From: Synechococcus sp. RedBA-s
GTDB taxonomy: Bacteria > Cyanobacteriota > Cyanobacteriia > PCC-6307 > Cyanobiaceae
DNA length: 64,000 bases
Direction: 5' to 3'
NCBI RefSeq assembly: GCF_024345495.1
Contig: NZ_JAGQBF010000013.1
Location: 1-64,000 of the forward strand
Shown here piece by piece: positions 1-64,000 of this stretch. Made by a program: the position numbers and the translations under genes. Every line of letters starts with the position of its first letter. Position 1 is the first letter of the stretch. Under the pieces are notes generated by a model that made no database searches, was not told the origin of the DNA, and saw only the letters and a list, made by a program, of their open reading frames with translations.

Positions 1-45
1 CCCTGGGACGGGGCGGGCTGAAGGGGGTGAGGGGGCGGTGGTCAT
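1..45 (-). CDS. devA: DevA-type ABC ATPase, N-terminal codons only (partial)
   Basis: An ATG at the right edge opens a frame that runs off the left end of the window after 15 codons (MTTAPSPPSARPVPG). It lies 37 bp downstream of devC on the same strand, exactly where the ATPase gene of a devBCA exporter operon is expected. No ATP-binding motif is inside the window, so the call rests on gene order only. The proline-rich start would be an unstructured N-terminal extension. Confidence 0.45.
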   Translation of the reverse strand, partial: MTTAPSPPSARPVPG

Positions 46-82
46 GGCGGCACGGCTGAGCTGGCGTTGGTTCTCAGCGGAC

Positions 83-1270
83 TCAGAAGATCTCGGCGGG
101 GTCAGCATCCCCCAGGCGGCGCATGGCCATGCCGGCCGAGCCCATGCACATCACCAGGATCAGGCTGAACACCAGGACGGACCTGGGGGTGTCCATGTAG
201 ACCGGCAGTCGGGTGGCGGATCGCACCAGGGAGTAGAGGCCCTGACCGGCGGCATAGGCCGGCAGATAGCCCAGCAGGGCCAGCAGCAGACCCTCCCTCG
301 CCACCACCCCCAGCAGGGTGGGCAGGCGGTAGCCCATCGCCATCAAAGTGGCGTACTCCGGTAGGTGATCACTCACATCGCTGTAGAGGATCTGATACAC
401 GATCACGCAGCCCACGATGAATCCCATGGCGGCACCGAGGGTGAAGATGAAGCCGATGGCCGTGCTGTTGCGCCAGTAGTCCTTCTCGAAGTCCATGAAG
501 CCCTGTTTCGTGAGCACGTTCACGTCTTTGGGCAGGGAGTCCTTGAGGCGCTTGATCACCACGGCTGGATCCGACCCGGGCCGTAGGCGGATCAGTCCCA
601 CTTCGATGCTGCCGGGGGGCGTGTTCGGCAGCAGCTGCTGATACGTCTCGCTGCTGGTGAGGATGTTGCCGTCGGCCCCGAAGGACACCCCGAGGGCCAC
701 CAGGCCGCCGACGCGTACCCGCTTGCCGCCGATCTCGCTCTCCACCGTGCGGCCCTCCCGGAACCACTCCGCCACCGGACCGAATTCCGGGCGTGAGAGT
801 TCATCGAAGAGCACCCGGCCCCGCTGGTTGAGCACCTTGGCCTTGGCCGCCAGGCCGGGATCGGTGAACAGGGGATCGCCCGGCTCGAAGCCCAGGGCCA
901 GGACCGAGCGGGTGCTGAGGTCCTTGGGATTGCGCCAGAGCACCAGATTCCAGTGCACCGGCGTGATGCCGGCCACATCGGGATCGGCCAGGGTCTGGAC
1001 CAGCCGCCGGCGGGGGAAGCCGGCCATGCTCACCGAACTGCTGGAGCGCGGGCTGATCAGCACCAGGTCGGTGTCGAACAGCTTGTGCACCGTGATGCTG
1101 GCGTCGAACAGTCCGTCGCGGAAGCCGAACTGCATGAACATCAGAATCCCGGCGAAGCTGATGCCCGCCAGGGCCACCGCCAGCCGCGCCGGTTGGCGGG
1201 TGAGCAGCAGCCAGGAGAGGGGAATCTTTCGCCGGCTCCAGATCGCCGCCAGCCCCGGCAGTCCGCTCAT
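83..1270 (-). CDS. devC: DevC-family ABC exporter permease
   Basis: This is a 395-residue membrane protein with an N-terminal transmembrane segment (around residues 25-50), a large extracytoplasmic domain, and three C-terminal membrane segments, which is the MacB/FtsX-like plan of DevC. The C-terminus (ADPAEIF) is typical of DevC proteins. In heterocyst-forming cyanobacteria DevBCA exports glycolipids through TolC. Unicellular strains keep paralogues of unknown substrate, so the cargo here is unknown. The start codon overlaps the devB stop by 4 bp (ATGA), indicating translational coupling. Family assignment is firm. Confidence 0.88.
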   Translation of the reverse strand: MSGLPGLAAIWSRRKIPLSWLLLTRQPARLAVALAGISFAGILMFMQFGFRDGLFDASITVHKLFDTDLVLISPRSSSSVSMAGFPRRRLVQTLADPDVAGITPVHWNLVLWRNPKDLSTRSVLALGFEPGDPLFTDPGLAAKAKVLNQRGRVLFDELSRPEFGPVAEWFREGRTVESEIGGKRVRVGGLVALGVSFGADGNILTSSETYQQLLPNTPPGSIEVGLIRLRPGSDPAVVIKRLKDSLPKDVNVLTKQGFMDFEKDYWRNSTAIGFIFTLGAAMGFIVGCVIVYQILYSDVSDHLPEYATLMAMGYRLPTLLGVVAREGLLLALLGYLPAYAAGQGLYSLVRSATRLPVYMDTPRSVLVFSLILVMCMGSAGMAMRRLGDADPAEIF

Positions 1271-2181
1271 GTCTCGAAGCGGATCACGGTTTTGAGGCCG
1301 GCGCGGGTTCTGACCCGGGTGATGTCGGCCGGATCCAGGGCGAGGCGCACCTCAACGATGCGGGCGTCGGCATCGCCGGTGGGATCTGTGGAGAGCACAT
1401 CCCGCTGGCGCACCTGGGGGCTGATGCGGATCACCCGCCCGTTGAGGCTGCCGCTGAACCCTCCGTTCTCGCTGGTGATGCTGGCTCGCTGGCCCAGCTG
1501 CACCCGGTTGATGTCGCTCTCGTACACCTCGGCGATCACCTCCATCTGGTCGCTGGCCCCCAGCTCGAGAATGCCGTCATCGCCGGGGCGCTCGCCCACC
1601 CGCGACCGCAGCTTGAGCACGGTGCCGCTGAAGGGAGCCCGCAGCTCGGTGTTGACCAGATCGGCCTCGGTCTTCACCAGTTCGTCCTGGGCTTCACGCA
1701 GGTTGCCCTTGAGCTCCACCAGGGTCAGTTCGCGGCTCTCGAGATCCGCCGCCGGGGTGGCACCCGCCTTGGCCAGCTGGCGGTAGCGGGCGATTTCCCG
1801 TCCCAGCAGCGTCACCTGGTCGTTGAGGTTGGAAATGCGGCTCTGCAGCAACCGCCGCTGGGCCTGCAGGGCCGGGCCGGTGTCGAAGGTGGCGAGCAAC
1901 TGGCCCGCCTGCACCCGTTGGCCCTCGTCGACCAGCAGCTCGGTGATGCGGGGGCTTCCGCCAACGCCGGTGATCGGTGCAGCCAGCTTGCGGATGTCGC
2001 CGGCCGGCTCCAGACGGCCCAGGGCCGACACTGCCTCCAGCTTTCGGGGCTGGGCGGCGCTCTCGGGCGTGGCTGCGGGTCTTGCGCTCTGCTGGTTGCG
2101 GCTGATCAGGGTCACGGTGCTGGCCACCAGCACCAGGGCGGCGGCGCCGATCAACAGCGGACGCAGGGGCAGCCGACTCAT
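1267..2181 (-). CDS. devB: DevB-type membrane fusion protein (HlyD family)
   Basis: The 304-residue protein has a short cytoplasmic start, one N-terminal membrane anchor (about residues 10-25), a lipoyl/barrel-sandwich half ([19 protein letters not shown]), a central coiled coil of Q/L/R-rich heptads (about residues 105-180), and a second lipoyl half ([18 protein letters not shown]). This is the adaptor of a tripartite exporter, spanning the periplasm between DevC and an outer-membrane TolC. I chose the ATG that gives [10 protein letters not shown] because the frame upstream lacks family character and this ATG overlaps the pcyA stop by 4 bp. It overlaps devC by 4 bp at the other end. Confidence 0.9.
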
Positions 2182-2942
2182 GCCAGCGGCAGTGGATCGT
2201 CGAACAGCAGCAGCTCGATGTAGCGATCCGCCCAGCTCGGGTTGAACGCCTTCTCCAGCACGCGGCGGGTCTTGTCGTTCCGTTTCTGCTGCTGGCAATA
2301 CGAGAGCTGCCCATGATATCGGGCAACCGTAGCGGGGTCATCGATGGCCTGCTCTGGAGTGCTGGCCACGGCTTTGGCCATCACCGCCAGCAGGGCCGCC
2401 ACCTCGTCCTGGAACCAGCCGTCCTCCTGCTCGTTCATCGGCCGCACGAAGCGCACGAAGGGGGAGAAGATCGTGCCCCAGGCCGGCAGCTCCCGCGGCT
2501 GGCTGTAGGGGTGGCGGGGCAGGGCGGCCAGGTCGGCGGCGATCCCGGGGGCCAGCTCAGGGCCCGTGGGGGAGAGATCGGCGATGGAGGCAGATACTCC
2601 GGCCGGTCCAGCCACGATGTCGGCGCCGAAGACCGGCAGGTCGTAGCGGGGATCCGGGAAGAAGACGCAGTGCAGGATCTGCAGACCGGCCCCCAGCCGG
2701 GCGGTTTCCAGGTGCAGCTTGCGCAGGCCGCGGCAGCGGTGCAGCTCGTTGCGGATGAACAGCTTCTCGCCATCGAGGCTGCCGCTGATCGCTTCGAGGT
2801 CGGGCTCGATGGCCAGCGGAGCCAGCTCCGGCAGGGCGCTCCAGCTTTGGCGGATCGTTGCGGCCAGGGCCTCCACCAGGGGGTGCAGACCGGAGCCGGC
2901 GGGGCGCTGCTCTGGGCTGGAGGCGGGGACGGTGGCGGTCAC
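2178..2942 (-). CDS. pcyA: Phycocyanobilin:ferredoxin oxidoreductase PcyA
   Basis: A 254-residue ferredoxin-dependent bilin reductase. It reduces biliverdin IXalpha to phycocyanobilin, the chromophore of phycocyanin and allophycocyanin. Family features include the [18 protein letters not shown] stretch, the [20 protein letters not shown] segment that carries active-site residues, and the C-terminal [19 protein letters not shown] motif. The start is a GTG (VTATVPASS) with a GAGG Shine-Dalgarno 7 bp upstream. This gives the usual length of about 240-250 residues, and longer frames upstream have no homology character. It is the first gene of a unit continuing into devB-devC-devA, and it is divergent from the M16 peptidase gene 55 bp away. 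Confidence 0.93.
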
Positions 2943-2997
2943 AGGGCAGCCTCGGCCAGCAGAATGTTGATCCTGCCACGCCCATTCGGCCCCGCCG

Positions 2998-4275
2998 TTG
3001 CCCCTTCTCCCCCGTCTTCCGCTCCAGGCTGCCGACAGCTTCGAGGATCCCCGTCTGCTGCGCCTCGCCAATGGCGTGGAGGTGGTGAGCCTGTGCCAGG
3101 AGCAGGCCCCCCTGGTCTGTCTCGACTTCTGGTGCCAGGCCGGCAGTGCCGGTGAGTGCCCCGGAGAGGAGGGGGTGGCCCACTTCCTTGAGCACATGGT
3201 CTTCAAGGGCAGCGAGCGCCTGGAGGCGGGGGAATTCGATCGCCGCATCGAGTCGCTGGGTGGCAGCAGCAATGCGGCCACGGGCTTCGACGACGTGCAT
3301 TACCACGTGCTGGTGCCGGCGCAGGCGGTGCCGGAAGCTCTGGAGCTGCTGCTGGATCTGGTGCTGAAGCCACGACTCGACCCCGCCGATTTCCGCATGG
3401 AGCGCCAGGTGGTGCTCGAAGAGCTGGCCCAGAGTGAGGACCAGCCCGAGGAGGTGGCCTTCCAGCGCCTGCTGGCCCTGGCCTGCCCCCAGCACCCCTA
3501 TGGCCGGCCGATCCTCGGCACCCGTGCTGCCCTCAAGGCCCAGACCCCCGATGGGATGGCCTACTTCCACAGCGGTGCCTACCGGCCCCGCCGCTGCAGC
3601 CTGGCGGTAGCCGGTGCCACCGATCAGCTGCCGATCGACTCTCTGCTGGCGAACAGTGCCCTGGCCGGCCTTGAACCCCTGGATTCAGCCCGCCCTGCGG
3701 GCCCAGCCTTGGAGCTGAGCCCTGGGGTCCATGAGCTGAAGCTGCCCCGCCTGGAGGCGGCCCGGCTGCTGATGGCCTGGCAGCTGCCCGCCGCTGACGA
3801 TCAGGAGGCGGTGGCCGGCGCCGATCTGCTCACCAGCCTGCTGGCCGAAGGGCGCCGCAGTCGCCTGGTGCAGCGGCTGCGGGAGGAGCTGCGCCTGGTG
3901 GAGAGCATCGATCTGGATCTGAACGTGCTCGAAGCCGGCAGCCTTGCCCTGCTCGAAGCGGTCTGTGCCCCGGAGCAGGTGGCGGCGGTGGAGGAGCAGA
4001 TCGCGGTGGTCTGGCAAGAGATCTGCTGCAGCCCCCCGCCGGAGAGCGAGTTGGAGCGTGCCAGGCGGCTGGTGGCCAATGGCTACCGCTTTGGCCTGGA
4101 ATCGGCTTCGTCGGTGGCGGGGCTGATCGGTCACCAATGTCTCTGGGGACGGTTGCAGCCGCTGCGCCAGCCCCTGGAGCTGCTGCAGCGCTGGAGCGTG
4201 GAGCGCCTCAGCAGCGAGCTGCTGCCGTTGCTGGCGCCCGAGCGGGCCTGCCGTCTGCTGGCCCTGCCCGCATGA
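2998..4275 (+). CDS. Zinc-dependent M16 family peptidase (catalytic member of a pair)
   Basis: The 425-residue protein is an insulinase/processing-peptidase homologue. The inverted zinc motif HxxEH is visible as HFLEH near residue 62, followed about 75 residues later by the glutamate-rich segment [15 protein letters not shown] expected to supply the third ligand. Length matches a single-chain half-clamshell M16B subunit. The only in-frame start near the N-terminus is a TTG, because an in-frame stop lies 28 bp upstream. No Shine-Dalgarno is apparent, so the start is uncertain. The stop overlaps the next M16 gene by 4 bp. The two presumably form a heterodimer in the manner of alpha/beta processing peptidase. 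Substrate is unknown. Confidence 0.9.
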
Positions 4276-5594
4276 GTCGCTCCACCCCCCTTCCCCCCCT
4301 GCCCCAGCCCGAGCGCTTCGAGCTGCCCGGCGGTTGCCCGGTGTCGGTGCTGCACCGCCAGGGGCCGGCGATCCTCTCCGCCCGGCTCTGGATCCGTGGC
4401 GGCAGCGCAGCCGATCCACCGGGCCAGCGCGGCCGCGCCCAGTTGCTGGCGGGCCTGCTCAGCCGGGGTTGCGGCGAGCTCAGCGGCGATCAGCTGGCGG
4501 ATCTCGTGGAGGGCCTCGGCGATGAGCTGCGCTGCGAGGCCAGCGAAGACGCCCTGGTGATCAGCCTCAAGTGCGCCAGCGACGACGCCCCGGCCCTGCT
4601 GCCGCTGCTGGGCGTCATGGTGCAGCGCCCCTGGCTCGACCCCGACCAGATCAGCCTGGAGCGCCAGCTCAACCTCCAGACCCTTGGCCGCCTGCGCGAA
4701 GACCCCTTCCAGCAGGCCCACGACCAACTGCGCTCCCACCTCTTCGGCCAGGGCCCCTACGGCCATGACCCCCTGGGGGTGGAGGCGGAGCTGGCCGGGC
4801 TGGATCGTCCCCAGCTGCTTGATGCCGCGGCGGTTCTGGGGGGGCAGGGGGCGGCCCTGGTGCTGGTGGGCCGCCCGCCCGCTGGGCTGGAGGCGCTGCT
4901 GCAGCCCCCAGACAGCCCGGCCTGGAGCAGCCGATCAGCGTCGCTGCTGAACGGGCAGGGAGCTCAGAATGAGCCTGGCCTGCTGCTGGAGGAGCAGGAC
5001 ACCGAGCAGCTGGTGCTGATGCTCGGAACCGCCACCGTGCCCCTGGCCGATCCCCGCTCCCTGGCCCTGCGCCTGCTGCAGTGCCACCTGGGGGTGGGCA
5101 TGTCGAGCCGGCTGTTCGTGGCCCTGCGCGAAGACCACGGCCTGGCCTACGACGTAGGTGTTCATGCCCCGGCCCGCTGCGGCGCCGCCCCCTTCGTGTT
5201 CCACCTCTCCAGTTCCGCCGAGCGGGCCGCCGAGGCCACCACCGAGTTGCTGGCCGAGTGGCAGCGGCTGCTGGATCAGCCCCTGAGCGCGGAGGAACTG
5301 GCCCTGGCCATTGCCAAGTTCCGTGGCGCCTCCGCCGCCGGTCGCCAGACCTGCGGTCAGATCGCCGATCGCCAGGCGATGGTGCTGGGCCATGGCCTGG
5401 GCTGGTCCTACGCCGATGAGGCCCTGGAGCGGGCCGGCAGCCTCGACCCAGACAGCCTTCACGTCGTGGCCCGCCAACTGCTGAGCCGGCCGAGCCTGAG
5501 CCTCTGCGGACCATCCGAGGCCCTGCGGGCCGCCGGGACGGTCTGGGGCGCTCACCCCCTGAGCAGGCCCTCTGGAGTGCAGGCGCTGAGCTGA
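4272..5594 (+). CDS. M16 family peptidase-like protein lacking the zinc motif
   Basis: This 440-residue M16 homologue starts at an ATG that overlaps the stop of the catalytic paralogue. Where the partner has AHFLEH, this protein has AQLLAG near residue 60 (RGRAQLLAGLLSRG), so both zinc histidines and the catalytic glutamate are gone. The rest of the fold is kept, for example the substrate-binding RLFVALREDHGLAYDVGV stretch in the C-terminal half. By analogy with alpha-MPP and the bacterial PqqF/PqqG-type pairs it is probably a non-catalytic partner that closes the chamber. Its last 43 bp overlap the 3' end of sipA on the other strand. Confidence 0.88.
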   Translation: MSRSTPLPPLPQPERFELPGGCPVSVLHRQGPAILSARLWIRGGSAADPPGQRGRAQLLAGLLSRGCGELSGDQLADLVEGLGDELRCEASEDALVISLKCASDDAPALLPLLGVMVQRPWLDPDQISLERQLNLQTLGRLREDPFQQAHDQLRSHLFGQGPYGHDPLGVEAELAGLDRPQLLDAAAVLGGQGAALVLVGRPPAGLEALLQPPDSPAWSSRSASLLNGQGAQNEPGLLLEEQDTEQLVLMLGTATVPLADPRSLALRLLQCHLGVGMSSRLFVALREDHGLAYDVGVHAPARCGAAPFVFHLSSSAERAAEATTELLAEWQRLLDQPLSAEELALAIAKFRGASAAGRQTCGQIADRQAMVLGHGLGWSYADEALERAGSLDPDSLHVVARQLLSRPSLSLCGPSEALRAAGTVWGAHPLSRPSGVQALS

Positions 5595-5875
5595 TCGGCG
5601 TCCAGGAGGAAGGTTCCGCGCCGGAAGCGCACCGCCAGTTGGCTGATGGCCCGCAGGCCCATCACCTGGCCCACTTCATCGCCATCCACCAGATCCGGCG
5701 GGCGCAGCATCGGCATCGGATCGGCGGTCTTGAGGTAGGTGAGCCGGGCCGTGATCCGCACCCAGTCGCCCATGCTGAAGGCCGCTGCTTTGGGCTCACC
5801 GCCCCCAGATGACGGTGAATCCATGGGTTGATCTGTGGTGGCATTGGTGGTCGGATCGGGAGTGCTCATCGCCAC
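5552..5875 (-). CDS. sipA: SipA (NblS-interacting protein, DUF3148)
   Basis: The 107-residue protein has an unstructured N-terminal 35 residues and then a small SH3-like beta domain with the family signature MGDWVRI...YLKTADPMPMLRPPDLV...VRFRRGTFLLD. SipA binds the ATP-binding domain of the histidine kinase NblS and stimulates its autophosphorylation. NblS controls RpaB, the regulator of high-light, phycobilisome and photosystem genes. Two ATGs two codons apart can serve as start. The 3' end overlaps the converging M16-like gene by 43 bp. An HLR1-like RpaB box lies in front of hli elsewhere in this window. Confidence 0.87.
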   Translation of the reverse strand: MAMSTPDPTTNATTDQPMDSPSSGGGEPKAAAFSMGDWVRITARLTYLKTADPMPMLRPPDLVDGDEVGQVMGLRAISQLAVRFRRGTFLLDADQLSACTPEGLLRG

Positions 5876-5930
5876 CGCTGTTCAGCTGGCCTCCACTACA
5901 GCAGGATGGGGGCAGCCAATCACCCTTCGT

Positions 5931-6506
5931 TTGCGGGCCTTAGCCAACTGGAGCGGTGCCCTCGTGGGGTTGCTGCTGATCGTCATGGGAGGTCTGATCC
6001 AGGCCGCCATCCCCCTGCCCCTCGCCGGACACGGTTTGAGGCTGCTGGATCTGCCTGTCACCGCCCAAGTGCCGGCCCTGTTGCTTACGGCTCTGGTCTG
6101 TGGTCCCAGGCCCGCCCTGCTGGCGGCTGTGGCCTACCTCAGCCTCGGTCTGCTGGTGCTGCCCGTGTTCCATTCCGGCGGTGGCGTGGCCTACCTGCTG
6201 GATCCCGGCTTCGGTTACCTGGCTGGATTCGTGCCGGCGGCCTGGGTGAGTGGCCGGATGGCGCGTCAGGACAGGATGGGCGAGCTGCTGTCGCTGCTGG
6301 GAGCGGCCTGCCTGGGGCTGGCGGTGATTCAGCTCTGCGGCATCGCCAACCTGCTGCTGGGGGCGCTGGCGGGCCGCTGGGCCGCTGGCCTTGCTGATCT
6401 GCTGATCGCCTACAGCCTCGGCCCGCTGCTGCCCCAGCTGCTGCTCTGCTGCGGGGTGGCGGTGCTGGCCTGGCCCCTGCGTCGCCTTCTGCTGGTGGAG
6501 CCATGA
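5931..6506 (+). CDS. bioY: BioY biotin transporter S-component
   Basis: About 191 residues, almost wholly hydrophobic, with five to six membrane segments. The BioY signature AQVPALLLTALVCGPRPALLAAVAYL is present, as is the following FHSGGGVAYLLDPGFGYLAGF segment that lines the biotin site. BioY captures biotin as the substrate-binding unit of an energy-coupling-factor transporter. No EcfA or EcfT genes lie nearby, so it may use a shared module or work alone. The start is uncertain: I favour TTG at 5931 (LRALANWSG), because the frame upstream overlaps the divergent sipA and has no family character. It overlaps lspA by 4 bp. Confidence 0.85.
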   Translation: MRALANWSGALVGLLLIVMGGLIQAAIPLPLAGHGLRLLDLPVTAQVPALLLTALVCGPRPALLAAVAYLSLGLLVLPVFHSGGGVAYLLDPGFGYLAGFVPAAWVSGRMARQDRMGELLSLLGAACLGLAVIQLCGIANLLLGALAGRWAAGLADLLIAYSLGPLLPQLLLCCGVAVLAWPLRRLLLVEP

Positions 6507-6982
6507 GTGGGGCGGGAAGCCCCAGCCGCCGCTTCGCCTGGACCGTGGCGGGGCTGGTGGTGGTGCTCGATCAGCTCAGCAAGGCATGGGCCACGGCAGC
6601 GTTGCCTGCGGGTGTGGCGGAACCCCTGATTCCAGGGCTGCTGCGGCTGCGGCTGGTGTTCAACACCGGTGCCGCCTTCAGCTTGTTCACCGGCCACACC
6701 GTATGGCTGGCTCTGGTGAGCCTGGTGGTGGCTGTGGTGCTGGCGGTATGGATCCAGCGTCACCCATCGCTGCCGCGCTGGCAGTGGCTGGGGCTGGGAT
6801 CGTTGCTGGGGGGGGCTGTGGGCAATGGTCTCGACCGCTGGCGGATCGGGGGTGTGGTCGATTTTCTCGAGTTGGTGCCCCTCCAGTTCCCGGTCTTCAA
6901 CCTGGCCGATGTGGCCATCAACGTGGCGGTGGTCTGCCTGGTCCTCGACCTCTGGGAGGGACGCCCCCGTGAGCGCCGTTGA
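6503..6982 (+). CDS. lspA: Lipoprotein signal peptidase (signal peptidase II)
   Basis: The 159-residue inner-membrane aspartyl protease removes signal peptides from prolipoproteins after lipidation. Four membrane segments are visible. The conserved motifs are present in order: DQLSKAW, NTGAAFS, GNGLDR (first catalytic Asp region), VVDF and FNLADV (second catalytic Asp). Length is normal for the family. It begins with an ATGA overlap on bioY and its last 14 bp overlap the GTG start of the penicillin-binding protein gene. Confidence 0.96.
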   Translation: MSGAGSPSRRFAWTVAGLVVVLDQLSKAWATAALPAGVAEPLIPGLLRLRLVFNTGAAFSLFTGHTVWLALVSLVVAVVLAVWIQRHPSLPRWQWLGLGSLLGGAVGNGLDRWRIGGVVDFLELVPLQFPVFNLADVAINVAVVCLVLDLWEGRPRERR

Positions 6983-9182
6983 GGGCCTGAAACGGGGGCC
7001 CCTGGAGTGGCGGAGTCCGGCGCCGGCTCAGGTGGAGCTCCACCTGAGCAGTCAGCCGGCTCGGCGGCTGCCGCTCCACGGCCCAGCGATGCGCCTCGGC
7101 CGTGATCCTGGCCTGGAGCTGTGCCTCGACCACCCCGCTGTCAGCAAGCAGCACGCCCGGCTCGAAGCGGTGGGACGCCACTGGCTGATCCGTGACAGCG
7201 GCTCCACTAATGGTCTGTTCTGGAGGGGCCAGCGCATTCGAGAGTTACTGCTGCGCGATGGCGATGTGCTGCGCTTCGGCCCGCCTGATCAGCCGGCGTT
7301 GCCGGAGCTGGTGTTCCAGCGCCAGCCGGAGCCCCTGGGCCCGCGGCTGGCCCGCGGCCTCACCCTGTTGCTGGCGGGCCTGGGGGCGGGGGGAGCGCTG
7401 ATCCTGGCGCTGGCCTCCCTGTGGACGCCGGTGCGGGGCAGTCTTGCGCCGGTGCGGGGCCCCCTCGCCCTCTACGACCGCCTGAATCGACCCCTCAGTT
7501 CCGCCGAATCGAGCGAACACCGCGAAAACGACGCCCTCTCCGATTTCCCGCCCGTGCTGGTGGAGGCCTTGCTCGCCAGTGAGGACAGCCGCTTCTGGTG
7601 GCATCCCGGCGTGGATCCGATCGGCACCGCCCGGGCCCTGGCCACCAACGTGCTGGGAGGTCGGGTGTTGGAGGGGGGCAGCACCCTCACCCAGCAGTTG
7701 GCCCGCAGCCTCTACCCCGATCAGGTGGGCCAGGGCGAGACGCTGATGCGCAAGTGGCGGGAGCTGCTGGTGGCCCTGCAACTGGAGGCCCGTTTCAGCA
7801 AGGGCGACCTGCTGCTGAGCTACCTCAACCGGGTGTACCTGGGGGTGGGCTGGGGATTCGAGGATGCCGCCCGCCATTACTTCGCCAAGCCGGCGGCCCA
7901 GCTCAGCCTTGAGGAGGCGGCCCTGCTCGTGGGTCTGCTGCCCTCCCCCAACGGACACGATCCCTGCCTCAATCCCCAGGCGGCCCTGGAGGCTCGCAAC
8001 GTGGTGCTGCTGAAGATGGCCGACAGCGGCCGGGTCAGTGCCGACCAGGCCCGCCGCTCCCGCCGCAGCCCCATCCAGCTGGGGAGCCAGGCCTGTCGCA
8101 GCGGCAGCCAGCGCCCGGTGCCGTTTTACACCGATCAGGTGCGTCTTGATCTGGAGCGACTGCTGGGGGCGGATGTGGCGGCGGAGGGGAATTTCTTGGT
8201 GGAGACCCACCTGGATCCGGCGGTGCAGGCGGTGGTGGAACGGGAACTGCGCCGTCGCCTGGCCGCATCCGCGGCCCTTGGGGTGAACGAGGGGGCGGTG
8301 GTGCTGCTGGACAGCCGCAGCGGCGGCGTGATCGCCATCGCCGGCGGCCGCGACTACCGCACCAGCCAGTACAACCGGGCCAGCCAGGCCCAGCGCCAGC
8401 CAGGCAGCACGTTCAAGCTTTTCACTTATCTGGCGGCCCTGCAGCGGGGCGCCAGATCGGGCGATCCCATCAGTTGCAGTCCTCTGAGCTGGGGCGGTCA
8501 GTCCTTTTCCAGCGGATGCGGTGGCAGCCTCAGCCTGCGCCAGGCGTTCGCCATCAGCAGCAACACCGCCGCCCTGCGCCTGGCCCGGCGGGTGGGCCTG
8601 GAGGCCGTGGTCCAGCAGGCCCAGGACCTGGGCATCAGCTCCAGCCTCAGCCCAGTGCCAGGCCTGACCCTGGGCCAGAGCGAGGTGCGGCTGATCGAGC
8701 TCACCGCCGCCTATGCCGCCGTGGCCAACGGCGGCATCTGGCATGCACCCAGCACCATCCGCCGCCTCACCGACGCCGAAACCTGCACCGGCCTCGAGAG
8801 CGAGCGCTGCCGACAGCTTCGTAACAAAGGTGATCAGCCCAACCGGGCCATCCAGGCCGGCCGCAGCGTGCTTAAGCCCGAGGTGGCCCGCAGCATGCAG
8901 GGAATGCTCCAGGCCGTGGTGCGCTCCGGCACCGGCCACGCCGCCTACCTGGGCGGCGAAGAAGGGGGCAAGACCGGCACCACCAACGGGGCGAGGGATC
9001 TGCTGTTCATCGGCTCTGAGCCCAGTCGTCACTGGGTGATGGGCATCTGGCTGGGCAACGATGACAACAGCCCCACCCGCAGCAGCAGCGCCCTGGCCGC
9101 CGGCCTCTGGGGCGACATCATGCGCCAGGCCACCCCGAGCCGTGGTGTGTCGAGCAGCGGCCCTCCCGCCGCCAATCGCTGA
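6969..9182 (+). CDS. FHA-domain class A penicillin-binding protein (transglycosylase-transpeptidase)
   Basis: A 737-residue bifunctional cell-wall synthase. Residues about 20-100 form a forkhead-associated domain with all hallmark motifs (MRLGRDP, VSKQHARLE, GSTNGLF). A membrane segment follows (about 125-145). The GT51 glycosyltransferase has EDSRFWWHPGVD, GGSTLTQQLARSLY and YLNRVYLGVG. The transpeptidase has the serine motif STFK, the SSN triad (ISSNTAAL) and KTGT (GGKTGTTNGARD). The FHA domain would be cytoplasmic and bind a phosphothreonine protein, suggesting Ser/Thr-kinase control of wall synthesis (inference). The GTG start has a GGAGG 9 bp upstream and overlaps lspA by 14 bp. The TGA stop overlaps the next ATG. 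Confidence 0.93.
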   Translation: MSAVEGLKRGPLEWRSPAPAQVELHLSSQPARRLPLHGPAMRLGRDPGLELCLDHPAVSKQHARLEAVGRHWLIRDSGSTNGLFWRGQRIRELLLRDGDVLRFGPPDQPALPELVFQRQPEPLGPRLARGLTLLLAGLGAGGALILALASLWTPVRGSLAPVRGPLALYDRLNRPLSSAESSEHRENDALSDFPPVLVEALLASEDSRFWWHPGVDPIGTARALATNVLGGRVLEGGSTLTQQLARSLYPDQVGQGETLMRKWRELLVALQLEARFSKGDLLLSYLNRVYLGVGWGFEDAARHYFAKPAAQLSLEEAALLVGLLPSPNGHDPCLNPQAALEARNVVLLKMADSGRVSADQARRSRRSPIQLGSQACRSGSQRPVPFYTDQVRLDLERLLGADVAAEGNFLVETHLDPAVQAVVERELRRRLAASAALGVNEGAVVLLDSRSGGVIAIAGGRDYRTSQYNRASQAQRQPGSTFKLFTYLAALQRGARSGDPISCSPLSWGGQSFSSGCGGSLSLRQAFAISSNTAALRLARRVGLEAVVQQAQDLGISSSLSPVPGLTLGQSEVRLIELTAAYAAVANGGIWHAPSTIRRLTDAETCTGLESERCRQLRNKGDQPNRAIQAGRSVLKPEVARSMQGMLQAVVRSGTGHAAYLGGEEGGKTGTTNGARDLLFIGSEPSRHWVMGIWLGNDDNSPTRSSSALAAGLWGDIMRQATPSRGVSSSGPPAANR

Positions 9183-10774
9183 TGCCACGCCTGAGGCTCT
9201 GGATCTGGGCGGGGGTGGCGCTGGCCGTGATCGTGGCCCTTTCGCTGCTGCTGCAGGCCTTCAACAACCTGGTCTGGCAGCTCAGTTACCTGCTGCCACC
9301 GGCCCTGGTGGGCCCGCTGCTGCTGCTGGTGCTGGGGGGCGGCGCCGTGCTGCTGCTGCGCCTGGCCTGGCCCTGGCTGCGGGCCTGGCGCACTCCCAGA
9401 ATGAAGGCGGGCCCCGAGCGCCCACCCCTCTCCGCCCCCAGCAGTCGCCAGGAGGCGGCCGGCCAGCAGCTGAGGGCCATTGATCCGGTGCTGGAGCGGG
9501 TGCGCGATGAGGTGGCCCGAGAGGCCCTGCGCCAGGAGCGCGACCGCGTCGAGGCGGACCTGGCCCGCGGCGACCTGATGCTTGTGGTGTTCGGCAGTGG
9601 CTCGGCCGGCAAGACCTCCCTGATCCGCGCCCTGCTGCAGCAGGTGGTGGGGGAGGTGGGGGCCGCCATGGGCACCACCACCACGTGCCATACCTACCGG
9701 CTGCGGCTGAAGGGCCTGCAGCGGGGGCTGCAACTGGTGGACACTCCCGGAATTCTCGAATCGGGCCGCGATGGCCAGGAACGGGAGCGGGAGGCCCGCG
9801 CCCAGGCGGCCAGGGCCAATCTGCTGGTGCTGGTGGTGGATGGCGACCTGCGGGCCGCCGAGTTCCAGGTGTTCGAGTCCCTCGCCAGCCTGGGCAAGCG
9901 CCTGGTGCTGGTGCTCAACAAGTGCGACCTGCGCGGCGAGGAGGAGGAGCGTCGCCTGCTGGCCCTGCTGCGCCAGCGCGCCGGCGGCAGGATCGCCGCC
10001 GAGGATGTGATCGCCGCCGCCGCCGCCCCCCAGTCGATCCCCAGGCCCGGCGGCCGGCCGCTGCAGCCCACTCCGGAAGTGGAGGACCTGCTGCGCCGCC
10101 TCTCGGAGGTGCTGCACCAGGACGGCGAGGAGTTGATCGCCGACAACATCCTGCTGCAGAGCCAGCGCCTCAGTGACGCCAGCCGCGCCCTGCTCTCACG
10201 CCAGCGGCGCCAGGACGGAGAGTCCATTGTCGATCGCTACATGTGGATCGGCGCCGGGGTGCTGGTGGTGAACCCCCTGCCGGTGGTGGACCTGCTGGGC
10301 ACCGCGGCCGTGAACGCCCAGATGGTGGTGGAGCTGGGCCGGGTCTATGGGGTGACGCTGACGCGGGAGGCCGGCCAGGACCTGGCCCTCTCGGTGGGCC
10401 GCACTCTGGCGGGCCTCGGGGTGATCAAGGGGGGCCTGGGACTGATCACCGCGGCCCTGAGCCTGAACCTGCCGGCGCTGGTGGTCAGCAAGGCGGTGCA
10501 GGGGGTGAGTGCGGCCTGGTTGACGCGAATCGCCGGCCTCAGCTTCCTGACCTATTTCGAGCAGGGCCAGGACTGGGGCGATGGGGGGCTGCAGGAGGTG
10601 GTGCGCCGCCAGTACGACCTCAACCGGCGGGAGGGAGCGTTGCGCGGTTTTCTGGAGGTGGCCCTGCGGCGGGTGGTGGAGCCGTTGCAGCGGCGGCGGG
10701 ACCGGCAGTTGCCACCTCGCCCAGGGCCTCGGGGGGAGGGGGCTGGAGGGGGCCCCGGGCGTCGAGCACCGTGA
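9182..10774 (+). CDS. Membrane-anchored Era-like GTPase with DUF697 domain
   Basis: The 530-residue protein starts with two membrane segments (about residues 8-28 and 38-60). It then has a GTPase domain with a P-loop GSGSAGKTS (about 139-147), a switch-region TTTT, DTPG and NKCD, and a C-terminal DUF697-like hydrophobic domain (VLVVNPLPVVDLLGTAAVNAQMV region). Such proteins occur widely in cyanobacteria and chloroplast relatives, and their role is not established. Translation is coupled to the upstream penicillin-binding protein by a TGATG overlap. The last 50 or so codons are antisense to the small gene on the other strand. The Pro/Gly/Arg-rich tail (last 25 residues) is low complexity. Confidence 0.87.
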   Translation: MPRLRLWIWAGVALAVIVALSLLLQAFNNLVWQLSYLLPPALVGPLLLLVLGGGAVLLLRLAWPWLRAWRTPRMKAGPERPPLSAPSSRQEAAGQQLRAIDPVLERVRDEVAREALRQERDRVEADLARGDLMLVVFGSGSAGKTSLIRALLQQVVGEVGAAMGTTTTCHTYRLRLKGLQRGLQLVDTPGILESGRDGQEREREARAQAARANLLVLVVDGDLRAAEFQVFESLASLGKRLVLVLNKCDLRGEEEERRLLALLRQRAGGRIAAEDVIAAAAAPQSIPRPGGRPLQPTPEVEDLLRRLSEVLHQDGEELIADNILLQSQRLSDASRALLSRQRRQDGESIVDRYMWIGAGVLVVNPLPVVDLLGTAAVNAQMVVELGRVYGVTLTREAGQDLALSVGRTLAGLGVIKGGLGLITAALSLNLPALVVSKAVQGVSAAWLTRIAGLSFLTYFEQGQDWGDGGLQEVVRRQYDLNRREGALRGFLEVALRRVVEPLQRRRDRQLPPRPGPRGEGAGGGPGRRAP

Positions 10775-10874
10775 TCAGGCCCAGGTAGAGCACCCCGATC
10801 AGGATCGACAGGGCGCCGGTGACGATGGCCACCCAGCGTCCGCGGGGATTGCTCTGGGGTTGCTGATCGCTCAT
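10620..10874 (-). CDS. Small single-pass membrane protein, conserved in picocyanobacteria
   Basis: This 84-residue protein has one clear membrane helix (about residues 15-36), the motif LDARGPLQPPPPEAL directly after it, and a Pro/Ala-rich tail. I recognise similar short proteins from marine Synechococcus but know no function. The 3' 155 bp run antisense through the end of the GTPase gene, so part of each tail is probably not under strong selection. It is followed, with a 4-bp ATGA overlap reversed in order, by the PLP decarboxylase gene upstream on the same strand, so the two are likely co-transcribed. Confidence 0.65.
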   Translation of the reverse strand: MSDQQPQSNPRGRWVAIVTGALSILIGVLYLGLITVLDARGPLQPPPPEALGEVATAGPAAAATAPPPAAGPPPENRATLPPAG

Positions 10875-12364
10875 GGCTGCTGCTCACTCGGGCCTGGGCC
10901 GGGTCCACCATGGCCGCTCACGCGTGGCGGCAACGACCTGTGGACCACCGCGGCAAGGCGCTGTAGATGCTCCTCCTCGGTGTGGGGATTGCCCAGCACC
11001 GCCTTGAGGTGATGCCTTCCCTGATACCGGGGGCGGGAGAGCATCAGATCGTGGGCGAGCAGCTGCTGGCGGCACTGCTGCGACCACTGCTCGCAGCCGC
11101 TGGCCCCCAGCTGGCTGGGCCGGAAGGCCAGCAGATGCAGCGGGCCGCTCAGCAGGCTGAGCTCACCGGCGTGCTGGGCACTCTGCAGCAGCTGCTGCAG
11201 CCTGCGCCGCCGCTGAATCGCACCCTCGATCACGGCCTCGATGCCCTCGAGGCCCAGCTGGCGCAGGCCCAGCCACAGCTTGAGAATCTCGGCGCCGCGG
11301 CTGCCCTGCAGGCCGCATTCGCCCCCATGGCCCCCTTCGCGGCTGAGCTCCATGTAGGGCAGACCCGTGGCGAAGCTCCGCTCCAGGGCGGAGGGATCAG
11401 CCAGCAGCAGCAGCGAGGAGGTCTTGGTGATTCCCAGCAGCTTCTGGGGGTTGATCGTGATCGAATCCGCCAGTCCCAGTCCCTCCACCCGGTGGCGGTG
11501 GCGTTCACTGAGGCCCAGCACCCCACCGATGGCGGCATCCACGTGCAGCCAGACGCCGTGGCGGCGGCAGAGGGCGGCCAGTTCCACCAGGGGATCCACG
11601 GCCCCGCGCACGGTGGTGCCGGCAGTGGCCACCAGGGCGATCACCGGACTGCCAGCGGCACTGAGGGCTTCCAGGCACTCAGCCACCCGCTCCGGCACCA
11701 GGCGGCCGTCGTGATCAAGGGGCAGACGGCGCAGGGCCGCGGCCGGAAGACCCATCACCATCGCGGCCTTCTCCAGCGAGGTGTGGCTGTCGAGGCCGCA
11801 GAGCACCACCGCCTCAGGGACGCCGCGCAGGCCACGGCTTTCCCGGGCCGTCACCAGGGCCATCAGATTGCTGAGGCTGCCGCCGCTGGCGGGCACCCCG
11901 CCGGAGTGCTCCCCAAGGCCCAGCCGCCTGGCCAGCCAGCCGCAGAGGCTGCGCTCAAGCCTGCTGAGCGAGGGGGAGAGTTCTTCGGCCAGCAGGTTGT
12001 TGTTCAGCCCCGCGCAGATCAGGTCCCCCACCAGCGAGGCGCTCAGGGGGGGGGGATCGAGGTGGGCCAGGGCGCCGGGGTGGTTGGGGTTGTAGGCCCC
12101 CTCCATCACCAGGTGCAGATCCGCCAGCAGCCGCTCAGCGCCCAGCCCCGAGTGCTCGGGCTCCACGGCCGGCAGCAGGCTCAGGCCCGGTAGGGGCGGC
12201 CGGCTCAGGGCGGAGCCCAGCCAGCGGCAGAGCTGATGGGAGGCGTCCTGGAGAAAGGCCTCCAGATCCGCGTCAAAGACATCCGGTGAGGCGAAGGGCA
12301 GGGGATCGAGTGCCCGCTCCTGGTGTGGCGTGACGGCCAAGGGCAAGGCGGTCGGGGCCATCAT
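10871..12364 (-). CDS. Group II pyridoxal-phosphate decarboxylase
   Basis: The roughly 497-residue protein belongs to the glutamate / aromatic / diaminobutyrate decarboxylase group. Visible features are NPNHPGALAHLDPPP near residue 80, the PASGGSLSNLMAL substrate loop, the cofactor aspartate segment LHVDAAIGG, and the Schiff-base lysine in TINPQKLLG. The substrate cannot be told from motifs; NPQK resembles the NPHK of GAD/CSAD-like enzymes. Two adjacent ATGs (12364 or 12361) can start it. It is divergent from tadA with only 37 bp between the starts. Its 3' end overlaps the start of the small membrane protein gene. Confidence 0.86.
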   Translation of the reverse strand: MMAPTALPLAVTPHQERALDPLPFASPDVFDADLEAFLQDASHQLCRWLGSALSRPPLPGLSLLPAVEPEHSGLGAERLLADLHLVMEGAYNPNHPGALAHLDPPPLSASLVGDLICAGLNNNLLAEELSPSLSRLERSLCGWLARRLGLGEHSGGVPASGGSLSNLMALVTARESRGLRGVPEAVVLCGLDSHTSLEKAAMVMGLPAAALRRLPLDHDGRLVPERVAECLEALSAAGSPVIALVATAGTTVRGAVDPLVELAALCRRHGVWLHVDAAIGGVLGLSERHRHRVEGLGLADSITINPQKLLGITKTSSLLLLADPSALERSFATGLPYMELSREGGHGGECGLQGSRGAEILKLWLGLRQLGLEGIEAVIEGAIQRRRRLQQLLQSAQHAGELSLLSGPLHLLAFRPSQLGASGCEQWSQQCRQQLLAHDLMLSRPRYQGRHHLKAVLGNPHTEEEHLQRLAAVVHRSLPPRVSGHGGPGPGPSEQQP

Positions 12365-12401
12365 TCTCACTTGTGACTGGGGCCGGCCGCGGCCTGACGC
12401 C

Positions 12402-12911
12402 ATGCGCCCGCCTGCCCCCCTGCCGCTCAGCAGCCAGCAGCTCTGGATGGAGCGGTTGCTGCGGATCGCCCGGCGGGCTGGTGAGACAGGGGAAATCCCC
12501 GTGGCAGCTGTGGTGCTCGATGGAGCTGGTCGTGCCCTGGGCTGGGGCACGAACCGGCGGCAGACCCAGCAGGATCCCCTTGGCCATGCCGAGCTGGTGG
12601 CGCTCAGCCAGGCCGCCCGCCTGCTCGACGACTGGCGCTTCAACGCCTGCAGCCTTCTGGTGACCCTGGAGCCCTGTCCGATGTGTGCCGGCGCCCTGAT
12701 CCAGGCCCGCATGGGCCGGGTGGTGTTCGCCGCTTCCGATGCCAAGCGCGGTGCCCTGGGGGGCAGCCTCGACCTGGCGGCTGACCCCAGCGCCCATCAC
12801 CGCATGGAGGTGCTGGCGGGTGTGCGAGGGCCGGAGGCCAGGGAGCTGCTGGAGAGCTGGTTCAGGCGCCGGCGGCGAGCTCAGGCGATCGCAGCAGCAG
12901 CTGGCGACTGA
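12402..12911 (+). CDS. tadA: tRNA(Arg) adenosine-34 deaminase
   Basis: The 169-residue zinc deaminase converts the wobble adenosine of tRNA-Arg(ACG) to inosine. The catalytic HAE (GHAELVAL) and the zinc-binding PCPMCAG (LEPCPMCAGAL) motifs are both present with normal spacing, followed by the GGSLDL segment typical of TadA. I chose the ATG giving MRPPAPLPL; upstream sequence in the same frame overlaps the divergent decarboxylase start. The 3' end overlaps the converging aminotransferase gene by 31 bp. Confidence 0.94.
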   Translation: MRPPAPLPLSSQQLWMERLLRIARRAGETGEIPVAAVVLDGAGRALGWGTNRRQTQQDPLGHAELVALSQAARLLDDWRFNACSLLVTLEPCPMCAGALIQARMGRVVFAASDAKRGALGGSLDLAADPSAHHRMEVLAGVRGPEARELLESWFRRRRRAQAIAAAAGD

Positions 12912-14089
12912 CGGAAGGCGGGCAGTTCCGTCTCCAGCAGGTTGAGCAGCAGATCGACGTTCTCAGGCTGACTGTTGAAGCCCATCAGGCCGATGCGCCA
13001 GACTTTGCCTGCGAGGGCGCCGAGGCCCCCGCCCACTTCGATGCCGTGGCTGTTGAGCAGGTGCAGAGTGAAGGCCTTGCCATCGATGCCCTCGGGTATG
13101 CGCACCGTGGTGAGGGTGGGCAGACGCAGGTGCTCAGGCACGTGCAGCTCCAGGCCCAGGCGCTCCAGGCCTGCCCAGAGGCGTTCCGCGTTGCTGCGGT
13201 GCCGGCTCCAGGCGTTCTCCAGGCCCTCGTCGGCGAGCAGGCGCAGGGCTTCGCGCATGCCGAAATTCATGTTCACCGGGGCGGTGTGGTGATACACCCG
13301 GTTGCTGCCCCAGTACTGGTTGAGCAGCGACACATCCAGGTACCAATTGGGCACCTTGCCGCTGCGGGCCGCCAGCTTGGCCTCAGCCCGTTCGCCCATG
13401 GTGAAGGGTCCGAGGCCCGGAGGGCAGCTCAGTCCTTTCTGGCTGCAGCTGTAGGCCAGGTCAACGCCCCAGGCGTCGAGGTGCAGGGGCACGGCCCCGA
13501 GGGAGGTGACCGTGTCGAGCAGCAGCAGGCAGTTGTGGCGGCGGCAGAGTTCACCGATGCCCTCCATCGGCTGGCAGACGCCGGTGGAGGTTTCGGCGTG
13601 CACCATCGCCAGGATCGCTGGACGGTGGCTGATCAGGGCCTGCTCGATCTCATCGAGCGTGAAGGCCTCGCCCCAGGGGCGCTCGATCGTGGCCACCTCG
13701 GCCCGGTAGCGGCCGGCCATATCAACCAGGCGCAGGCCGAAGTAGCCCTTGACCGCCACCAGCACCTTGTCGCCCGGCTCGACAGTGTTGGCCAGGGTGG
13801 CCTCCATGGCGGCACTGCCGGTGCCGCTCATGGGGATGGTGAGACGGTTTTCGGTCTGCCAGGCGTAGCGCAGCAGATCCTGCACCTCTGACATCAGCTC
13901 GATGTAGAGCGGATCGAGGTGGCCGATCGGGTTGCGAGAGAGGGCCTGCAGCACCGTGGGATGGGCGTTGGACGGGCCTGGACCGAGCAACAGGCGATCC
14001 GGGGTGGCGATCGGCCCCAGCTGCAGGCGATGGCGATCGCTCACGACGGCCGCGGGAGCTGTGGAAGGCGAAGAAGACAGGGTGACCAA
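12881..14089 (-). CDS. Class V aminotransferase, alanine/serine-glyoxylate type
   Basis: A 402-residue PLP enzyme of the AGT/SPT family. Motifs include LLLGPGPSNAHPTVLQAL at the start, GTGSAAMEA (phosphate binding), the cofactor aspartate in LLLDTVTSLG, the Schiff-base lysine in CSQKGLSCPPGL, and the C-terminal WRIGLMG arginine motif for the substrate carboxylate. In cyanobacteria this enzyme transaminates glyoxylate from photorespiration, or serine. The precise amino donor is not decidable from sequence. It is downstream of apcF on the same strand but separated by 58 bp. Confidence 0.9.
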   Translation of the reverse strand: MVTLSSSPSTAPAAVVSDRHRLQLGPIATPDRLLLGPGPSNAHPTVLQALSRNPIGHLDPLYIELMSEVQDLLRYAWQTENRLTIPMSGTGSAAMEATLANTVEPGDKVLVAVKGYFGLRLVDMAGRYRAEVATIERPWGEAFTLDEIEQALISHRPAILAMVHAETSTGVCQPMEGIGELCRRHNCLLLLDTVTSLGAVPLHLDAWGVDLAYSCSQKGLSCPPGLGPFTMGERAEAKLAARSGKVPNWYLDVSLLNQYWGSNRVYHHTAPVNMNFGMREALRLLADEGLENAWSRHRSNAERLWAGLERLGLELHVPEHLRLPTLTTVRIPEGIDGKAFTLHLLNSHGIEVGGGLGALAGKVWRIGLMGFNSQPENVDLLLNLLETELPAFRQSPAAAAIA

Positions 14090-14147
14090 GGCCTGTAGCG
14101 CAACTAAGGATCGATGAACGTCAGACTAGGCAGGGAGCCAGCGGCTC

Positions 14148-14666
14148 TCAGCTCGCCCTGACATTGGTGTCAGCCAGGCCACGGGCCATGTGCTCGAAGG
14201 GAGCGCTGATCAGTTGGCCTGGCTCCAGCCCTGCCTCCGACAGCCGCTCGGCCAGCACTTCGCCCAACAGCACGATGCTGCGAACCGTGGGCCCGGTGGG
14301 TACCCCCAGACTCTTGTAGGTGTCGTCGAGGCCGTTGAGGACGCGCTCGTTGAGGATGGTGGGGTCGCCTGCCACCAACGCGTAACTGGCGTAACGCAAG
14401 AAATAGTCCATGTCCCGCAGGCAGGCGGCCAGGCGGCGGGTGGTGTAGGCGTTGCCGCCGGGCAGCAGCAGCTCAGGATCCTGCTCGAACAGGCGACGGC
14501 TGGCATCGCGGACGATCTCCGCCGCTTCGCGGTTGATCAATTCCACCGCGGCCAGGCGTACTTCGGCCTGGGAGTGGTAGGTGGCGATGCGATCGATCGC
14601 GTCGCGATCGAGGTAGCGCCCCAGCTGGTCATACCGGCCAATCAGACCGGTGATGGCATCGCGCAT
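14148..14666 (-). CDS. apcF: Allophycocyanin beta-18 subunit ApcF
   Basis: The 172-residue phycobiliprotein begins MRDAITGLIGRYDQLGRYLD. The MRDA start, GRYLDRDAID and NAYTTRRLAACLRDMDYFLRY are characteristic of ApcF rather than ApcB. The single bilin-binding cysteine is in AACLRDMDY. ApcF sits beside ApcE in the phycobilisome core and passes energy to photosystem II. Its presence, with pcyA, shows the organism builds phycobilisomes. It stands alone, apart from other apc genes. It is divergent from glnA across a 182-bp gap in which I recognise no operator. Confidence 0.94.
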   Translation of the reverse strand: MRDAITGLIGRYDQLGRYLDRDAIDRIATYHSQAEVRLAAVELINREAAEIVRDASRRLFEQDPELLLPGGNAYTTRRLAACLRDMDYFLRYASYALVAGDPTILNERVLNGLDDTYKSLGVPTGPTVRSIVLLGEVLAERLSEAGLEPGQLISAPFEHMARGLADTNVRAS

Positions 14667-14848
14667 GACGTTGAGATCGTCTCACCTGGTGCGGAAGCTA
14701 GCACCCTGGTTTGGCCAGATCCCTGTCCAGCCATGGGATCTGGCGAATCTGACAGAAACGGTTACGCAGGCGAGGGTTACAACAGGCACCAAGGGCCTGC
14801 GGGCTCGCTCCAGCCCTTGCCCCCTCCCCTCCACCTTTCTCTGCCCCC

Positions 14849-16270
14849 ATGGCCAACCCAGCCCAGGACGTGCTCCGCCGCATCAGGGAGGAGGGCATTG
14901 AGTTGATCGATCTCAAGTTCGCTGATCTCCATGGCCAGTGGCAGCACCTCACCGTCTGCACCGACCTGCTGGAGGAGGACTCCTTTGAGACCGGCCTGGC
15001 CTTCGATGGCTCCTCGATCCGCGGCTGGAAGGCGATCCATGAATCCGATATGGCGATCGTGCCCGATCCCACCGCGGCCTGGATCGATCCCTTTCTGCGC
15101 CACAAGACCCTCAGCCTGATCTGCTCGGTTCAGGAGCCCCGCAGCGGCGAACCCTATGGCCGTTGTCCCCGCTCCCTGGCCCGGCGGGCCCTGGCTCACC
15201 TAGCCGGCACCGGACTGGCCGACACCGCCTACTTCGGGCCTGAGCTGGAGTTCTTCCTGTTCGAGGACGTGCGTTATGGCTCCAGTCCGGGGGGCAGTTT
15301 CTACAGCGTCGATTCGATTGAGGCCCCCTGGAACAGCGGCCGGCTGGAGGAGGGCGGCAATCTGGCCTACAAGATGAGGGCGAAGGAGGGATATTTCCCA
15401 GTTCCCCCCAGCGACACCTTCCAGGACATCCGCAGCGAAATGCTGCTGACCATGGCTCAACTGGGGGTGCCGATCGAGAAGCATCACCACGAAGTGGCGG
15501 CCGCTGGCCAGCAGGAGCTGGGCATCAGGTTCTCCGAGCTGATCAACTCGGCCGACAACGTGATGATCTACAAATACGTGGTGCGCAATGTGGCCCGCAA
15601 ATACGGCCGCACCGCCACCTTCATGCCCAAGCCCGTGTTCGACGACAACGGCAGCGGCATGCATGTGCACCAGAGCCTTTGGCGCGAGGGTCAACCGCTG
15701 TTCTACGGGCTGGGCACCTACGCCGATCTCTCCCAGACGGCCCGCTGGTACATCGGCGGACTGCTGCGCCATGCCCCCAGTCTGCTGGCCTTCACCAACC
15801 CCACCACCAACAGCTACAAGCGCCTGGTGCCGGGCTTCGAGGCGCCGGTGAATCTGGTCTATTCCCAGGGCAACCGGTCCGCGGCGGTGCGCATTCCCCT
15901 CAGCGGCGATAACCCCCGGGCCAAGCGCCTGGAGTTCCGCAGCGGCGATGCCATGGCCAACCCCTACCTGGCCTTCTCCGCCCTGCTGATGGCCGGGCTC
16001 GATGGCATCCGTCAGCAGATCGACCCGGGCGACGGGATGGACCTCGACCTGTTTGCCTTGCCCCCAGAGGATCTGGCCCAGATCGCTACGGTGCCCGCCT
16101 GCCTGGAGGGAGCGCTGGCGGCCCTTGGCGCCGACCACGAGTATTTGCTGGCCGGGGACGTGTTCAGCTCCGAGTTGATCAGCACCTGGATCGCCCTCAA
16201 ATCCGAGGAGGTGCAGCAGCTGCGGCAGCGACCCCATCCCTACGAATTCAGCCTCTACTACGACGCCTGA
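14849..16270 (+). CDS. glnA: Glutamine synthetase type I
   Basis: The 473-residue enzyme condenses ammonium with glutamate using ATP and is the entry point of nitrogen. Visible are the beta-Grasp start ([18 protein letters not shown]), the latch FDGSSIRGW, the metal/substrate motifs [27 protein letters not shown] and [11 protein letters not shown], the ATP-binding [12 protein letters not shown], and [15 protein letters not shown]. Length is standard for GSI. Upstream of the ATG I see no GTA-N8-TAC NtcA box and no recognisable glutamine-riboswitch core, so the regulator is not visible. Cyanobacterial GSI is controlled by inactivating peptides rather than adenylylation (family knowledge). Confidence 0.97.
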
Positions 16271-16338
16271 ACCTCGCGGCGGCCAGGCGGATCGGCTGAA
16301 ATGGAGGGCCCTGAGCGCCGCCTCTCCCCCGGCACCCC

Positions 16339-17400
16339 ATGCCCGATACCGTCAGCAAGTTCGCCTACCAGGCTCTGCAGCAGGGCAAGACGATCATGGG
16401 TCTGGCCCACAAGGAGCTGGGGGGCCGGCTGATGCGCCTGGTGGATCCCCAGGGTGCCCCCCAGACGGTGCCGGTGCCGGCGCCGATGACCGTGGCACTC
16501 AAGGCCTCGATGGACCGGTTGCTGGAGACCGACTGGCAGGAGGCCGAGAGCGGCCTGTACCCCCCCTCCCTTCTTTTCGATGCCCCCTGGCTCGACTGGG
16601 CGGCCCGCTATCCCCTGGTCTGGCTGGACACCCCCCGCCAGTGGAACCGCCGCACCCAGCGCAAGGTTCGGGATCTGCCCCGCGACGTGCGTCCTGAGGA
16701 CTACCCGCCCTATTACCTGCAGAACTTCCACCACCAGACCGATGGCTACCTGAGCGACCACTCCGCCGCGCTCTACGACCTTCAGGTGGAGATCCTCTTC
16801 AACGGCAGCGCCGATGCCATGCGCCGTCGTCTGATCGCCCCGCTCAAGCGGGGGCTGAGGGCCTTCTCCCAGCGCTCGCCCGGCCAGCTGCGACTGCTGG
16901 ATGTGGCCACCGGCACCGGCCGTACCCTGCGTCAACTGCGCGGTGGCCTGGGGGAGATCCAGCTGGTGGGTCTCGACCTCTCGGCTTCGTATCTGCGCGA
17001 GGCCAACCGTTGCCTCAGCCAGTTGCCGGGGGAGCTGCCCCAGCTGGTGCAGGGCAATGGCGAGGCGCTGCCCTTCGCCGACGCCACCTTCCAGGCGGTG
17101 AGCTGCATGTTCCTCTTCCACGAGCTCCCGCCAGAAGCCCGCCAGAATGTGCTGCAGGAGTGCTTCCGGGTGATGGAGCCCGGCGGTGTGCTGGTGCTGG
17201 CCGATTCGATCCAGCTGGCCGATTCGCCCGAGTTTGCCGCGGTGCTGGAGAATTTCCGCAGGGCCTTCCATGAGCCCTACTACCGCGACTACATCTCCGA
17301 CGACATCGAAGCGCGCCTGGCCCAGGCCGGTTTTGCCGGCATCAGCGCCCGGTCCCATTTCATGACCAGGGTTTGGTCCGCCACCAAGCCTCTGGTCTGA
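16339..17400 (+). CDS. Class I SAM-dependent methyltransferase
   Basis: The 353-residue protein has a 190-residue N-terminal part conserved with other cyanobacterial homologues (for example PPYYLQNFHHQTDGYLSDHSA). A Rossmann methyltransferase follows: motif I LLDVATGTGRTLRQL (about residues 188-202), the acidic loop VGLDLSASYL, motif II in GNGEALPFADATFQ, and the post-motif FRVMEPGGVLVLAD. The substrate is not evident. It follows glnA on the same strand after 68 bp and may be read from the same promoter. Confidence 0.88.
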   Translation: MPDTVSKFAYQALQQGKTIMGLAHKELGGRLMRLVDPQGAPQTVPVPAPMTVALKASMDRLLETDWQEAESGLYPPSLLFDAPWLDWAARYPLVWLDTPRQWNRRTQRKVRDLPRDVRPEDYPPYYLQNFHHQTDGYLSDHSAALYDLQVEILFNGSADAMRRRLIAPLKRGLRAFSQRSPGQLRLLDVATGTGRTLRQLRGGLGEIQLVGLDLSASYLREANRCLSQLPGELPQLVQGNGEALPFADATFQAVSCMFLFHELPPEARQNVLQECFRVMEPGGVLVLADSIQLADSPEFAAVLENFRRAFHEPYYRDYISDDIEARLAQAGFAGISARSHFMTRVWSATKPLV

Positions 17401-17492
17401 GCGGGGTCAGGACCGCAGCACATCGCGGGCCCAGGTGCCGCAGCTTTTGCCGAATGTGAATAGGTTTTCGCTACTCCGGTGTGCTTCGCCTG

Positions 17493-17831
17493 ATGTCCAA
17501 TTCGTTTCAGCTGCGCTGGTTGCAGGGCTGGTCCTTTCAGACGGTTCTGATGGAAGGGCATGTGCAGATCGAAGCCCACGGCTACGGCATCTGCCTGCGC
17601 ACCCCCCTGCTGGCGGGCGAGAGTCCGCGCTCGGGCGCCGACAGGCTCGTGTTTCAGGAGGATCGCCACCGCCGCTCGCTGTACCACTCCTGGCAGCGCA
17701 GCCAGCTGCAGCCCCCGCTGCCGGCTCCCAGCAAGGACGTGCTCTTCGCCAGCGGTGGGCTGTTCGCCGTGGGCAGTCCCTTCCTGGTCGAGGTGAGCGA
17801 GGCGCTCCCCGAGCTGGTGCTGGCCGCCTAG
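17493..17831 (+). CDS. Hypothetical protein, 112 residues
   Basis: I do not recognise a domain. The protein is soluble, with a beta-rich pattern (FQLRWLQGWSFQTVLMEGHVQIEAHGYGICLRTPLL), no signal peptide and no cysteine motif. An alternative start lies 12 bp upstream. It ends at a CTAG tetranucleotide that also contains the stop codon of the converging gene, so the two genes overlap by exactly 4 bp. Coding character is supported by codon bias toward G/C in third positions and by the exact fit against its neighbour. Confidence 0.6.
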   Translation: MSNSFQLRWLQGWSFQTVLMEGHVQIEAHGYGICLRTPLLAGESPRSGADRLVFQEDRHRRSLYHSWQRSQLQPPLPAPSKDVLFASGGLFAVGSPFLVEVSEALPELVLAA

Positions 17832-18151
17832 CGCAGCAGCCACCAGGCCAGGATCCCTCCGGCGCCGCCCCAGCGCAGGGCCCGCCAGAACAGCTGATCC
17901 TGGCCCCCCTTCAGGGGAGCGGGCAGGGGGTCCAGAAGACGTTGACCCAGCTCCAGCCTCTGGCTTAGCCGCCTGCCGGAGCTGGAGATCGTGGCAGAGT
18001 CGGTCCGCTCCTGCGCCGCCAGCCGCTCCCCCTGGCTGGCCACGCTGAGCACGGTGGAAAGTCCATGCAACCAGCCCAGGCGACGGCGGCGCGGCCGTTT
18101 GGGTGAAGCGGAGATTCGGCGCCGTGCTCGACGCCGCGAAGGGAGGGCCAT
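17828..18151 (-). CDS. Hypothetical basic protein with C-terminal hydrophobic segment
   Basis: This 107-residue protein starts with an Arg-rich stretch (RRRARRRISASPKRPRRRR), continues with an amphipathic region (LSVASQGERLAAQERTDSATIS), and ends in a hydrophobic anchor (WRALRWGGAGGILAWWLLR). I know no function. The arrangement would suit a nucleic-acid- or membrane-surface-binding protein anchored by its tail (inference). The start is 9 bp from the start of the divergent gene at 18161, so the two must share a compact promoter region or have internal promoters. Confidence 0.55.
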   Translation of the reverse strand: MALPSRRRARRRISASPKRPRRRRLGWLHGLSTVLSVASQGERLAAQERTDSATISSSGRRLSQRLELGQRLLDPLPAPLKGGQDQLFWRALRWGGAGGILAWWLLR

Positions 18152-18160
18152 CGCGTCAGG

Positions 18161-18508
18161 ATGGATCCCCACGATGTCTCCCGTCCAGTGCCGCTTCCCT
18201 CAGCGCCCGCTGCCACCACTCGGAGCGGATCTCCCCAGAGCTGGCCTGCCAGCAGCCGTGAACTGGCGGAGGACCTGCAGCGCCTCCTGGCCATCGATGG
18301 CCGCGACTGGCACGCCCTCAAAGGTCACAAGCCCAGGCGGGCGGCCGAGCAGCTGGCGGCGGCGCTGGTGCATCTGCTGGCCGAGGACAGCCCACCCCAG
18401 CGCCTGGATGGCGACGCCCAGGCGCGGGCGATCGAACTGTTGGAGCATGGGCTGGCCTGGTTGAAGGGGGATCTGCGCGATCCCGGCTGCCCAAGCCACG
18501 GCCACTGA
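18161..18508 (+). CDS. Conserved cyanobacterial hypothetical protein (DUF6439-like)
   Basis: The 115-residue protein has a helical core, RELAEDLQRLLAIDGRDW followed by HALKGHKPRRAAEQLAAALV, and a C-terminal helix (AIELLEHGLAWLKGDL). I recognise the DWHALKGHKPRRAAEQLAAAL pattern from small conserved proteins of cyanobacteria, probably the family named DUF6439, whose function is unknown. The first 30 residues are Pro/Ser-rich. It is divergent from the basic hypothetical gene and 36 bp from the converging anti-sigma factor gene. Confidence 0.68.
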   Translation: MDPHDVSRPVPLPSAPAATTRSGSPQSWPASSRELAEDLQRLLAIDGRDWHALKGHKPRRAAEQLAAALVHLLAEDSPPQRLDGDAQARAIELLEHGLAWLKGDLRDPGCPSHGH

Positions 18509-18544
18509 TCCCGCTCCAGGGCTCAGGTCAGGGGGCCTGGGTTT

Positions 18545-18967
18545 TCAGGCTGGGCGTCGCTGGGCCGCCAGCTGCAGGCGGTTGCCGCGCCCGCTCCAGC
18601 GCACATCGTCGAAGCAGTGGTGAATCAGAAAAAAGCCCCGGCCGCAGCAGGCATCGCTGCGCTCGGGCAAGGCGCTCGTTCGGGCACAGACCGGCACACC
18701 GCAGCCCTCATCCTGGATCTGCCAGATCACCCAGTTGGGGCTGAGAATGCGGCGGATGCGCAGACATTTGCGAGGGTCGCCGCCATTGCCATGGCGCACC
18801 GCATTCACCAAGGCCTCCTGCAGGCCAAGTTGTAGCTCCGCCAGGTTGGCCGCCGTGGCCATGGGCTCCAGCAGCAGTTCCAGCAGGGGGGCTAACTGAA
18901 GGGTGGAGGGAGTGATGAAGTCGGTCCACCGCAGCGGACTGATCAGGCGCCGAGGCATCCACACCAA
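18545..18967 (-). CDS. RsbW-like anti-sigma factor / Ser-Thr kinase ATPase domain
   Basis: The 140-residue GHKL-fold protein shows the N box (LQLGLQEALVNAVRHGN, about residues 44-60), the G1 box (QDEGCGVP) and the G2 region (GRGFFLIHHCFDDV). This is the HATPase_c_2 domain of RsbW/SpoIIAB-type anti-sigma kinases, which phosphorylate an anti-anti-sigma (STAS) partner. No STAS protein or sigma factor lies beside it, so partners are unknown. There is no membrane segment. Confidence 0.84.
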   Translation of the reverse strand: MVWMPRRLISPLRWTDFITPSTLQLAPLLELLLEPMATAANLAELQLGLQEALVNAVRHGNGGDPRKCLRIRRILSPNWVIWQIQDEGCGVPVCARTSALPERSDACCGRGFFLIHHCFDDVRWSGRGNRLQLAAQRRPA

Positions 18968-19009
18968 CCATGGCTCAGTTTGACCCTAACGCTCCAGGCC
19001 GCCTCCGGC

Positions 19010-19735
19010 TCAGCCCGTGCTGATTCGTTGTTGCAGGGCCGGATGCTTGAGCAGGGCATCCATCAGGCGCACCCCCCGCAGCTGGTTGATCAGCGGCATA
19101 TGCCCCTCAGGCGCCTCCAGCTTCCACTGGAAGGCACTGGGGTAACGGGTCCAGGTGCCTCCGCTTTTCCAGCCCAGCCTCGGCCAGAGCTGGTCCCAGC
19201 GGCCATTGCAGGCCCCCAGCAGCCGCCCCTGGACGGAAAAGCCGAAGCGGCCCCGTGAGTAGCAGACCCAGAGTCGGTCGAGGCTGGTGAGATCGAGGAT
19301 GGGCATGGGGGCCACCTCGCTGTAATAGACGTAGCCGCGCCGCACCGCCTCGCTGCCGGCCAGCTGGCGCAGCACCTCGCTGGTGATGCGATCGGCCCGC
19401 TCGAAGGAGCCCATCCCCAGGGCCTCCTGCAGGGGGGCGTAGTCGATGCCGTCAGCACTGGCTGCCTTCAGCCAGCCCTGGGGATGGCGCTCCAGCAGGG
19501 CCTGCCCGTGGCTGTCGTCCTCGGCCAGCAGCAGCTGAACCCATAGGCCGGAGATCCAGTCGTCGCCGTCGGGATCGTGGTGGCTGAGGGCCTCAAGCAA
19601 CAGAGGCCGCAGCTCCTGGGAGCGGGCCTCAATCTGGGGGAGCAGGTTCCGTCGCTGGCGCGGGGAGCTTGAGCTGAAACGCTCCAGCAGCTGGTCGGCG
19701 CTGGCCGTGGCGGAGGCGGGTGGACCAGAGAGCAT
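19010..19735 (-). CDS. gun4: GUN4 domain protein, Mg-chelatase activator
   Basis: The 241-residue protein has an N-terminal helical-repeat part (about residues 10-90) and a C-terminal GUN4 core with FERADRITSEVLRQLAG, VPMPILDLTSLDRLW-type and CNGRWDQLWPRLGWK segments. The full-length Synechocystis protein has the same two-domain plan and nearly the same length. GUN4 binds protoporphyrin IX and Mg-protoporphyrin and stimulates Mg-chelatase ChlH at the chlorophyll branch point. I used the ATG giving MLSGPPASATAS. It is divergent from mnmH across 72 bp. Confidence 0.9.
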   Translation of the reverse strand: MLSGPPASATASADQLLERFSSSSPRQRRNLLPQIEARSQELRPLLLEALSHHDPDGDDWISGLWVQLLLAEDDSHGQALLERHPQGWLKAASADGIDYAPLQEALGMGSFERADRITSEVLRQLAGSEAVRRGYVYYSEVAPMPILDLTSLDRLWVCYSRGRFGFSVQGRLLGACNGRWDQLWPRLGWKSGGTWTRYPSAFQWKLEAPEGHMPLINQLRGVRLMDALLKHPALQQRISTG

Positions 19736-19807
19736 GAAGTTCGGCGGGCCTGAGCCGGGCCGGCGTGGGCCCACTATGTCAGGGAAGGTCCGTGGGGGTG
19801 GGGCGAA

Positions 19808-20887
19808 ATGGCGTCGTGGCTGGCGATCGAAGCCTTCCTGGCGGGCGAAGGAACCCTGCTGGATGTGCGCAGCCCGGCGGAGTTCGCCCAGGGTCATATT
19901 CCCGGGGCCCGCAATCTGCCTCTGTTCAGCGACCTGGAGCGCGCAGAGGTGGGACTGACCTACAAGCAACAGGGCTCCCAGGCTGCGGTTCAGGTGGGGC
20001 TGGCCCTGGTGGGCCCGAAGCTGGCGGCCCTGGGGGATGCGCTGCTGGCCCACCGGCACGCCGGCGGCGCTGGGCCCCTGCGCCTCCAGTGCTGGCGGGG
20101 GGGGATGCGCTCCGCCAGCGTCGGCTGGCTGGCCGAAACCCTGGGCCTGCCGGTGCAGCTGCTGGAGGGGGGCTACAAGGCCTACCGGCGCTGGGTGTTG
20201 GGCTGCTTCGAGCGCCACTGGCCGCTGCTGCTGCTGGGGGGGCGCACCGGCACCGGCAAGACCGACCTGCTGCTGGAGCTGGACCGCCGCGGGCTGGCGG
20301 TGGTGGATCTTGAGGGTCTGGCCCACCACCGCGGCAGCAGCTTCGGGGGGCTCGGACTGCCGCCCCAGCCCAGCAATGAGCACTACGAGAACCGTCTGGC
20401 GGCAGCACTTCTGTCCTGTGCTGGGCTCTCCCCGATCTGGCTGGAGGCGGAAAGTGCCCAGGTGGGGCGCTGCCGCATCCCGGCGGGCCTCTGGCGGCAG
20501 ATGCAGGCCGCACCGGTTCTGGAGATCCGTCGGCCCCTGGAGGAACGGCTGAGCCGGCTGGTTGCGGTCTATGGGGTGCAGGATCCCGAGGACCTGGCGG
20601 AGGCGACCCGCAGGATCGCTCGGCGGCTGGGGCCACTGCGCACCCAGGAGGCGCTCTCGGCGATCGAGCGCCGCGACTGGAAGGAGGCCTGCCGCTGGAT
20701 GCTCGACTACTACGACCGCTGCTACGACCACGAGCTGGAGCGCCGGCGACCGGAGCCCGGCGCCGCCCACCACTCCCTCGACCTGCACGACTGGGACGAG
20801 GACCGTTCCGCCACCGCGCTCCAACAGCACCAGCTGCAGGGTCAAGCTCCTGTGAACTCTGAAGGCGTGATCGAAGAGTCTGCTTAG
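19808..20887 (+). CDS. mnmH: tRNA 2-selenouridine / geranyl-2-thiouridine synthase MnmH
   Basis: The 359-residue protein has an N-terminal rhodanese domain ([18 protein letters not shown]; catalytic cysteine in [13 protein letters not shown] near residue 95) and a C-terminal P-loop domain ([15 protein letters not shown], about residues 143-157). This is the SelU/MnmH plan, acting on the wobble uridine of tRNAs for Lys, Glu and Gln. No selD is in the window, so whether selenation or only geranylation occurs is open. It precedes psb28 by 22 bp on the same strand. Confidence 0.92.
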
Positions 20888-20909
20888 GATCGAACTTTGC
20901 CCCACCCCG

Positions 20910-21320
20910 ATGACGGCCATTCAGTTCTTTCGCGGGGTGGACGAGCCCGTGGTTCCCGATATCCGGCTGACCCGCTCCCGCGATGGACGAACCGGCCAGG
21001 CCCTGTTCGTCTTCGAGCAACCCCTGGCGCTCGCTCCTGAAACCATGGGCGACATCACCGGGATGTTCCTGCTCGACGAGGAGGGTGAACTGGTGACCCG
21101 GGAGGTAAAGGCGCGCTTCGTGAACGGCAAAGCCAGCGCCCTTGAGGCCACCTACACCTGGAAGACGGAAGAGGATTTCGATCGCTTCATGCGCTTCGCC
21201 GATCGCTATGCCGCAGGCCACGGTCTCGGTTTCGCCGAGAAGGACGACGAGTCCGCTGGCGATGGCTCCGATGGCTCCAGTCCCGCTCTGGCCGCTGAGG
21301 GCGAGCCGGCAGACGCTTGA
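20910..21320 (+). CDS. psb28: Photosystem II assembly factor Psb28
   Basis: The 136-residue protein has the Psb28 core [43 protein letters not shown] and the C-terminal [18 protein letters not shown]. Psb28 binds early PSII intermediates containing CP47 on the cytoplasmic side and is thought to protect and guide assembly. The last 25 residues are an acidic, Ser/Asp-rich tail longer than the usual family length of about 110. Its TGA overlaps the TTG start of the downstream membrane protein. Confidence 0.95.
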
Positions 21321-22390
21321 ACTTCGGCCAATGGCTGGGTCTGTCGGCGATCCTTGCCGCCAGTGCCCTGCTCTGGAGCCTGAAGGGGATCCTGCTGCAC
21401 TTCTTCGCTGCCGTGGTGCTGGCCATGGCCATCTGCACCCTGGTGGGGGCGGTGCGGGGGCGGCTGGGCTGCTCCAGGCCCCTGGCCCTGATCCTCAGCC
21501 TGGGGGGTCTGACCCTTGTGGTGGTGGTGGGTGGCGCGGTGCTGATCCCCCCCTTCGCCGAGCAGTTCGCTGAATTGCTGGCCAAACTGCCCGACGCGGC
21601 GGATGTGCTGATCGGCCTGGTCAGAAGGCTGCTGGGCACTGCGAGCCAGGCGCTCTATGGCCGCCATGACGGATCGCTGGAGTGGCTTCAGCAGCTCTGG
21701 CCGGCCAAGGGGCCCAGCCCCGATGTGCTGGCCGGTGGCCTGGGGGGCGGCGCCCTGCGGCTGGTGGGCCTGGCCAGCAACTTGGGCAGCGGCACCCTGC
21801 AGCTGGTGTTTGTGCTGGCGGTGAGCCTGATGCTGGCGGTGCAGCCCACCGCCTACCGAGACGTGCTGCTGCTGCTGGCCCCCTCCTTCTACCGCCGGCG
21901 CCTGCGCCAGGTGCTCGATCTCTGTGGTGCGGCCCTCAGCGACTGGATGGTGGGAGTGGCGATCAGCTCCGTGTGCGTGGCCCTGCTGGCGGGCATCGGC
22001 CTGTCGCTGCTGGGGGTGAAGCTAGTGGTGGCCAACGCCCTGCTGGCGGGCCTGCTCAACGTGATCCCCAATGTGGGCCCCACCTTGAGCACGATCTTCC
22101 CGATGTCGGTCGCTCTGCTCGAGGCCCCCTGGAAGGCCCTGGCCGTTCTGGGGCTCTACTTGGTGGTGCAGAACCTGGAGAGCTATGTGATCACCCCCTC
22201 GGTGATGCATGCCAAGCTGCGACTGCTGCCGGGCCTCACCCTCAGCGCTCAGTTCCTGTTCACCGTGATCTTCGGGCCTCTGGGGCTGTTGCTGGCCCTA
22301 CCGATGGCGGTATGCCTGCAGGTGATCGTGCGGGAGCTCCTGATCCACGACATCCTGGATCCCTGGAAGCGCCAGCGATTGTCGCCATGA
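21317..22390 (+). CDS. AI-2E family transporter (PerM/TqsA-like), first of two
   Basis: A 357-residue membrane protein with about eight membrane segments. The family's C-terminal signature [15 protein letters not shown] is visible near residue 250, followed by [25 protein letters not shown]. Members move small molecules or ions; some act in AI-2 export or Na+/H+ antiport, so substrate cannot be assigned. The start is a TTG overlapping the psb28 stop (TTGA), with no good Shine-Dalgarno, which suggests translation by coupling. It overlaps the second AI-2E gene by 4 bp. Confidence 0.87.
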
Positions 22391-23388
22391 ACGGCCGTGC
22401 CCTGCTGGGGACCCTCGCCCTTGTGCTGCTGGCCCTGCTGGTGTGGGAACTGCGCTGGGTGCTGCTGGTGCTCTTCGGGGCCGTGGTGGTGGCGGTGGCC
22501 CTCGATGTGCCGGTGAGCGTGCTGCGCCGCCGGCTGCCCCTGAACCGTCCCAGCGCCGTGGCCCTGGTGATCGCCGTACTGGTGGTGGTGGGCTGGAAGG
22601 TGTCAGAGCTGCTGCTGCCCGAGCTGCTGCAGCAGGCCAATCAGTTCACCCAGCTGCTGCCGGTGTTGCTGCAGCGTCTGGGCGACCTGGCCGGGGGGTC
22701 GGTGGCTTTTCGCGGCTTCGAGGATCGGCTGCTGGAGCTGGCCACCTGGGACAAGCTCCAGCCCCTGGGCGGGCAGCTGCTGGGGGTGGCTGGAGGCGCC
22801 GCCAACTCCACCATCCAGATCCTGCTGATGGTGCTGCTGGCGATCCTGCTGGCCCTTGATCCCAAGCCCCACCAACGGCTGGTGCTGGCCGCCACGCCCC
22901 AGTTCTGGCGTGAGTCGATGCGATCGCTGTTGCGCGAGGGGCGCGAAGCCCTCGGCGGCTGGCTGGCGGGCATGACCATCTCGGCGGTGACGGTGTTCCT
23001 GCTCACCTGGGCGGGCCTGGCGCTGCTGCGGGTGCCCCTGGCCCTGCTCAGTGGCCTGGTCTGCGGTCTGCTCACCTTCGTTCCCACCATCGGCCCCACG
23101 GTGGCCACGGTTCTGCCCCTGGCGGTGGCGCTGCTGATCTCCCCGGCCAAGGTGGTGCAGGTGCTGGTGCTGCGTCTGCTGCTGCAGAACGCTGAGGCCT
23201 TCGTGCTCACCCCGCTGCTGCTCAGCCGCACGGTCAACCTGTTGCCCACCGTGGCCCTGATGGCCCAGCTGAGCCTTGGCGCCCTGCTGGGGCTGCCGGG
23301 GGTGCTGCTGGCCCTGCCGCTGGTGGTGGTGCTGCAGGTGGTCTTCCAGCGGGTGCTGGTGGAGCAGGTGATGGACCGCTGGACCTGA
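22387..23388 (+). CDS. AI-2E family transporter, second of two
   Basis: The 333-residue paralogue of the preceding gene has the matching signature LTFVPTIGPTVATVLP and LLLQNAEAFVLTPLLLSRTVNLLP. It starts with an ATGA overlap on its paralogue. The two are probably an old tandem duplication, possibly forming a hetero-oligomer (inference). The gene ends in TGA directly abutting the stop of the converging 62-codon gene, with no spacer. Confidence 0.87.
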   Translation: MNGRALLGTLALVLLALLVWELRWVLLVLFGAVVVAVALDVPVSVLRRRLPLNRPSAVALVIAVLVVVGWKVSELLLPELLQQANQFTQLLPVLLQRLGDLAGGSVAFRGFEDRLLELATWDKLQPLGGQLLGVAGGAANSTIQILLMVLLAILLALDPKPHQRLVLAATPQFWRESMRSLLREGREALGGWLAGMTISAVTVFLLTWAGLALLRVPLALLSGLVCGLLTFVPTIGPTVATVLPLAVALLISPAKVVQVLVLRLLLQNAEAFVLTPLLLSRTVNLLPTVALMAQLSLGALLGLPGVLLALPLVVVLQVVFQRVLVEQVMDRWT

Positions 23389-23577
23389 TCAGCGGTAGTG
23401 CCTGATCAGGCTGGGGGTGAGCAGCAGCACCACCACGGCGAGGGGGTGCTGCTGGATGGCCGACATCAATGACGACCAGGTGAAATGGTCGGCCAGCAAC
23501 CGCAGTTCCGTCGCGAGATCCCCCAGGGCCAACAGAACCAGCAGCACCGGGATGAGCGGCGGGAGGCGCCGCATCAA
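23389..23577 (-). CDS. Small membrane protein downstream of secF
   Basis: The 62-residue protein has two hydrophobic segments (PPLIPVLLVLLALGDL and AVVVLLLTPSLI) separated by a short charged loop (RLLADHFTWSSL). It starts with an ATGA overlap on the secF stop, so it belongs to the secD-secF unit. Similar small proteins at this spot occur in other picocyanobacteria, to my recollection. A role as a Sec-associated subunit is possible but unproven. Confidence 0.66.
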   Translation of the reverse strand: MMRRLPPLIPVLLVLLALGDLATELRLLADHFTWSSLMSAIQQHPLAVVVLLLTPSLIRHYR

Positions 23578-24605
23578 GCCGCGCCGGCCGGGGCCGCCCC
23601 ATCCTCTGGAGCTGATCCCTCAAAGCCCTTGCCGCTGAACAGAGGCAGCAGGGTGGGGGCCACACCGATGCTCGACCAGCTGCCGACACTGATGCCGACT
23701 GTGAGCGCTACGGCAAACCAGAACAGACTGCTGCCACCGAAGAAGAGGATTCCCAACAGGGGCATCAGGGTGGTGAGTGAGGTGTAGAGCGAGCGGGTCA
23801 AAGTGGCATCGACGGCCACATCCACCTGATCACTGAAGGAGAAGCCCTTCAAATTTGCTTTCTGCTCCCTGATCCTGTCGAACACCACCACAGTGTCGTT
23901 ACATGAGTACCCGGCCACCGTGATCAGGGCGACGGCGAAGAGGGAGTCCACCTCGATTCCAGCTAGTAGCCCGAGCCAAGCGAAAAGCCCGGTCGTGATC
24001 AGCACGTCGTGGGCTAGACAGAGGATCGCCAGGAAGGCAAAGATCCTGTCGTAGCGAAAAGTGATGTAAAGAGCAATCGCCACGAAGCTCACCAACAGGG
24101 AGACGAGGCTGCTACGCAGTAATTGGGCTCCAAGGGTGGGTCCGATCGTGTCTACGGAGGTGCCGCCATCCTTGAAAGGCCCTAATGTCGCGGCCAGCTG
24201 GCTGATTACTGCCTTGCCCTGCTCGGCGCTGAGGCTGGGCAGGCGCAGCTCGATTGAGCGGCCCTGATCCAGCACCTGCACCGGTGCGCCCCGCAGAACT
24301 GGCACTGCCTCACCACCCTCGGCAGGAAGCTTCAGGCTGTCGACTTGTTCGGCCACTTGGGGCACGGTGATCGCCGAGCAACTGGGCTCGCAGGCCCGCT
24401 CCAACTGAATGCGGGTGCCACCGGTGAAATCGAGGCCCGGTTTGAGCGGGGCTCCGATGGAGGGATTGAGCCAGGAGAAGCCAATACCGATAAGACTGAT
24501 CAGGCAGGCGATGGCCGAACCCCACCAGGCAAGGCGCCTGTGGCGCGTGATTCGGAAGAATTGGATCGGCGGCAATGCGCTCGATCCCAACGTGGAGGAG
24601 TTCAT
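23574..24605 (-). CDS. secF: Protein translocase subunit SecF
   Basis: The 343-residue RND-type membrane protein has six membrane segments. The first follows FFRITRHRRLAWWGSA. The P1 periplasmic region contains GLDFTGGTRIQLE, and the C-terminal half has the SecF signature LAHDVLITTG...YSCNDTVVVFDRIRE. With SecD it uses the proton gradient to help complete protein export into periplasm or thylakoid lumen. It starts 6 bp after the secD stop. Codon use is a little less G/C-rich than in neighbours (for example AAATTTGC runs). Confidence 0.95.
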   Translation of the reverse strand: MNSSTLGSSALPPIQFFRITRHRRLAWWGSAIACLISLIGIGFSWLNPSIGAPLKPGLDFTGGTRIQLERACEPSCSAITVPQVAEQVDSLKLPAEGGEAVPVLRGAPVQVLDQGRSIELRLPSLSAEQGKAVISQLAATLGPFKDGGTSVDTIGPTLGAQLLRSSLVSLLVSFVAIALYITFRYDRIFAFLAILCLAHDVLITTGLFAWLGLLAGIEVDSLFAVALITVAGYSCNDTVVVFDRIREQKANLKGFSFSDQVDVAVDATLTRSLYTSLTTLMPLLGILFFGGSSLFWFAVALTVGISVGSWSSIGVAPTLLPLFSGKGFEGSAPEDGAAPAGAA

Positions 24606-24611
24606 GGGTGC

Positions 24612-26126
24612 TCAGGCGGCTGGCGAAGGCAGCTGGCGGCTGGGCAGGAAGTAGCTGGGGCGCCGCAGGCTGGGATAACTCATCATCAGGCGCAGTAGAA
24701 CGCGGGTGCAGGTGAGGGCGGTGAACAGGCTGAGCAGCAGACCGATGCCGAGGGTGACTGCAAAGCCTTTGACCAGGCCAGTCCCGAGTGCAAAAAGGGC
24801 AATGCAGCTGATCAGGCCGGTGACATGGCCATCGAGAATTGAGGAAAAGGCCAGGGAGAAGCCAGTGTCGATCGAGCGGATAAGGGTGTTGCCTGAGCGC
24901 AGTTCCTCCTTCACCCGCTCAAAGATCAGCACATTGGCATCCACAGCCATGCCGATCGAGAGGATGAAGCCCGCGATACCGGGCAGGGTGAGGGTCACGG
25001 GGATCAGGGCATAGCTGGCCAGGTTGAAAAGGGAGTAGAGGCTGAGGGCCACCACGGACACGGCCCCGGGCAGCCGATAGACCACCACCATGAACACGGC
25101 CACCAGAGCCAGACCCGCAAGGGCGGCCACCAGGCTGCTGCGGATGTTTTCCGCCCCCAGCAGGGGGCCGACGGTGCGCACCTCGATGATCTTCACGGGC
25201 AGGGGCAGAGAGCCGCCTCGCAGTTGCACCTCCAGGTCGCGGGCTTCTTCGGCCGTGAAGTTGCCGGTGATGCTGGCGGCACCCCCGGTGATGCCGGCCG
25301 CGGCGAACTCCTGGCTTACGGAGGCTTCGCTGATCGAACGGCCATCGAGCACGATGCCGAGGAGGCGGTTGCTGCCGGCGATCGATTGGGTGAGCTTGGC
25401 GAAGGCCTCGCCGCCCTGGCGGTTGAAGTTCAGGGTCACGTCCCAGCCGGTGCCCGTTTGCTGCTGCTGCCGGCCTGCGCCGACGAGGTCCTTGCCGGTG
25501 AGCAGCGCGGGCTCGTAAAGGGCCACCACCCTTTTGTTCACTTCATCGAGCAGGGCTTCGATCTGCTCGGTTTCACCGGCCCCTGCCGGCACCGCCACCC
25601 CGAGCTCTCGCAAGGCCTTGGCCAGATCCTCGGCGGGGAAGCTGGGGACCGGGGCCGGCGGTTGGTCTGGTGCCACGGGATCAGCCGGATCCGCTGGGGT
25701 GCGCCGTCGGCTGAGGTCGAGCACCGACTGGGCCTGACGCTTGAGCCGCAGCAGCCCCTGCATCTCCTGCTCGGTGCCTGGCTTCTGGGCGCGGAATTCC
25801 AGCAGAGCGGTGGTACCGAACACCTTGGCGGCCCGGGTGGGGTCCTGCTCTCCCGGCAGCTGCAGCACCAGCTGGTCGTCACCGATGGTCTGCAGGGTGG
25901 ATTCAGCCACGCCGAGCCCGTTGACACGGCGATCAAGCACCTCCTTGACGGCCTCCAGCTGCTCCCGTTTCACCGCTTTGATGGCCCCGGCCGGCAGTAC
26001 CTGCAGGGTGAGCTGGCTGCCGCCGCGCAGGTCGAGGCCGAGCTGCAGGGGAAAGCTGAACAGAACGGCCCCGGCGGCGATCGCCAGGGCCAGGATCAGG
26101 GCGAACAGCCCCTGCTGACGTGCCAT
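24612..26126 (-). CDS. secD: Protein translocase subunit SecD
   Basis: The 504-residue partner of SecF has an N-terminal membrane segment, the GLDLRGGSQLTLQV motif, a large P1 domain (DRRVNGLGVAEST and QLPGEQDP), and six-segment SecD membrane motifs including ILSIGMAVDANVLIFERVKEELR. A Pro/Ala-rich insert near residues 140-165 separates parts of P1, as is usual in cyanobacterial SecD. It lies 1 bp downstream of pdhB, so pdhB-secD-secF are likely one transcript. Confidence 0.95.
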   Translation of the reverse strand: MARQQGLFALILALAIAAGAVLFSFPLQLGLDLRGGSQLTLQVLPAGAIKAVKREQLEAVKEVLDRRVNGLGVAESTLQTIGDDQLVLQLPGEQDPTRAAKVFGTTALLEFRAQKPGTEQEMQGLLRLKRQAQSVLDLSRRRTPADPADPVAPDQPPAPVPSFPAEDLAKALRELGVAVPAGAGETEQIEALLDEVNKRVVALYEPALLTGKDLVGAGRQQQQTGTGWDVTLNFNRQGGEAFAKLTQSIAGSNRLLGIVLDGRSISEASVSQEFAAAGITGGAASITGNFTAEEARDLEVQLRGGSLPLPVKIIEVRTVGPLLGAENIRSSLVAALAGLALVAVFMVVVYRLPGAVSVVALSLYSLFNLASYALIPVTLTLPGIAGFILSIGMAVDANVLIFERVKEELRSGNTLIRSIDTGFSLAFSSILDGHVTGLISCIALFALGTGLVKGFAVTLGIGLLLSLFTALTCTRVLLRLMMSYPSLRRPSYFLPSRQLPSPAA

Positions 26127-26127
26127 C

Positions 26128-27111
26128 TCAGATCGTGCCCGCGTTGAGCTGGCGCGCCGTTTCCACGATCTGGCTCGGCTGAATGATCGTCAGATTCTCG
26201 AGGGCGCCGTTGTAGGGGGTGGGGATGTCCTGGCTGGAGAGGCGGATGGGCCGGGCGTCGAGATCGTCGAAGCAGTGCTCGGTGATCAGCGCAAGCAGTT
26301 CGGCGCCGATGCCACCGGTTTTCATGCACTCCTCCACCACGATCACCTTGTGGGTTTTGCGTATCGAGCGGGTGATGGTTTCCAGGTCGAAGGGCTTGAG
26401 GCTGACCAGATCGATCAGCTCCACACTCACCCCATCGGCTTCCAGCTGCTCCACCGCCTTGAGGCAGTGATAGCGCATGCGCGAATAGGTGAGGATCGTC
26501 ACGTCGGTGCCCTCACGCACCACTTCGGCCTGATCCAGGGAGCAGATGTAATCCCCCTCGGGGATCTCCTCACTGAGATTGTAGAGCAGTACGTGCTCGA
26601 AGAAGAGCACGGGATTGTTGTCGCGGATGGCGGCCTTCATCAGGCCCTTGGCATTGGTGGGGGTGCTCACCGCCACGATCTTGATGCCAGGCACCGCATG
26701 GAAATAGGCCTCCAGGCGCTGGCTGTGCTCCGCCCCCAGCTGGCGACCCACCCCACCGGGGCCGCGTACCACCGTTGGGATGGTGTAGTTGCCACCGCTG
26801 GTGTAGCGCAGCATCCCCATGTTGTTGGAGATCTGGTTGAAGGCCAGCAGCAGGAAGCCCATGTTCATCCCTTCCACGATCGGGCGCAGGCCCGTCATCG
26901 CGGCACCGACGGCCATGCCTGTGAAGCTGTTCTCAGCGATCGGGGTGTCAAGCACCCGCAGTTCGCCGTACTTCTCGTAGAGATCCTTGGTGACCTTGTA
27001 GGAGCCGCCGTACTGGCCGACGTCCTCGCCGAACACGCACACGTAGGGGTCTCGGGCCATCTCCTCGTCGATGGCGTCGCGCAGGGCGTTGAAGAGAAGG
27101 GTCTCGGCCAC
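26128..27111 (-). CDS. pdhB: Pyruvate dehydrogenase E1 component subunit beta
   Basis: The 327-residue beta chain of the alpha2-beta2 E1 has the start [20 protein letters not shown], the motif [37 protein letters not shown], and the C-terminal [17 protein letters not shown]. With E1 alpha it decarboxylates pyruvate using thiamine diphosphate to feed acetyl-CoA synthesis. The alpha, E2 and E3 genes are not in this window, which is normal in cyanobacteria. It heads a tight unit with secD and secF. Confidence 0.95.
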
Positions 27112-27192
27112 GGACGGTGTGCGAACCCGGCGAGTGCCGGTGGAGCGGCCAACTTATCTCAGGTGTCGGCGAAAAGGAGCCGGCGGCGGCCC

Positions 27193-27288
27193 TCAGCCCC
27201 CGGCGGCGAAGGTGGCCAGCAGCAGCACCGAGAGCAGCATGCCCGGGGAGAGCAGCAGGGCCAGCAGGCCGAGGTCGTGGGGAGTCAT
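27193..27288 (-). CDS. Putative 31-residue single-pass membrane peptide
   Basis: An ATG frame encodes MTPHDLGLLALLLSPGMLLS followed by a second hydrophobic run ending in FAAGG and TGA. The product is one membrane helix with a short polar N-terminus, much like the very small subunits of photosynthetic complexes, but I cannot match it to a named one (not PetN, PsaM or Psb30). It lies between DUF3082 and pdhB on the same strand, in a slot otherwise empty. No strong Shine-Dalgarno is seen (CTTCCTTTTTCACC before ATG). It was found by reading the gap. Confidence 0.5.
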   Translation of the reverse strand: MTPHDLGLLALLLSPGMLLSVLLLATFAAGG

Positions 27289-27312
27289 GGTGAAAAAGGA
27301 AGCATTCTCAGC

Positions 27313-27627
27313 TTAGGAAGGCTCGGCTTCGCGCACCGGCAGCAGGCTGCGAATGAAGACAAGGGTCAGCCCCAGGGCGACGAAGGCGAAGGTGAAGGTG
27401 GCCAGGAAGCTCATGCCCACTATCAGCGTCTTCATGGCGGTGCCGATGCTCTGGGCGAAGGCCTTGCTGTACTGCGGCGGATGCAGGCTGTACCAGCGCA
27501 CAACCCGCTGGCTCAGCCCCAGGCAGACCCAGGCCAGCAGGCCGCTGGTGAGGGCGCCGGAGAGAAAACTGAGGGGCCCTTTGCGCGGCGGACTCGCTGG
27601 GGACTCGCTGGGCTCCGGAGTGCTCAT
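27313..27627 (-). CDS. DUF3082 membrane protein
   Basis: The 104-residue protein has a Pro/Ser-rich cytoplasmic start, a first membrane segment ([20 protein letters not shown]), the loop motif [20 protein letters not shown], and a second membrane segment ([19 protein letters not shown]). This is the cyanobacterial and plastid-related DUF3082 family of unknown function. I chose the ATG giving [10 protein letters not shown], which overlaps the ispE stop by 4 bp. The link to ispE recurs in cyanobacteria as I recall. Confidence 0.82.
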
Positions 27628-28643
27628 GGGGCCTGAACTGCTGCGATGATCCTCGCCCCTTGGTGGCTGCAGCGGCAGCACCAGGCCTCGAATCCCTCCG
27701 CCGCTAGGGCGTCGTGCAACTGCTCACGGGCCGCCTCGGCCCGCTCCAGCCCGGCGAAGAGGGCAAAGAGGCTGGGACCAGAACCGCTCATCGCCACCGC
27801 CAGGGGGTCGATCGCACGGCGCAGCAGCCCCAGCCCGGTGCGCACGCTCTCCTGCTCCGGCTCCACCACCGACTGCAGGTCGTTGCGCAGGGGCGGCAGG
27901 GCCCGCTGCCCCCTCAGGGCTGCCAGCAGCGCTCCATCGCGCAGGATCTGGCGCCGCTGCTCGAATTCGCTCTCGCGCTCCAGGTAAAAGTCGCCCCGCA
28001 GCTCCCGGCAGCGGCCATAGGCCCAGGGGGTGGAGACACTGGCGGCCGGATCCTTGATCAGCAGCACCGCCAGCTCCTCGGGCCCCGCGACCTCGGATCC
28101 CAGGACCGCTGGAGCCGCGGCCGGGAGCAGCACTGGCTCCAGCCTCTCCCCGCGGCCGAAGCAGAGCTGGGTGCCGCCGCTGAGGGTGAAGGGCACATCC
28201 GAGCCCAGCTGCGCCGCCAGTTGCAGCAGGCTGGCGGCATCGAGCTGGAGCCCCCAGAGCCGATTCAGCCCCAGCAGGGCCGCGGCCCCGTCGCTGGAGC
28301 CACCGGCCAGGCCGGCGCCGATGGGGATGCGTTTCTCCAGCTGAAGCGTGGCCCCCAGCTCCGGCCGCTCGGCGTGCTGCCGGAGCAGCTCAGCGGCCCG
28401 CACCACCAGATTGCCGCCGTCGGTGGGAAGGGTGCTGGTGCCGCAGTGCAGCACGATCGCCCCATCGCCTCGCGGAGCGATCGTCAGTCGATCGGCCAGA
28501 TCGAGGCTCTGCATCACCATCGCCAGTTCGTGGAAGCCATCGGCCCGTAGCCCGAGCACCTCCAGATGCAGGTTGATCTTGGCCGGCGCCTCCACGGTCA
28601 GCTCATCCACTGGGAAGGGGTCCATGGGGCGCAGGTCAGTCAT
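27624..28643 (-). CDS. ispE: 4-diphosphocytidyl-2-C-methyl-D-erythritol kinase
   Basis: A 339-residue GHMP kinase of the MEP isoprenoid pathway. It phosphorylates CDP-methylerythritol. Visible are [24 protein letters not shown] at the N-terminus (substrate binding), the ATP-binding glycine-rich [18 protein letters not shown] (about residues 105-122) and the C-terminal [12 protein letters not shown]. dxs of the same pathway is also in this window but 30 kb away. It overlaps rsmA by 8 bp and DUF3082 by 4 bp. Confidence 0.95.
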
Positions 28644-29451
28644 GGGTGGCTGGGCAGATCTGGCGGGTCAGCTCCACCCAGCGCTCGGGGGAGAGCTCCT
28701 GGGGCCGCTGCTGCAGCGACACTCCCGCCCGCTGGGCGCGCTCGGCCAGCTCCGGTTCGTTCCAGAGCCCGGCCAGGGAGTTGCGCAGCATCTTGCGCCG
28801 GGCCGCGAAGCAGCGCTTGAGCAGACCCTCCAGCCGTGTGGCCAGCTCTGGCTCCAGCCGCTCGGCCGGTGGCAGGGGATCGAGCACGATCACCTCCGAC
28901 ATCACCCGCGGCGGCGGCTGGAAGCAGCGGGGCGGCACGGCGCAGACCGAGCGGCAGCGCGCCAGCAGTTGCAGGCGCACGCTCAGGGCGCTGAAGGCGC
29001 TGCTGCCGGCCAGCGCCCGGATGCGCTCGCCCACCTCCTGCTGAACCAGCAGCACCAGCCGCTGATAGGGAACGGCCAGGGGGCGATCGAGGCGGCCCAC
29101 CAGCCGCTCCAGCAGAGGACCAGTGATGTTGTACGGGATGTTGGCCACCACCTTGTCGGCGGCGGGTAGATCCAGCCGCAGCACGTCACCCTCCAGCAGC
29201 TGGAAGCGAGTATCCCCAGCGAAGTGCTGGCGCAGGCCGGCCACCAGGTCGCGGTCGAGTTCGATCGCGTGCAGCTCCCCCAGCCCTGTGGCCAGCAGCC
29301 GCTGCGTGAGCGCTCCGCGGCCCGGACCCACCTCCAGCACCCGCTCACCCGGCTGCAGCTCCGCCGCCGCCACGATCCGCTCCAGCACGGCGGTGTCGGT
29401 GAGCCAGTGCTGGCCGAAGCGCTTGCGGGTCTGGTGGCCCCCGAAGGACAT
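28636..29451 (-). CDS. rsmA: 16S rRNA dimethyladenosine transferase
   Basis: The 271-residue KsgA/RsmA enzyme dimethylates two adjacent adenosines near the 3' end of 16S rRNA. It begins with the [11 protein letters not shown] motif, has SAM motif [16 protein letters not shown], the acidic AIELDRDL, the catalytic [14 protein letters not shown], and a C-terminal helical domain. Length is standard. It is first in an rsmA-ispE-DUF3082 unit and is divergent from a small secreted protein gene 85 bp away. Confidence 0.96.
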
Positions 29452-29536
29452 GGGCGTGATCGGGCAGGTTCACCAGATTGCCCGGCCGGGCGGCGCTGTC
29501 CTGGCTAGTTCTGGAGCACAAATCCTCCAGGTGGCC

Positions 29537-29860
29537 ATGGGCCCCGTGATCAAGCACTCCCCCAGGGCGGCCCTGGCCCGCTGGCCGACGTGGTGGCTGT
29601 GCAGCCTGGCCGCTGCAGCAGTTGCCCTGGTGGGCGTGGCGCCGGCCCGCTCGGGCAGTGTCAGTGCCGACTCCGTCTGGACCAGGGAGAACGCCCTGGA
29701 GCGGGCCCGGCAACTGGTGCCGCGTGGTGCCATCCCGGGCCGGCACCGCTGCCAGCAGATGATGGTGGGCACCGGCAACTACCGCTACCGCTGCATCGTG
29801 GAGTTCAGCCGGCCAGCAGAGCAACTGCCAGACCAACAGCGGGATCAGCCCTCGCCCTGA
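29537..29860 (+). CDS. Small secreted protein, conserved in picocyanobacteria
   Basis: The 107-residue protein has a signal peptide (WWLCSLAAAAVALVGVAPARSG, cleavage likely near residue 37). The mature part has the motif NALERARQLVPRGA, a cysteine at CQQMMVGTGNYRYRC and a second cysteine, so one disulfide is likely. I recognise the family only as a hypothetical of picocyanobacteria. An upstream in-frame start would add residues without signal-peptide character. The last 16 bp overlap the converging yraN-like gene. Confidence 0.66.
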   Translation: MGPVIKHSPRAALARWPTWWLCSLAAAAVALVGVAPARSGSVSADSVWTRENALERARQLVPRGAIPGRHRCQQMMVGTGNYRYRCIVEFSRPAEQLPDQQRDQPSP

Positions 29861-30255
29861 ACCAGGGGGAGGTCCTCCAGGCGCAGCCAGCGCACCGCAC
29901 CGGACGCCGGTGGCAGGGGTACCAGCGCACAGACCACCTCCAGGGGCAGCTGGGCCTGCCGGGGGTTCTCCGCCAGCCAGCAGCTGAGCGCCCGGGCCAG
30001 CCGCCGGCGTTTGCCCGCGCCAAGGGCGGCCACTCCCCAGCCATCGGCGCCGCTGCGACGGCGTCCCTTCACCTCCACCACCAGCAGCCGACCCGGTTTG
30101 GCCACCACTAGATCCAGCTCCCCCCAGCGGCAGCGCCAGCGGCTGGCCAGCAGCCGCCAGCCGCGCTGGCGCAGCAGCCTCAGGGCCCGCTGCTCGGCCC
30201 AGGCCCCCGGCAGGGCGCTGCGGCTGCGGGCGCGTTGCGTTCTGCTCTGGCTCAA
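29845..30255 (-). CDS. YraN / UPF0102 family nuclease-like protein
   Basis: The 136-residue protein has the UPF0102 pattern: AEQRALRLLRQRGWRLLASRWR, GELDLVVAKPGRLLVVEVKGRR (the D...EVK restriction-endonuclease-like core) and AALGAGKRRRLARALSCWL. The fold resembles Holliday-junction resolvases; biochemical role is not established. It converges with the small secreted protein gene by a 16-bp overlap and is divergent from the pentapeptide protein gene. Confidence 0.88.
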   Translation of the reverse strand: MSQSRTQRARSRSALPGAWAEQRALRLLRQRGWRLLASRWRCRWGELDLVVAKPGRLLVVEVKGRRRSGADGWGVAALGAGKRRRLARALSCWLAENPRQAQLPLEVVCALVPLPPASGAVRWLRLEDLPLVQGEG

Positions 30256-30306
30256 GGGGCTGGCCGCCGGATTTTCCTAGGGTTCCCCTCCTGTCCCTTC
30301 CCTGCC

Positions 30307-30822
30307 ATGGCTGCCCCGCTGCGTTCGCTGGTCTCGGGCCTGGTGACCTGGATGGGCTGCGGCCTGCTGGCCCTGCTGCTCCTGCTGCTCCTGCTGCCGG
30401 CCGCTCCCGCCAGCGCGGCGATGGATTACGCCAAACAGGTGTTGATCGGTGCTGATTTCCACGACGCAGACCTGCGCGGCGTCACCTTCAATCTCACCAA
30501 CCTGCGCGACGCCAACCTCTCCGGCGCCGACATGCGCAACGCCAGCTTGTTCGGCGCCAAGCTTCAGGACGCCAACATGCATGGTGTCGACCTGCGTGAA
30601 GCCACCCTGGATTCGGCCGTGCTCGAAGGCACCGACCTGCGCGAAGCCGTGCTGGAAGATGCCTTCGCTTTCAACACCAAGTTCGCCGACGTGGCGATCG
30701 ACGGGGCTGATTTCACCAACGTGCCCCTGCGCGGGGACGTGCTCACTTCCCTCTGCGCCATCGCCAGCGGCACCAATCCCGTCACGGGCCGCTCCACCCG
30801 TGAGAGCCTCGGCTGCTCCTGA
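30307..30822 (+). CDS. Secreted pentapeptide-repeat protein (lumenal or periplasmic)
   Basis: The 171-residue protein has a signal peptide with a long leucine core and an AxA site (PAAPASA, about residues 32-38). Tandem A(D/N)LxX pentapeptides follow (ADFHDADLRGVTFNLTNLRD, ANLSGADMRNASLFGAKLQD and so on through about residue 140). These form a right-handed quadrilateral beta helix. The C-terminal 25 residues have two cysteines (SLCAIA and LGCS) that may form a disulfide cap. Thylakoid-lumen pentapeptide proteins of this size are common in cyanobacteria; their function is unknown. Confidence 0.88.
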   Translation: MAAPLRSLVSGLVTWMGCGLLALLLLLLLLPAAPASAAMDYAKQVLIGADFHDADLRGVTFNLTNLRDANLSGADMRNASLFGAKLQDANMHGVDLREATLDSAVLEGTDLREAVLEDAFAFNTKFADVAIDGADFTNVPLRGDVLTSLCAIASGTNPVTGRSTRESLGCS

Positions 30823-30865
30823 TCCCAAGGTCCCCGATCCCAAGGTCCCTGATGCCCCCGTCCCC
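30821..30865 (+). repeat. Three tandem 15-bp units upstream of a hypothetical gene
   Basis: GATCCCAAGGTCCCC is followed directly by GATCCCAAGGTCCCT and by a degenerate third copy GATGCCCCCGTCCCC. Read in the frame of the downstream gene the units would encode DPKVP, DPKVP and DAPVP, but there is no start codon ahead of them apart from codons inside the pentapeptide gene. They begin on the stop codon of that gene. Confidence 0.85.
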
Positions 30866-30871
30866 GCTGCC

Positions 30872-31297
30872 ATGAGCTTCGACGCCCACAGCCTCGAGCG
30901 CCTTCGCCAGCTGGGCCGCCAGCTGCCCCAGCCTCTGCCGGCACCGGCGGCGCCCGCCAGTGCCCAGCCCAGGGCCAGCGAGCAGCGCCATCCGGTGGAG
31001 CTGGAGCGCGACCCGGAGCAGCTCTTCCGGGAGCTGATGCAGGTGAGCCCCGACGGCAGCGTGCCGCCCCACCTGATGGAGCGCCTGCGCACCCTCGAAG
31101 CCAGCCGCACGGCCCAGCAGGCCAGCGAGCGGCGCGCGCCGGCCGGCCAGACCCCCAGCCCAGCCGGCCAGCCCAGCCGGCGATCTACCCCCGGCCGCAG
31201 CACCTCCCCCCGGGCCGACCCCCGCCTGGCGGACGAGCACGCCGATCTCTACACCGCCTTCCATTCCCTCCTGCTCGAAGACGAGGAGGGGGATTGA
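30872..31297 (+). CDS. Hypothetical protein, 141 residues, conserved in picocyanobacteria
   Basis: The protein has an N-terminal helix (HSLERLRQLGRQLPQPLPAP), a conserved central block (LERDPEQLFRELMQVSPDGS, then VPPHLMERLRTLEASR), a disordered Pro/Ser/Arg stretch, and an acidic C-terminal helix (DLYTAFHSLLLEDEEGD). I recognise the central block from Synechococcus hypotheticals but know no function. The frame stays open upstream through a 15-bp repeat, so a longer product is conceivable. The ABC transporter trio starts 44 bp downstream. Confidence 0.68.
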   Translation: MSFDAHSLERLRQLGRQLPQPLPAPAAPASAQPRASEQRHPVELERDPEQLFRELMQVSPDGSVPPHLMERLRTLEASRTAQQASERRAPAGQTPSPAGQPSRRSTPGRSTSPRADPRLADEHADLYTAFHSLLLEDEEGD

Positions 31298-31341
31298 GGC
31301 CCATCGGCCCAGCCAGCCCCCGGCTCCCGGGGCTGTCCTAG

Positions 31342-32325
31342 ATGGCGATCATCGAGGCCCAGGGGCTCGGCAAGAGCTTCCGGGTGGCTGACAAGCAGCC
31401 TGGCCTGGGTGGAACCCTGCGCCACTTCTTTGCCCGCCGCCTCAAGGACATTCCGGCGGTGCGGGATGTGAGCTTCAGTATTGAGCCCGGCGAGGTGGTG
31501 GGCTTCCTGGGGGCCAACGGCGCCGGCAAGACCACCACCCTCAAGATGCTCACCGGCCTGATCGAGCCCAGTGCCGGGGCGGTGGAGGTGGCGGGCTTCA
31601 GGCCCTTCCGCCGTCAGGCGTCCTTCCTGCGCACGATCACCCTGGTGATGGGGCAGAAGCAGCAGCTGATCTGGGATCTGCCACCGCTTGATTCCCTGCG
31701 CGTGAATGCGGCGGTCTACGGCATCCCCGAGGCCGAAGCGAGGCGTCGTATCGAGGAGCTCGCCGAAATGCTGGAGCTGGGGGAGGAGCTGCGCCGGCCG
31801 GTGCGCAAGCTCTCGCTCGGTCAGCGCATGAAGGCCGAGTTGCTGGCGGCGCTGCTGCATCGCCCCTCCGTGCTCTTCCTCGATGAACCCACCCTCGGGC
31901 TGGATGTCAATGCCCAGGTGCGGGTGCGTGAGTTCCTCGCCGACTACAACCGTCGCACCGGCGCCACCGTGCTGCTCACCAGCCATTACATGGGCGACAT
32001 CACCGCCCTCTGCCAGCGGGTGCTGCTGATCCACCAGGGCCGGCTCTTCTATGACGGCAGCCTGCAGGAGCTGACCCAGCGGCTGGCCCCCTACCGAGAG
32101 GTCTGCTGCGATCTGGCGGCGCCCTATCCGCCGGAGGCCTTCGCCGGTTTCGGTGAACTGGAATCCCTGATCGGTCAGCGGTTGCGGCTGCTGGTGTCGC
32201 GGGAGCAGCTCACGGCCACCCTCTCGCGGCTGCTCTCCAGCTTCCCGGTGCTCGATCTGGAGGTGAACGATCCGCCGGTGGAGGAGATCATTGGCCGCCT
32301 CTTCCGTGAGGGGACGGTGGGATGA
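31342..32325 (+). CDS. ABC transporter ATP-binding protein (COG4586 type)
   Basis: The 327-residue ATPase has Walker A GANGAGKTTTLKML (about residues 61-74), a Q-loop region (VMGQKQQLIWDLP), the ABC signature KLSLGQRMKAELLAAL (a variant, LSLGQ), Walker B SVLFLDEPTLGLD, and the H-loop LLTSHYMGD. The N-terminal 40 residues with RHFFARRLKDIPAV match the uncharacterised COG4586 type rather than classic drug exporters. Two permease genes follow with 4-bp and 1-bp overlaps, making a complete ABC-2 transporter. Substrate is unknown. Confidence 0.9.
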   Translation: MAIIEAQGLGKSFRVADKQPGLGGTLRHFFARRLKDIPAVRDVSFSIEPGEVVGFLGANGAGKTTTLKMLTGLIEPSAGAVEVAGFRPFRRQASFLRTITLVMGQKQQLIWDLPPLDSLRVNAAVYGIPEAEARRRIEELAEMLELGEELRRPVRKLSLGQRMKAELLAALLHRPSVLFLDEPTLGLDVNAQVRVREFLADYNRRTGATVLLTSHYMGDITALCQRVLLIHQGRLFYDGSLQELTQRLAPYREVCCDLAAPYPPEAFAGFGELESLIGQRLRLLVSREQLTATLSRLLSSFPVLDLEVNDPPVEEIIGRLFREGTVG

Positions 32326-33110
32326 AACGCTCCCTGAGGCTGGCGCGGGTGCTGCTCTCGGTGCAATACGCCTACATGCTCGAGTACCGCGCCGAGATCG
32401 CGCTCTGGGCCCTCTCCGGTCTGCTGCCGCTGATCATGCTGGCGCTCTGGAGTGGGGCCGGCGCGGCCGCTGATCTCAGCCTCGGCCCGGCGGAGCTGAG
32501 GCGCTACTTCCTGGCGGCCTTTGTCGTTCGTCAGTTCACGGTGGTGTGGGTGATCCACATCTTCGAAGAGGACGCCCTGCAGGGACGGCTCTCCCCCTAT
32601 CTGCTGCAACCGCTTCACCCCTTCTGGCGCTACCTGGCGGCCCACATCGCCGAGCAGGCCACCCGGGTGCCCTTCGTACTGGCGATCGTGCTGGCGGTTT
32701 GGCTGCTGGGGGCCGGGGCCAGCGGCTGGCCGCCTCCCTCCACCTGGCTGCTGGGCCTGCTGGTGACCATCCTGGCTTTTCTGCTGCGCTTCCTGTTGCA
32801 ATCGGTGATCACCATGGCCTGCTTCTGGAGCGAGCGGGCAGCGGCGCTGGAGCGCCTGCTGCTGATCCCCTACCTTTTTCTCTCCGGGCTGGTGGCGCCG
32901 CTGGAGGCCTTCCCCCCCGCCCTGCGCCGCCTGGCACTGGCCACCCCCTTCCCTTCGATGGTCGACTTCCCGGCTCGGTTGCTCTCCGGCGCCGAGGTGG
33001 ACCTGCTAGGGGGGCTGTTCACGATGGCTGCCTGGACGGCTCTGCTGCTGCCCCTGTTTCTGCTGTTCTGGCGGGCCGGGCTGCGGCGCTACGCGGCCAT
33101 GGGGGCCTGA
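32322..33110 (+). CDS. ABC-2 permease, first subunit (COG4587 type)
   Basis: The 262-residue protein has six membrane segments. The start MKRSLRLARVLLSVQYAYMLEYRAEIALW and the central FEEDALQGRLSPYLLQPLHP motif are typical of COG4587 permeases. It begins with an ATGA overlap on the ATPase gene and shares one base with the next permease start (TGATG). It should pair with the following subunit as the membrane half of the exporter. Confidence 0.87.
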   Translation: MKRSLRLARVLLSVQYAYMLEYRAEIALWALSGLLPLIMLALWSGAGAAADLSLGPAELRRYFLAAFVVRQFTVVWVIHIFEEDALQGRLSPYLLQPLHPFWRYLAAHIAEQATRVPFVLAIVLAVWLLGAGASGWPPPSTWLLGLLVTILAFLLRFLLQSVITMACFWSERAAALERLLLIPYLFLSGLVAPLEAFPPALRRLALATPFPSMVDFPARLLSGAEVDLLGGLFTMAAWTALLLPLFLLFWRAGLRRYAAMGA

Positions 33111-33898
33111 TGGGCCGCTATCTGCGCAGCCTGGGGTCCTTCTGGTCGTCGTCGCTGGCGATGGAGCTCGAGTATCCGCTCAATGCCCTGATTGAGCTGC
33201 TCTCGGTGCTGGGCAACCTGGCCGGCAGCGTGGTGCTGCTGGCGCTGTTCTACGGCCGCGGCCATGGCCTGGGCGGCTGGAGCTGGGATGAGGCCTTGGT
33301 GGTGCTGGGGATCTACACCCTGCTCGATGGCTACACCAGCACCCTGCTGCAGCCCAACCTGGGGGCGATCGTCAACCATGTGCGCACCGGCAGCCTCGAT
33401 TTCGTGCTGCTCAAGCCGATCGACAGTCAGTTCTGGCTCTCGGCCCGCAGCTTCTCCCCCTGGGGTCTGCCCGGGGTGCTGGCGGGGCTGGCACTGATCG
33501 GGCTGGCGGCGCGGCGGGCGGGGGCCAGCCCCTCGCTGCCCACCCTGCTGGGCACCGCCCTGCTGCTGCTCAGCAGTGCCCTGATCCTTTACAGCCTCTG
33601 GTTTGTGCTGGCGGCCACCAGCATCTGGTTCGTCAAGGTCTGGAACGCCACGGAGGTGCTGCGCAGCACCCTTGTGGCCGGCCGCTTCCCCGTCAGCGCC
33701 TACCCCCCCGCCCTGCGCACCCTGTTCACCCTGGTGCTGCCGGTGGCCTTTCTCACCACCGTGCCGGCGGAAGCGATCCTGGGTCGTGCCACGCCGTCCT
33801 GGGTGCTGGCCAGCCTGGGGATGGCGCTGCTGTCCCTGACACTCAGCCGTGTTCTCTGGCGCCATGCCCTGCGCTACTACACCTCGGCCTCCAGTTGA
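33110..33898 (+). CDS. ABC-2 permease, second subunit (DUF990/COG3694 type)
   Basis: The 262-residue protein has six membrane segments and the family pattern AMELEYPLNALIELLSVL, then NHVRTGSLDFVLLKPIDSQF. The GSLDFVLLKP motif aligns in position with GRLSPYLLQP of the upstream subunit, so the two are distant paralogues forming a heterodimer. The start overlaps the previous stop (TGATG). It ends the three-gene unit. Confidence 0.87.
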   Translation: MGRYLRSLGSFWSSSLAMELEYPLNALIELLSVLGNLAGSVVLLALFYGRGHGLGGWSWDEALVVLGIYTLLDGYTSTLLQPNLGAIVNHVRTGSLDFVLLKPIDSQFWLSARSFSPWGLPGVLAGLALIGLAARRAGASPSLPTLLGTALLLLSSALILYSLWFVLAATSIWFVKVWNATEVLRSTLVAGRFPVSAYPPALRTLFTLVLPVAFLTTVPAEAILGRATPSWVLASLGMALLSLTLSRVLWRHALRYYTSASS

Positions 33899-33978
33899 CA
33901 GCGCCGGCGTAGCCGCAAGGACGAAACTGGGTCCCCGGGTCGTTGTGCGGCCTGATTCAGGCTTTCGACAGGACCCCC

Positions 33979-34719
33979 GTGGCACAGCAACGAGACGGAC
34001 TGCGAGACGGCCTGCCTCACGGCCATGGCAGCCGCCATCAGGAGAAACACCGCACGAACCGGGTGGGCTGGCTGCGGGCTGCGGTGCTCGGGGCCAATGA
34101 CGGCATCGTCTCCACCGCCAGCTTGCTGGTGGGGGTGGCAGCGGCCGAGGCCGAGCACGGCGCGATCATGGTGGCCGGAGCGGCCGGACTGGTGGCCGGG
34201 GCGATGTCGATGGCGGCCGGTGAATACGTTTCGGTCAGCTCCCAGGCCGATACCGAGCAGGCTGACCTGGCGCGGGAGCGTCAGGAGCTCGTTGATGATG
34301 CGGCGGCGGAGCTGGCGGAGCTCACCGGCATCTACGTGCATCGCGGCCTGGATCCGGCCCTGGCCCGCGAGGTGGCACTGCAGCTCACCCGCCACGATGC
34401 CCTCGGCGCCCATGCCCGTGATGAGCTGGGCATCAGCGAGGCATTGGCCGCCCGGCCGGTTCAGGCCGCCCTCACCTCGGCGGTGATGTTCTCGATCGGA
34501 GCGGCCCTGCCCCTGGTCACCGCTTCCCTGCTGCCCGCCTCCCGGATCGCGCTGGGGGTCTCACTCACCTCCCTGGTGTTCCTTGGCGTGCTCGGTGGGG
34601 TCTCCGCCCGGGCCGGTGGCGCCAGGCTGGGCACCGCCATCCTGCGCGTCACCCTCTGGGGAGCGCTGGCGATGGCGGCCACGGCCCTGATCGGCTCCCT
34701 GCTGGGGGTCTCGGTCTGA
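33979..34719 (+). CDS. VIT1/CCC1 family iron/manganese transporter
   Basis: About 246 residues. The first membrane block has the VIT1 signature LRAAVLGANDGIVSTASLLVGVA and AGAMSMAAGEYVSVSSQAD. A cytoplasmic helical insert (about residues 80-150) rich in E and H follows, where family members bind metal. Three C-terminal membrane segments complete it. The fold moves Fe2+ or Mn2+ out of the cytoplasm. I favour the GTG at 33979 because AGGA lies 5 bp upstream; a TTG at 33943 would add 12 residues. Confidence 0.9.
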   Translation: MAQQRDGLRDGLPHGHGSRHQEKHRTNRVGWLRAAVLGANDGIVSTASLLVGVAAAEAEHGAIMVAGAAGLVAGAMSMAAGEYVSVSSQADTEQADLARERQELVDDAAAELAELTGIYVHRGLDPALAREVALQLTRHDALGAHARDELGISEALAARPVQAALTSAVMFSIGAALPLVTASLLPASRIALGVSLTSLVFLGVLGGVSARAGGARLGTAILRVTLWGALAMAATALIGSLLGVSV

Positions 34720-34792
34720 GCAGCACAGATGCGTGTCAGATCAAGGCGAACACCGATAAGGTCCTGCCTGCGACCAGCCGCCGGATCCCGCC

Positions 34793-35854
34793 ATGACCAC
34801 TCACCTGCGCCGATGGGGCCTGCTGGCCCTGGCGGGACTGCCGGTCCTGGGGATCGGCGCCGCAGTGGCACTGGGGCCACGGCTGCCGGATCCCGTCCTG
34901 GCGGCGGTGGAGGCACCCGCACCGCCCACTGAGGTTCCCGCTCCGGATCCGCCCCAGGCGGCAGAGCCGTCTCCGTCCTCGTCCTCAACGGTGGTGCTGC
35001 TGCCCTCGCAGCCGGGCTTGCCCCTGGCGGCTGATGGCCGCCACTACCCACTGGTGCCCGGCGATCCCCAGGTGGTGGCCGACCTGCTGGTGTCGCTGGA
35101 GGAAGCCCTGCGCTCGCCCGATACCCCGGCGGAGTCGTTGCCGGCCCTGGGCCACCAGCAGCAGGTGATCCTGCGGGTGCTGGCGGTGCGCGAGGGCCAG
35201 GCCCAGGAAGTGCGGCAGCGCCTTTCCCCCCGCTGGCAGGCGGTGCTGGACCATCACCTGGGGGCCCGCCGGGCCTTTCTCTCCATGCGCCGCCGCGGCC
35301 CGGGCAGTCCCACCCTGCCCGCCTGGCGGATCGTGGCGCCGGAGCCAGCGGAGAAGCTGCTGGGCTACTACCGCAGTGCCGCCGCGGCCACCGGCATCGA
35401 CTGGGAAGTGCTGGCGGCCGTCAATCTGGTGGAGTCAGGGATGGGCCGGATTGATGGCGTTTCGGTGGCCGATGCCCGCGGGCCGATGCAGTTCCTGCCC
35501 ACCACCTGGGCGGAGCCCGGGATCGGTAAGGGCAACATCCGCGATCCCCACGACGCCATCCATGCCGCCGCTCGCTACCTGGTGCGGCGGGGTGGGCTCA
35601 AGGACATTCGCAAGGGGCTCTGGGGCTACAACAACAGCGATTACTACGGCAAGGCCGTCCTCCATTACGCCGCCCTTTTGCGCGAGGATCCCGCCGCCTA
35701 CACCAGCCTCTACCACTGGGAAATCCACTATGCCTCCAATGCCGGTGACCTCTGGCTGCCCGTGGGCTACTCCCAGACCAAACCCATCCCAGTGGCCCTC
35801 TACCTCCAGCGTTTCCCCGCCAGCGCCCCGCCGGCCGCCAACCGTGGAGCCTGA
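34793..35854 (+). CDS. Lytic transglycosylase (SLT domain), secreted
   Basis: The 353-residue protein has an N-terminal membrane or signal segment (RRWGLLALAGLPVLGIGAAV), a Pro/Ser-rich linker to about residue 65, a helical middle part, and a C-terminal SLT goose-lysozyme-like domain. The catalytic glutamate is in LAAVNLVESGMGR, and the GPMQFLPTTWA and YNNSDYYGKAVLHYA motifs follow. It cleaves peptidoglycan between MurNAc and GlcNAc with 1,6-anhydro ring formation. Its neighbours give no pathway clue. Confidence 0.9.
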   Translation: MTTHLRRWGLLALAGLPVLGIGAAVALGPRLPDPVLAAVEAPAPPTEVPAPDPPQAAEPSPSSSSTVVLLPSQPGLPLAADGRHYPLVPGDPQVVADLLVSLEEALRSPDTPAESLPALGHQQQVILRVLAVREGQAQEVRQRLSPRWQAVLDHHLGARRAFLSMRRRGPGSPTLPAWRIVAPEPAEKLLGYYRSAAAATGIDWEVLAAVNLVESGMGRIDGVSVADARGPMQFLPTTWAEPGIGKGNIRDPHDAIHAAARYLVRRGGLKDIRKGLWGYNNSDYYGKAVLHYAALLREDPAAYTSLYHWEIHYASNAGDLWLPVGYSQTKPIPVALYLQRFPASAPPAANRGA

Positions 35855-35914
35855 AGGCGGCGTGGAAATTGCGCTGGCCGCCGCTGGTCGTTGGTGCCGT
35901 GGTGGAGTGGAGGG

Positions 35915-36196
35915 ATGAGCGCTCGTCTGGTGCTCGGGCCCGTGCACGTCTGCCCGCAGGTGCGGGAATGGCTGGATCTGGAAACCCTGCAACGCCTGGT
36001 GGCCCGCCACCGCCGCGGCGACTGGGGTGAGGTGGATGCCCGCGATGCCAGGGCCAACACCCTGGCGGCCTATCACCAGTGCGGCCGGCTGCGCAGCGTC
36101 TACGACCTGGGCCAGGGGCTGTCCATCTGGGTGATCACCGACCACCTCGGCACCGACAGCCTGCAGACCACCGTGCTCATCCCAGTCGATGAGTGA
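35915..36196 (+). CDS. Small conserved protein of unknown function
   Basis: The 93-residue soluble protein reads LVLGPVHVCPQVREWLDLET, then LVARHRRGDWGEVDARDARANTLAAY and LGQGLSIWVITDHLGTDSLQTTVLIPVDE. I recognise the pattern (short helix, RHxxGDWG, SxWVITxxxxxxTTVLxP) from small proteins widespread on bacterial chromosomes and plasmids with no known role. The start chosen (MSARLVLG) is preceded by GGAGTGGAGGG. Its last 8 bp overlap the following kinase gene. Confidence 0.72.
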   Translation: MSARLVLGPVHVCPQVREWLDLETLQRLVARHRRGDWGEVDARDARANTLAAYHQCGRLRSVYDLGQGLSIWVITDHLGTDSLQTTVLIPVDE

Positions 36197-37322
36197 TCCG
36201 GCACTTTGCGGAGATAACGCCTTCAGGGCACTCAGCGCGATCGCCGAGCGCTTCGATCTCGGTGGCCCGATCAGCGGCATCGACCCCCTGGGCAACGGCA
36301 ACGTCAACGACACCTATCTGGTGCGGCTGGGGGAGCTGGAGCGCCCTGCCGTGGTGCTGCAACGGGTCAACACGGTGGTGTTCACGGACCCCGAGGCGGT
36401 GATGGCCAACCTGGTGGCCTTCAGTGAGCACGTGGCCCGGCGACTGCTGGAGCCCCCCAGGGAGCTGGCCGGGCGCCGCTGGGAGGTGCCTCGGGTGTTT
36501 CTTGCCTGCGCCGATGGTCTCCCCTGGGTGTGGGAAGGCTCCAGCTTCTGGCGGGCCCTGGGTTTTGTGGATCGGGCCCATTCGTTGGAGCGGATCGGCC
36601 ACAGCGGCCATGCCCGTGAAATCGGCTTCGGCCTGGGCATGTTCCACCAACTGATCAGTGATCTGCCCGTGGAGAACCTGGCCGACACCCTGGAGGGGTT
36701 CCATGTCACCCCCACCTATCTGCGACAGTTCGATCAGGTGCTCGGCCGGCTCGGAGCCTCCACTGACCCCGAACTCAGCGACTGCCTGGCCTTCGTGGAG
36801 CAGCGCCGCGGCCTGGTGCCGGTGCTGGAGCAGGCCAGCGCCGCGGGACTCCTGCACCAGCGGCCGATCCACGGTGATCCGAAGATCAACAACGTCATGC
36901 TTGATCTGGAGGGCGACCAGGCCGTGGCCCTCATCGATCTCGACACGGTCAAACCCGGGCTGATTCATTACGACATCGGCGATTGCCTGCGCTCCGCCTG
37001 CAATCCCCTGGGGGAAGACACCGAGGACTGGCGGCAGGTGCAGTTTGATCTGGGGCTGTGCGAGGCCTTGCTCGGGGGCTACGGCAGCGTGGCCCGCTCC
37101 TTCCTCACCCCCGCCGATTACGACCACATCGTTGTGGCCATCCAGGTGATCAGCTTCGAGCTGGGGTTGCGCTTCCTGACCGATCATCTCGCCGGTGATG
37201 TCTACTTCAAGACCCGCTACAGGGGGCACAACCTGCTGCGGGCCAGGGTTCAGTTTCAGCTCACCAGGAGCATCGAGGCGCAGCACGCGGCCATCGAGGC
37301 CGTCGTGGCGGCGATTCGATGA
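36189..37322 (+). CDS. Aminoglycoside-phosphotransferase-fold small-molecule kinase (NahK-like)
   Basis: The 377-residue protein has the protein-kinase-like APH fold. The N-lobe reads DPLGNGNVNDTYLVR and VVLQRVNTVVFTDPEAVM. The catalytic Brenner motif is IHGDPKINNVMLD (about residues 234-246) and the metal-binding loop is ALIDLDTVKPG. The NVNDTY and VLQRVNxxVF features match N-acetylhexosamine 1-kinase-like proteins, so a sugar substrate is likely, but this is inference. It overlaps the next gene by 4 bp and the previous by 8 bp, forming a three-gene unit. Confidence 0.85.
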   Translation: MSDPALCGDNAFRALSAIAERFDLGGPISGIDPLGNGNVNDTYLVRLGELERPAVVLQRVNTVVFTDPEAVMANLVAFSEHVARRLLEPPRELAGRRWEVPRVFLACADGLPWVWEGSSFWRALGFVDRAHSLERIGHSGHAREIGFGLGMFHQLISDLPVENLADTLEGFHVTPTYLRQFDQVLGRLGASTDPELSDCLAFVEQRRGLVPVLEQASAAGLLHQRPIHGDPKINNVMLDLEGDQAVALIDLDTVKPGLIHYDIGDCLRSACNPLGEDTEDWRQVQFDLGLCEALLGGYGSVARSFLTPADYDHIVVAIQVISFELGLRFLTDHLAGDVYFKTRYRGHNLLRARVQFQLTRSIEAQHAAIEAVVAAIR

Positions 37323-37948
37323 AGGCACCCAGCTCGGATTGGCAGGGGTTTGTTCTGCACCGCTTCGAGTCCGAGGACGCTCGGCGGGGTCAGCTCACGC
37401 CCACAGCGTTCGATGCTGCTGCACCCACGGCTCCAGTGACTCCTGCAGTGGCCGGAGCCGGCCTGGAGCTGAGCGGAGCGATCAGGCGTCGGGCGGGGAC
37501 CCTGGAGCTGCACCTGAGCCTCGGTGGTGATCTCGCCTCGGTGGTGCTGGCCGATCCCTCCTTCCGGCGAGAACGCCGTGATGATCTCTGGCGCAGCACC
37601 TGTTTCGAGCTTTTCCTTGCCGCCGAAGGGCAGCCGCCCTACTGGGAAGTGAACCTTTCAGCCGCCGGCCACTGGAACGTCTACCGCTTCAGCGGCTATC
37701 GCCAGGGGATGGAGATCGAGCCCTCGCTGCAGGCCTTGCCCTTCGCGCTCAGGCTCCTGAGCGGATCCCTTGAGCTGGAACTGGTTTTGCCTCTACCGGA
37801 CGACCTTCACCCCCCCTCTTCACCCCTCGAAGCTGGGGTCTGCGCGGTGATCGAGCAGCGCCAGGGGCTACTCAGCTACTGGGCCGTGACCCATCCCGGC
37901 CCAGTGGCCGATTTCCACCGGCGAGACGGACTGGCGCTGCACCTGTGA
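37319..37948 (+). CDS. DOMON-like / CBM9-like domain protein
   Basis: The 209-residue protein has no signal peptide. The beta-sandwich signature is DDLWRSTCFELFLAAEGQPP followed by YWEVNLSAAGHWNVYRFSGYRQGM, which is the DOMON-like (CBM9-like) type found in cyanobacteria and proteobacteria. The C-terminal YWAVTHPGPVADFHRRDGLAL is also typical. The family may bind carbohydrate or haem; function is unknown. Coupling to the sugar-kinase-like gene by an ATGA overlap makes a carbohydrate role slightly more likely (inference). Confidence 0.84.
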   Translation: MKAPSSDWQGFVLHRFESEDARRGQLTPTAFDAAAPTAPVTPAVAGAGLELSGAIRRRAGTLELHLSLGGDLASVVLADPSFRRERRDDLWRSTCFELFLAAEGQPPYWEVNLSAAGHWNVYRFSGYRQGMEIEPSLQALPFALRLLSGSLELELVLPLPDDLHPPSSPLEAGVCAVIEQRQGLLSYWAVTHPGPVADFHRRDGLALHL

Positions 37949-38270
37949 GCTGGCGGGTGGAAGAGCCCAGAGTGAACCACCACCCCAAGCTCCTGCCCGA
38001 AAGCATCGTCATCGTGACATGCCGATCCGTACGTAGTCTGGCATAGGGGGTGAGCCTGTCATCTGACTTCAAACGCCGATCCGCTTTGATCACCAGCATT
38101 GATCACCAATTCGAATCTCTGGTTTGAATCTTTGACCAGAATCTCCGCTGGAAAACTTCAGCGTGAGTCTTCAACATGAATCTTCGGCATAAATCTTGAG
38201 TGGGAATGGCTGTTCTTCATCTTTGCTGATTGCTGGCCTGCCGTGGAGTCCAGGCTGACTCCGCTGTCGC
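37949..38270. other. Non-coding convergent gap, A+T-richer than its surroundings
   Basis: This 322-bp gap lies between the 3' ends of the DOMON-like gene and the Nif11-like gene. I see no gene in either strand. Its right half is a degenerate 13-bp tandem repeat (separate entry). The left part (to about 38060) shows no clear hairpin with a T run. The local base composition drops toward half G+C, unlike the rest of the window. Confidence 0.8.
38087..38229. repeat. Degenerate 13-bp tandem repeat, about 11 units
   Basis: Units start every 13 bp from 38087: TGATCACCAGCAT, TGATCACCAATTC, GAATCTCTGGTTT, GAATCTTTGACCA, GAATCTCCGCTGG, AAAACTTCAGCGT, GAGTCTTCAACAT, GAATCTTCGGCAT, AAATCTTGAGTGG, GAATGGCTGTTCT, TCATCTTTGCTGA. 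The seven units from 38113 to 38203 are best, with consensus GAATCTTCGGCAT and the GAATCTY heptamer most constant. A 13-bp period is neither codon-sized nor one helical turn. The array is non-coding as far as I can see and lies just past the 3' end of the Nif11-like gene. Confidence 0.88.
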
Positions 38271-38486
38271 TCAGTTGTATTCGCCGGGCATGTCCTGCTT
38301 GGTGATCGTCACCCTGCCGATGCGCTTGCCGGAGGCCCGCAGCAGTTCGTCGCCGGAGACATCGAAGCCCAGGGAGGTGGCGATCCTGGCCACGTCATCG
38401 GCGGTGGAGGAACCCAGCACCTGACGCCTGAGTTCCCCATCGTCCTGAACCCTGGCGAGAAAGGCCCTGAGTTGCTCCTGGGACAT
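38271..38486 (-). CDS. Nif11-like peptide without a visible modification core
   Basis: The 71-residue protein has the Nif11 domain: SQEQLRAFLARVQDDGELRR, then VARIATSLGFDVSGDELL. Nif11-type leaders guide RiPP maturation in picocyanobacteria and normally end in a Gly-Gly cleavage site before a Cys/Ser/Thr core. Here there is no Gly-Gly and no cysteine. The tail is GKRIGRVTITKQDMPGEYN. No modification enzyme or peptidase-ABC transporter is nearby. I chose the ATG giving MSQEQ, the usual Nif11 start. It lies between a 13-bp repeat array and a hydroxylase pseudogene. Confidence 0.83.
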   Translation of the reverse strand: MSQEQLRAFLARVQDDGELRRQVLGSSTADDVARIATSLGFDVSGDELLRASGKRIGRVTITKQDMPGEYN

Positions 38487-38542
38487 GGCGGGCGGGCCGA
38501 TCGTGGTGGTCCCCAGCATGGCTCCTGCCGGGGCCGCCGGTC

Positions 38543-38877
38543 TCACTCCCCCCACTGGCGCAGCAGGTTGGTGTAGCTGCGGCTGATCAGATCAAACACC
38601 TCATCCTTGCCGTCGCGCCTGAAGATCGCCCGCCGGGCCGTGTCGAGCTCGAACAGCAGCTCGCGCTGGTCGGCCCGGCGCACCCGGCTCTGGATCCAGC
38701 CCACCGGCCACCAGCCGCAGCACCAGCTCGCCGCCGCTGTAGGCGTCTGGATTACTGAGAAACACGGTGAAGGAGAGGTCGGAGCGGCCGCCGGCCATGA
38801 AGGCATTGTCGACATAGCTGCCGTAGCCCTCGCCGCTGCCACTGCGGCTGGAGCAGGGGTTCGAGGAGGAAGCGCAT
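38543..38877 (-). pseudogene. Degraded PKHD-type hydroxylase (Fe(II)/2-oxoglutarate dioxygenase)
   Basis: Fragments of one hydroxylase lie in two frames. GYGSYVDNAFMAGGRSDLSF and TVFLSNPDAYSGGELVL are in one frame. VGWIQSRVRRADQRELLFEL and DTARR through FDLISRSYTNLLRQWGE are in another (38543-38704). Between them the central part, including the second iron-ligand histidine of the family, is missing, and one extra base shifts the frame near 38705. Near 38855 another single-base shift separates MRFLLEPLL from SRSGSGEGYG. The first iron ligand His-x-Asp is YVD, so the His is lost. PKHD hydroxylases are normally about 220 residues; this remnant could encode only about 110. Confidence 0.85.
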
Positions 38878-38919
38878 GGCGAATGGTGAGCAATGGCTCG
38901 GATTGCTTCGCTTTCGCCC

Positions 38920-39146
38920 ATGAACCGCTCCAGCATCGCTTTAATGCTGGCCACGGCTGGCTTGGCTGCGGGTGTGGTTGGCTGCGGTCAGAGCGAGGCG
39001 CCCAAGCCCAGCTCGCCGGCGATGGAAAAGCCGGCGAGCTGGGCAGCCCCGGCGCTGAGCCCTCCAGCAAGCCGGAGAAGCCGGGGAATCACGACGGTAT
39101 GAAGCAGGAGGAAGGGGGAGAAGGTGGAGAGGGCGGCGAAGGCTGA
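38920..39146 (+). pseudogene. Small lipoprotein gene with a probable frameshift
   Basis: From the ATG at 38920 the product reads MNRSSIALMLATAGLAAGVV then GCGQSEAPKPSSPAMEKPAS, a type II signal peptide with lipobox VVGC, and ends after 60 residues at 39102. In the next frame the sequence continues as GAEPSSKPEKPGNHDGMKQ and EEGGEGGEGGEG to a TGA at 39146. That is the Gly-Glu tail I associate with small picocyanobacterial lipoproteins of this kind. A one-base indel between about 39030 and 39060 would join the two. A functional truncated lipoprotein is the alternative reading. Confidence 0.6.
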
Positions 39147-39169
39147 GCCGTAGCCTGCAGCCCGATGCC

Positions 39170-40285
39170 TCAGCCCGGCTCCATAGCGTCTGAGCTGAGC
39201 AGCGCACGGATCTGATCAGCGGCCACGTCGTTGCGGATCTCCACCTGGCCGATGGCCGTGGGCAGCACGAAGCGCACCTGAGCGCTTCTCACCTTCTTGT
39301 CGCTCTGGAGGGTGAGCAGCACCGCCTCTGGATCCAGGGGCGGCAGTTGCACAGGCAGGCCGGCCTTGGCGATCAGAGCGCATTGCCGCTGCTGCTCGGC
39401 CCGGCTCCAGAGGCCCATGGCCACCGACAGCTCGCCGGCCGCCACCATCCCCACTGCCACCGCCTCGCCATGGAGGTAGGTGCCGTAGCCGCAGAGGGTC
39501 TCCACCACGTGGCCGAGGGTGTGGCCGTAGTTGAGGATTGCGCGCAACCCCCCTTCCCGTTCATCAGCGGCCACCACGCGGGCCTTGGCCGCCGCGGATC
39601 GCTCCAGCAACCGCTGCAGCAGGTCGTCTCCCACAGCCTCCAGGCTGGAGAGGTCGGCGGCGGCCTCCAGCTCACTGAACAGCTGGAGATCACCGATCAC
39701 GCCGTACTTGATCACCTCGGCCATGCCCGCGCGGAATTCCCGCTCCGGCAGCGTGGCCAGGCTGCTGGGATCGATCACCACCAGCCTGGGCTGGTGGAAG
39801 GCCCCGATCAGGTTCTTGCCACCGGGGTGATTGACCCCGGTCTTGCCGCCGATCGAGGCATCCACCATCGCCAGAAGGGTGGTGGGCACCTGCACCACGG
39901 CGATCCCGCGCAGCCAGGTGGCGGCGGCGAAGCCCGCCATGTCGCCCACCACCCCGCCGCCGAGGGCCACGATCAAGGAGCTGCGCTCCAGCCGCAGGGC
40001 CTGGGCCCTGTCGTGGATCAGGGCCACGCTGGCAGGGGTTTTCTGATCCTCCCCCGCGTCCAGCACCAGCAGGCTGGGCTCCAGCTCCGCACCGCGAAGG
40101 CTCGCGAGGGCCCTGGGGCCATAGAAGCTCTCCACCACCGGGTTGGTCACCACCAGCACCTTGGTGGCGGCCGCCACTCCCCTGGAGCGGATCAGCGGGC
40201 CGAGCTGATCGAGGCTGCCCTTGCCGATCAGCACCGAGTAAGGCTGGCTGCTGAGGGCCACCTCGATCGAAAGGGGCGGGATCAT
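39170..40285 (-). CDS. aroB: 3-dehydroquinate synthase
   Basis: The 371-residue enzyme converts DAHP to 3-dehydroquinate in the shikimate pathway. Features are the N-terminal [17 protein letters not shown], the NAD-binding [43 protein letters not shown], a metal-ligand segment [14 protein letters not shown], and [12 protein letters not shown]. Length is standard. It is 32 bp downstream of recQ on the same strand. Confidence 0.96.
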
Positions 40286-40317
40286 CTTCGGCCGGTGCGG
40301 CAGGCAGGCTGGTCAGG

Positions 40318-42159
40318 CTAGGTCTGGGCTTGCCAGCCCTCGATCACCGCCAGAACCGCCTCGCCGTAGCGGTCCAGCTTGGTGGCGCCGATGCCGCTCA
40401 CCTGGCCCAGGTCGGCCAGGCGCGCCGGACGCCGCGCCGCCAGCTCCGCCAGGGTGCGGTCGTGGAACACCACGTAGGGGGGCACCCCCTGCTCACGGGC
40501 CTGGGCCCGGCGCCAGTCCTTGAGCGCCGTCATCAGGCTGGCATCGGCTTCAGGTTCAGCGGCGGCGGCGGCTGCAGCCCGCCTGCGCTCCTGGCGCGGC
40601 GGGGCGGCGGGCAGCTCCAGGTTCAGGTCTCCCCGCAGCAGGCTCCTGACCCGCGCCTCCTCCCCCCAGCGCAACCCGCCGCGGCCCTCGGGCACCGGCT
40701 CCAGCCAGCCCTGGCTGGTGAGCTGACGCAGCAGGGTGCGCCACTGCTCGCGGTTCAGCTCCTTGCCGATGCCGTACACACTGAGACTTTGGTGGCCGAG
40801 GGATCGCACCCGGGCGGTGTCAGCACCCAGCAGCACATCGGTGAGGTGGGCGGCGCCGAAGCGCTGGCCCGTGCGCCACACCGCCGAGAGTGCCTTCTGG
40901 GCCGCCACCGTACGGTCCTCCAGCACCTGGGGCTCAAGGCAGCGGTCGCAGTTGCCGCAGGGCTCCGCCAGGGCTTCGCCCAGATGGGCCAGCAGCACCT
41001 GACGGCGGCAACCCGGCGCCTCGGTGAAGCCCACCAGGGCGTCGAGCTTGCCGTGCTCGATCCGCTTCTGGGCGGCGTCGGCCTCAGAGTCTTCGATAAA
41101 GCGCCGCAACTGGGGCTCATCCCCCGGTCCGTGCACCATCCAGGCGGTGGCGGGCAGGCCGTCGCGCCCCGCACGGCCGGTTTCCTGGTAGTAGGCCTCC
41201 AGGCTCTTGGGCAGATCCAGATGGGCGACGAAGCGCACATCCGGTTTGTCGATGCCCATGCCAAAGGCGATCGTGGCCACCACCACCACGCCGCTGTCAT
41301 TGCGGAAGCGGCTGAGGGCGCTGGAGCGCTGGCTCGCGTCCATGCCAGCGTGATAGCCCACCGCCCCATGGCCGGCGGCCTGTAGCAGGGCGGCGAAGTT
41401 GTCCACCCGGCTGCGGGAGCGGGCGTAAACGATGCCGGCTTCGCCTCGGAACTCCTCGAGGAAGGCCAGCAGCTGCTCCCTGGCCTCCTGCTTGGGTCGC
41501 AGCAGATAGCGGATGTTGGGCCGATCGAAGCTGGCCAGGAACACCCGACCCTGCTCCAGGGCCAGGCGCTGAATGATCTCGCCGCGGGTGCGGGGATCGG
41601 CGGTGGCGGTGAGGGCCAGCCGCGGCACCTGGGGAAAGCGCTGGGCCAGGGCCTGCAGCTGCAGGTACTCGGGGCGGAAGTCGTGGCCCCACTGGGAGAC
41701 GCAGTGGGCCTCATCGATGGCAAACAGGGCCAGGGGACGTTCCTGCAGACGCTCCAGCAGATCTCCGCCCAGCAGCCGCTCCGGTGACACGTAGAGCAGA
41801 TCCAGCTCGCCCCGCTGCAACTGGCGCCAGAGGTCGCTCACGGCTTCGCTCGCCAGAGCGGAGTGCAGGGCCGCCGCCCTCACCCCGGCCTGGCGCAGGG
41901 CCAGCACCTGGTCGTCCATCAGGGCGATCAGGGGTGAGACCACCACCGCCAGGCCCTCCCGGCAGAGGGCCGGCACCTGATAGCAGAGCGATTTGCCGCC
42001 ACCGGTGGGCATCAGCACCAGACCGGAGCCGCCGGCGATCACGTGCCGCACGATCTCCTCCTGGGGACCACGGAACCGGTCGTAGCCGAACACCTCCCGC
42101 AGCACCCGCAGCGGGTCGCTGCCGCCGAAGTTGCTCTGCACGACCCTGGCTCTCGTCAT
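40318..42159 (-). CDS. recQ: ATP-dependent DNA helicase RecQ
   Basis: The 613-residue helicase has Walker A MPTGGGKSLCYQVPAL, motif II AIDEAHCVSQWGHDFRPEY (DEAH), motif III TATAD, motif VI QETGRAGRDGLPA, the zinc cysteines in CRRQVLLAHLGEALAEPCGNCD, a winged helix, and an HRDC domain (FHDRTLAELAARRPARL, GIGATKLDRYGEAVL). RecQ unwinds recombination and replication intermediates. I chose the ATG giving MTRARVVQ. Only 21 bp separate this start from the divergent sugar permease gene. Confidence 0.95.
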   Translation of the reverse strand: MTRARVVQSNFGGSDPLRVLREVFGYDRFRGPQEEIVRHVIAGGSGLVLMPTGGGKSLCYQVPALCREGLAVVVSPLIALMDDQVLALRQAGVRAAALHSALASEAVSDLWRQLQRGELDLLYVSPERLLGGDLLERLQERPLALFAIDEAHCVSQWGHDFRPEYLQLQALAQRFPQVPRLALTATADPRTRGEIIQRLALEQGRVFLASFDRPNIRYLLRPKQEAREQLLAFLEEFRGEAGIVYARSRSRVDNFAALLQAAGHGAVGYHAGMDASQRSSALSRFRNDSGVVVVATIAFGMGIDKPDVRFVAHLDLPKSLEAYYQETGRAGRDGLPATAWMVHGPGDEPQLRRFIEDSEADAAQKRIEHGKLDALVGFTEAPGCRRQVLLAHLGEALAEPCGNCDRCLEPQVLEDRTVAAQKALSAVWRTGQRFGAAHLTDVLLGADTARVRSLGHQSLSVYGIGKELNREQWRTLLRQLTSQGWLEPVPEGRGGLRWGEEARVRSLLRGDLNLELPAAPPRQERRRAAAAAAAEPEADASLMTALKDWRRAQAREQGVPPYVVFHDRTLAELAARRPARLADLGQVSGIGATKLDRYGEAVLAVIEGWQAQT

Positions 42160-42180
42160 GGTGCGTCCCACAATGGCCCC

Positions 42181-43104
42181 ATGGATGGTTCCCCCGCTGC
42201 CTCACCGTCGTCCCGTCGCCGCTTGGCCTGGTGGGGGCGCAGCGCCACGGCCTGGGGCTTTCTGACGCCGGCGCTGCTGCTGCTGAGTGTTTCGGTGCTG
42301 GTCCCGGCCGCGATGGCCCTGGTGATCAGCTTCACCGCCACCGGCCTTGATGTGAGCGAACCGCTGCGCTTCATCGGCCTGGCCAACATCCGGCGGCTGC
42401 TGGCTGACCCGGTGTTCCTGCAGGTGCTGGGCACCACCTTCCTCTATCTGATCGGGGTGGTGCCGCCGATCGTGCTGGGTTCCCTCGCGCTGGCCGTGCT
42501 GGTGAACCGCCAGCTGCCCGGCATTCACCTGTTCCGAGCCGCCTTTTACACGCCGGTGCTGGTGTCGATCGTGGTGGCGGCCATCGCCTTCCGTTGGCTC
42601 TACGCCGAGAACGGTCTGGTCAATGGCTGGCTGGGGGCTTGGCTGGGGGAGGCCTTCACACCGATTGGCTTCCTCACCACCCCCTGGCTGGCGCTGCCCG
42701 CCGTGATGCTCGTGACCCTCTGGAAGGGCCTCGGCTACTACATGGTGATCTATCTCTCGGGCCTGCAGGGCATCTCGCCGGAGCTCTACGAAGCCGCCGC
42801 CCTCGATGGCAGCGAGGGCTGGCGCCGTCATCTCGACATCACCCTGCCCCTGCTGCGGCCCTACCTGACCCTGGTGGGGGTGATCTCCGCCATCGCCGCC
42901 ACCAAGGTGTTCGAGGAGGTGTACCTGATGACCCAGGGGGGGCCAGCCGATTCCACCCGCACCCTCGTCTATTACGTCTACGACCAGGCGTTCTCCGAGC
43001 TGGAGATCAGCTACGCCTGCACGGTGGGCCTGGCCCTGTTCCTGATCGTGCTGATCTTCAGCCTGCTGCGGTTCCTGGCGGTGGGCGAGAAGGGCTTCAG
43101 CTGA
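42181..43104 (+). CDS. Sugar ABC transporter permease (MalF/UgpA type)
   Basis: The 307-residue protein has six membrane segments and the EAA loop YEAAALDGSEGWRRHLDITLPLLRP (about residues 205-228) that docks on the ATPase. The LTPALLLLSVSVLVPAAMALVISF start is typical of CUT1 sugar permeases. No partner permease, binding protein or ATPase is adjacent, so the complex is encoded at scattered loci, as with the cyanobacterial compatible-solute importers (inference). I chose the ATG at 42181, just past the recQ start region. Confidence 0.88.
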   Translation: MDGSPAASPSSRRRLAWWGRSATAWGFLTPALLLLSVSVLVPAAMALVISFTATGLDVSEPLRFIGLANIRRLLADPVFLQVLGTTFLYLIGVVPPIVLGSLALAVLVNRQLPGIHLFRAAFYTPVLVSIVVAAIAFRWLYAENGLVNGWLGAWLGEAFTPIGFLTTPWLALPAVMLVTLWKGLGYYMVIYLSGLQGISPELYEAAALDGSEGWRRHLDITLPLLRPYLTLVGVISAIAATKVFEEVYLMTQGGPADSTRTLVYYVYDQAFSELEISYACTVGLALFLIVLIFSLLRFLAVGEKGFS

Positions 43105-43191
43105 GGCGGGCCAAGAGGGGGTTGGGCGAGGGAATGGCAAGCTTCTGAATTGGTGCGTGGCCCTGGCGCCGCGTGGTCCGGGAGGTCAGCG

Positions 43192-44442
43192 ATGGGCGGC
43201 AGGATCGGCGTGGTGGGGGGCGGCCAACTGGCCTGGATGCTGGCGGCCGCGGCGCGGAAGCTGGGTATCGAGCTGCATGTGCAGACTCCGGAGCTCTCCG
43301 ATCCCGCTGCCCGGCTGGCCACCAGCGTGGTGCGGGCGCCGCTGGCGGATCTGGAGGCCACCCGGCGTCTGGCGGAGAAGGCGACGGCGATCAGTTTCGA
43401 GAACGAGTGGCTCGACCTCGAGACCCTCGCCCCGCTGGAGCAGGAGGGGGTGGTGTTCCTCCCCCGGCTGCAGTCCCTGGCGGATCTGGTCTGCAAGCGC
43501 CGCCAGCGCCTGCTGCTGGAGCGGTTGCACCTGCCCTCGCCCCGCTGGTTTGCGTTGGAGGAGATCCTCATCCCCCCGGCTCCGGCCGAGCTGAAGGAGC
43601 CCGCCAGCTCAGGGGCTGAGCCCGGGGACGCTGGAGCGGAGGAGCCAGCGCCGGTTCTGCCCCCCCAGCCTCCGCCGGGGTTCCACTTCCCGCTGATGGC
43701 CAAGGCGGTGCGGGGCGGCTACGACGGCCGTGGCACCCGGGTGATCCACAGCCAGGCGGAACTGGAGGCTCTGATCGAGGCGGTGGACCCCAGCCTGTGG
43801 ATGCTGGAGGAGTTCGTGGCCTTCGAGCGGGAGCTGGCGCTGGTGGCCTGCCGTGATCAGTTCGGGGCGGTGCAGTGCTACCCGCTGGTGGAGACCCACC
43901 AGCACGATCAGATCTGCGACTGGGTGCTCGCTCCCGCGGCCGCCAGCCAGGCGGTGGAGTCCCGGGCCCGCAACGTGGCGGCCTCGCTGCTGGCGGCCCT
44001 TAATTACGAGGGTGTCCTCGCGATCGAGTTCTTCTACGGGCCCTCGGGACTTCTGATCAATGAGCTCGCCCCGCGCACGCACAACTCCGGCCACTACACG
44101 ATCGAGGCCTGTGCCACCAGCCAGTTCGCCCAGCAGGTGCGCATCGTCTCGGGGGAGTCCCTCGGCGACACCTCCATGCAGCTGGCCGGCACCTTGATGG
44201 TGAACCTGCTGGGTTTCGAGACCTCCACAGCGGCCTACGCCAGGCAACGCCAGGCCCTGGAGGCTCTGGAGTCCTCCCACCTGCACTGGTACGGCAAACG
44301 TCTGGCCCGGCCCGGTCGCAAGCTGGGTCACATCACCCTGGAGCTGCAGGCTTCAGGGACGGTCGAGCGGGCCAAGGAGGCCGCCCTGCGGCTGGCGGAG
44401 GTGCGGGCGATCTGGCCTCTGCCACCCGCGATTACCCCTTAG
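43192..44442 (+). CDS. purK: N5-carboxyaminoimidazole ribonucleotide synthase PurK
   Basis: The 416-residue ATP-grasp enzyme makes N5-CAIR from AIR, bicarbonate and ATP in purine synthesis. Features are the N-terminal RIGVVGGGQLAWMLAAAA, SFENEWLD, the ATP-grasp loop KAVRGGYDGRGTRVI, EEFVAFERELALV, and NELAPRTHNSGHYTIEAC. Residues about 127-163 are a Pro/Ala/Glu-rich insertion in the ATP-grasp entry that is longer than the usual family loop. GGAGG lies 6 bp before the ATG. A probable 6S RNA follows its stop. Confidence 0.94.
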   Translation: MGGRIGVVGGGQLAWMLAAAARKLGIELHVQTPELSDPAARLATSVVRAPLADLEATRRLAEKATAISFENEWLDLETLAPLEQEGVVFLPRLQSLADLVCKRRQRLLLERLHLPSPRWFALEEILIPPAPAELKEPASSGAEPGDAGAEEPAPVLPPQPPPGFHFPLMAKAVRGGYDGRGTRVIHSQAELEALIEAVDPSLWMLEEFVAFERELALVACRDQFGAVQCYPLVETHQHDQICDWVLAPAAASQAVESRARNVAASLLAALNYEGVLAIEFFYGPSGLLINELAPRTHNSGHYTIEACATSQFAQQVRIVSGESLGDTSMQLAGTLMVNLLGFETSTAAYARQRQALEALESSHLHWYGKRLARPGRKLGHITLELQASGTVERAKEAALRLAEVRAIWPLPPAITP

Positions 44443-44450
44443 AGTTTCCC

Positions 44451-44627
44451 TGAACTGCTGTGTTGGTGACTGCCTTTCACAGGTTCTGATCTGACTCCCT
44501 CTTCGACGTGGGTGGTCTGTCGTGACGGTGACGTACACCGGCCCCGTTGCCGGAAACGAAGCCCCACTTTGACTGCTCCTCTGGTTCTACCAGGTCGAAC
44601 ACTGGGGCAAGACGGCACGGTGGTTCA
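44451..44627 (+). ncRNA. ssaA: Probable 6S RNA
   Basis: The gap after purK folds as one long rod on the plus strand. TGAACTGCTGTGTTG (44451-44465) pairs with CGGCACGGTGGTTCA (44613-44627) over 15 uninterrupted base pairs, several of them G-U, which only form on this strand. Inside, GTTC-T-GATCTG (44483-44493) pairs with CAGGTC-GAAC (44591-44600) with one bulge, and GTGGG (44508-44512) pairs with CCCAC (44563-44567). An open region follows each stem, and CCCTTTT follows the 3' end. Length of about 177 nt and the rod-plus-bubble shape fit 6S RNA. Cyanobacterial 6S genes are, to my knowledge, often next to purK. No protein gene fits this gap. Confidence 0.7.
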
Positions 44628-44633
44628 CCCTTT

Positions 44634-44915
44634 TCAAGCCTTGAGACAGAGCAGCTCCAGGCGGTCCTGCAGTTGCTCCCTGGGCCAGTTGGTGAGCACG
44701 AACACCTCTTGGGCCGTGCTGCCGCGGCGGGCCAGCAGCTTGTAGCCCCCGTTGATCGGAACCGACACCCGCAGACGCAGGCGAGGGCTGTGACCCTTGA
44801 CGCGACTGATCACGGCCGGGGTGATCGTGTCGATGCCCTCGTCCCGCGCCAGGGCCTTGAGCACGGGAATCAGGCCTTCCACATACGTGCTGTGGGTGAT
44901 CACGACCCGGCCCAT
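44634..44915 (-). CDS. DUF2103 conserved cyanobacterial protein
   Basis: The 93-residue protein reads GRVVITHSTYVEGLIPVLKA, then ITPAVISRVKGHSPRLRLRV and SVPINGGYKLLARRGSTAQE. This is the DUF2103 family, listed as predicted metal-binding in some databases; I see only one early histidine pair pattern and cannot confirm metal binding. Its stop sits on the T run that ends the probable 6S RNA from the other side. It is 71 bp downstream of clpS on the same strand. Confidence 0.85.
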   Translation of the reverse strand: MGRVVITHSTYVEGLIPVLKALARDEGIDTITPAVISRVKGHSPRLRLRVSVPINGGYKLLARRGSTAQEVFVLTNWPREQLQDRLELLCLKA

Positions 44916-44986
44916 GGGACTTTCTCACCGTTCAGCAAGCCTAGGCAGGGCCATGCCGGCCCTGAACCTGGCTGGGGATCAGTCCC

Positions 44987-45277
44987 TCAGTCCCGCTCCA
45001 GAGGCGCCATCGTCAGGCCCTCCTGGCTGAGTTGCTGGTGGTAGAGCTCGGCCTGCTCCTGGGGTCCGCTCCAGACCACGGCAGAACCCTGAGAGTCAAT
45101 CTGATGGGCCAGTTCCCAGGCCCGCTCGGGTCCCATGCCGGGCAGGTAGCGCACCAGGCAATTCACCACGTGCTGAAAGGTGTTGACGTCGTCGTCGAGC
45201 ACAACGACACGGAGGTGTGGATAGGGCTGGCGTTGCCGGATCCCCGCCGGGATCGTCTGGACTCCCGGGGCAGCCAT
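44987..45277 (-). CDS. clpS: ATP-dependent Clp protease adaptor ClpS
   Basis: The 96-residue adaptor has the N-end-rule binding core HLRVVVLDDDVNTFQHVVNC, the helix LVRYLPGMGPERAWELAHQI and the C-terminal AELYHQQLSQEGLTMAPLE. ClpS hands N-degron substrates to ClpC-ClpP. The VLDDDVNTF loop conserves the acidic residues of the amino-acid pocket. I chose the ATG giving MAAPGVQT. It is divergent from petN across 67 bp. Confidence 0.93.
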   Translation of the reverse strand: MAAPGVQTIPAGIRQRQPYPHLRVVVLDDDVNTFQHVVNCLVRYLPGMGPERAWELAHQIDSQGSAVVWSGPQEQAELYHQQLSQEGLTMAPLERD

Positions 45278-45344
45278 CGTTGGATCGCGTCTGAGTCGAC
45301 CCCATCCTAGGTAAAGTCTGAACGACCGTTGCTTGGGCGATCCC

Positions 45345-45446
45345 ATGCTCATCTCCCTCGCCTGGGCTTCCCTGGCTGCTCTGTTCAGCTTTTCGATCGC
45401 CATGGTGGTCTGGGGCCGCAACGGCGACGGCACGATCAACTTCTGA
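45345..45446 (+). CDS. petN: Cytochrome b6f complex subunit PetN
   Basis: A 33-residue single-helix protein, [20 protein letters not shown] followed by [13 protein letters not shown]. The LAWASL start and [13 protein letters not shown] core are diagnostic of PetN, the smallest subunit of the cytochrome b6f complex of the thylakoid membrane. It was found by reading the gap between clpS and the next gene. A further small membrane protein gene begins 27 bp after its stop. Confidence 0.95.
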
Positions 45447-45473
45447 TCGCCCCAGGGCCCACTCCTCACCCGG

Positions 45474-45653
45474 ATGCCTGACTTTTCCCTCTCCAGCACC
45501 AATGTCCTGGCGCTGACCGCCTCGGTGTTGCTGGTCTTCGTCACGGGCGGGGTGATCTACCTCTCCACGATCGAATGGCGTGACCGTCGCCGGGCCAAGC
45601 GGGCCCCACGGCCCGCCTCCTCCTCAGGTCGTCTGTCTTCTGGACGGCGCTGA
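45474..45653 (+). CDS. Small single-pass membrane protein downstream of petN
   Basis: The 59-residue protein has an N-terminal polar segment (MPDFSLSSTNV), one membrane helix (LALTASVLLVFVTGGVIYL) and a strongly basic tail (EWRDRRRAKRAPRP...). By the positive-inside rule the tail is cytoplasmic. I recall comparable small proteins after petN in picocyanobacteria but no name or function. It is 27 bp after petN and 27 bp before the next gene, so all three are likely one transcript. Confidence 0.7.
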   Translation: MPDFSLSSTNVLALTASVLLVFVTGGVIYLSTIEWRDRRRAKRAPRPASSSGRLSSGRR

Positions 45654-45680
45654 ACCTACGGAGCTGACCTCCCCGTCACC

Positions 45681-47192
45681 ATGACCCTCACCCTGCCGCG
45701 CTGGAAGGGTCTGCCTCCGGCCCCTCACCTGGGACCGCTGCCGATCACTTCGGCGTTGATCGCCCTGCTGGTGATCGCCCCGGCCAGCCAGCTCCACCGC
45801 TTTCCCCGCTCCAACGCCCAAGGGCTGGAGCGGGTGGTGGCGATGGCCAGCCTGATTCAGAGCTTCCAATCCGACGACGCCCGACCGGTGCCGCTGCTCT
45901 GGCAGGAGCGCCTGGGCGCGGAGCCGGCGGCTCAGCTCTGGGCACGCCAGCGGGGCGCTTGGTGGCAGTTCTGGGGGCGGGAGGGGTCGGCTCACCTGGT
46001 GGTGCCGGCCCGGCTGTTCGGCCCCCAGGCCAACGCTGCCCTGCCGGGCGCCGCGGTGCGGGTGGACGATCTGGTGGTGATCGCTCCCGATCCCCTCTCC
46101 CACCAGACACTCCAGCAGCAACTGCGTCAGACCGCTCGGCAGCCCCGGGGTCTGGAGCAACGCTGCGTCAACCTGCTGCGCAGCCGTCAGGCGGTGGCCT
46201 GGACCAAGCTCGCCCTGGCTCAGATCTCCGGTGATCTCGCCCCGCTGCTGCAGCGCTTTCAGCAGGGCTGCCTGGCGGTGAGTGCCGAGGCCGACGGCCT
46301 CAGCTGGCAGGGGGAGGCCAGCGCCAAACCTGATTCGGTGGCTGCCGCCCCGCCGCAGCCAGCCCAGCCGAGCACCAGCGGCGGGCCTCTGCCTGCCGAT
46401 CTGTTGCTGGAGGTGGGCGGAGCAAGGCTGGATCTGCTCCTCGATGCCCTGCTCAGCAATGCCGTGATCCGCCAACCGCTGATGGAGCGCTACGGCCTGG
46501 ATCAGGCCGCCCTGGAGCGATTGCGAAGCACCCCGTTCCTCCTGCGCCTCAGGCCCCAGCCCAAGGGTCCCTTCCAGGCCTCGCTGGAGTTGCAGCTGGC
46601 GGTAAGCCAGGACCGCTCCGGCTGGACCCGCTGGTTGACGGCCCTGGGCCAGGCCCTGGAGCGCCAGGGCCTCAGCGACCAGCGCTCCCCCACGAGCTCT
46701 GGTCCGGCGGCGGCGACCAGCGCTGTGACATCCCGGTTGCCCAGCAGCCTCTGGCTGCGCGATGACGGCACCCCCCTGGGGGGCTGGCGCTGGGTGGTGC
46801 CGGCCAGCGGTGGTGCTCCGCAGTTGCTGTTCGTCCTTGGCGCGGGCCTGCCCGGCGCGGAGCGCTTCGCGACGGCCAGACCACCGGCCGGCGGTGGGCT
46901 CAACCTGCGGGCCAGGCCCGTTGCCCTCTCTGCCCTGGGCCTGCTGCCGCAGGACCTGCCGGCGGTGGTCAGGCGCTCCAGCCAGCTGGAGATCCTCTCG
47001 TCCCCGGTGGCCACGCCAAAACCGGGGGTCAAGCCTGGGGCTACCTCGCCATCGGGCGATGGTGGCTTGTCATGGCTGTGGGGATCCCTGACGCTGGAGG
47101 CTCCCCAGGCAACACCAGCGGCCAAGGCTCAATCTGCAAAGCCGCCACTGGCACCAACTCCAGCCCCAACGTCAGCTCCAGCGGGCCGCTGA
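45681..47192 (+). CDS. Large conserved hypothetical protein with N-terminal membrane anchor
   Basis: The 503-residue protein has one membrane segment near residues 22-40 (PITSALIALLVIAPASQLH), then an extracytoplasmic part with repeated features such as LLLEVGGARLDLLLDALLSN and FLLRLRPQPKGPFQASLELQ. This resembles the two-lobed, scattered-homology proteins (DUF3352-like) of cyanobacteria, but I cannot confirm that family. The C-terminus is Pro/Ala/Ser-rich and probably disordered. It converges with thf1, 5 bp away. Confidence 0.72.
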   Translation: MTLTLPRWKGLPPAPHLGPLPITSALIALLVIAPASQLHRFPRSNAQGLERVVAMASLIQSFQSDDARPVPLLWQERLGAEPAAQLWARQRGAWWQFWGREGSAHLVVPARLFGPQANAALPGAAVRVDDLVVIAPDPLSHQTLQQQLRQTARQPRGLEQRCVNLLRSRQAVAWTKLALAQISGDLAPLLQRFQQGCLAVSAEADGLSWQGEASAKPDSVAAAPPQPAQPSTSGGPLPADLLLEVGGARLDLLLDALLSNAVIRQPLMERYGLDQAALERLRSTPFLLRLRPQPKGPFQASLELQLAVSQDRSGWTRWLTALGQALERQGLSDQRSPTSSGPAAATSAVTSRLPSSLWLRDDGTPLGGWRWVVPASGGAPQLLFVLGAGLPGAERFATARPPAGGGLNLRARPVALSALGLLPQDLPAVVRRSSQLEILSSPVATPKPGVKPGATSPSGDGGLSWLWGSLTLEAPQATPAAKAQSAKPPLAPTPAPTSAPAGR

Positions 47193-47197
47193 CCCGT

Positions 47198-47974
47198 TCA
47201 GTTTCCCTGGGCGGCGGCTGGGGGATTGGTCTCAGACGTCACGGCTGCTTCGGCTGCTGAAGCCTCTGATTCACTGGCCTGGCTGGGGGCGGCGGCCGCC
47301 TTGCTCTCATGGGCCTGACGCTCTCGCCGGCGCCGTTCGGCGGCCAGGGTCTCCTCCATCAGTTCGACGGCCTGGGCCATCTTCTCGAGGGTGCTGGCGT
47401 AGAGGGTCAGATCCTTGTCGACCCTCTCCTTCATCAGACCCATCGATTCACCGATTTCGTGGGCCGCGTCCCGCAGGGCCTGGGGTTCCACCGCTTCGGC
47501 ACCGCGGGCTTTCTGCAGCAGGCTGAGCAGCCCCACGGCGAACAGGCGTGAGTAGTGGAAGTCGGGCCTGTCGATACCGGCCAGCACCCCGGCGAGCGGT
47601 TCAGGGGCGCCCTTGCCCTTGTCGGCCAGCCACTGCTTGACCTCCTCAAGGCTGTGCTGCCCCACCGCTGCTGTGGCAGCAGCGTGCTGGGCGCGGATCT
47701 GCTGGGCGTCGAAGCCGGAGGAGGCGCAGAGGGCCACGAACAGGGGCTCGCTCTGCTGCTGGGGCCGATACCCCTTGGCAAAGCCGTCAAAAACCTGCGT
47801 GAGCCCAACGGCAAACAGGCTGTCACTGCGGAATCCGCTCTGCCGACTGAGCAGGTGCAGCTCCACGAGCAGCTCATCGACCATGCGCCGGTACAGCGCA
47901 CCGATCACAAAGGGGAAGGCTGCGTGGAAAGCACGCTTGCTGTCAGCAACGGTGAGGCAGGCGCTCACACTCAT
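47198..47974 (-). CDS. thf1: Thf1 / Psb29, thylakoid formation and PSII repair factor
   Basis: The 258-residue protein starts TVADSKRAFHAAFPFVIGAL and has YRRMVDELLVELHLL, LFAVGLTQVFDGFAKGYRPQ and FHYSRLFAVGLLSLLQ, all Thf1 hallmarks, followed by a coiled coil (about residues 185-225) and a disordered Ala/Ser/Glu tail. Thf1 interacts with thylakoid FtsH proteases and is needed for normal PSII repair. It is divergent from clpP, with ftsH 1.1 kb beyond, so the three quality-control genes are clustered. Confidence 0.93.
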   Translation of the reverse strand: MSVSACLTVADSKRAFHAAFPFVIGALYRRMVDELLVELHLLSRQSGFRSDSLFAVGLTQVFDGFAKGYRPQQQSEPLFVALCASSGFDAQQIRAQHAAATAAVGQHSLEEVKQWLADKGKGAPEPLAGVLAGIDRPDFHYSRLFAVGLLSLLQKARGAEAVEPQALRDAAHEIGESMGLMKERVDKDLTLYASTLEKMAQAVELMEETLAAERRRRERQAHESKAAAAPSQASESEASAAEAAVTSETNPPAAAQGN

Positions 47975-48075
47975 CCGCTCGAATCAGTGGACCTTAGCGC
48001 TGGAGCCCCCCGGGCCGATCGGGCGGAGGGTGCAGCGTCCTCAGTAGGATCCAACGAGTTGCTCTGCCGTTGCCG

Positions 48076-48666
48076 ATGATCCCGATCGTGATTGAGGATT
48101 CGGGCCGGGGTGAGCGCGCCTTTGATATCTATTCCAGGCTCCTGCGCGAGCGCATCATCTTCCTGGGAGAGCCCGTGACCGCTGAATCAGCCAATCGGGT
48201 GGTAGCCCAGCTGCTTTTCCTGGAGGCTGAAGATCCTGAGAAAGATATCTTTCTCTACATCAATTCCCCCGGTGGTTCCGTCTACGACGGCCTTGGCATC
48301 TTCGACACGATGCAGCACATCAAGCCTGACGTGCAGACGGTCTGTGTGGGGCTGGCCGCCAGCATGGGCGCCTTCCTGCTCACCGCGGGGGCGAAGGGCA
48401 AGCGCAGCAGCCTGCTCCATTCCCGGATCATGATTCACCAGCCCCTGGGCGGGGCCCGTGGTCAGGCGAGCGACATCCGCATCCAGGCGGATGAAATTCT
48501 CTTTCTTAAAGACAAGCTCAACCGGGAGCTCTCGGAGCGCACCGGCCAACCACTGGAGCGCATCCAGCTGGACACTGACCGCGATTTCTTCATGTCACCG
48601 TCCGAAGCGGTGAGTTATGGACTGATCGACAAGGTGATCGAGAAACGTCCAGTCCGCCCGGTCTGA
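48076..48666 (+). CDS. clpP: ATP-dependent Clp protease proteolytic subunit ClpP
   Basis: The 196-residue serine protease has the catalytic triad visible: Ser in [11 protein letters not shown], His in [14 protein letters not shown] and Asp in [10 protein letters not shown]. The N-terminal [18 protein letters not shown] and [16 protein letters not shown] are standard, so this is an active ClpP and not a ClpR. I prefer the ATG at 48076 over a TTG two codons earlier. Cyanobacteria have several clpP genes; which paralogue this is cannot be settled here. A terminator hairpin follows 65 bp downstream. Confidence 0.95.
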
Positions 48667-48730
48667 CAGCAGCAGCGCGCCGTCAATCATCCAATCGCTT
48701 GAATCGAGGATTGGCGATCGACAATAAATA

Positions 48731-48755
48731 ACCCAGTCTTGAAACAAGGCTGGGT
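48731..48755. terminator. Bidirectional intrinsic terminator between clpP and the small conserved gene
   Basis: ACCCAGTCTTG, loop AAA, CAAGGCTGGGT forms an 11-bp stem with one G-U pair. The plus strand continues ACTTTATT and the minus strand continues TATTTATTG, so either direction has a U-rich run. It lies between the 3' ends of clpP (+) and the 77-residue gene (-). Confidence 0.82.
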
Positions 48756-48767
48756 ACTTTATTCTGA

Positions 48768-49001
48768 TTACTCCTTACCTGGAATCTCCAGGCCATTCTT
48801 GCTGACCTTCAGGTCCTTCCAGAGCATGCGGATTTCGTCGTAGGCCTGATCCTGATCCAGCTTGCCATTGCTCTGAAGGCCGACAATCAGGCCAACACGA
48901 TCGGCGAAACGCTCAAGATTCTGGTGAAAGGCCAGCCGCTGGGGGCTCCAGTCGTCGCCGTGGTAGGCGCTGAACGACTCCATCGGAGAGCGGGTGTTCA
49001 T
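48768..49001 (-). CDS. Small conserved cyanobacterial protein (DUF7219-like)
   Basis: The 77-residue soluble protein reads SFSAYHGDDWSPQRLAFHQN, then LERFADRVGLIVGLQSNGKL and DQDQAYDEIRMLWKDLKVSK. The pattern (Y-x-G, NLxxFAxRVxxIxxLxxxGKLxxxxAYxxIxxLWKxLKxSKxxL) occurs in short proteins across cyanobacteria; I believe the family is DUF7219, function unknown. A second ATG one codon upstream (49004) is equally possible. It is downstream of ftsH on the same strand, with a hairpin in the 119-bp gap between them. Confidence 0.76.
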   Translation of the reverse strand: MNTRSPMESFSAYHGDDWSPQRLAFHQNLERFADRVGLIVGLQSNGKLDQDQAYDEIRMLWKDLKVSKNGLEIPGKE

Positions 49002-49046
49002 CAAGAGCTGGACGCTTGGCTACAACTTATATTAAACTGTGAATGA

Positions 49047-49092
49047 AGCCCTATAGAGCAAGGTTCGGTTAAGAACCTAGTCCCATAGGGCT
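49047..49092 (-). terminator. Two-tier hairpin between ftsH and the small conserved gene
   Basis: AGCCCTAT (49047-49054) pairs with ATAGGGCT (49085-49092), and inside it AGGTTC (49061-49066) pairs with GAACCT (49073-49078) around a GGTTAA loop. It could end ftsH transcription read on the minus strand, but the run after it (TCATTCACAGTTT) is only weakly U-rich. It might instead be a structured leader or attenuator for the downstream small gene. Confidence 0.55.
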
Positions 49093-49120
49093 CCTCCAGC
49101 TGGGGGCTCACTCGGATTGG

Positions 49121-51046
<1,926 letters not shown>

Positions 51047-51168
51047 GGCTGAGGGGAATTTTTAACAAGTGTAAAGCGCGCCACCCTCAGCCGAGAGCTT
51101 TCGGCCGCAGCGCCACTGACTTCAGCTTGTCATGCTTGCCCCAGCCGCCGGGCCTTGCTGACAGAGCT

Positions 51169-51444
51169 TCAGCGAATGGTCAGCCAGGCCGGATCGTCGC
51201 TGCCCTCGCTGCCATCGAGATCCGGTGCCTCGATCAACAGATCGGCGCTCGGCAGGGTTTCCAGCAGTTCAGGCCCGCCGAGGCCGTGGGTCCAGATTTC
51301 CAGCTCCGCCCCCTTGGGGGCCTGGAAGCTCAGCAGTTCAAACGGGAAAATGACCCGTTCCAGGTAGAACTCACCAGGCCCGCAGGACCGCAGAATCACC
51401 ATACGGTCGCTGGTATTGCGATAGCCGCAGGAGTGCAGAGCCAA
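51169..51444 (-). CDS. DUF1830 protein
   Basis: The 91-residue protein shows the DUF1830 pattern: an N-terminal CGYRNTSDRMVILRSCGPGE, FYLERVIFPFELLSFQAPKGAELEIW and a short C-terminal acidic stretch (APDLDGSEGSDDPAW). The family is cyanobacteria-specific and of unknown function. It is downstream of the MacB-like permease gene (145 bp) and upstream of ftsH (122 bp), all on the minus strand. Confidence 0.84.
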   Translation of the reverse strand: MALHSCGYRNTSDRMVILRSCGPGEFYLERVIFPFELLSFQAPKGAELEIWTHGLGGPELLETLPSADLLIEAPDLDGSEGSDDPAWLTIR

Positions 51445-51589
51445 GGGAAGAGTTTCAACGGGGTTGATCTACTAAGCCACCATCCATCCGGGGCTTTGGT
51501 CACAGACGGCACTATTCCGTTTTCTTAAGGTTTTCTTGATCCTTTCGGGGTACGCCGCGAGGTGTCGCAGGATACGTGGCCCCTCGCCT

Positions 51590-52819
51590 TCAGAGGCTGC
51601 GCAGGGCCACGATCGGATCCAGCCGTGAGGCCCGGCGGGCCGGCACCACCCCGAAGAACAGGCCGATCGACCCCGAGAGGCCCACGGTGAAGAGCACGCT
51701 GCCGCTGTCGATTGAGGCCGGCAGGGGGGTGAAACGGCTCACCGCCATCACCGTGCCCAGGCCCACGGCGCTGCCGATCAGGCCGCCGAGGCTGGCGAGC
51801 ACCAACGATTCCACCAGAAACTGCAGCAACACATCACCGCTGCGGGCCCCCACCGCCTTGCGCAGGCCAATCTCCTGGGTGCGCTCGCTCACCGACACCA
51901 GCATGATGTTCATGATGCCGATGCCGCCCACCAGCAGCGACACGCCGCCGATCGCCCCCAGCATCAGGGTCAGGCCGCCGGTGATCGTGCCCACGATTGA
52001 GAGGGCGTCCTGCTGGGAGCGCACGGCGAAATCGTCCTCCCGCAGGATGCGGTGGCGCTGGCGCAGCAGGTTGGTGATCTGAAATTTGGCGGCGCTGGTG
52101 CTGGCCTCGTCGCGGGCCTCGGCGCTGATGAAGGTGAGCACCACCCCGTAGGTGGGGTCACGGCCGCTCAGCTTGCTCACCATGGTCGAGAGCGGGATGT
52201 AGGCGGCCTCGTCCTGGTTGGTGCCGAAGGCGGCGCCTTTGGCGGCCGTCACGCCGATCACCTCAAACGACTGATCGCGAATGCGCAGGGACTGGCCGAT
52301 GGCGGAGCCCGAGGGCAGCAGCTTCTGCTTGAGGTCCGGGCCGATCACAGCCACATTGCGGGCCCCCTTGATGTCGTCGTCGCTGAAGAAGCGCCCCTGG
52401 GCGATCTCGAAGCGCCGCACCGGCAGAAACTCCGGCGTGATGCCCGAAACCGAGGCGTTGGAGCTATTGCCCCCCGACTGAACCACAGCGTTGATCGTGA
52501 TCTGGGGGGCGACCCGACGCACACTCGGCACCTGCTCAAGGATCGCCTCGGCGTCCTCCAGCACCAGGGTGCGCGGATTTTCGATCCCCTGGCGGCGGGT
52601 GTCGTTGTTGCCGGGCACCACGAAGAGCACGTTGGCCCCCAGGGTGTTCAGCTGACCTTCCGCCAGGTTCTGGGCCCCCTTGCCCACCCCCACCAGGGTG
52701 ATCACCGAGGCATTGCCGATCACGATGCCCAGCATGGTCAGCAGGCTGCGCAGCCGGTTGGCCTTGAGGGTGTTGAGGGCCATCCCGACGGTCTCCGCCA
52801 GGGGCAGTTTCGAGGCCAT
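51590..52819 (-). CDS. MacB-like ABC transporter permease
   Basis: The 409-residue protein has an N-terminal membrane helix (TLKANRLRSLLTMLGIVIGNAS), a periplasmic MacB-PCD domain (about residues 45-270), and three C-terminal FtsX-type membrane segments (GAIGGVSLLVGGIGIMNIML, VSERTQEIGLRKAVGARSGD). This is the non-exporting, mechanotransmission type of ABC permease; it needs a separate ATPase and a MacA-like adaptor, neither of which is adjacent. Substrate is unknown. Confidence 0.9.
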   Translation of the reverse strand: MASKLPLAETVGMALNTLKANRLRSLLTMLGIVIGNASVITLVGVGKGAQNLAEGQLNTLGANVLFVVPGNNDTRRQGIENPRTLVLEDAEAILEQVPSVRRVAPQITINAVVQSGGNSSNASVSGITPEFLPVRRFEIAQGRFFSDDDIKGARNVAVIGPDLKQKLLPSGSAIGQSLRIRDQSFEVIGVTAAKGAAFGTNQDEAAYIPLSTMVSKLSGRDPTYGVVLTFISAEARDEASTSAAKFQITNLLRQRHRILREDDFAVRSQQDALSIVGTITGGLTLMLGAIGGVSLLVGGIGIMNIMLVSVSERTQEIGLRKAVGARSGDVLLQFLVESLVLASLGGLIGSAVGLGTVMAVSRFTPLPASIDSGSVLFTVGLSGSIGLFFGVVPARRASRLDPIVALRSL

Positions 52820-52879
52820 GGCCGCCAGCAGCGTTCAGAGCCGCATCATGGCCAGCGGCAGCGGCAGCTGGCGTGAGCC

Positions 52880-54667
52880 TCAGAGGATGGTTTCGCTGCG
52901 ATCGGCCTGGGTGTGGTTGCGGGCGCCGCGGTGCACCACCCCCTCCCGCACCTCCAGGGTCACGAATTCACCCAGGCGCAGATCCGAGGTGGCATTGGCC
53001 ACACCCACGATCACCGGCACCCCCAGCCGCTGGGCAATCACGGCGGCATGGCTGTCGCAGCCGTCCTCCTCAGCGATCACCCCTCGGGCCTTGCGGATGG
53101 CATCGAGGTAGCCAGCATTGGTATCGCGCACCACCAGGATCTCGCCGCTCTCCAGCCGCGCCGCCTCCTCGGCGGTGGTGGCCACCCGCACCCGGCCGCT
53201 GACCGAGCCGTTGCCGATGCCCAGACCTCGGCCCAGCACGGCGGAGACAATGCCCACCTTGACCAGATCGGTGGAGCCGCTCACTCCCGAGAGGGTGCCG
53301 GCGGTCTGAACCACCAGATCGCCCTCCTTGAGCAGTCCCCTCTCCTGGGCCACGCCCATGGCCAGGGTGAAGGTGCTGGTGGTGGAGGCCTGATGGCCGA
53401 TCAGCAGGGGGTTCACCCCCCAGACCAGCTGCAACTGGCGGGCCACCTTCACCTCGCTGGTGATGGCCAGGATCGTGGTGGAGGGGCGGAACTTGCTGAC
53501 GTTGCGCGCCGTGGCCCCGCTCTTGGTGAGGGGAAGGATGGCGGCGGCCTGGAGCTGACGGGCGATCGTGCTCACCGCCTGGCTGATGGCGTTGGGGATG
53601 GTGGAGGCCATGTGACTGTCCACGACCCGGCGCGGGTAGTCGCGCTCGATGCGGCGGGCGATGCGGGCCATGGTTTCCACCGCCTCCACCGGGTAATCAC
53701 CCACGGCGGTTTCGTTGGAGAGCATCACCGCGTCGGTGCCATCGAGGATGGCGTTGGCCACATCGCTCACCTCGGCCCGAGTGGGGCGCGGGCAGCTGGC
53801 CATGCTGTCGAGCATCTGGGTGGCCGTGATGATCGGGATGCCCAGGGTGTTGGCCTTGCGGATCAGCTCCTTCTGCAGCAGCGGCACCTCCTCGGCCGGC
53901 ATCTCCACCCCCAGGTCGCCCCGGGCCACCATCACGCCATCGCAGAGGGGAAGGATGGCGTCGATCTGATCGATCGCCTCGAACTTCTCGATCTTGGCGA
54001 TCACCGGGGTGTTGTATCCCTGGCTGCTGATCAGCTCGCGGATCTCCAGCATGTCGGAGGGGTTGCGCACAAAGCTGAGGGCCACCCAGTCGACCTCCTG
54101 CTGGAGGCCGAAGCTGAGGTCTTCCCGATCCTTGGTGGTGAGCGCCCGGATCGAGAGCTGCACGTCGGGGAAGTTCACCCCCTTGTTGTTGGAGAGCACC
54201 CCACCCACCACCACGGTGCAGTGCAGGGTGCGCTCGGGGATGTCGACAGACTCGACCACCATTTCCACCCGCCCGTCATCGAGCAGGATGCGGCTGCCGG
54301 CGGTCACCTCATCGGCGAGGCGGTCGTAGGTGATCGTGGCGATCGACTGGTCGCAGCTCACCGGCCGGGAGGTGAGGGCGAAGGGATCGCCGTTGGCCAG
54401 GGTGATCGGGCCGCCTTCGAAGCGCCCCAGGCGGATCTTCGGACCCTGGAGATCCTGGAGGATGCCCACGTGGATACCCAGCTCGTGGGCCACCTGACGG
54501 ATCGTGGCGATCCGGGCGGCGTGTTCGGAGTGGTCCCCGTGGGAGAAATTGAGGCGGAACGTGGTGGCCCCGGCCTGGATCAGCTCCCGCAGGCGCTGGG
54601 GAGACTCCGTGGCTGGACCGATCGTTGCCACGATCTTGGTGCGACGCGACAGATCGGGCTGGGCCAT
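52880..54667 (-). CDS. pyk: Pyruvate kinase with C-terminal PEP-utilising-like domain
   Basis: The 595-residue enzyme makes pyruvate and ATP from PEP and ADP. The N-terminal RRTKIVATIGPATESPQRLR, FRLNFSHGDH, DLQGPKIRLG, the K+/Mg-binding VMVARGDLGVEMPAEEVPLLQ and TRAEVSDVANAILDGTDAVMLSNE are all present. Residues about 490-580 form an extra phosphohistidine-like domain (GEILVVRDTNAGYLDAIRKA, EEDGCDSHAAVIAQRLGVPV) seen in longer bacterial pyruvate kinases; the usual catalytic His of PEP utilisers is at SHAAVIA. Divergent from the MazG-like gene. Confidence 0.95.
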   Translation of the reverse strand: MAQPDLSRRTKIVATIGPATESPQRLRELIQAGATTFRLNFSHGDHSEHAARIATIRQVAHELGIHVGILQDLQGPKIRLGRFEGGPITLANGDPFALTSRPVSCDQSIATITYDRLADEVTAGSRILLDDGRVEMVVESVDIPERTLHCTVVVGGVLSNNKGVNFPDVQLSIRALTTKDREDLSFGLQQEVDWVALSFVRNPSDMLEIRELISSQGYNTPVIAKIEKFEAIDQIDAILPLCDGVMVARGDLGVEMPAEEVPLLQKELIRKANTLGIPIITATQMLDSMASCPRPTRAEVSDVANAILDGTDAVMLSNETAVGDYPVEAVETMARIARRIERDYPRRVVDSHMASTIPNAISQAVSTIARQLQAAAILPLTKSGATARNVSKFRPSTTILAITSEVKVARQLQLVWGVNPLLIGHQASTTSTFTLAMGVAQERGLLKEGDLVVQTAGTLSGVSGSTDLVKVGIVSAVLGRGLGIGNGSVSGRVRVATTAEEAARLESGEILVVRDTNAGYLDAIRKARGVIAEEDGCDSHAAVIAQRLGVPVIVGVANATSDLRLGEFVTLEVREGVVHRGARNHTQADRSETIL

Positions 54668-54740
54668 CGGAAAGCCGAAGGATCAGGCGGAAACTACCAT
54701 CCGGTCCCGCCCCTCCCCTGCCGCCGATGGTGCTGAACCG

Positions 54741-55070
54741 ATGGATCTGAACGACTACCAGCTCCAGGCTCGCTCCACCGCCCGCTACCCGCAGGTGGGC
54801 GCCAATCCCATCTATCCCACCCTCGGTCTCTGCGGTGAAGCCGGTGAGGTGGCCGACAAGGTGAAGAAGGTCTTGCGCGACCGCGGCGGCGTGTTCGAGC
54901 CCGAGCTGGTGGACGACCTGGCCCTGGAACTGGGTGATGTGCTCTGGTATGTGTCGCAGCTGGCCAGTGAACTGGGGCTGACGCTCGACGCTGTGGCCCG
55001 CTTGAACCTGGCGAAACTGGCGGGACGGGCCAGCCGCCAGACCCTTGGGGGGAGCGGTGATCACCGCTAG
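54741..55070 (+). CDS. MazG-like nucleotide pyrophosphohydrolase
   Basis: The 109-residue protein is an all-alpha NTP-PPase. The motif GLCGEAGEVADKVKKVLRDR (E-x2-E) and LALELGDVLWYVSQLASELG (E-x2-D) supply the Mg-binding acidic residues. It starts MDLNDYQLQARSTARYP, like many cyanobacterial and cyanophage MazG-type proteins, which hydrolyse non-canonical or alarmone-linked nucleotides. It is 73 bp from the divergent pyk start. Substrate is uncertain. Confidence 0.9.
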   Translation: MDLNDYQLQARSTARYPQVGANPIYPTLGLCGEAGEVADKVKKVLRDRGGVFEPELVDDLALELGDVLWYVSQLASELGLTLDAVARLNLAKLAGRASRQTLGGSGDHR

Positions 55071-55171
55071 GGGTGCTGCTGCTGCTGAGACCCGCACGCG
55101 GCTCGCCAGACTGGGTCCAGATGAGCCCACCCGAGCCAGCCCTCAGCAGCCCGAACCACCCGGAGAATCGT

Positions 55172-55690
55172 TTGAAGCCCAGATCCCCGTTCGCCCAAAT
55201 CGCTCCCCCCTTGGGAGCTCTGCCCAAAGGCCTCGCCCTGCTGCTGGCCCTGCTGGTGCTGCTGGCCCCCGCAGCGCCGGTCTGGGCCCTGGATCTGGCC
55301 GTGACCGACATCACCGTGGAGCCCTGCCCGGCCACTGATCCGGGAGCCCAGCCGGAGTTGAAGCGCCCGAGCGGGGCCAGTTGTTACGCCCTGCGCGGCA
55401 CGGTGAGCAACCCCCGCTCCCAGCCGGTGATCGACACGGATCTCTTCGCCGTGATCAGCGACCGCAGCGGGGAACCGGTGCTGCAGAACCGCACCAGGGT
55501 GGGCTCTATCGGTGATGTTCCCCCTGGCGAGTCGAGTTTCGCCCTGCGCCTGGCGGTGCCGGCCGGAACCCCCGGGCCGCTGGTGGTCAGCCATGCCAAG
55601 GCCAGGGGATTCAAGGCACCGGTGCGGGTGCGGGCCGGTGCCGACGATGAGCTGCTGCCCTTGGAACAGGCGCTGCTCGATCCGCTCTGA
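55172..55690 (+). CDS. Secreted beta-sandwich protein, conserved hypothetical
   Basis: With the TTG at 55172 (GGAG 6 bp upstream) the product is 172 residues with a signal peptide (GLALLLALLVLLAPAAPVWA, cleavage after VWA). The mature part has TDITVEPCPATD, SCYALRGTVSNPRSQPVIDT and NRTRVGSIGDVPPGESSFAL, then AVPAGTPGPLVVSHAKARGF. The alternation and the GTVxNxxxxxV...VPPGxxxxF pattern resemble FxLYD-type beta-sandwich domains (inference). Two cysteines may pair. An upstream ATG at 55121 would bury the signal peptide, so I disfavour it. Confidence 0.74.
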   Translation: MKPRSPFAQIAPPLGALPKGLALLLALLVLLAPAAPVWALDLAVTDITVEPCPATDPGAQPELKRPSGASCYALRGTVSNPRSQPVIDTDLFAVISDRSGEPVLQNRTRVGSIGDVPPGESSFALRLAVPAGTPGPLVVSHAKARGFKAPVRVRAGADDELLPLEQALLDPL

Positions 55691-55708
55691 GCGGCGTGGC
55701 CCGGCGCT

Positions 55709-56017
55709 TCAGTAGCTGATGCCGCCCATCAGCGATCCGCTCAGGTTTCCCAGTAGACCCTGAACCAGGCTGAGGGTGATGAAGGCGATGATCGCCGAGA
55801 GGTCGAGACCGCCCAGGGGCGGGATCAGACTGCGAAAGGCATTGAGGTAGGGGTCGGTGATCGAGCTCACCGTGCTCAGTACCGGGTTACTCCAGTCGAG
55901 GTTGGGGAACCAGCTCAGCAGCACCCGCACCAGCAGCACCAGGCTATAGATGCTGAGGGTCTGGGCCAGCACAGCCAGGATCTGACTCAGGATCATCATG
56001 GGCAAGGCCTGAAGCAA
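55709..56017 (-). CDS. YggT / Ycf19 family membrane protein
   Basis: The 102-residue protein has two membrane regions (ILAVLAQTLSIYSLVLLVRV and LSAIIAFITLSLVQGLLGNL) around the family signature RVLLSWFPNLDW...TDPYLNAFRSLIPPLGGLDLS. YggT proteins are found in cyanobacteria and plastids (Ycf19) and have been tied to thylakoid and nucleoid organisation and osmotic stress; the molecular role is not settled. It is 13 bp downstream of scpB on the same strand. Confidence 0.9.
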   Translation of the reverse strand: MLQALPMMILSQILAVLAQTLSIYSLVLLVRVLLSWFPNLDWSNPVLSTVSSITDPYLNAFRSLIPPLGGLDLSAIIAFITLSLVQGLLGNLSGSLMGGISY

Positions 56018-56030
56018 TTCGACACTGACT

Positions 56031-56540
56031 CTATGCAGCTGGGTTGCCCGTCACCTGGGTGACGGCGAAGGTGCGGTGGAACTTGTCGCTGAGGCTGATC
56101 CAGAAGGAGCGGCCATCGCTCTGGCGCCGCCGCTCGATGAAGTCCTGGGCCAGCAGCTCCTTGATGTGGTCGTAGGCGCCGGATCCGCGCAGCTCCACCA
56201 GATCCGACTGCAGGATGCGCCGCTTCAGAGCCACCGTCGCCAGGGTGCGCAGGGTGGCGGTGGAGAGGTCCACCGGCAGCAGCGTCTGCACCAGATCGGC
56301 GTGGTTGTCACGCAGCTGCAGGCTGAAGCGTGGCCCGTCCTGGCGGATCTCCAGGGCCGTGTCCCGGTGGGCGTAGTCGGCCATCAGGGTGATCAGGGCC
56401 AGTTCCACGGCGTCGCGCTCGATCGGCTCACTCAGGCCAGCTGAGGCGATCTCGGCCAGCTCGCCCAGGCTGAGGGGGAGGCCCTTGAGGTACAGGATGG
56501 CCTCAAGCCGGGCCGGAAGGGATAAAGAAGCGCTGGACAT
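56031..56540 (-). CDS. scpB: Segregation and condensation protein ScpB
   Basis: The 169-residue protein has two winged-helix domains: LPARLEAILYLKGLPLSLGE at the start and STATLRTLATVALKRRILQS then LVELRGSGAYDHIKELLAQD in the second. ScpB, with ScpA, binds SMC to compact and segregate chromosomes. No scpA or smc lies in the window. It is followed by the YggT gene and preceded by ilvA on the same strand (54 bp). Confidence 0.92.
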   Translation of the reverse strand: MSSASLSLPARLEAILYLKGLPLSLGELAEIASAGLSEPIERDAVELALITLMADYAHRDTALEIRQDGPRFSLQLRDNHADLVQTLLPVDLSTATLRTLATVALKRRILQSDLVELRGSGAYDHIKELLAQDFIERRRQSDGRSFWISLSDKFHRTFAVTQVTGNPAA

Positions 56541-56594
56541 GCTCCCAGCCGGCCCATCGTTGGCCGCACCGTACCGCAGCTGAACAGAGCAGTC

Positions 56595-58157
56595 TCAGGC
56601 CAGGGCCGGCACCGGCTGGCTGGCGGGGCCGAGGAACAGCCGGTAGGCCGGGTTTAAGGTCTCATCCCAGTGGCGGTAGCCCAGGCCGGAGAGGAAAAGC
56701 TCCCAGGCGCCGGATTCCTGCTCCTCCACCTGAACGCCCACCACGATGCGGCCCACGTCGGCCCCCTGGTTGCGGTAGTGAAAAATGCTGATCGTCCAGC
56801 TGGGGTGCAGGGCGTTGACGAAGGCCATCAGCGCGCCCGGCCGCTCGGGAAACTCGAAGCGGTAGAGCAGCTCCCGCGGTGCGGGGCAGCCGGCATGGCA
56901 GGCGGCTTCGGGCAGACGGCCACCCACCATGTGGCGCAGGTGCAGCTTGGCCAGCTCGTTGCCGCTCAGATCAAGGCAGGGGAAGCCGCCGGCGCCCAGC
57001 TGGCTGATCAGGGCTTCGGTGTCGCGGTGCCCTTCGATCTGGACCCCCAGGAAAATGTGGGCCAGACGGTGGTCGGCCATCCGGTAGCTGAATTCAGTCA
57101 GGCTGCGGGGGGCCAGGAGTTCGCAGAGCTGGCGCAGGCTGCCCGGACGCTCGGGAATCTCCACCGCCAGCATCGCTTCGCGTTCCTCCCCCAGCTCGGC
57201 CCGCTCGGCCACGAAGCGCAGGCGATCGAAATTCATGTTGGCGCCGCAGGCCACGGCCACCAGGGTGCGCTGCTTCAGGCCCCGTCGCTGCACGTCGGCC
57301 TTCATGCCAGCTACGGCCAGGGCCCCCGCCGGCTCGAGGATCGAGCGGGTGTCCTCGAACACGTCCTTGATGGCGGCGCAGATCTCATCGGTGTCCACCG
57401 TGACCATGGCATCGACGTAGCGCTGGGCCAGGGCAAAGGTGTGCTCCCCTACCTGGCGCACGGCCACCCCATCGGCGAACAGTCCCACCTCGTCCAGGCT
57501 CACCCGCCGGCCCGCCGCCAGGGAGCGGGTCATGGCATCGGCATCCACCGGCTCCACACCGATCACTTCCACCTGGGGCCAGACGTTCTTGATGAAGGCG
57601 GCGATGCCGGCGATCAGCCCGCCGCCGCCTACGGCCACATAGATCGCATCGGGGGGAGCAGAGCACTGGCGCAGGATCTCCAGGCCCACGGTGCCCTGAC
57701 CGGCGATCACCTCCGGATCGTCGAAGGGATGGATGAAGGTGAGGCCCAGCTCCTGCTCCAGGCTTCTGGCCCGCTGGCAGGCCTCGTCGTAGGTGTCTCC
57801 GTGCAGCAACACCTCGGCGCCGCGGGCGGCCACGGCCCGCACCTTCACCGCCGGGGTGGTGAGCGGCATCACGATCAGGGCGTGACAGCCCAGCTTCTCG
57901 GCCGCCAGGGCCACCCCCTGGGCATGGTTTCCGGCGCTGGCGGCGATCACCCCACGCTTGAGTTCAGCCGGGTTGAGCTGGGCCATGCGGTTGTAGGCCC
58001 CGCGCAGCTTGAAGGAGAACACCGGCTGGAGGTCCTCTCGTTTGAGCAGAACGGTGTTGCCGAGCCGCCGCGACAGGTTGGGGGCCTGATCGAGCGGCGA
58101 CTCGATCGCCACGTCGTAGACCCGCGCCCGCAGGATGCGCTGCAGTATGTCGTCCAT
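56595..58157 (-). CDS. ilvA: Threonine ammonia-lyase (threonine deaminase), biosynthetic
   Basis: The 520-residue PLP enzyme starts isoleucine synthesis by deaminating threonine to 2-oxobutanoate. The Schiff-base lysine is in QPVFSFKLRGAYN, SAGNHAQGVALAAEKLG is the threonine loop, and AVGGGGLIAGIAAF binds the phosphate. Residues about 335-510 hold two ACT-like regulatory modules (EREAMLAVEIPERPGSLRQL and FEFPERPGALMAFVNAL) for feedback by isoleucine. I chose the ATG giving MDDILQRIL. Divergent from dxs across about 107 bp. Confidence 0.95.
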   Translation of the reverse strand: MDDILQRILRARVYDVAIESPLDQAPNLSRRLGNTVLLKREDLQPVFSFKLRGAYNRMAQLNPAELKRGVIAASAGNHAQGVALAAEKLGCHALIVMPLTTPAVKVRAVAARGAEVLLHGDTYDEACQRARSLEQELGLTFIHPFDDPEVIAGQGTVGLEILRQCSAPPDAIYVAVGGGGLIAGIAAFIKNVWPQVEVIGVEPVDADAMTRSLAAGRRVSLDEVGLFADGVAVRQVGEHTFALAQRYVDAMVTVDTDEICAAIKDVFEDTRSILEPAGALAVAGMKADVQRRGLKQRTLVAVACGANMNFDRLRFVAERAELGEEREAMLAVEIPERPGSLRQLCELLAPRSLTEFSYRMADHRLAHIFLGVQIEGHRDTEALISQLGAGGFPCLDLSGNELAKLHLRHMVGGRLPEAACHAGCPAPRELLYRFEFPERPGALMAFVNALHPSWTISIFHYRNQGADVGRIVVGVQVEEQESGAWELFLSGLGYRHWDETLNPAYRLFLGPASQPVPALA

Positions 58158-58264
58158 GGCTCCAGTGTGCCGGGCCGAAGAGCAGCTGGCCTCAGGAAAG
58201 GTGACCGTTGCCCCCACTCCCCCGAAGGCAGGCCGTAGATTGAGTTCTCAGAACTGATCAGGGT

Positions 58265-60178
58265 ATGCATCTCAGCGAGCTGAGCCATCCCAACCAGCTG
58301 CATGGCCTCAGCATCGGCGAGCTTGAAGCCATAGCTCGTCAGATTCGTGAGAAGCATCTGGAGGTGGTGTCCACCAGCGGCGGTCACCTCGGACCGGGGC
58401 TGGGTGTGGTGGAACTCACCCTGGCCCTCTACCAGACCCTCGACCTGGAGACGGACCGGGTGGTCTGGGATGTGGGCCACCAGGCCTATCCCCACAAGCT
58501 GATCACGGGGCGTTACCACCGGTTCCACACCCTGCGCCAGCAGGGCGGGGTGGCCGGCTACCTCAAGCGCAGCGAGTGCCGCTTCGACCACTTCGGCGCC
58601 GGTCACGCCTCCACGAGCATTTCGGCGGCACTGGGCATGGCCCTGGCCCGCGACCGCCGCGGCGACGACTACAAGTGTGTGGCGGTGATCGGCGATGGCG
58701 CCCTCACCGGTGGCATGGCGCTGGAGGCGATCAACCACGCCGGTCACCTCCCCAGGACTCCCCTGCTGGTGGTGCTGAACGACAACGACATGTCGATCTC
58801 AGCTCCGGTGGGCGCCCTCTCCACCTATCTCAACCGCATGCGCTTGAGCCCGCCACTGCAGTTCCTCTCCGGCAGCGCCGAGGAGGCCTTCAAGCACCTG
58901 CCCTTCATGCACGGCGAACTGCCGCCCGAGCTGGAGCGGCTGAAGGAGAGCATGCGCCGGCTGGCGGTGCCCAAGGTGGGCGCCGTGTTTGAGGAGCTGG
59001 GATTCACCTACATGGGTCCGATCGACGGCCACGACATCGCCGAGATGGTGCGCACCTTCAGTGCCGCCCACCGCTGCGAAGGTCCGGTGCTGGTGCATGT
59101 GGCCACCATCAAGGGCAAGGGATACCCCTACGCCGAAGCCGATCAGGTGGCGTACCACGCCCAGTCCGCCTTCGACCTCAAGACCGGCAAGGGCTTCCCC
59201 TCCGGCAAACCGAAACCGCCCAGCTACAGCAAGGTCTTCGGTCAGACCCTGGTGCGCATCTGTGAGCAGGACCCCACCGTGGTGGGCATCACGGCGGCCA
59301 TGGCCACCGGCACCGGCCTTGATCTGCTCGAGAAGGCCCTGCCCAAGCAGTACTTCGATGTGGGCATCGCCGAGCAGCATGCCGTCACCATGGCGGCGGG
59401 CATGGCCACCGCCGGACTCAAGCCGGTGGTGGCGATCTACAGCACCTTCCTCCAGCGGGCCTTCGACCAGCTCATCCACGACGTGGGCATCCAGAAGCTG
59501 CCGGTGACGTTCGTGCTCGATCGCGCCGGCATCGTCGGGGCCGATGGCCCCACTCACCAGGGCCAGTACGACATCAGCTACCTGCGCGCCGTGCCCAACT
59601 TCACGGTGATGGCGCCCAAGGATGAGGCGGAGCTGCAGCGGATGCTGGTCACCTCCATCGGCCACAACGGCCCCTGCGCCATCCGCATCCCCCGCGGCGA
59701 AGGCGAAGGGGTGCCACTGATGGAGGAGGGCTGGGAACCTCTGGAGATCGGCCATGGCGAGCAGCTGGCCGATGGCGATGATCTGCTGATCGTGGCCTAC
59801 GGGGCCATGGTGGCTCCGGCCATGGCCACCGCCGGGCTGCTGCAGGAAAAGGGCATCAGGGCCGCGGTGGTGAACGCCCGTTTCCTGCGTCCCCTCGATG
59901 AAAGCCTGATCCTGCCTCTGGCCCGGCGCATCGGTCGGGTGGTGACGATGGAGGAAGGCGCCCTGGCCGGAGGCTTCGGCGCAGCGGTGGTCGAATCCTT
60001 CAACGACCACGACGTGATGGTGCCCGTGTATCGCATCGGCATCCCCGACCAGCTGGTGGACCATGCCAGCCCGGATCAGAGCAAGGTTGCTCTCCGGCTC
60101 ACCCCGCCCCAGATGGCCGAGGGCATTCTGCAGCGCTTCGCCCTGCTGGGGATCCCACGCCAGCCGCTCACTGTCTGA
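58265..60178 (+). CDS. dxs: 1-deoxy-D-xylulose-5-phosphate synthase
   Basis: The 637-residue thiamine-diphosphate enzyme makes DXP from pyruvate and glyceraldehyde-3-phosphate, the first step of the MEP pathway. Features are [17 protein letters not shown], the TPP motif [18 protein letters not shown]...NDN, the transketolase central [12 protein letters not shown] and [18 protein letters not shown], and the C-terminal domain. Length is standard. It converges with psaK; the 112-bp gap holds a direct repeat and a bidirectional terminator. Confidence 0.97.
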
Positions 60179-60218
60179 GCGCTCAGCTCAGGCTGGGAGG
60201 CCTGTCTGAGCGCTCAGC
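60171..60218. repeat. Two 17-bp direct repeats with a palindromic core
   Basis: CTGTCTGAGCGCTCAGC occurs at 60171-60187, covering the last codons and stop of dxs, and again at 60202-60218. The core TGAGCGCTCA is a perfect palindrome, so each copy can bind a dimeric regulator or form a short cruciform. The copies are 14 bp apart. No function is evident. Confidence 0.8.
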
Positions 60219-60225
60219 ACAAAAT

Positions 60226-60246
60226 GCGGGTGGGGAGCCCGCCTTT
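60226..60246. terminator. Bidirectional hairpin between dxs and psaK
   Basis: GCGGG (60226-60230), loop TGGGGAG, CCCGC (60238-60242) is followed by CTTTTG on the plus strand, and on the minus strand the same hairpin is followed by ATTTTG. The stem is only five G-C pairs, so strength is moderate. It fits termination of both converging genes. Confidence 0.62.
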
Positions 60247-60290
60247 TGCTTCGCTTGTGAAGGGCTGGTGCGTGACGGAAGCTCTGGGCT

Positions 60291-60548
60291 TCAGAGCACG
60301 CCGCGGGACGCCAGGCCCTGGATGGCGCCGATGCCGAAGATGTGCCCCAGGCTGGTGGTGGCCAGCAGGGAGGCGTGGCTGAAGCCGCCGAAGAAACGGT
60401 CGTTGGGGAGCTTGGCGCCCTCGGCGGGGTACTTGATGGTGGCTTTGCCGATGCCAATAGCGATCACATTGCACACGATCATCACCAACGCCACCTTCGG
60501 CGACCAGGTCAGCGAGGCGGGCGCCATGGCGAGAAGAGGAGCGATCAT
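60291..60548 (-). CDS. psaK: Photosystem I subunit PsaK
   Basis: The 85-residue thylakoid protein has two membrane helices (WSPKVALVMIVCNVIAIGIG and ASLLATTSLGHIFGIGAIQG) joined by the positively charged stromal loop KYPAEGAKLPNDRFFGGF, the PsaK signature. PsaK sits at the periphery of PSI and mediates antenna interactions. Its ATG overlaps the DUF3593 stop (ATGA), making it the last gene of a DUF2499-DUF3593-psaK unit, so it is probably translated by coupling. Confidence 0.94.
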   Translation of the reverse strand: MIAPLLAMAPASLTWSPKVALVMIVCNVIAIGIGKATIKYPAEGAKLPNDRFFGGFSHASLLATTSLGHIFGIGAIQGLASRGVL

Positions 60549-61006
60549 GGTGGATCAAAAACTGACGCCCCATCCTGCGGGGGAACCGCTGGCGGATCAC
60601 CGGCGCTTAAGACTTGTTCACTGCCCGGGCCTGTGGCCTGGGCTTCAGGATCGGCTGGCTGCTGGCCTCTGACCGCGAGGTTGTCAGCGCCGTTGTCAGT
60701 TCGGCTGTCAGTGCGGCTGAAGCCCCAGAGCACCATCAGGTTGGCCACCGTGAGGAAGACCTCCGCTCCCCCATGCAGGGGATCCACATCGGCCAGCTGC
60801 AGCCCGAAGCGCTGCTCCGCCACGACGGCGGCGGCAATGGTGACCGCCACGAACACCAGGGTGAACTGGAAGCCACGCAGGGCAAGGGGCGGGAAGCGCT
60901 TGCTGGCTGCCGCCCAGCGCAGGAAGGCCAGATAGGGCAGCAGCGAGAGGACGAACAGGGGGCTTGGATCCACCGCCGCCAGGGCCCCGAGGCCAAGGAC
61001 CGTCAT
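60545..61006 (-). CDS. DUF3593 membrane protein
   Basis: The 153-residue protein has the DUF3593 start LGALAAVDPSPLFVLSLLPYLAFLRWAA, then a second helix (ALRGFQFTLVFVAVTIAAAV) and a third (HGGAEVFLTVANLMVLWGFS), and a long acidic, Pro-rich, probably disordered tail of about 50 residues absent from most family members. DUF3593 and DUF2499 neighbour one another in cyanobacteria and algae-derived genomes. Function is unknown. Overlaps both neighbours by 4 bp. Confidence 0.86.
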   Translation of the reverse strand: MTVLGLGALAAVDPSPLFVLSLLPYLAFLRWAAASKRFPPLALRGFQFTLVFVAVTIAAAVVAEQRFGLQLADVDPLHGGAEVFLTVANLMVLWGFSRTDSRTDNGADNLAVRGQQPADPEAQATGPGSEQVLSAGDPPAVPPQDGASVFDPP

Positions 61007-61302
61007 GACTGGATCCTCTCGGGTAGCAGCGTCCAGGCCGCCGCTGCCAGAGCCACATTGCCCAGCAAGGTGGTGCCGGCCTGAAACACCACCAGTCCCT
61101 GAAGCTCGATGGGGTTGTCGAAGAGGTGCCAGGTGCAGGCCGCCATGGCGCTCACCAGGGCTGGCAGCATCGCCAGGGCCAGCCAGCGCCACTGGGGTTC
61201 GGCGCGGCGCTCACCCCAGCGCATCACGGCCGCCATGGCCAGCATCCACTCCAGGACCGAGGCCACATGGATCCACCAGGTGGGCAGTGAAAGGGCATGC
61301 AT
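61003..61302 (-). CDS. DUF2499 membrane protein
   Basis: The 99-residue protein starts MHALSLPTWWIHVASVLEWM, a DUF2499 signature, and has three membrane helices with CTWHLFDNPIELQGLVVFQA in the middle. The family is confined to cyanobacteria and photosynthetic eukaryotes; function is unknown. An ATG four codons upstream is possible, but the MHALSLP start matches relatives. It is the first gene of the unit that ends in psaK. Confidence 0.87.
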   Translation of the reverse strand: MHALSLPTWWIHVASVLEWMLAMAAVMRWGERRAEPQWRWLALAMLPALVSAMAACTWHLFDNPIELQGLVVFQAGTTLLGNVALAAAAWTLLPERIQS

Positions 61303-61411
61303 GGCGCCCGGCACCCAGGTGGACCAGCAATGTACGGAAACCAGGGCTCAGGTGGAGAGTCGCTGCGGCCTGGTGCCAGAGAGGGCATCATCGGATTCGA
61401 TGGGCTGAGCC

Positions 61412-61978
61412 ATGGGGTCGAATCGCCAATGCCTCAGGTTCAATCGCTTGCATGGCTTCTCAGCGGTGCTGGCGCTGGTCGCTGGGTTGATGCGTGTGTC
61501 AGCCGAAGCGGCTGTCGTCAGCACCTCCGCCCAGGCGGCTGCCCAAGAAACGATCGAGGCTGTCAGCCGTCGTCGGCGGACCCTCGTGGGCTCCAGCTAT
61601 TTCCGTGTGCCTGCTGAGATCCAACGGGAGGTGGAGGCCTATGCCGTTGAGCAGCGCAGTGCCATGGAGGCGGCCGGTGGTTGTATCCATGGGGGGGTGT
61701 CCGGAATCCCGTCGCCGTTTGAGCGCCTGATGCTGCCTGCTGGCTGGCACTTGCTGGGGGAGGTGCTGGCCTGCCCGGCTCTCCCTGGCTACTGGACCTC
61801 GGAGCGGGTCGCCTTGGAGTGGTGGAGGTCGCCGCAGCACCGGCGCATCGCCTATGGCAAACCATCGGCGTCGCATCTGGCCTGCAGCTGGGTGCGCCAG
61901 GGCTTGATGGGGGCGAGCCGTGACTCGGTGCTTTGCCTGGTGTTCAAGGCCAGCGGTGGAGGCTCTGGCCAGCCATGA
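61412..61978 (+). CDS. Secreted hypothetical protein, possibly a divergent CAP-like domain
   Basis: The 188-residue protein has a signal peptide (LHGFSAVLALVAGLMRVSAEA, cleavage near residue 33). Mature features are GWHLLGEVLACPALPGYWTS, then ERVALEWWRSPQHRRIAYG and ASHLACSWVRQG. The W..SP.HR pattern after a GE motif resembles CAP/SCP-like secreted proteins, but the fold call is inference; catalytic residues cannot be placed. Four cysteines suggest disulfides. The hli terminator begins directly after its stop. Confidence 0.62.
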   Translation: MGSNRQCLRFNRLHGFSAVLALVAGLMRVSAEAAVVSTSAQAAAQETIEAVSRRRRTLVGSSYFRVPAEIQREVEAYAVEQRSAMEAAGGCIHGGVSGIPSPFERLMLPAGWHLLGEVLACPALPGYWTSERVALEWWRSPQHRRIAYGKPSASHLACSWVRQGLMGASRDSVLCLVFKASGGGSGQP

Positions 61979-61981
61979 AAA

Positions 61982-62008
61982 AACCCCATCCGGATTCCGG
62001 ACGGGGTT
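61982..62008 (-). terminator. Intrinsic terminator of hli
   Basis: Read on the minus strand, AACCCCGTCCGG-AAT-CCGGATGGGGTT forms an 11-bp G-C-rich stem with one mismatch, followed by TTTTTTC. It lies 24 bp after the hli stop, a textbook Rho-independent terminator. In the plus direction there is no U run, so it does not serve the upstream secreted-protein gene. Confidence 0.9.
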
Positions 62009-62032
62009 GCAGTGATGCTGATCGATGGGGGT

Positions 62033-62176
62033 TCAGCCGAGGCCGATCTGGCCGAGGATGCCCTGGCCGGTGAGCAGTTCGGTGGCCAGGCCGATCACGA
62101 AGCCGAGCATGGCCAGACGGCCATTCCAGGTTTCAGCGAAAGAGACGAAACCGAAGCGGGAGTCGGAGCTGGACAT
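62033..62176 (-). CDS. hli: High-light-inducible protein (Hlip / SCP)
   Basis: The 47-residue single-helix chlorophyll a/b-like protein has the chlorophyll-binding helix AETWNGRLAMLGFVIGLATE (ExxNGRxAMxGF) and a short C-terminus GQGILGQIGLG. Hlips bind chlorophyll and carotenoid and protect photosystem assembly intermediates under excess light. The ATG giving MSSSDSRFGF was chosen. Upstream lies an HLR1-like box overlapping a -10-like TACAAT, and downstream an intrinsic terminator, so this is a compact stand-alone unit. Confidence 0.93.
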   Translation of the reverse strand: MSSSDSRFGFVSFAETWNGRLAMLGFVIGLATELLTGQGILGQIGLG

Positions 62177-62200
62177 TGCATGTGAAGCAGTGTTGCGGAA

Positions 62201-62218
62201 ATTGTAACAGGAGGTAAC
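62201..62218 (-). promoter_or_regulatory. HLR1-like RpaB box overlapping the hli -10 element
   Basis: On the minus strand the sequence GTTACCTC-CT-GTTACAAT fits the HLR1 consensus (G/T)TTACA(T/A)(T/A)NN(G/T)TTACA(T/A)(T/A) at 14 of 16 defined positions: the downstream half is perfect and the upstream half has two mismatches. The box ends 25 bp before the ATG. TACAAT inside the second half also matches a -10 hexamer (5 of 6), giving a short leader. RpaB bound here would compete with RNA polymerase, the arrangement expected for low-light repression released in high light. Confidence 0.75.
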
Positions 62219-62316
62219 CGCTTTGGCCAGGGTCCTGGGGCTAGCCGCAGGACCCTGGGATCTTTGGCGAGTCGTCCCTGGTCCCGTAGCCTCCCTGCAG
62301 ATCGCATCGGTGTTCG

Positions 62317-63375
62317 GTGGGGCCAAGGCAGAAGGGGGTTCAACCGCTGCTGTGCGGCTACTACGGCGAGCACAATCTGGGCGACGATGCCCTGCTCACC
62401 GCCCTGCTGGCCCAGCTGCCCGAGGGCTGTGATCCCACGGTCACGGCCTTCGATCAGGGGGAAGTGCAGCAGCGTCTGGGGGTGCGCACCTGTGCGAGGC
62501 GCGATTTCAAGGTTGTGCGCCGTGCTCTCGACCGTTGTGATGTGCTTGTGCTGGGCGGCGGCAGTTTGCTCCAGGACGCCACCAGCTTCCGCAGCCTCCT
62601 CTATTACGCCGCGTTGATCATCTCGGCACGGCTACAGGGCAAGCCTGTGCTGCTCTGGGGCCAGGGACTGGGACCCCTGCGCCGTCGCCGCAGCCGCCTG
62701 CTGGTGCGGCGACTTCTGAACCTGGTGCAGGCCAGCAGCTGGCGCGATCCGGGCTCTGCAGCGCTGGCGGCTGCCTGGGGACGGCCAGGCCAGCTCGGCA
62801 GTGATCCGGTCTGGTCGTTGGCGACCAGGCGCTGGCATGGGCAAGGAGGCCCCCTGGTGCTGTGCTGGCGGCCCACACCACTGCTGGAGGGCGAGCGCTG
62901 GAGGCCCCTGCTGGAGGCCCTCGATGCCGTGGCGGCCGCGGCGGATCGGGAGGTGATCTGGCTGCCGTTTCACCGGGATCAGGACCGGGGTTTGCTCGCT
63001 TCGCTGGATCGCCAGGGGCTGGTCCCCCGGCGGCTGGCCCAGCGCTGCCGCGAAGAGCTCGTGGCCACTCCCGAGGAGGCGATGGAGATCTTCAGCGGCG
63101 CCTCCCTGGTGCTCTCGATGCGGCTGCACGGGCTGATCGTGGCGGCCCTGGCCGGTGCCCCCCTGGTGGCCCTCAGCTACGACCCGAAGGTGCGAGCCGC
63201 CGCCCAGGCGCTGGCCTGCCCCTGCCGTGATCTGGAGCTGCCGCAGGACGGCCGCGCTCTGGAGCAGGAGTGGCTTGAGCAGTTGGGGAGGCCCCCCCAG
63301 CCTCAGGTGGTGGAGGGGCTGCGCCAGGACAGCCGCGTTCATGGTGAGCTGCTGAAACGCTGGCTGGGGAGCTGA
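62317..63375 (+). CDS. csaB: Polysaccharide pyruvyl transferase CsaB
   Basis: The 352-residue enzyme adds ketal-linked pyruvate to a cell-wall or S-layer polysaccharide. It has LLCGYYGEHNLGDDALLTALL at the N-terminus, DVLVLGGGSLLQDATSF, LLWGQGLGPLRRRRSR and the C-terminal SLVLSMRLHGLIVAALAGAP that binds PEP. In cyanobacteria csaB homologues have been linked to outer-membrane-wall attachment through SLH domains. The GTG start at 62317 is the best available but lacks a clear Shine-Dalgarno. It converges with the MscS gene, 7 bp away. Confidence 0.9.
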   Translation: MGPRQKGVQPLLCGYYGEHNLGDDALLTALLAQLPEGCDPTVTAFDQGEVQQRLGVRTCARRDFKVVRRALDRCDVLVLGGGSLLQDATSFRSLLYYAALIISARLQGKPVLLWGQGLGPLRRRRSRLLVRRLLNLVQASSWRDPGSAALAAAWGRPGQLGSDPVWSLATRRWHGQGGPLVLCWRPTPLLEGERWRPLLEALDAVAAAADREVIWLPFHRDQDRGLLASLDRQGLVPRRLAQRCREELVATPEEAMEIFSGASLVLSMRLHGLIVAALAGAPLVALSYDPKVRAAAQALACPCRDLELPQDGRALEQEWLEQLGRPPQPQVVEGLRQDSRVHGELLKRWLGS

Positions 63376-63382
63376 GCGAGGA

Positions 63383-64000
63383 TCAGTTCAGAGCACCGGC
63401 AGCGGCTGCAGCAGCAGCTCCGGGGGCGCCCATGGCCACGGGAATGCGCGGCACGGGGAAGCCGTTGGCCACGAGCACGTCGACGATCATGCGGTTGGTG
63501 TCGAAATAGACCTGCCAGTAGTTGGCGGTGTGGGTGTAGGGCCGAACAGCCAGCTTCGGACCGCGCTCGGTGAATTCCAGCACTTCCACATCGCCGGCCA
63601 TGCCCTCGAACTGATTCGGCACCGTGGCGAGGCCTTCCTTGAGCAGGGTGATCGCCTTGCCCACATCGGCGCTGTTGTCGAGCTGGGCCACCAGTTCCAC
63701 CCGGCGGAACTCATGCACGGAATAGTTCTGGATGGTGTCGCCGAACAGTTTGCCGTTGGGCACGATGTTGCGCACGTTGTCGGGGGCCAGCAGGGAGGTC
63801 ACGAACATGCCGATCTCCTCCACGGTTCCGGTGACGCCGGCGGCCGTGATGAAATCACCCACGCTGAACGGCCGGAACACCTGCAGGAACACCCCGGCGG
63901 CGAAGTTGCCGAGCATGCCGCTCCAGGCTGCCCCGATCGCCACGCCGGCGCCGGCCAGCAGGGCGGCGAAACTGGCTGTTTCGATGCCGAAGAAGCCGAG
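63383..64000 (-). CDS. Small-conductance mechanosensitive channel MscS family (partial, N-terminus cut)
   Basis: The 3' 205 codons are inside the window; the start lies beyond the right edge. Visible are the pore helix TM3 (AALLAGAGVAIGAAWSGMLG), NFAAGVFLQVFRPFSVGDFI, GTVEEIGMFVTSLLAPDNVR and IVPNGKLFGDTIQNYS, all MscS hallmarks, followed by the alpha/beta cage (YWQVYFDTNRMIVDVLVANG) and a short Ala-rich tail. It releases solutes on hypo-osmotic shock. Confidence 0.93.
   Translation of the reverse strand, partial: LGFFGIETASFAALLAGAGVAIGAAWSGMLGNFAAGVFLQVFRPFSVGDFITAAGVTGTVEEIGMFVTSLLAPDNVRNIVPNGKLFGDTIQNYSVHEFRRVELVAQLDNSADVGKAITLLKEGLATVPNQFEGMAGDVEVLEFTERGPKLAVRPYTHTANYWQVYFDTNRMIVDVLVANGFPVPRIPVAMGAPGAAAAAAAGALN

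Follow-up and report, generated by a model that had tools for sequence, protein, structure and literature searches.

A tandem array of short, degenerate 13-bp units occupies the spacer between a Nif11-like leader peptide gene and an uncharacterised gene of Synechococcus sp. RedBA-s, raising the question of what this array is and whether it acts on anything nearby. The array lies in a 64,000-nt stretch of DNA (the window) taken from a 2.7-Mb genome (G000), and nine congeneric species were compared at the locus, which comprises the following features:

37319–37948, plus strand: gene for an uncharacterised protein of 209 aa, in convergent orientation to the RNA (open reading frame; synteny in congeners)
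37959–38028, minus strand: predicted 70-nt structured RNA, unannotated, with a GGA/UCC stem enclosing three hairpins (comparative alignment and covariation; no Rfam match)
38030–38086, no strand: linker between RNA and array, holding the predicted promoter (89.5% identical in the sister genome G008)
38035–38040, minus strand: −10-like hexamer CAGACT (CATGAT, CATACT or AAAGAT in relatives, mostly CATGAT; 30-locus alignment)
38087–38112, no strand: two TGATCACCANNNN units at the array edge nearer the RNA (from sequence; 26 of 26 positions identical in G008)
38113–38229, no strand: nine degenerate 13-bp units with core RAATCTY, the last two (38204 and 38217) weak (from sequence and comparison with G008)
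38271–38489, minus strand: Nif11-like leader peptide gene starting with ATG, same strand as the RNA and upstream of it (PF07862, E 7e-15; TIGR03798)

The two domain matches corroborate the Nif11 neighbour named in an earlier, sequence-only reading of this DNA, and the 209-aa protein had no match in Pfam or NCBIfam. Searching Rfam with the region and 13 related loci gave no match for the RNA or the array, and no description of either was found in the literature. On the minus strand, 38543–39070 encodes in one frame a PKHD-type hydroxylase C-terminal domain (PF18331), and 38601–38954 is open in another frame; this seems to be a hydroxylase gene that has shifted frame and decayed.

Structure and periodicity of the array

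The sequence-only reading had described eleven units repeating every 13 bp at 38087–38229. The lag-13 identity of this stretch was 0.538, with values of 0.50 and 0.49 at lags 26 and 39. Dinucleotide shuffles of the array gave a mean of 0.251 (sd 0.041), with none of 2000 reaching 0.538 at any lag between 5 and 44, and 100 Markov simulations of 64 kb contained zero 130-bp stretches with that value at any lag between 5 and 40. Because neither control ever reached the observed identity, the 13-bp periodicity is real, and it is also present in G008. It is the top signal in the window once lags divisible by 3 are set aside. The array is A+T-richer than its surroundings, as had been noted, with a GC content of 40–45% versus 60–70% on either side.

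Taken in 13-bp steps from 38087, units 1–4 read TGATCACCAGCAT, TGATCACCAATTC, GAATCTCTGGTTT and GAATCTTTGACCA, units 5–8 read GAATCTCCGCTGG, AAAACTTCAGCGT, GAGTCTTCAACAT and GAATCTTCGGCAT, and units 9–11 read AAATCTTGAGTGG, GAATGGCTGTTCT and TCATCTTTGCTGA. The count of eleven therefore holds for the period but not for a single kind of unit, since units 1 and 2 (38087 and 38100) are of a distinct type (TGATCACCANNNN, TGATCACC-type) and units 10 and 11 (38204 and 38217) fit the repeat poorly. What recurs is RAATCTY rather than the longer GAATCTTCGGCAT that seven units had been said to share, which is found exactly at 38178 only. Tandem Repeats Finder, a check of the kind proposed earlier, recovered 38156–38197 only (3.2 copies, score 49), corresponding to the three most similar units, and left the rest of the array unreported. 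Conservation between units is focused on seven neighbouring columns (permutation p 0.006). The array thus consists of head-to-tail units of equal length beyond chance expectation, in a second assembly too, as a degenerate minisatellite does. No open reading frame of at least 40 aa runs across it on either strand, and the nearest one, on the minus strand, stops overlapping the array at 38099. An eroded coding repeat was rejected, in agreement with the earlier reading, as no frame of that length is open across the array and relatives other than G008 lack the array.

Distribution and decay of the array among congeners

The order 209-aa gene, spacer and nif11 gene was syntenic in 9/9 congeneric genomes, and the conserved RNA accompanied this gene pair in all nine, whereas the array was present in G000 and G008 only. 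G008 is an independently assembled genome (locus L101) matched to the metagenome-assembled genome of Cyanobium sp. CZS48M. The comparison of sister intervals that had been suggested thus shows an array shared by two genomes and missing from seven other congeners. In those seven, the spacer from the RNA to nif11 was shorter (77–156 bp) and without a 13-bp period; two of them showed weak local periodicity at 17 or 18 bp. The pattern RAATCTYN6RAATCTY had no second site in the nine congeneric genomes.

The number of units is equal in G000 and G008, and orthologous units are 90% identical while paralogous units are ~58% identical. By these two observations, the array decayed before the two genomes split and has undergone no turnover or homogenisation since, and with equal unit numbers and units that are not homogenised it does not behave as an active variable-number tandem repeat. 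At 88% identity, the GAATCT units form the fastest-diverging local segment. The other noncoding segments are more alike (linker 89.5%, right-hand spacer 95%, RNA element 97.3%), and so are the coding ones (209-aa gene 94%, nif11 97.7%). Within the units, the AATCT core (columns 2–6) changed at 1/45 sites between the two genomes and the other columns at 13/72 (Fisher p 0.009, or 0.016 under an alternative gap placement), a test that is not circular because the columns were picked by between-unit conservation, and that draws on small counts from two genomes. The two TGATCACC units were unchanged in G008 (26/26).

A candidate RNA gene beside the array

A search with the spacer identified ~70–80 bp beside the 209-aa gene that were 93–96% identical in more distant congeners, where the 209-aa protein itself was just 65–78% identical in 7/8 congeners. 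This element, ~58 bp from the array, was present in 34 of the 251 family genomes searched, once in each. Its minus strand folds far better than its plus strand (alifold −56 vs −38; z −7.8 vs −4.6), and a plus-strand reading was rejected on that ground. The predicted structure has 27 base pairs, with 98.6% of 642 cells able to pair, and comprises one hairpin with a conserved KUCACG loop, one with a mostly UUCG loop and one of 14 bp with an invariant GGGUGGUGGUUCA. Double-sided changes were found at 10 pairs versus 5.5 in shuffles, as expected of a structured non-coding RNA, and the covariation score was 0.310 versus 0.201 in shuffles (0/500); four of five structure measures were reached by none of 500 shuffles and the fifth by 8. 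A small-protein reading, checked by eye in the alignment, was rejected because 8 loci carry a frame-shifting deletion of one base and in-frame stops interrupt L100, L104 and L054. These comparisons predict a strongly conserved structured RNA gene, a candidate at 37959–38028. The sequence-only reading had passed over this element.

At E ≤ 0.01, a covariance model recovered the RNA from 39 of 300 family genomes, including at least two weak matches; strong matches were confined to six genera of the family, and in a 291-genome sample of the class family members only were matched. The loci that bear the RNA carry the names Cyanobium, Vulcanococcus, Synechococcus WH 5701 and relatives. The core pattern was absent from viral contigs and gave 31 stretches in genome contigs, among which three Pseudomonas matches, one from Streptomyces and one from Acidimicrobiales were put down to chance, the rest of the RNA being missing. 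Nearly all carriers have a single strong copy. Variants spanning 87 bases, with a ~17-nt insertion, were seen in G213, G231 and G253, the last of which has two copies.

Aligning 30 loci without reference to promoters revealed a hexamer whose second-position A and last T were invariant in 30/30, other upstream bases being variable, and whose last base lies 7 positions before an invariant first G, taken as +1. Hexamer and G fit a sigma-70 −10 element and start site, placing the predicted start at 38028 and the array at about −59 to −201; no −35 box was recognised upstream of the RNA. Outside this genus, the RNA comes after murF (L085, L100 and L054) or aroB (L098), or it lies beside an apparent relative of the 209-aa gene, judged by C-terminal sequence (L087), or a gene of the AmpH or class C beta-lactamase kind (L095). 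Because its surroundings change while its sequence stays, the RNA behaves as a free-standing gene would, not as the leader of one operon. In being short, intergenic, conserved and structured, the candidate resembles the cyanobacterial small RNAs Yfr1 and Yfr2 (PMC2190773, PMC6778093). These two are described in PMC6778093 as almost universal in cyanobacteria, unlike our candidate, which matches no Rfam family and scores strongly in six genera of one family only.

Arrays of 13-bp units across the family

A search across 251 genomes for three RAATCTY at 13-bp steps returned mostly scattered, chance-like matches, and a backward control likewise yielded many. True intergenic 13-bp arrays were found in G131 (about six units) and G031 (about five); the former, L147 on contig C33, covers reverse-complement positions 2025–2115 with units near AAATCCTTGAATC. 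In genus g5, one and the same gap holds GAATCKCTGAACT arrays in three species (L155, L156 and L154, around 1435–1565), which differ in copy number. The likeness of GAATCTCTGAACT to GAATCTCTGACCT in G008, noticed after the core had been selected, is suggestive. Other family loci also hold short arrays whose period is not divisible by 3, with units of 22 bp (L085), 16 bp (L093) and 14 bp (L100). In L085, from a Cyanobium metagenome-assembled genome, three copies of the 22-bp repeat lie directly 3′ of the RNA (2195–2262).

Origin and possible function of the array

Degenerate bacterial minisatellites and other intergenic tandem repeats have short head-to-tail units and are lineage-specific and decayed. 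The array resembles them in each of these respects, and differs from an active variable-number repeat in having the same copy number in both genomes. Among the options raised by the sequence-only reading, a minisatellite fits best, as the array is decayed, is confined to one lineage and has had no turnover of units since the sisters separated. The short tandemly repeated repetitive (STRR) heptamers of heterocystous cyanobacteria are intergenic 7-bp units present at many sites; our array is likewise an intergenic short tandem repeat of a cyanobacterium, but its unit is 13 bp long, its sequence is another and it has one site in this genome. Plasmid iterons and the 13-mers of oriC are short direct repeats in A+T-richer DNA, as is the array, but none of the flanking genes examined is a replication gene. 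An iteron-like remnant or plasmid origin, another of the earlier options, found no support: the neighbours (an APH-family gene, the 209-aa protein, nif11 and aroB) are ordinary chromosomal genes, with no Rep gene or mobile replicon beside the array and no match to phage or plasmid records.

A DNA-binding protein that recognises RAATCTY (RAGATTY on the other strand) at 13-bp spacing might tune the conserved RNA in this lineage, which we consider unlikely. The sites would lie ~59–201 bp upstream of the predicted RNA start, beyond a predicted promoter in which a −35 box was not recognised, and the core columns are kept both between units (p 0.006) and between species (p 0.009, in two genomes only), a weak hint of constraint that also speaks against an inert array. 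However, the RNA and its −10-like hexamer persist without the array in 7/9 congeners, 13 bp does not amount to a whole number of helical turns and the entire array diverges faster than its flanks; there is also no sign of a regulon, because the double unit has a single site in nine genomes. The protein-binding option of the sequence-only reading thus gains from the sparing of AATCT (1/45 vs 13/72) and loses from array-less congeners that keep the RNA. That the units are lineage-specific putative binding sites by which a new regulator of the conserved RNA was recruited, through recent gain of a promoter array in two sister species, strikes us as quite a long shot. Equally doubtful is a dispersed picocyanobacterial family of 13-bp repeats, with an ancestral unit near GAATCTCTGAACT, that spreads or recurs in intergenic gaps: the GAATCKCTGAACT arrays that three genus g5 species share in one intergenic gap at different copy numbers, the G008 unit near GAATCTCTGACCT (12/13 equal) and the units near AAATCCTTGAATC in G131 are consistent with it, but arrays found through a RAATCTY search have core likeness built in, their sites and flanks are unrelated, and only three independent sites stand above the backward-pattern control once orthologous and A+T-rich chance matches are set aside. 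It is very improbable that the array works as transcribed RNA, for instance as the 3′ untranslated region of nif11 or as an extension of the small RNA at its 5′ end. The array does sit between two minus-strand features and its minus strand folds slightly better than shuffles (z −1.7), but the predicted RNA start lies past it, and conserved folding was rejected, since the predicted folds of G000 and G008 differ and most G000 hairpins are lost in G008.

Taking these observations together, we favour the view that the array is probably an old, decayed and inert intergenic minisatellite, more likely inert than a regulator. In the ancestor shared by the window species and its sister G008, a 13-bp unit would have been tandemly multiplied in the A+T-rich spacer between the nif11-like gene and the small RNA gene; the units would later have drifted by point mutation, with no gain or loss, and are most probably functionless. 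We infer slippage and absence of function for an array whose periodicity, confinement to 2/9 congeners, equal unit number and decay pattern were observed.

The array alone is a modest curiosity, and its worth is as a pointer to an unannotated RNA family of picocyanobacteria that is absent from Rfam and has strong covariation and a predicted start site. The candidate RNA, rather than the array, is the finding worth following, and it can be tested directly in cultured strains.
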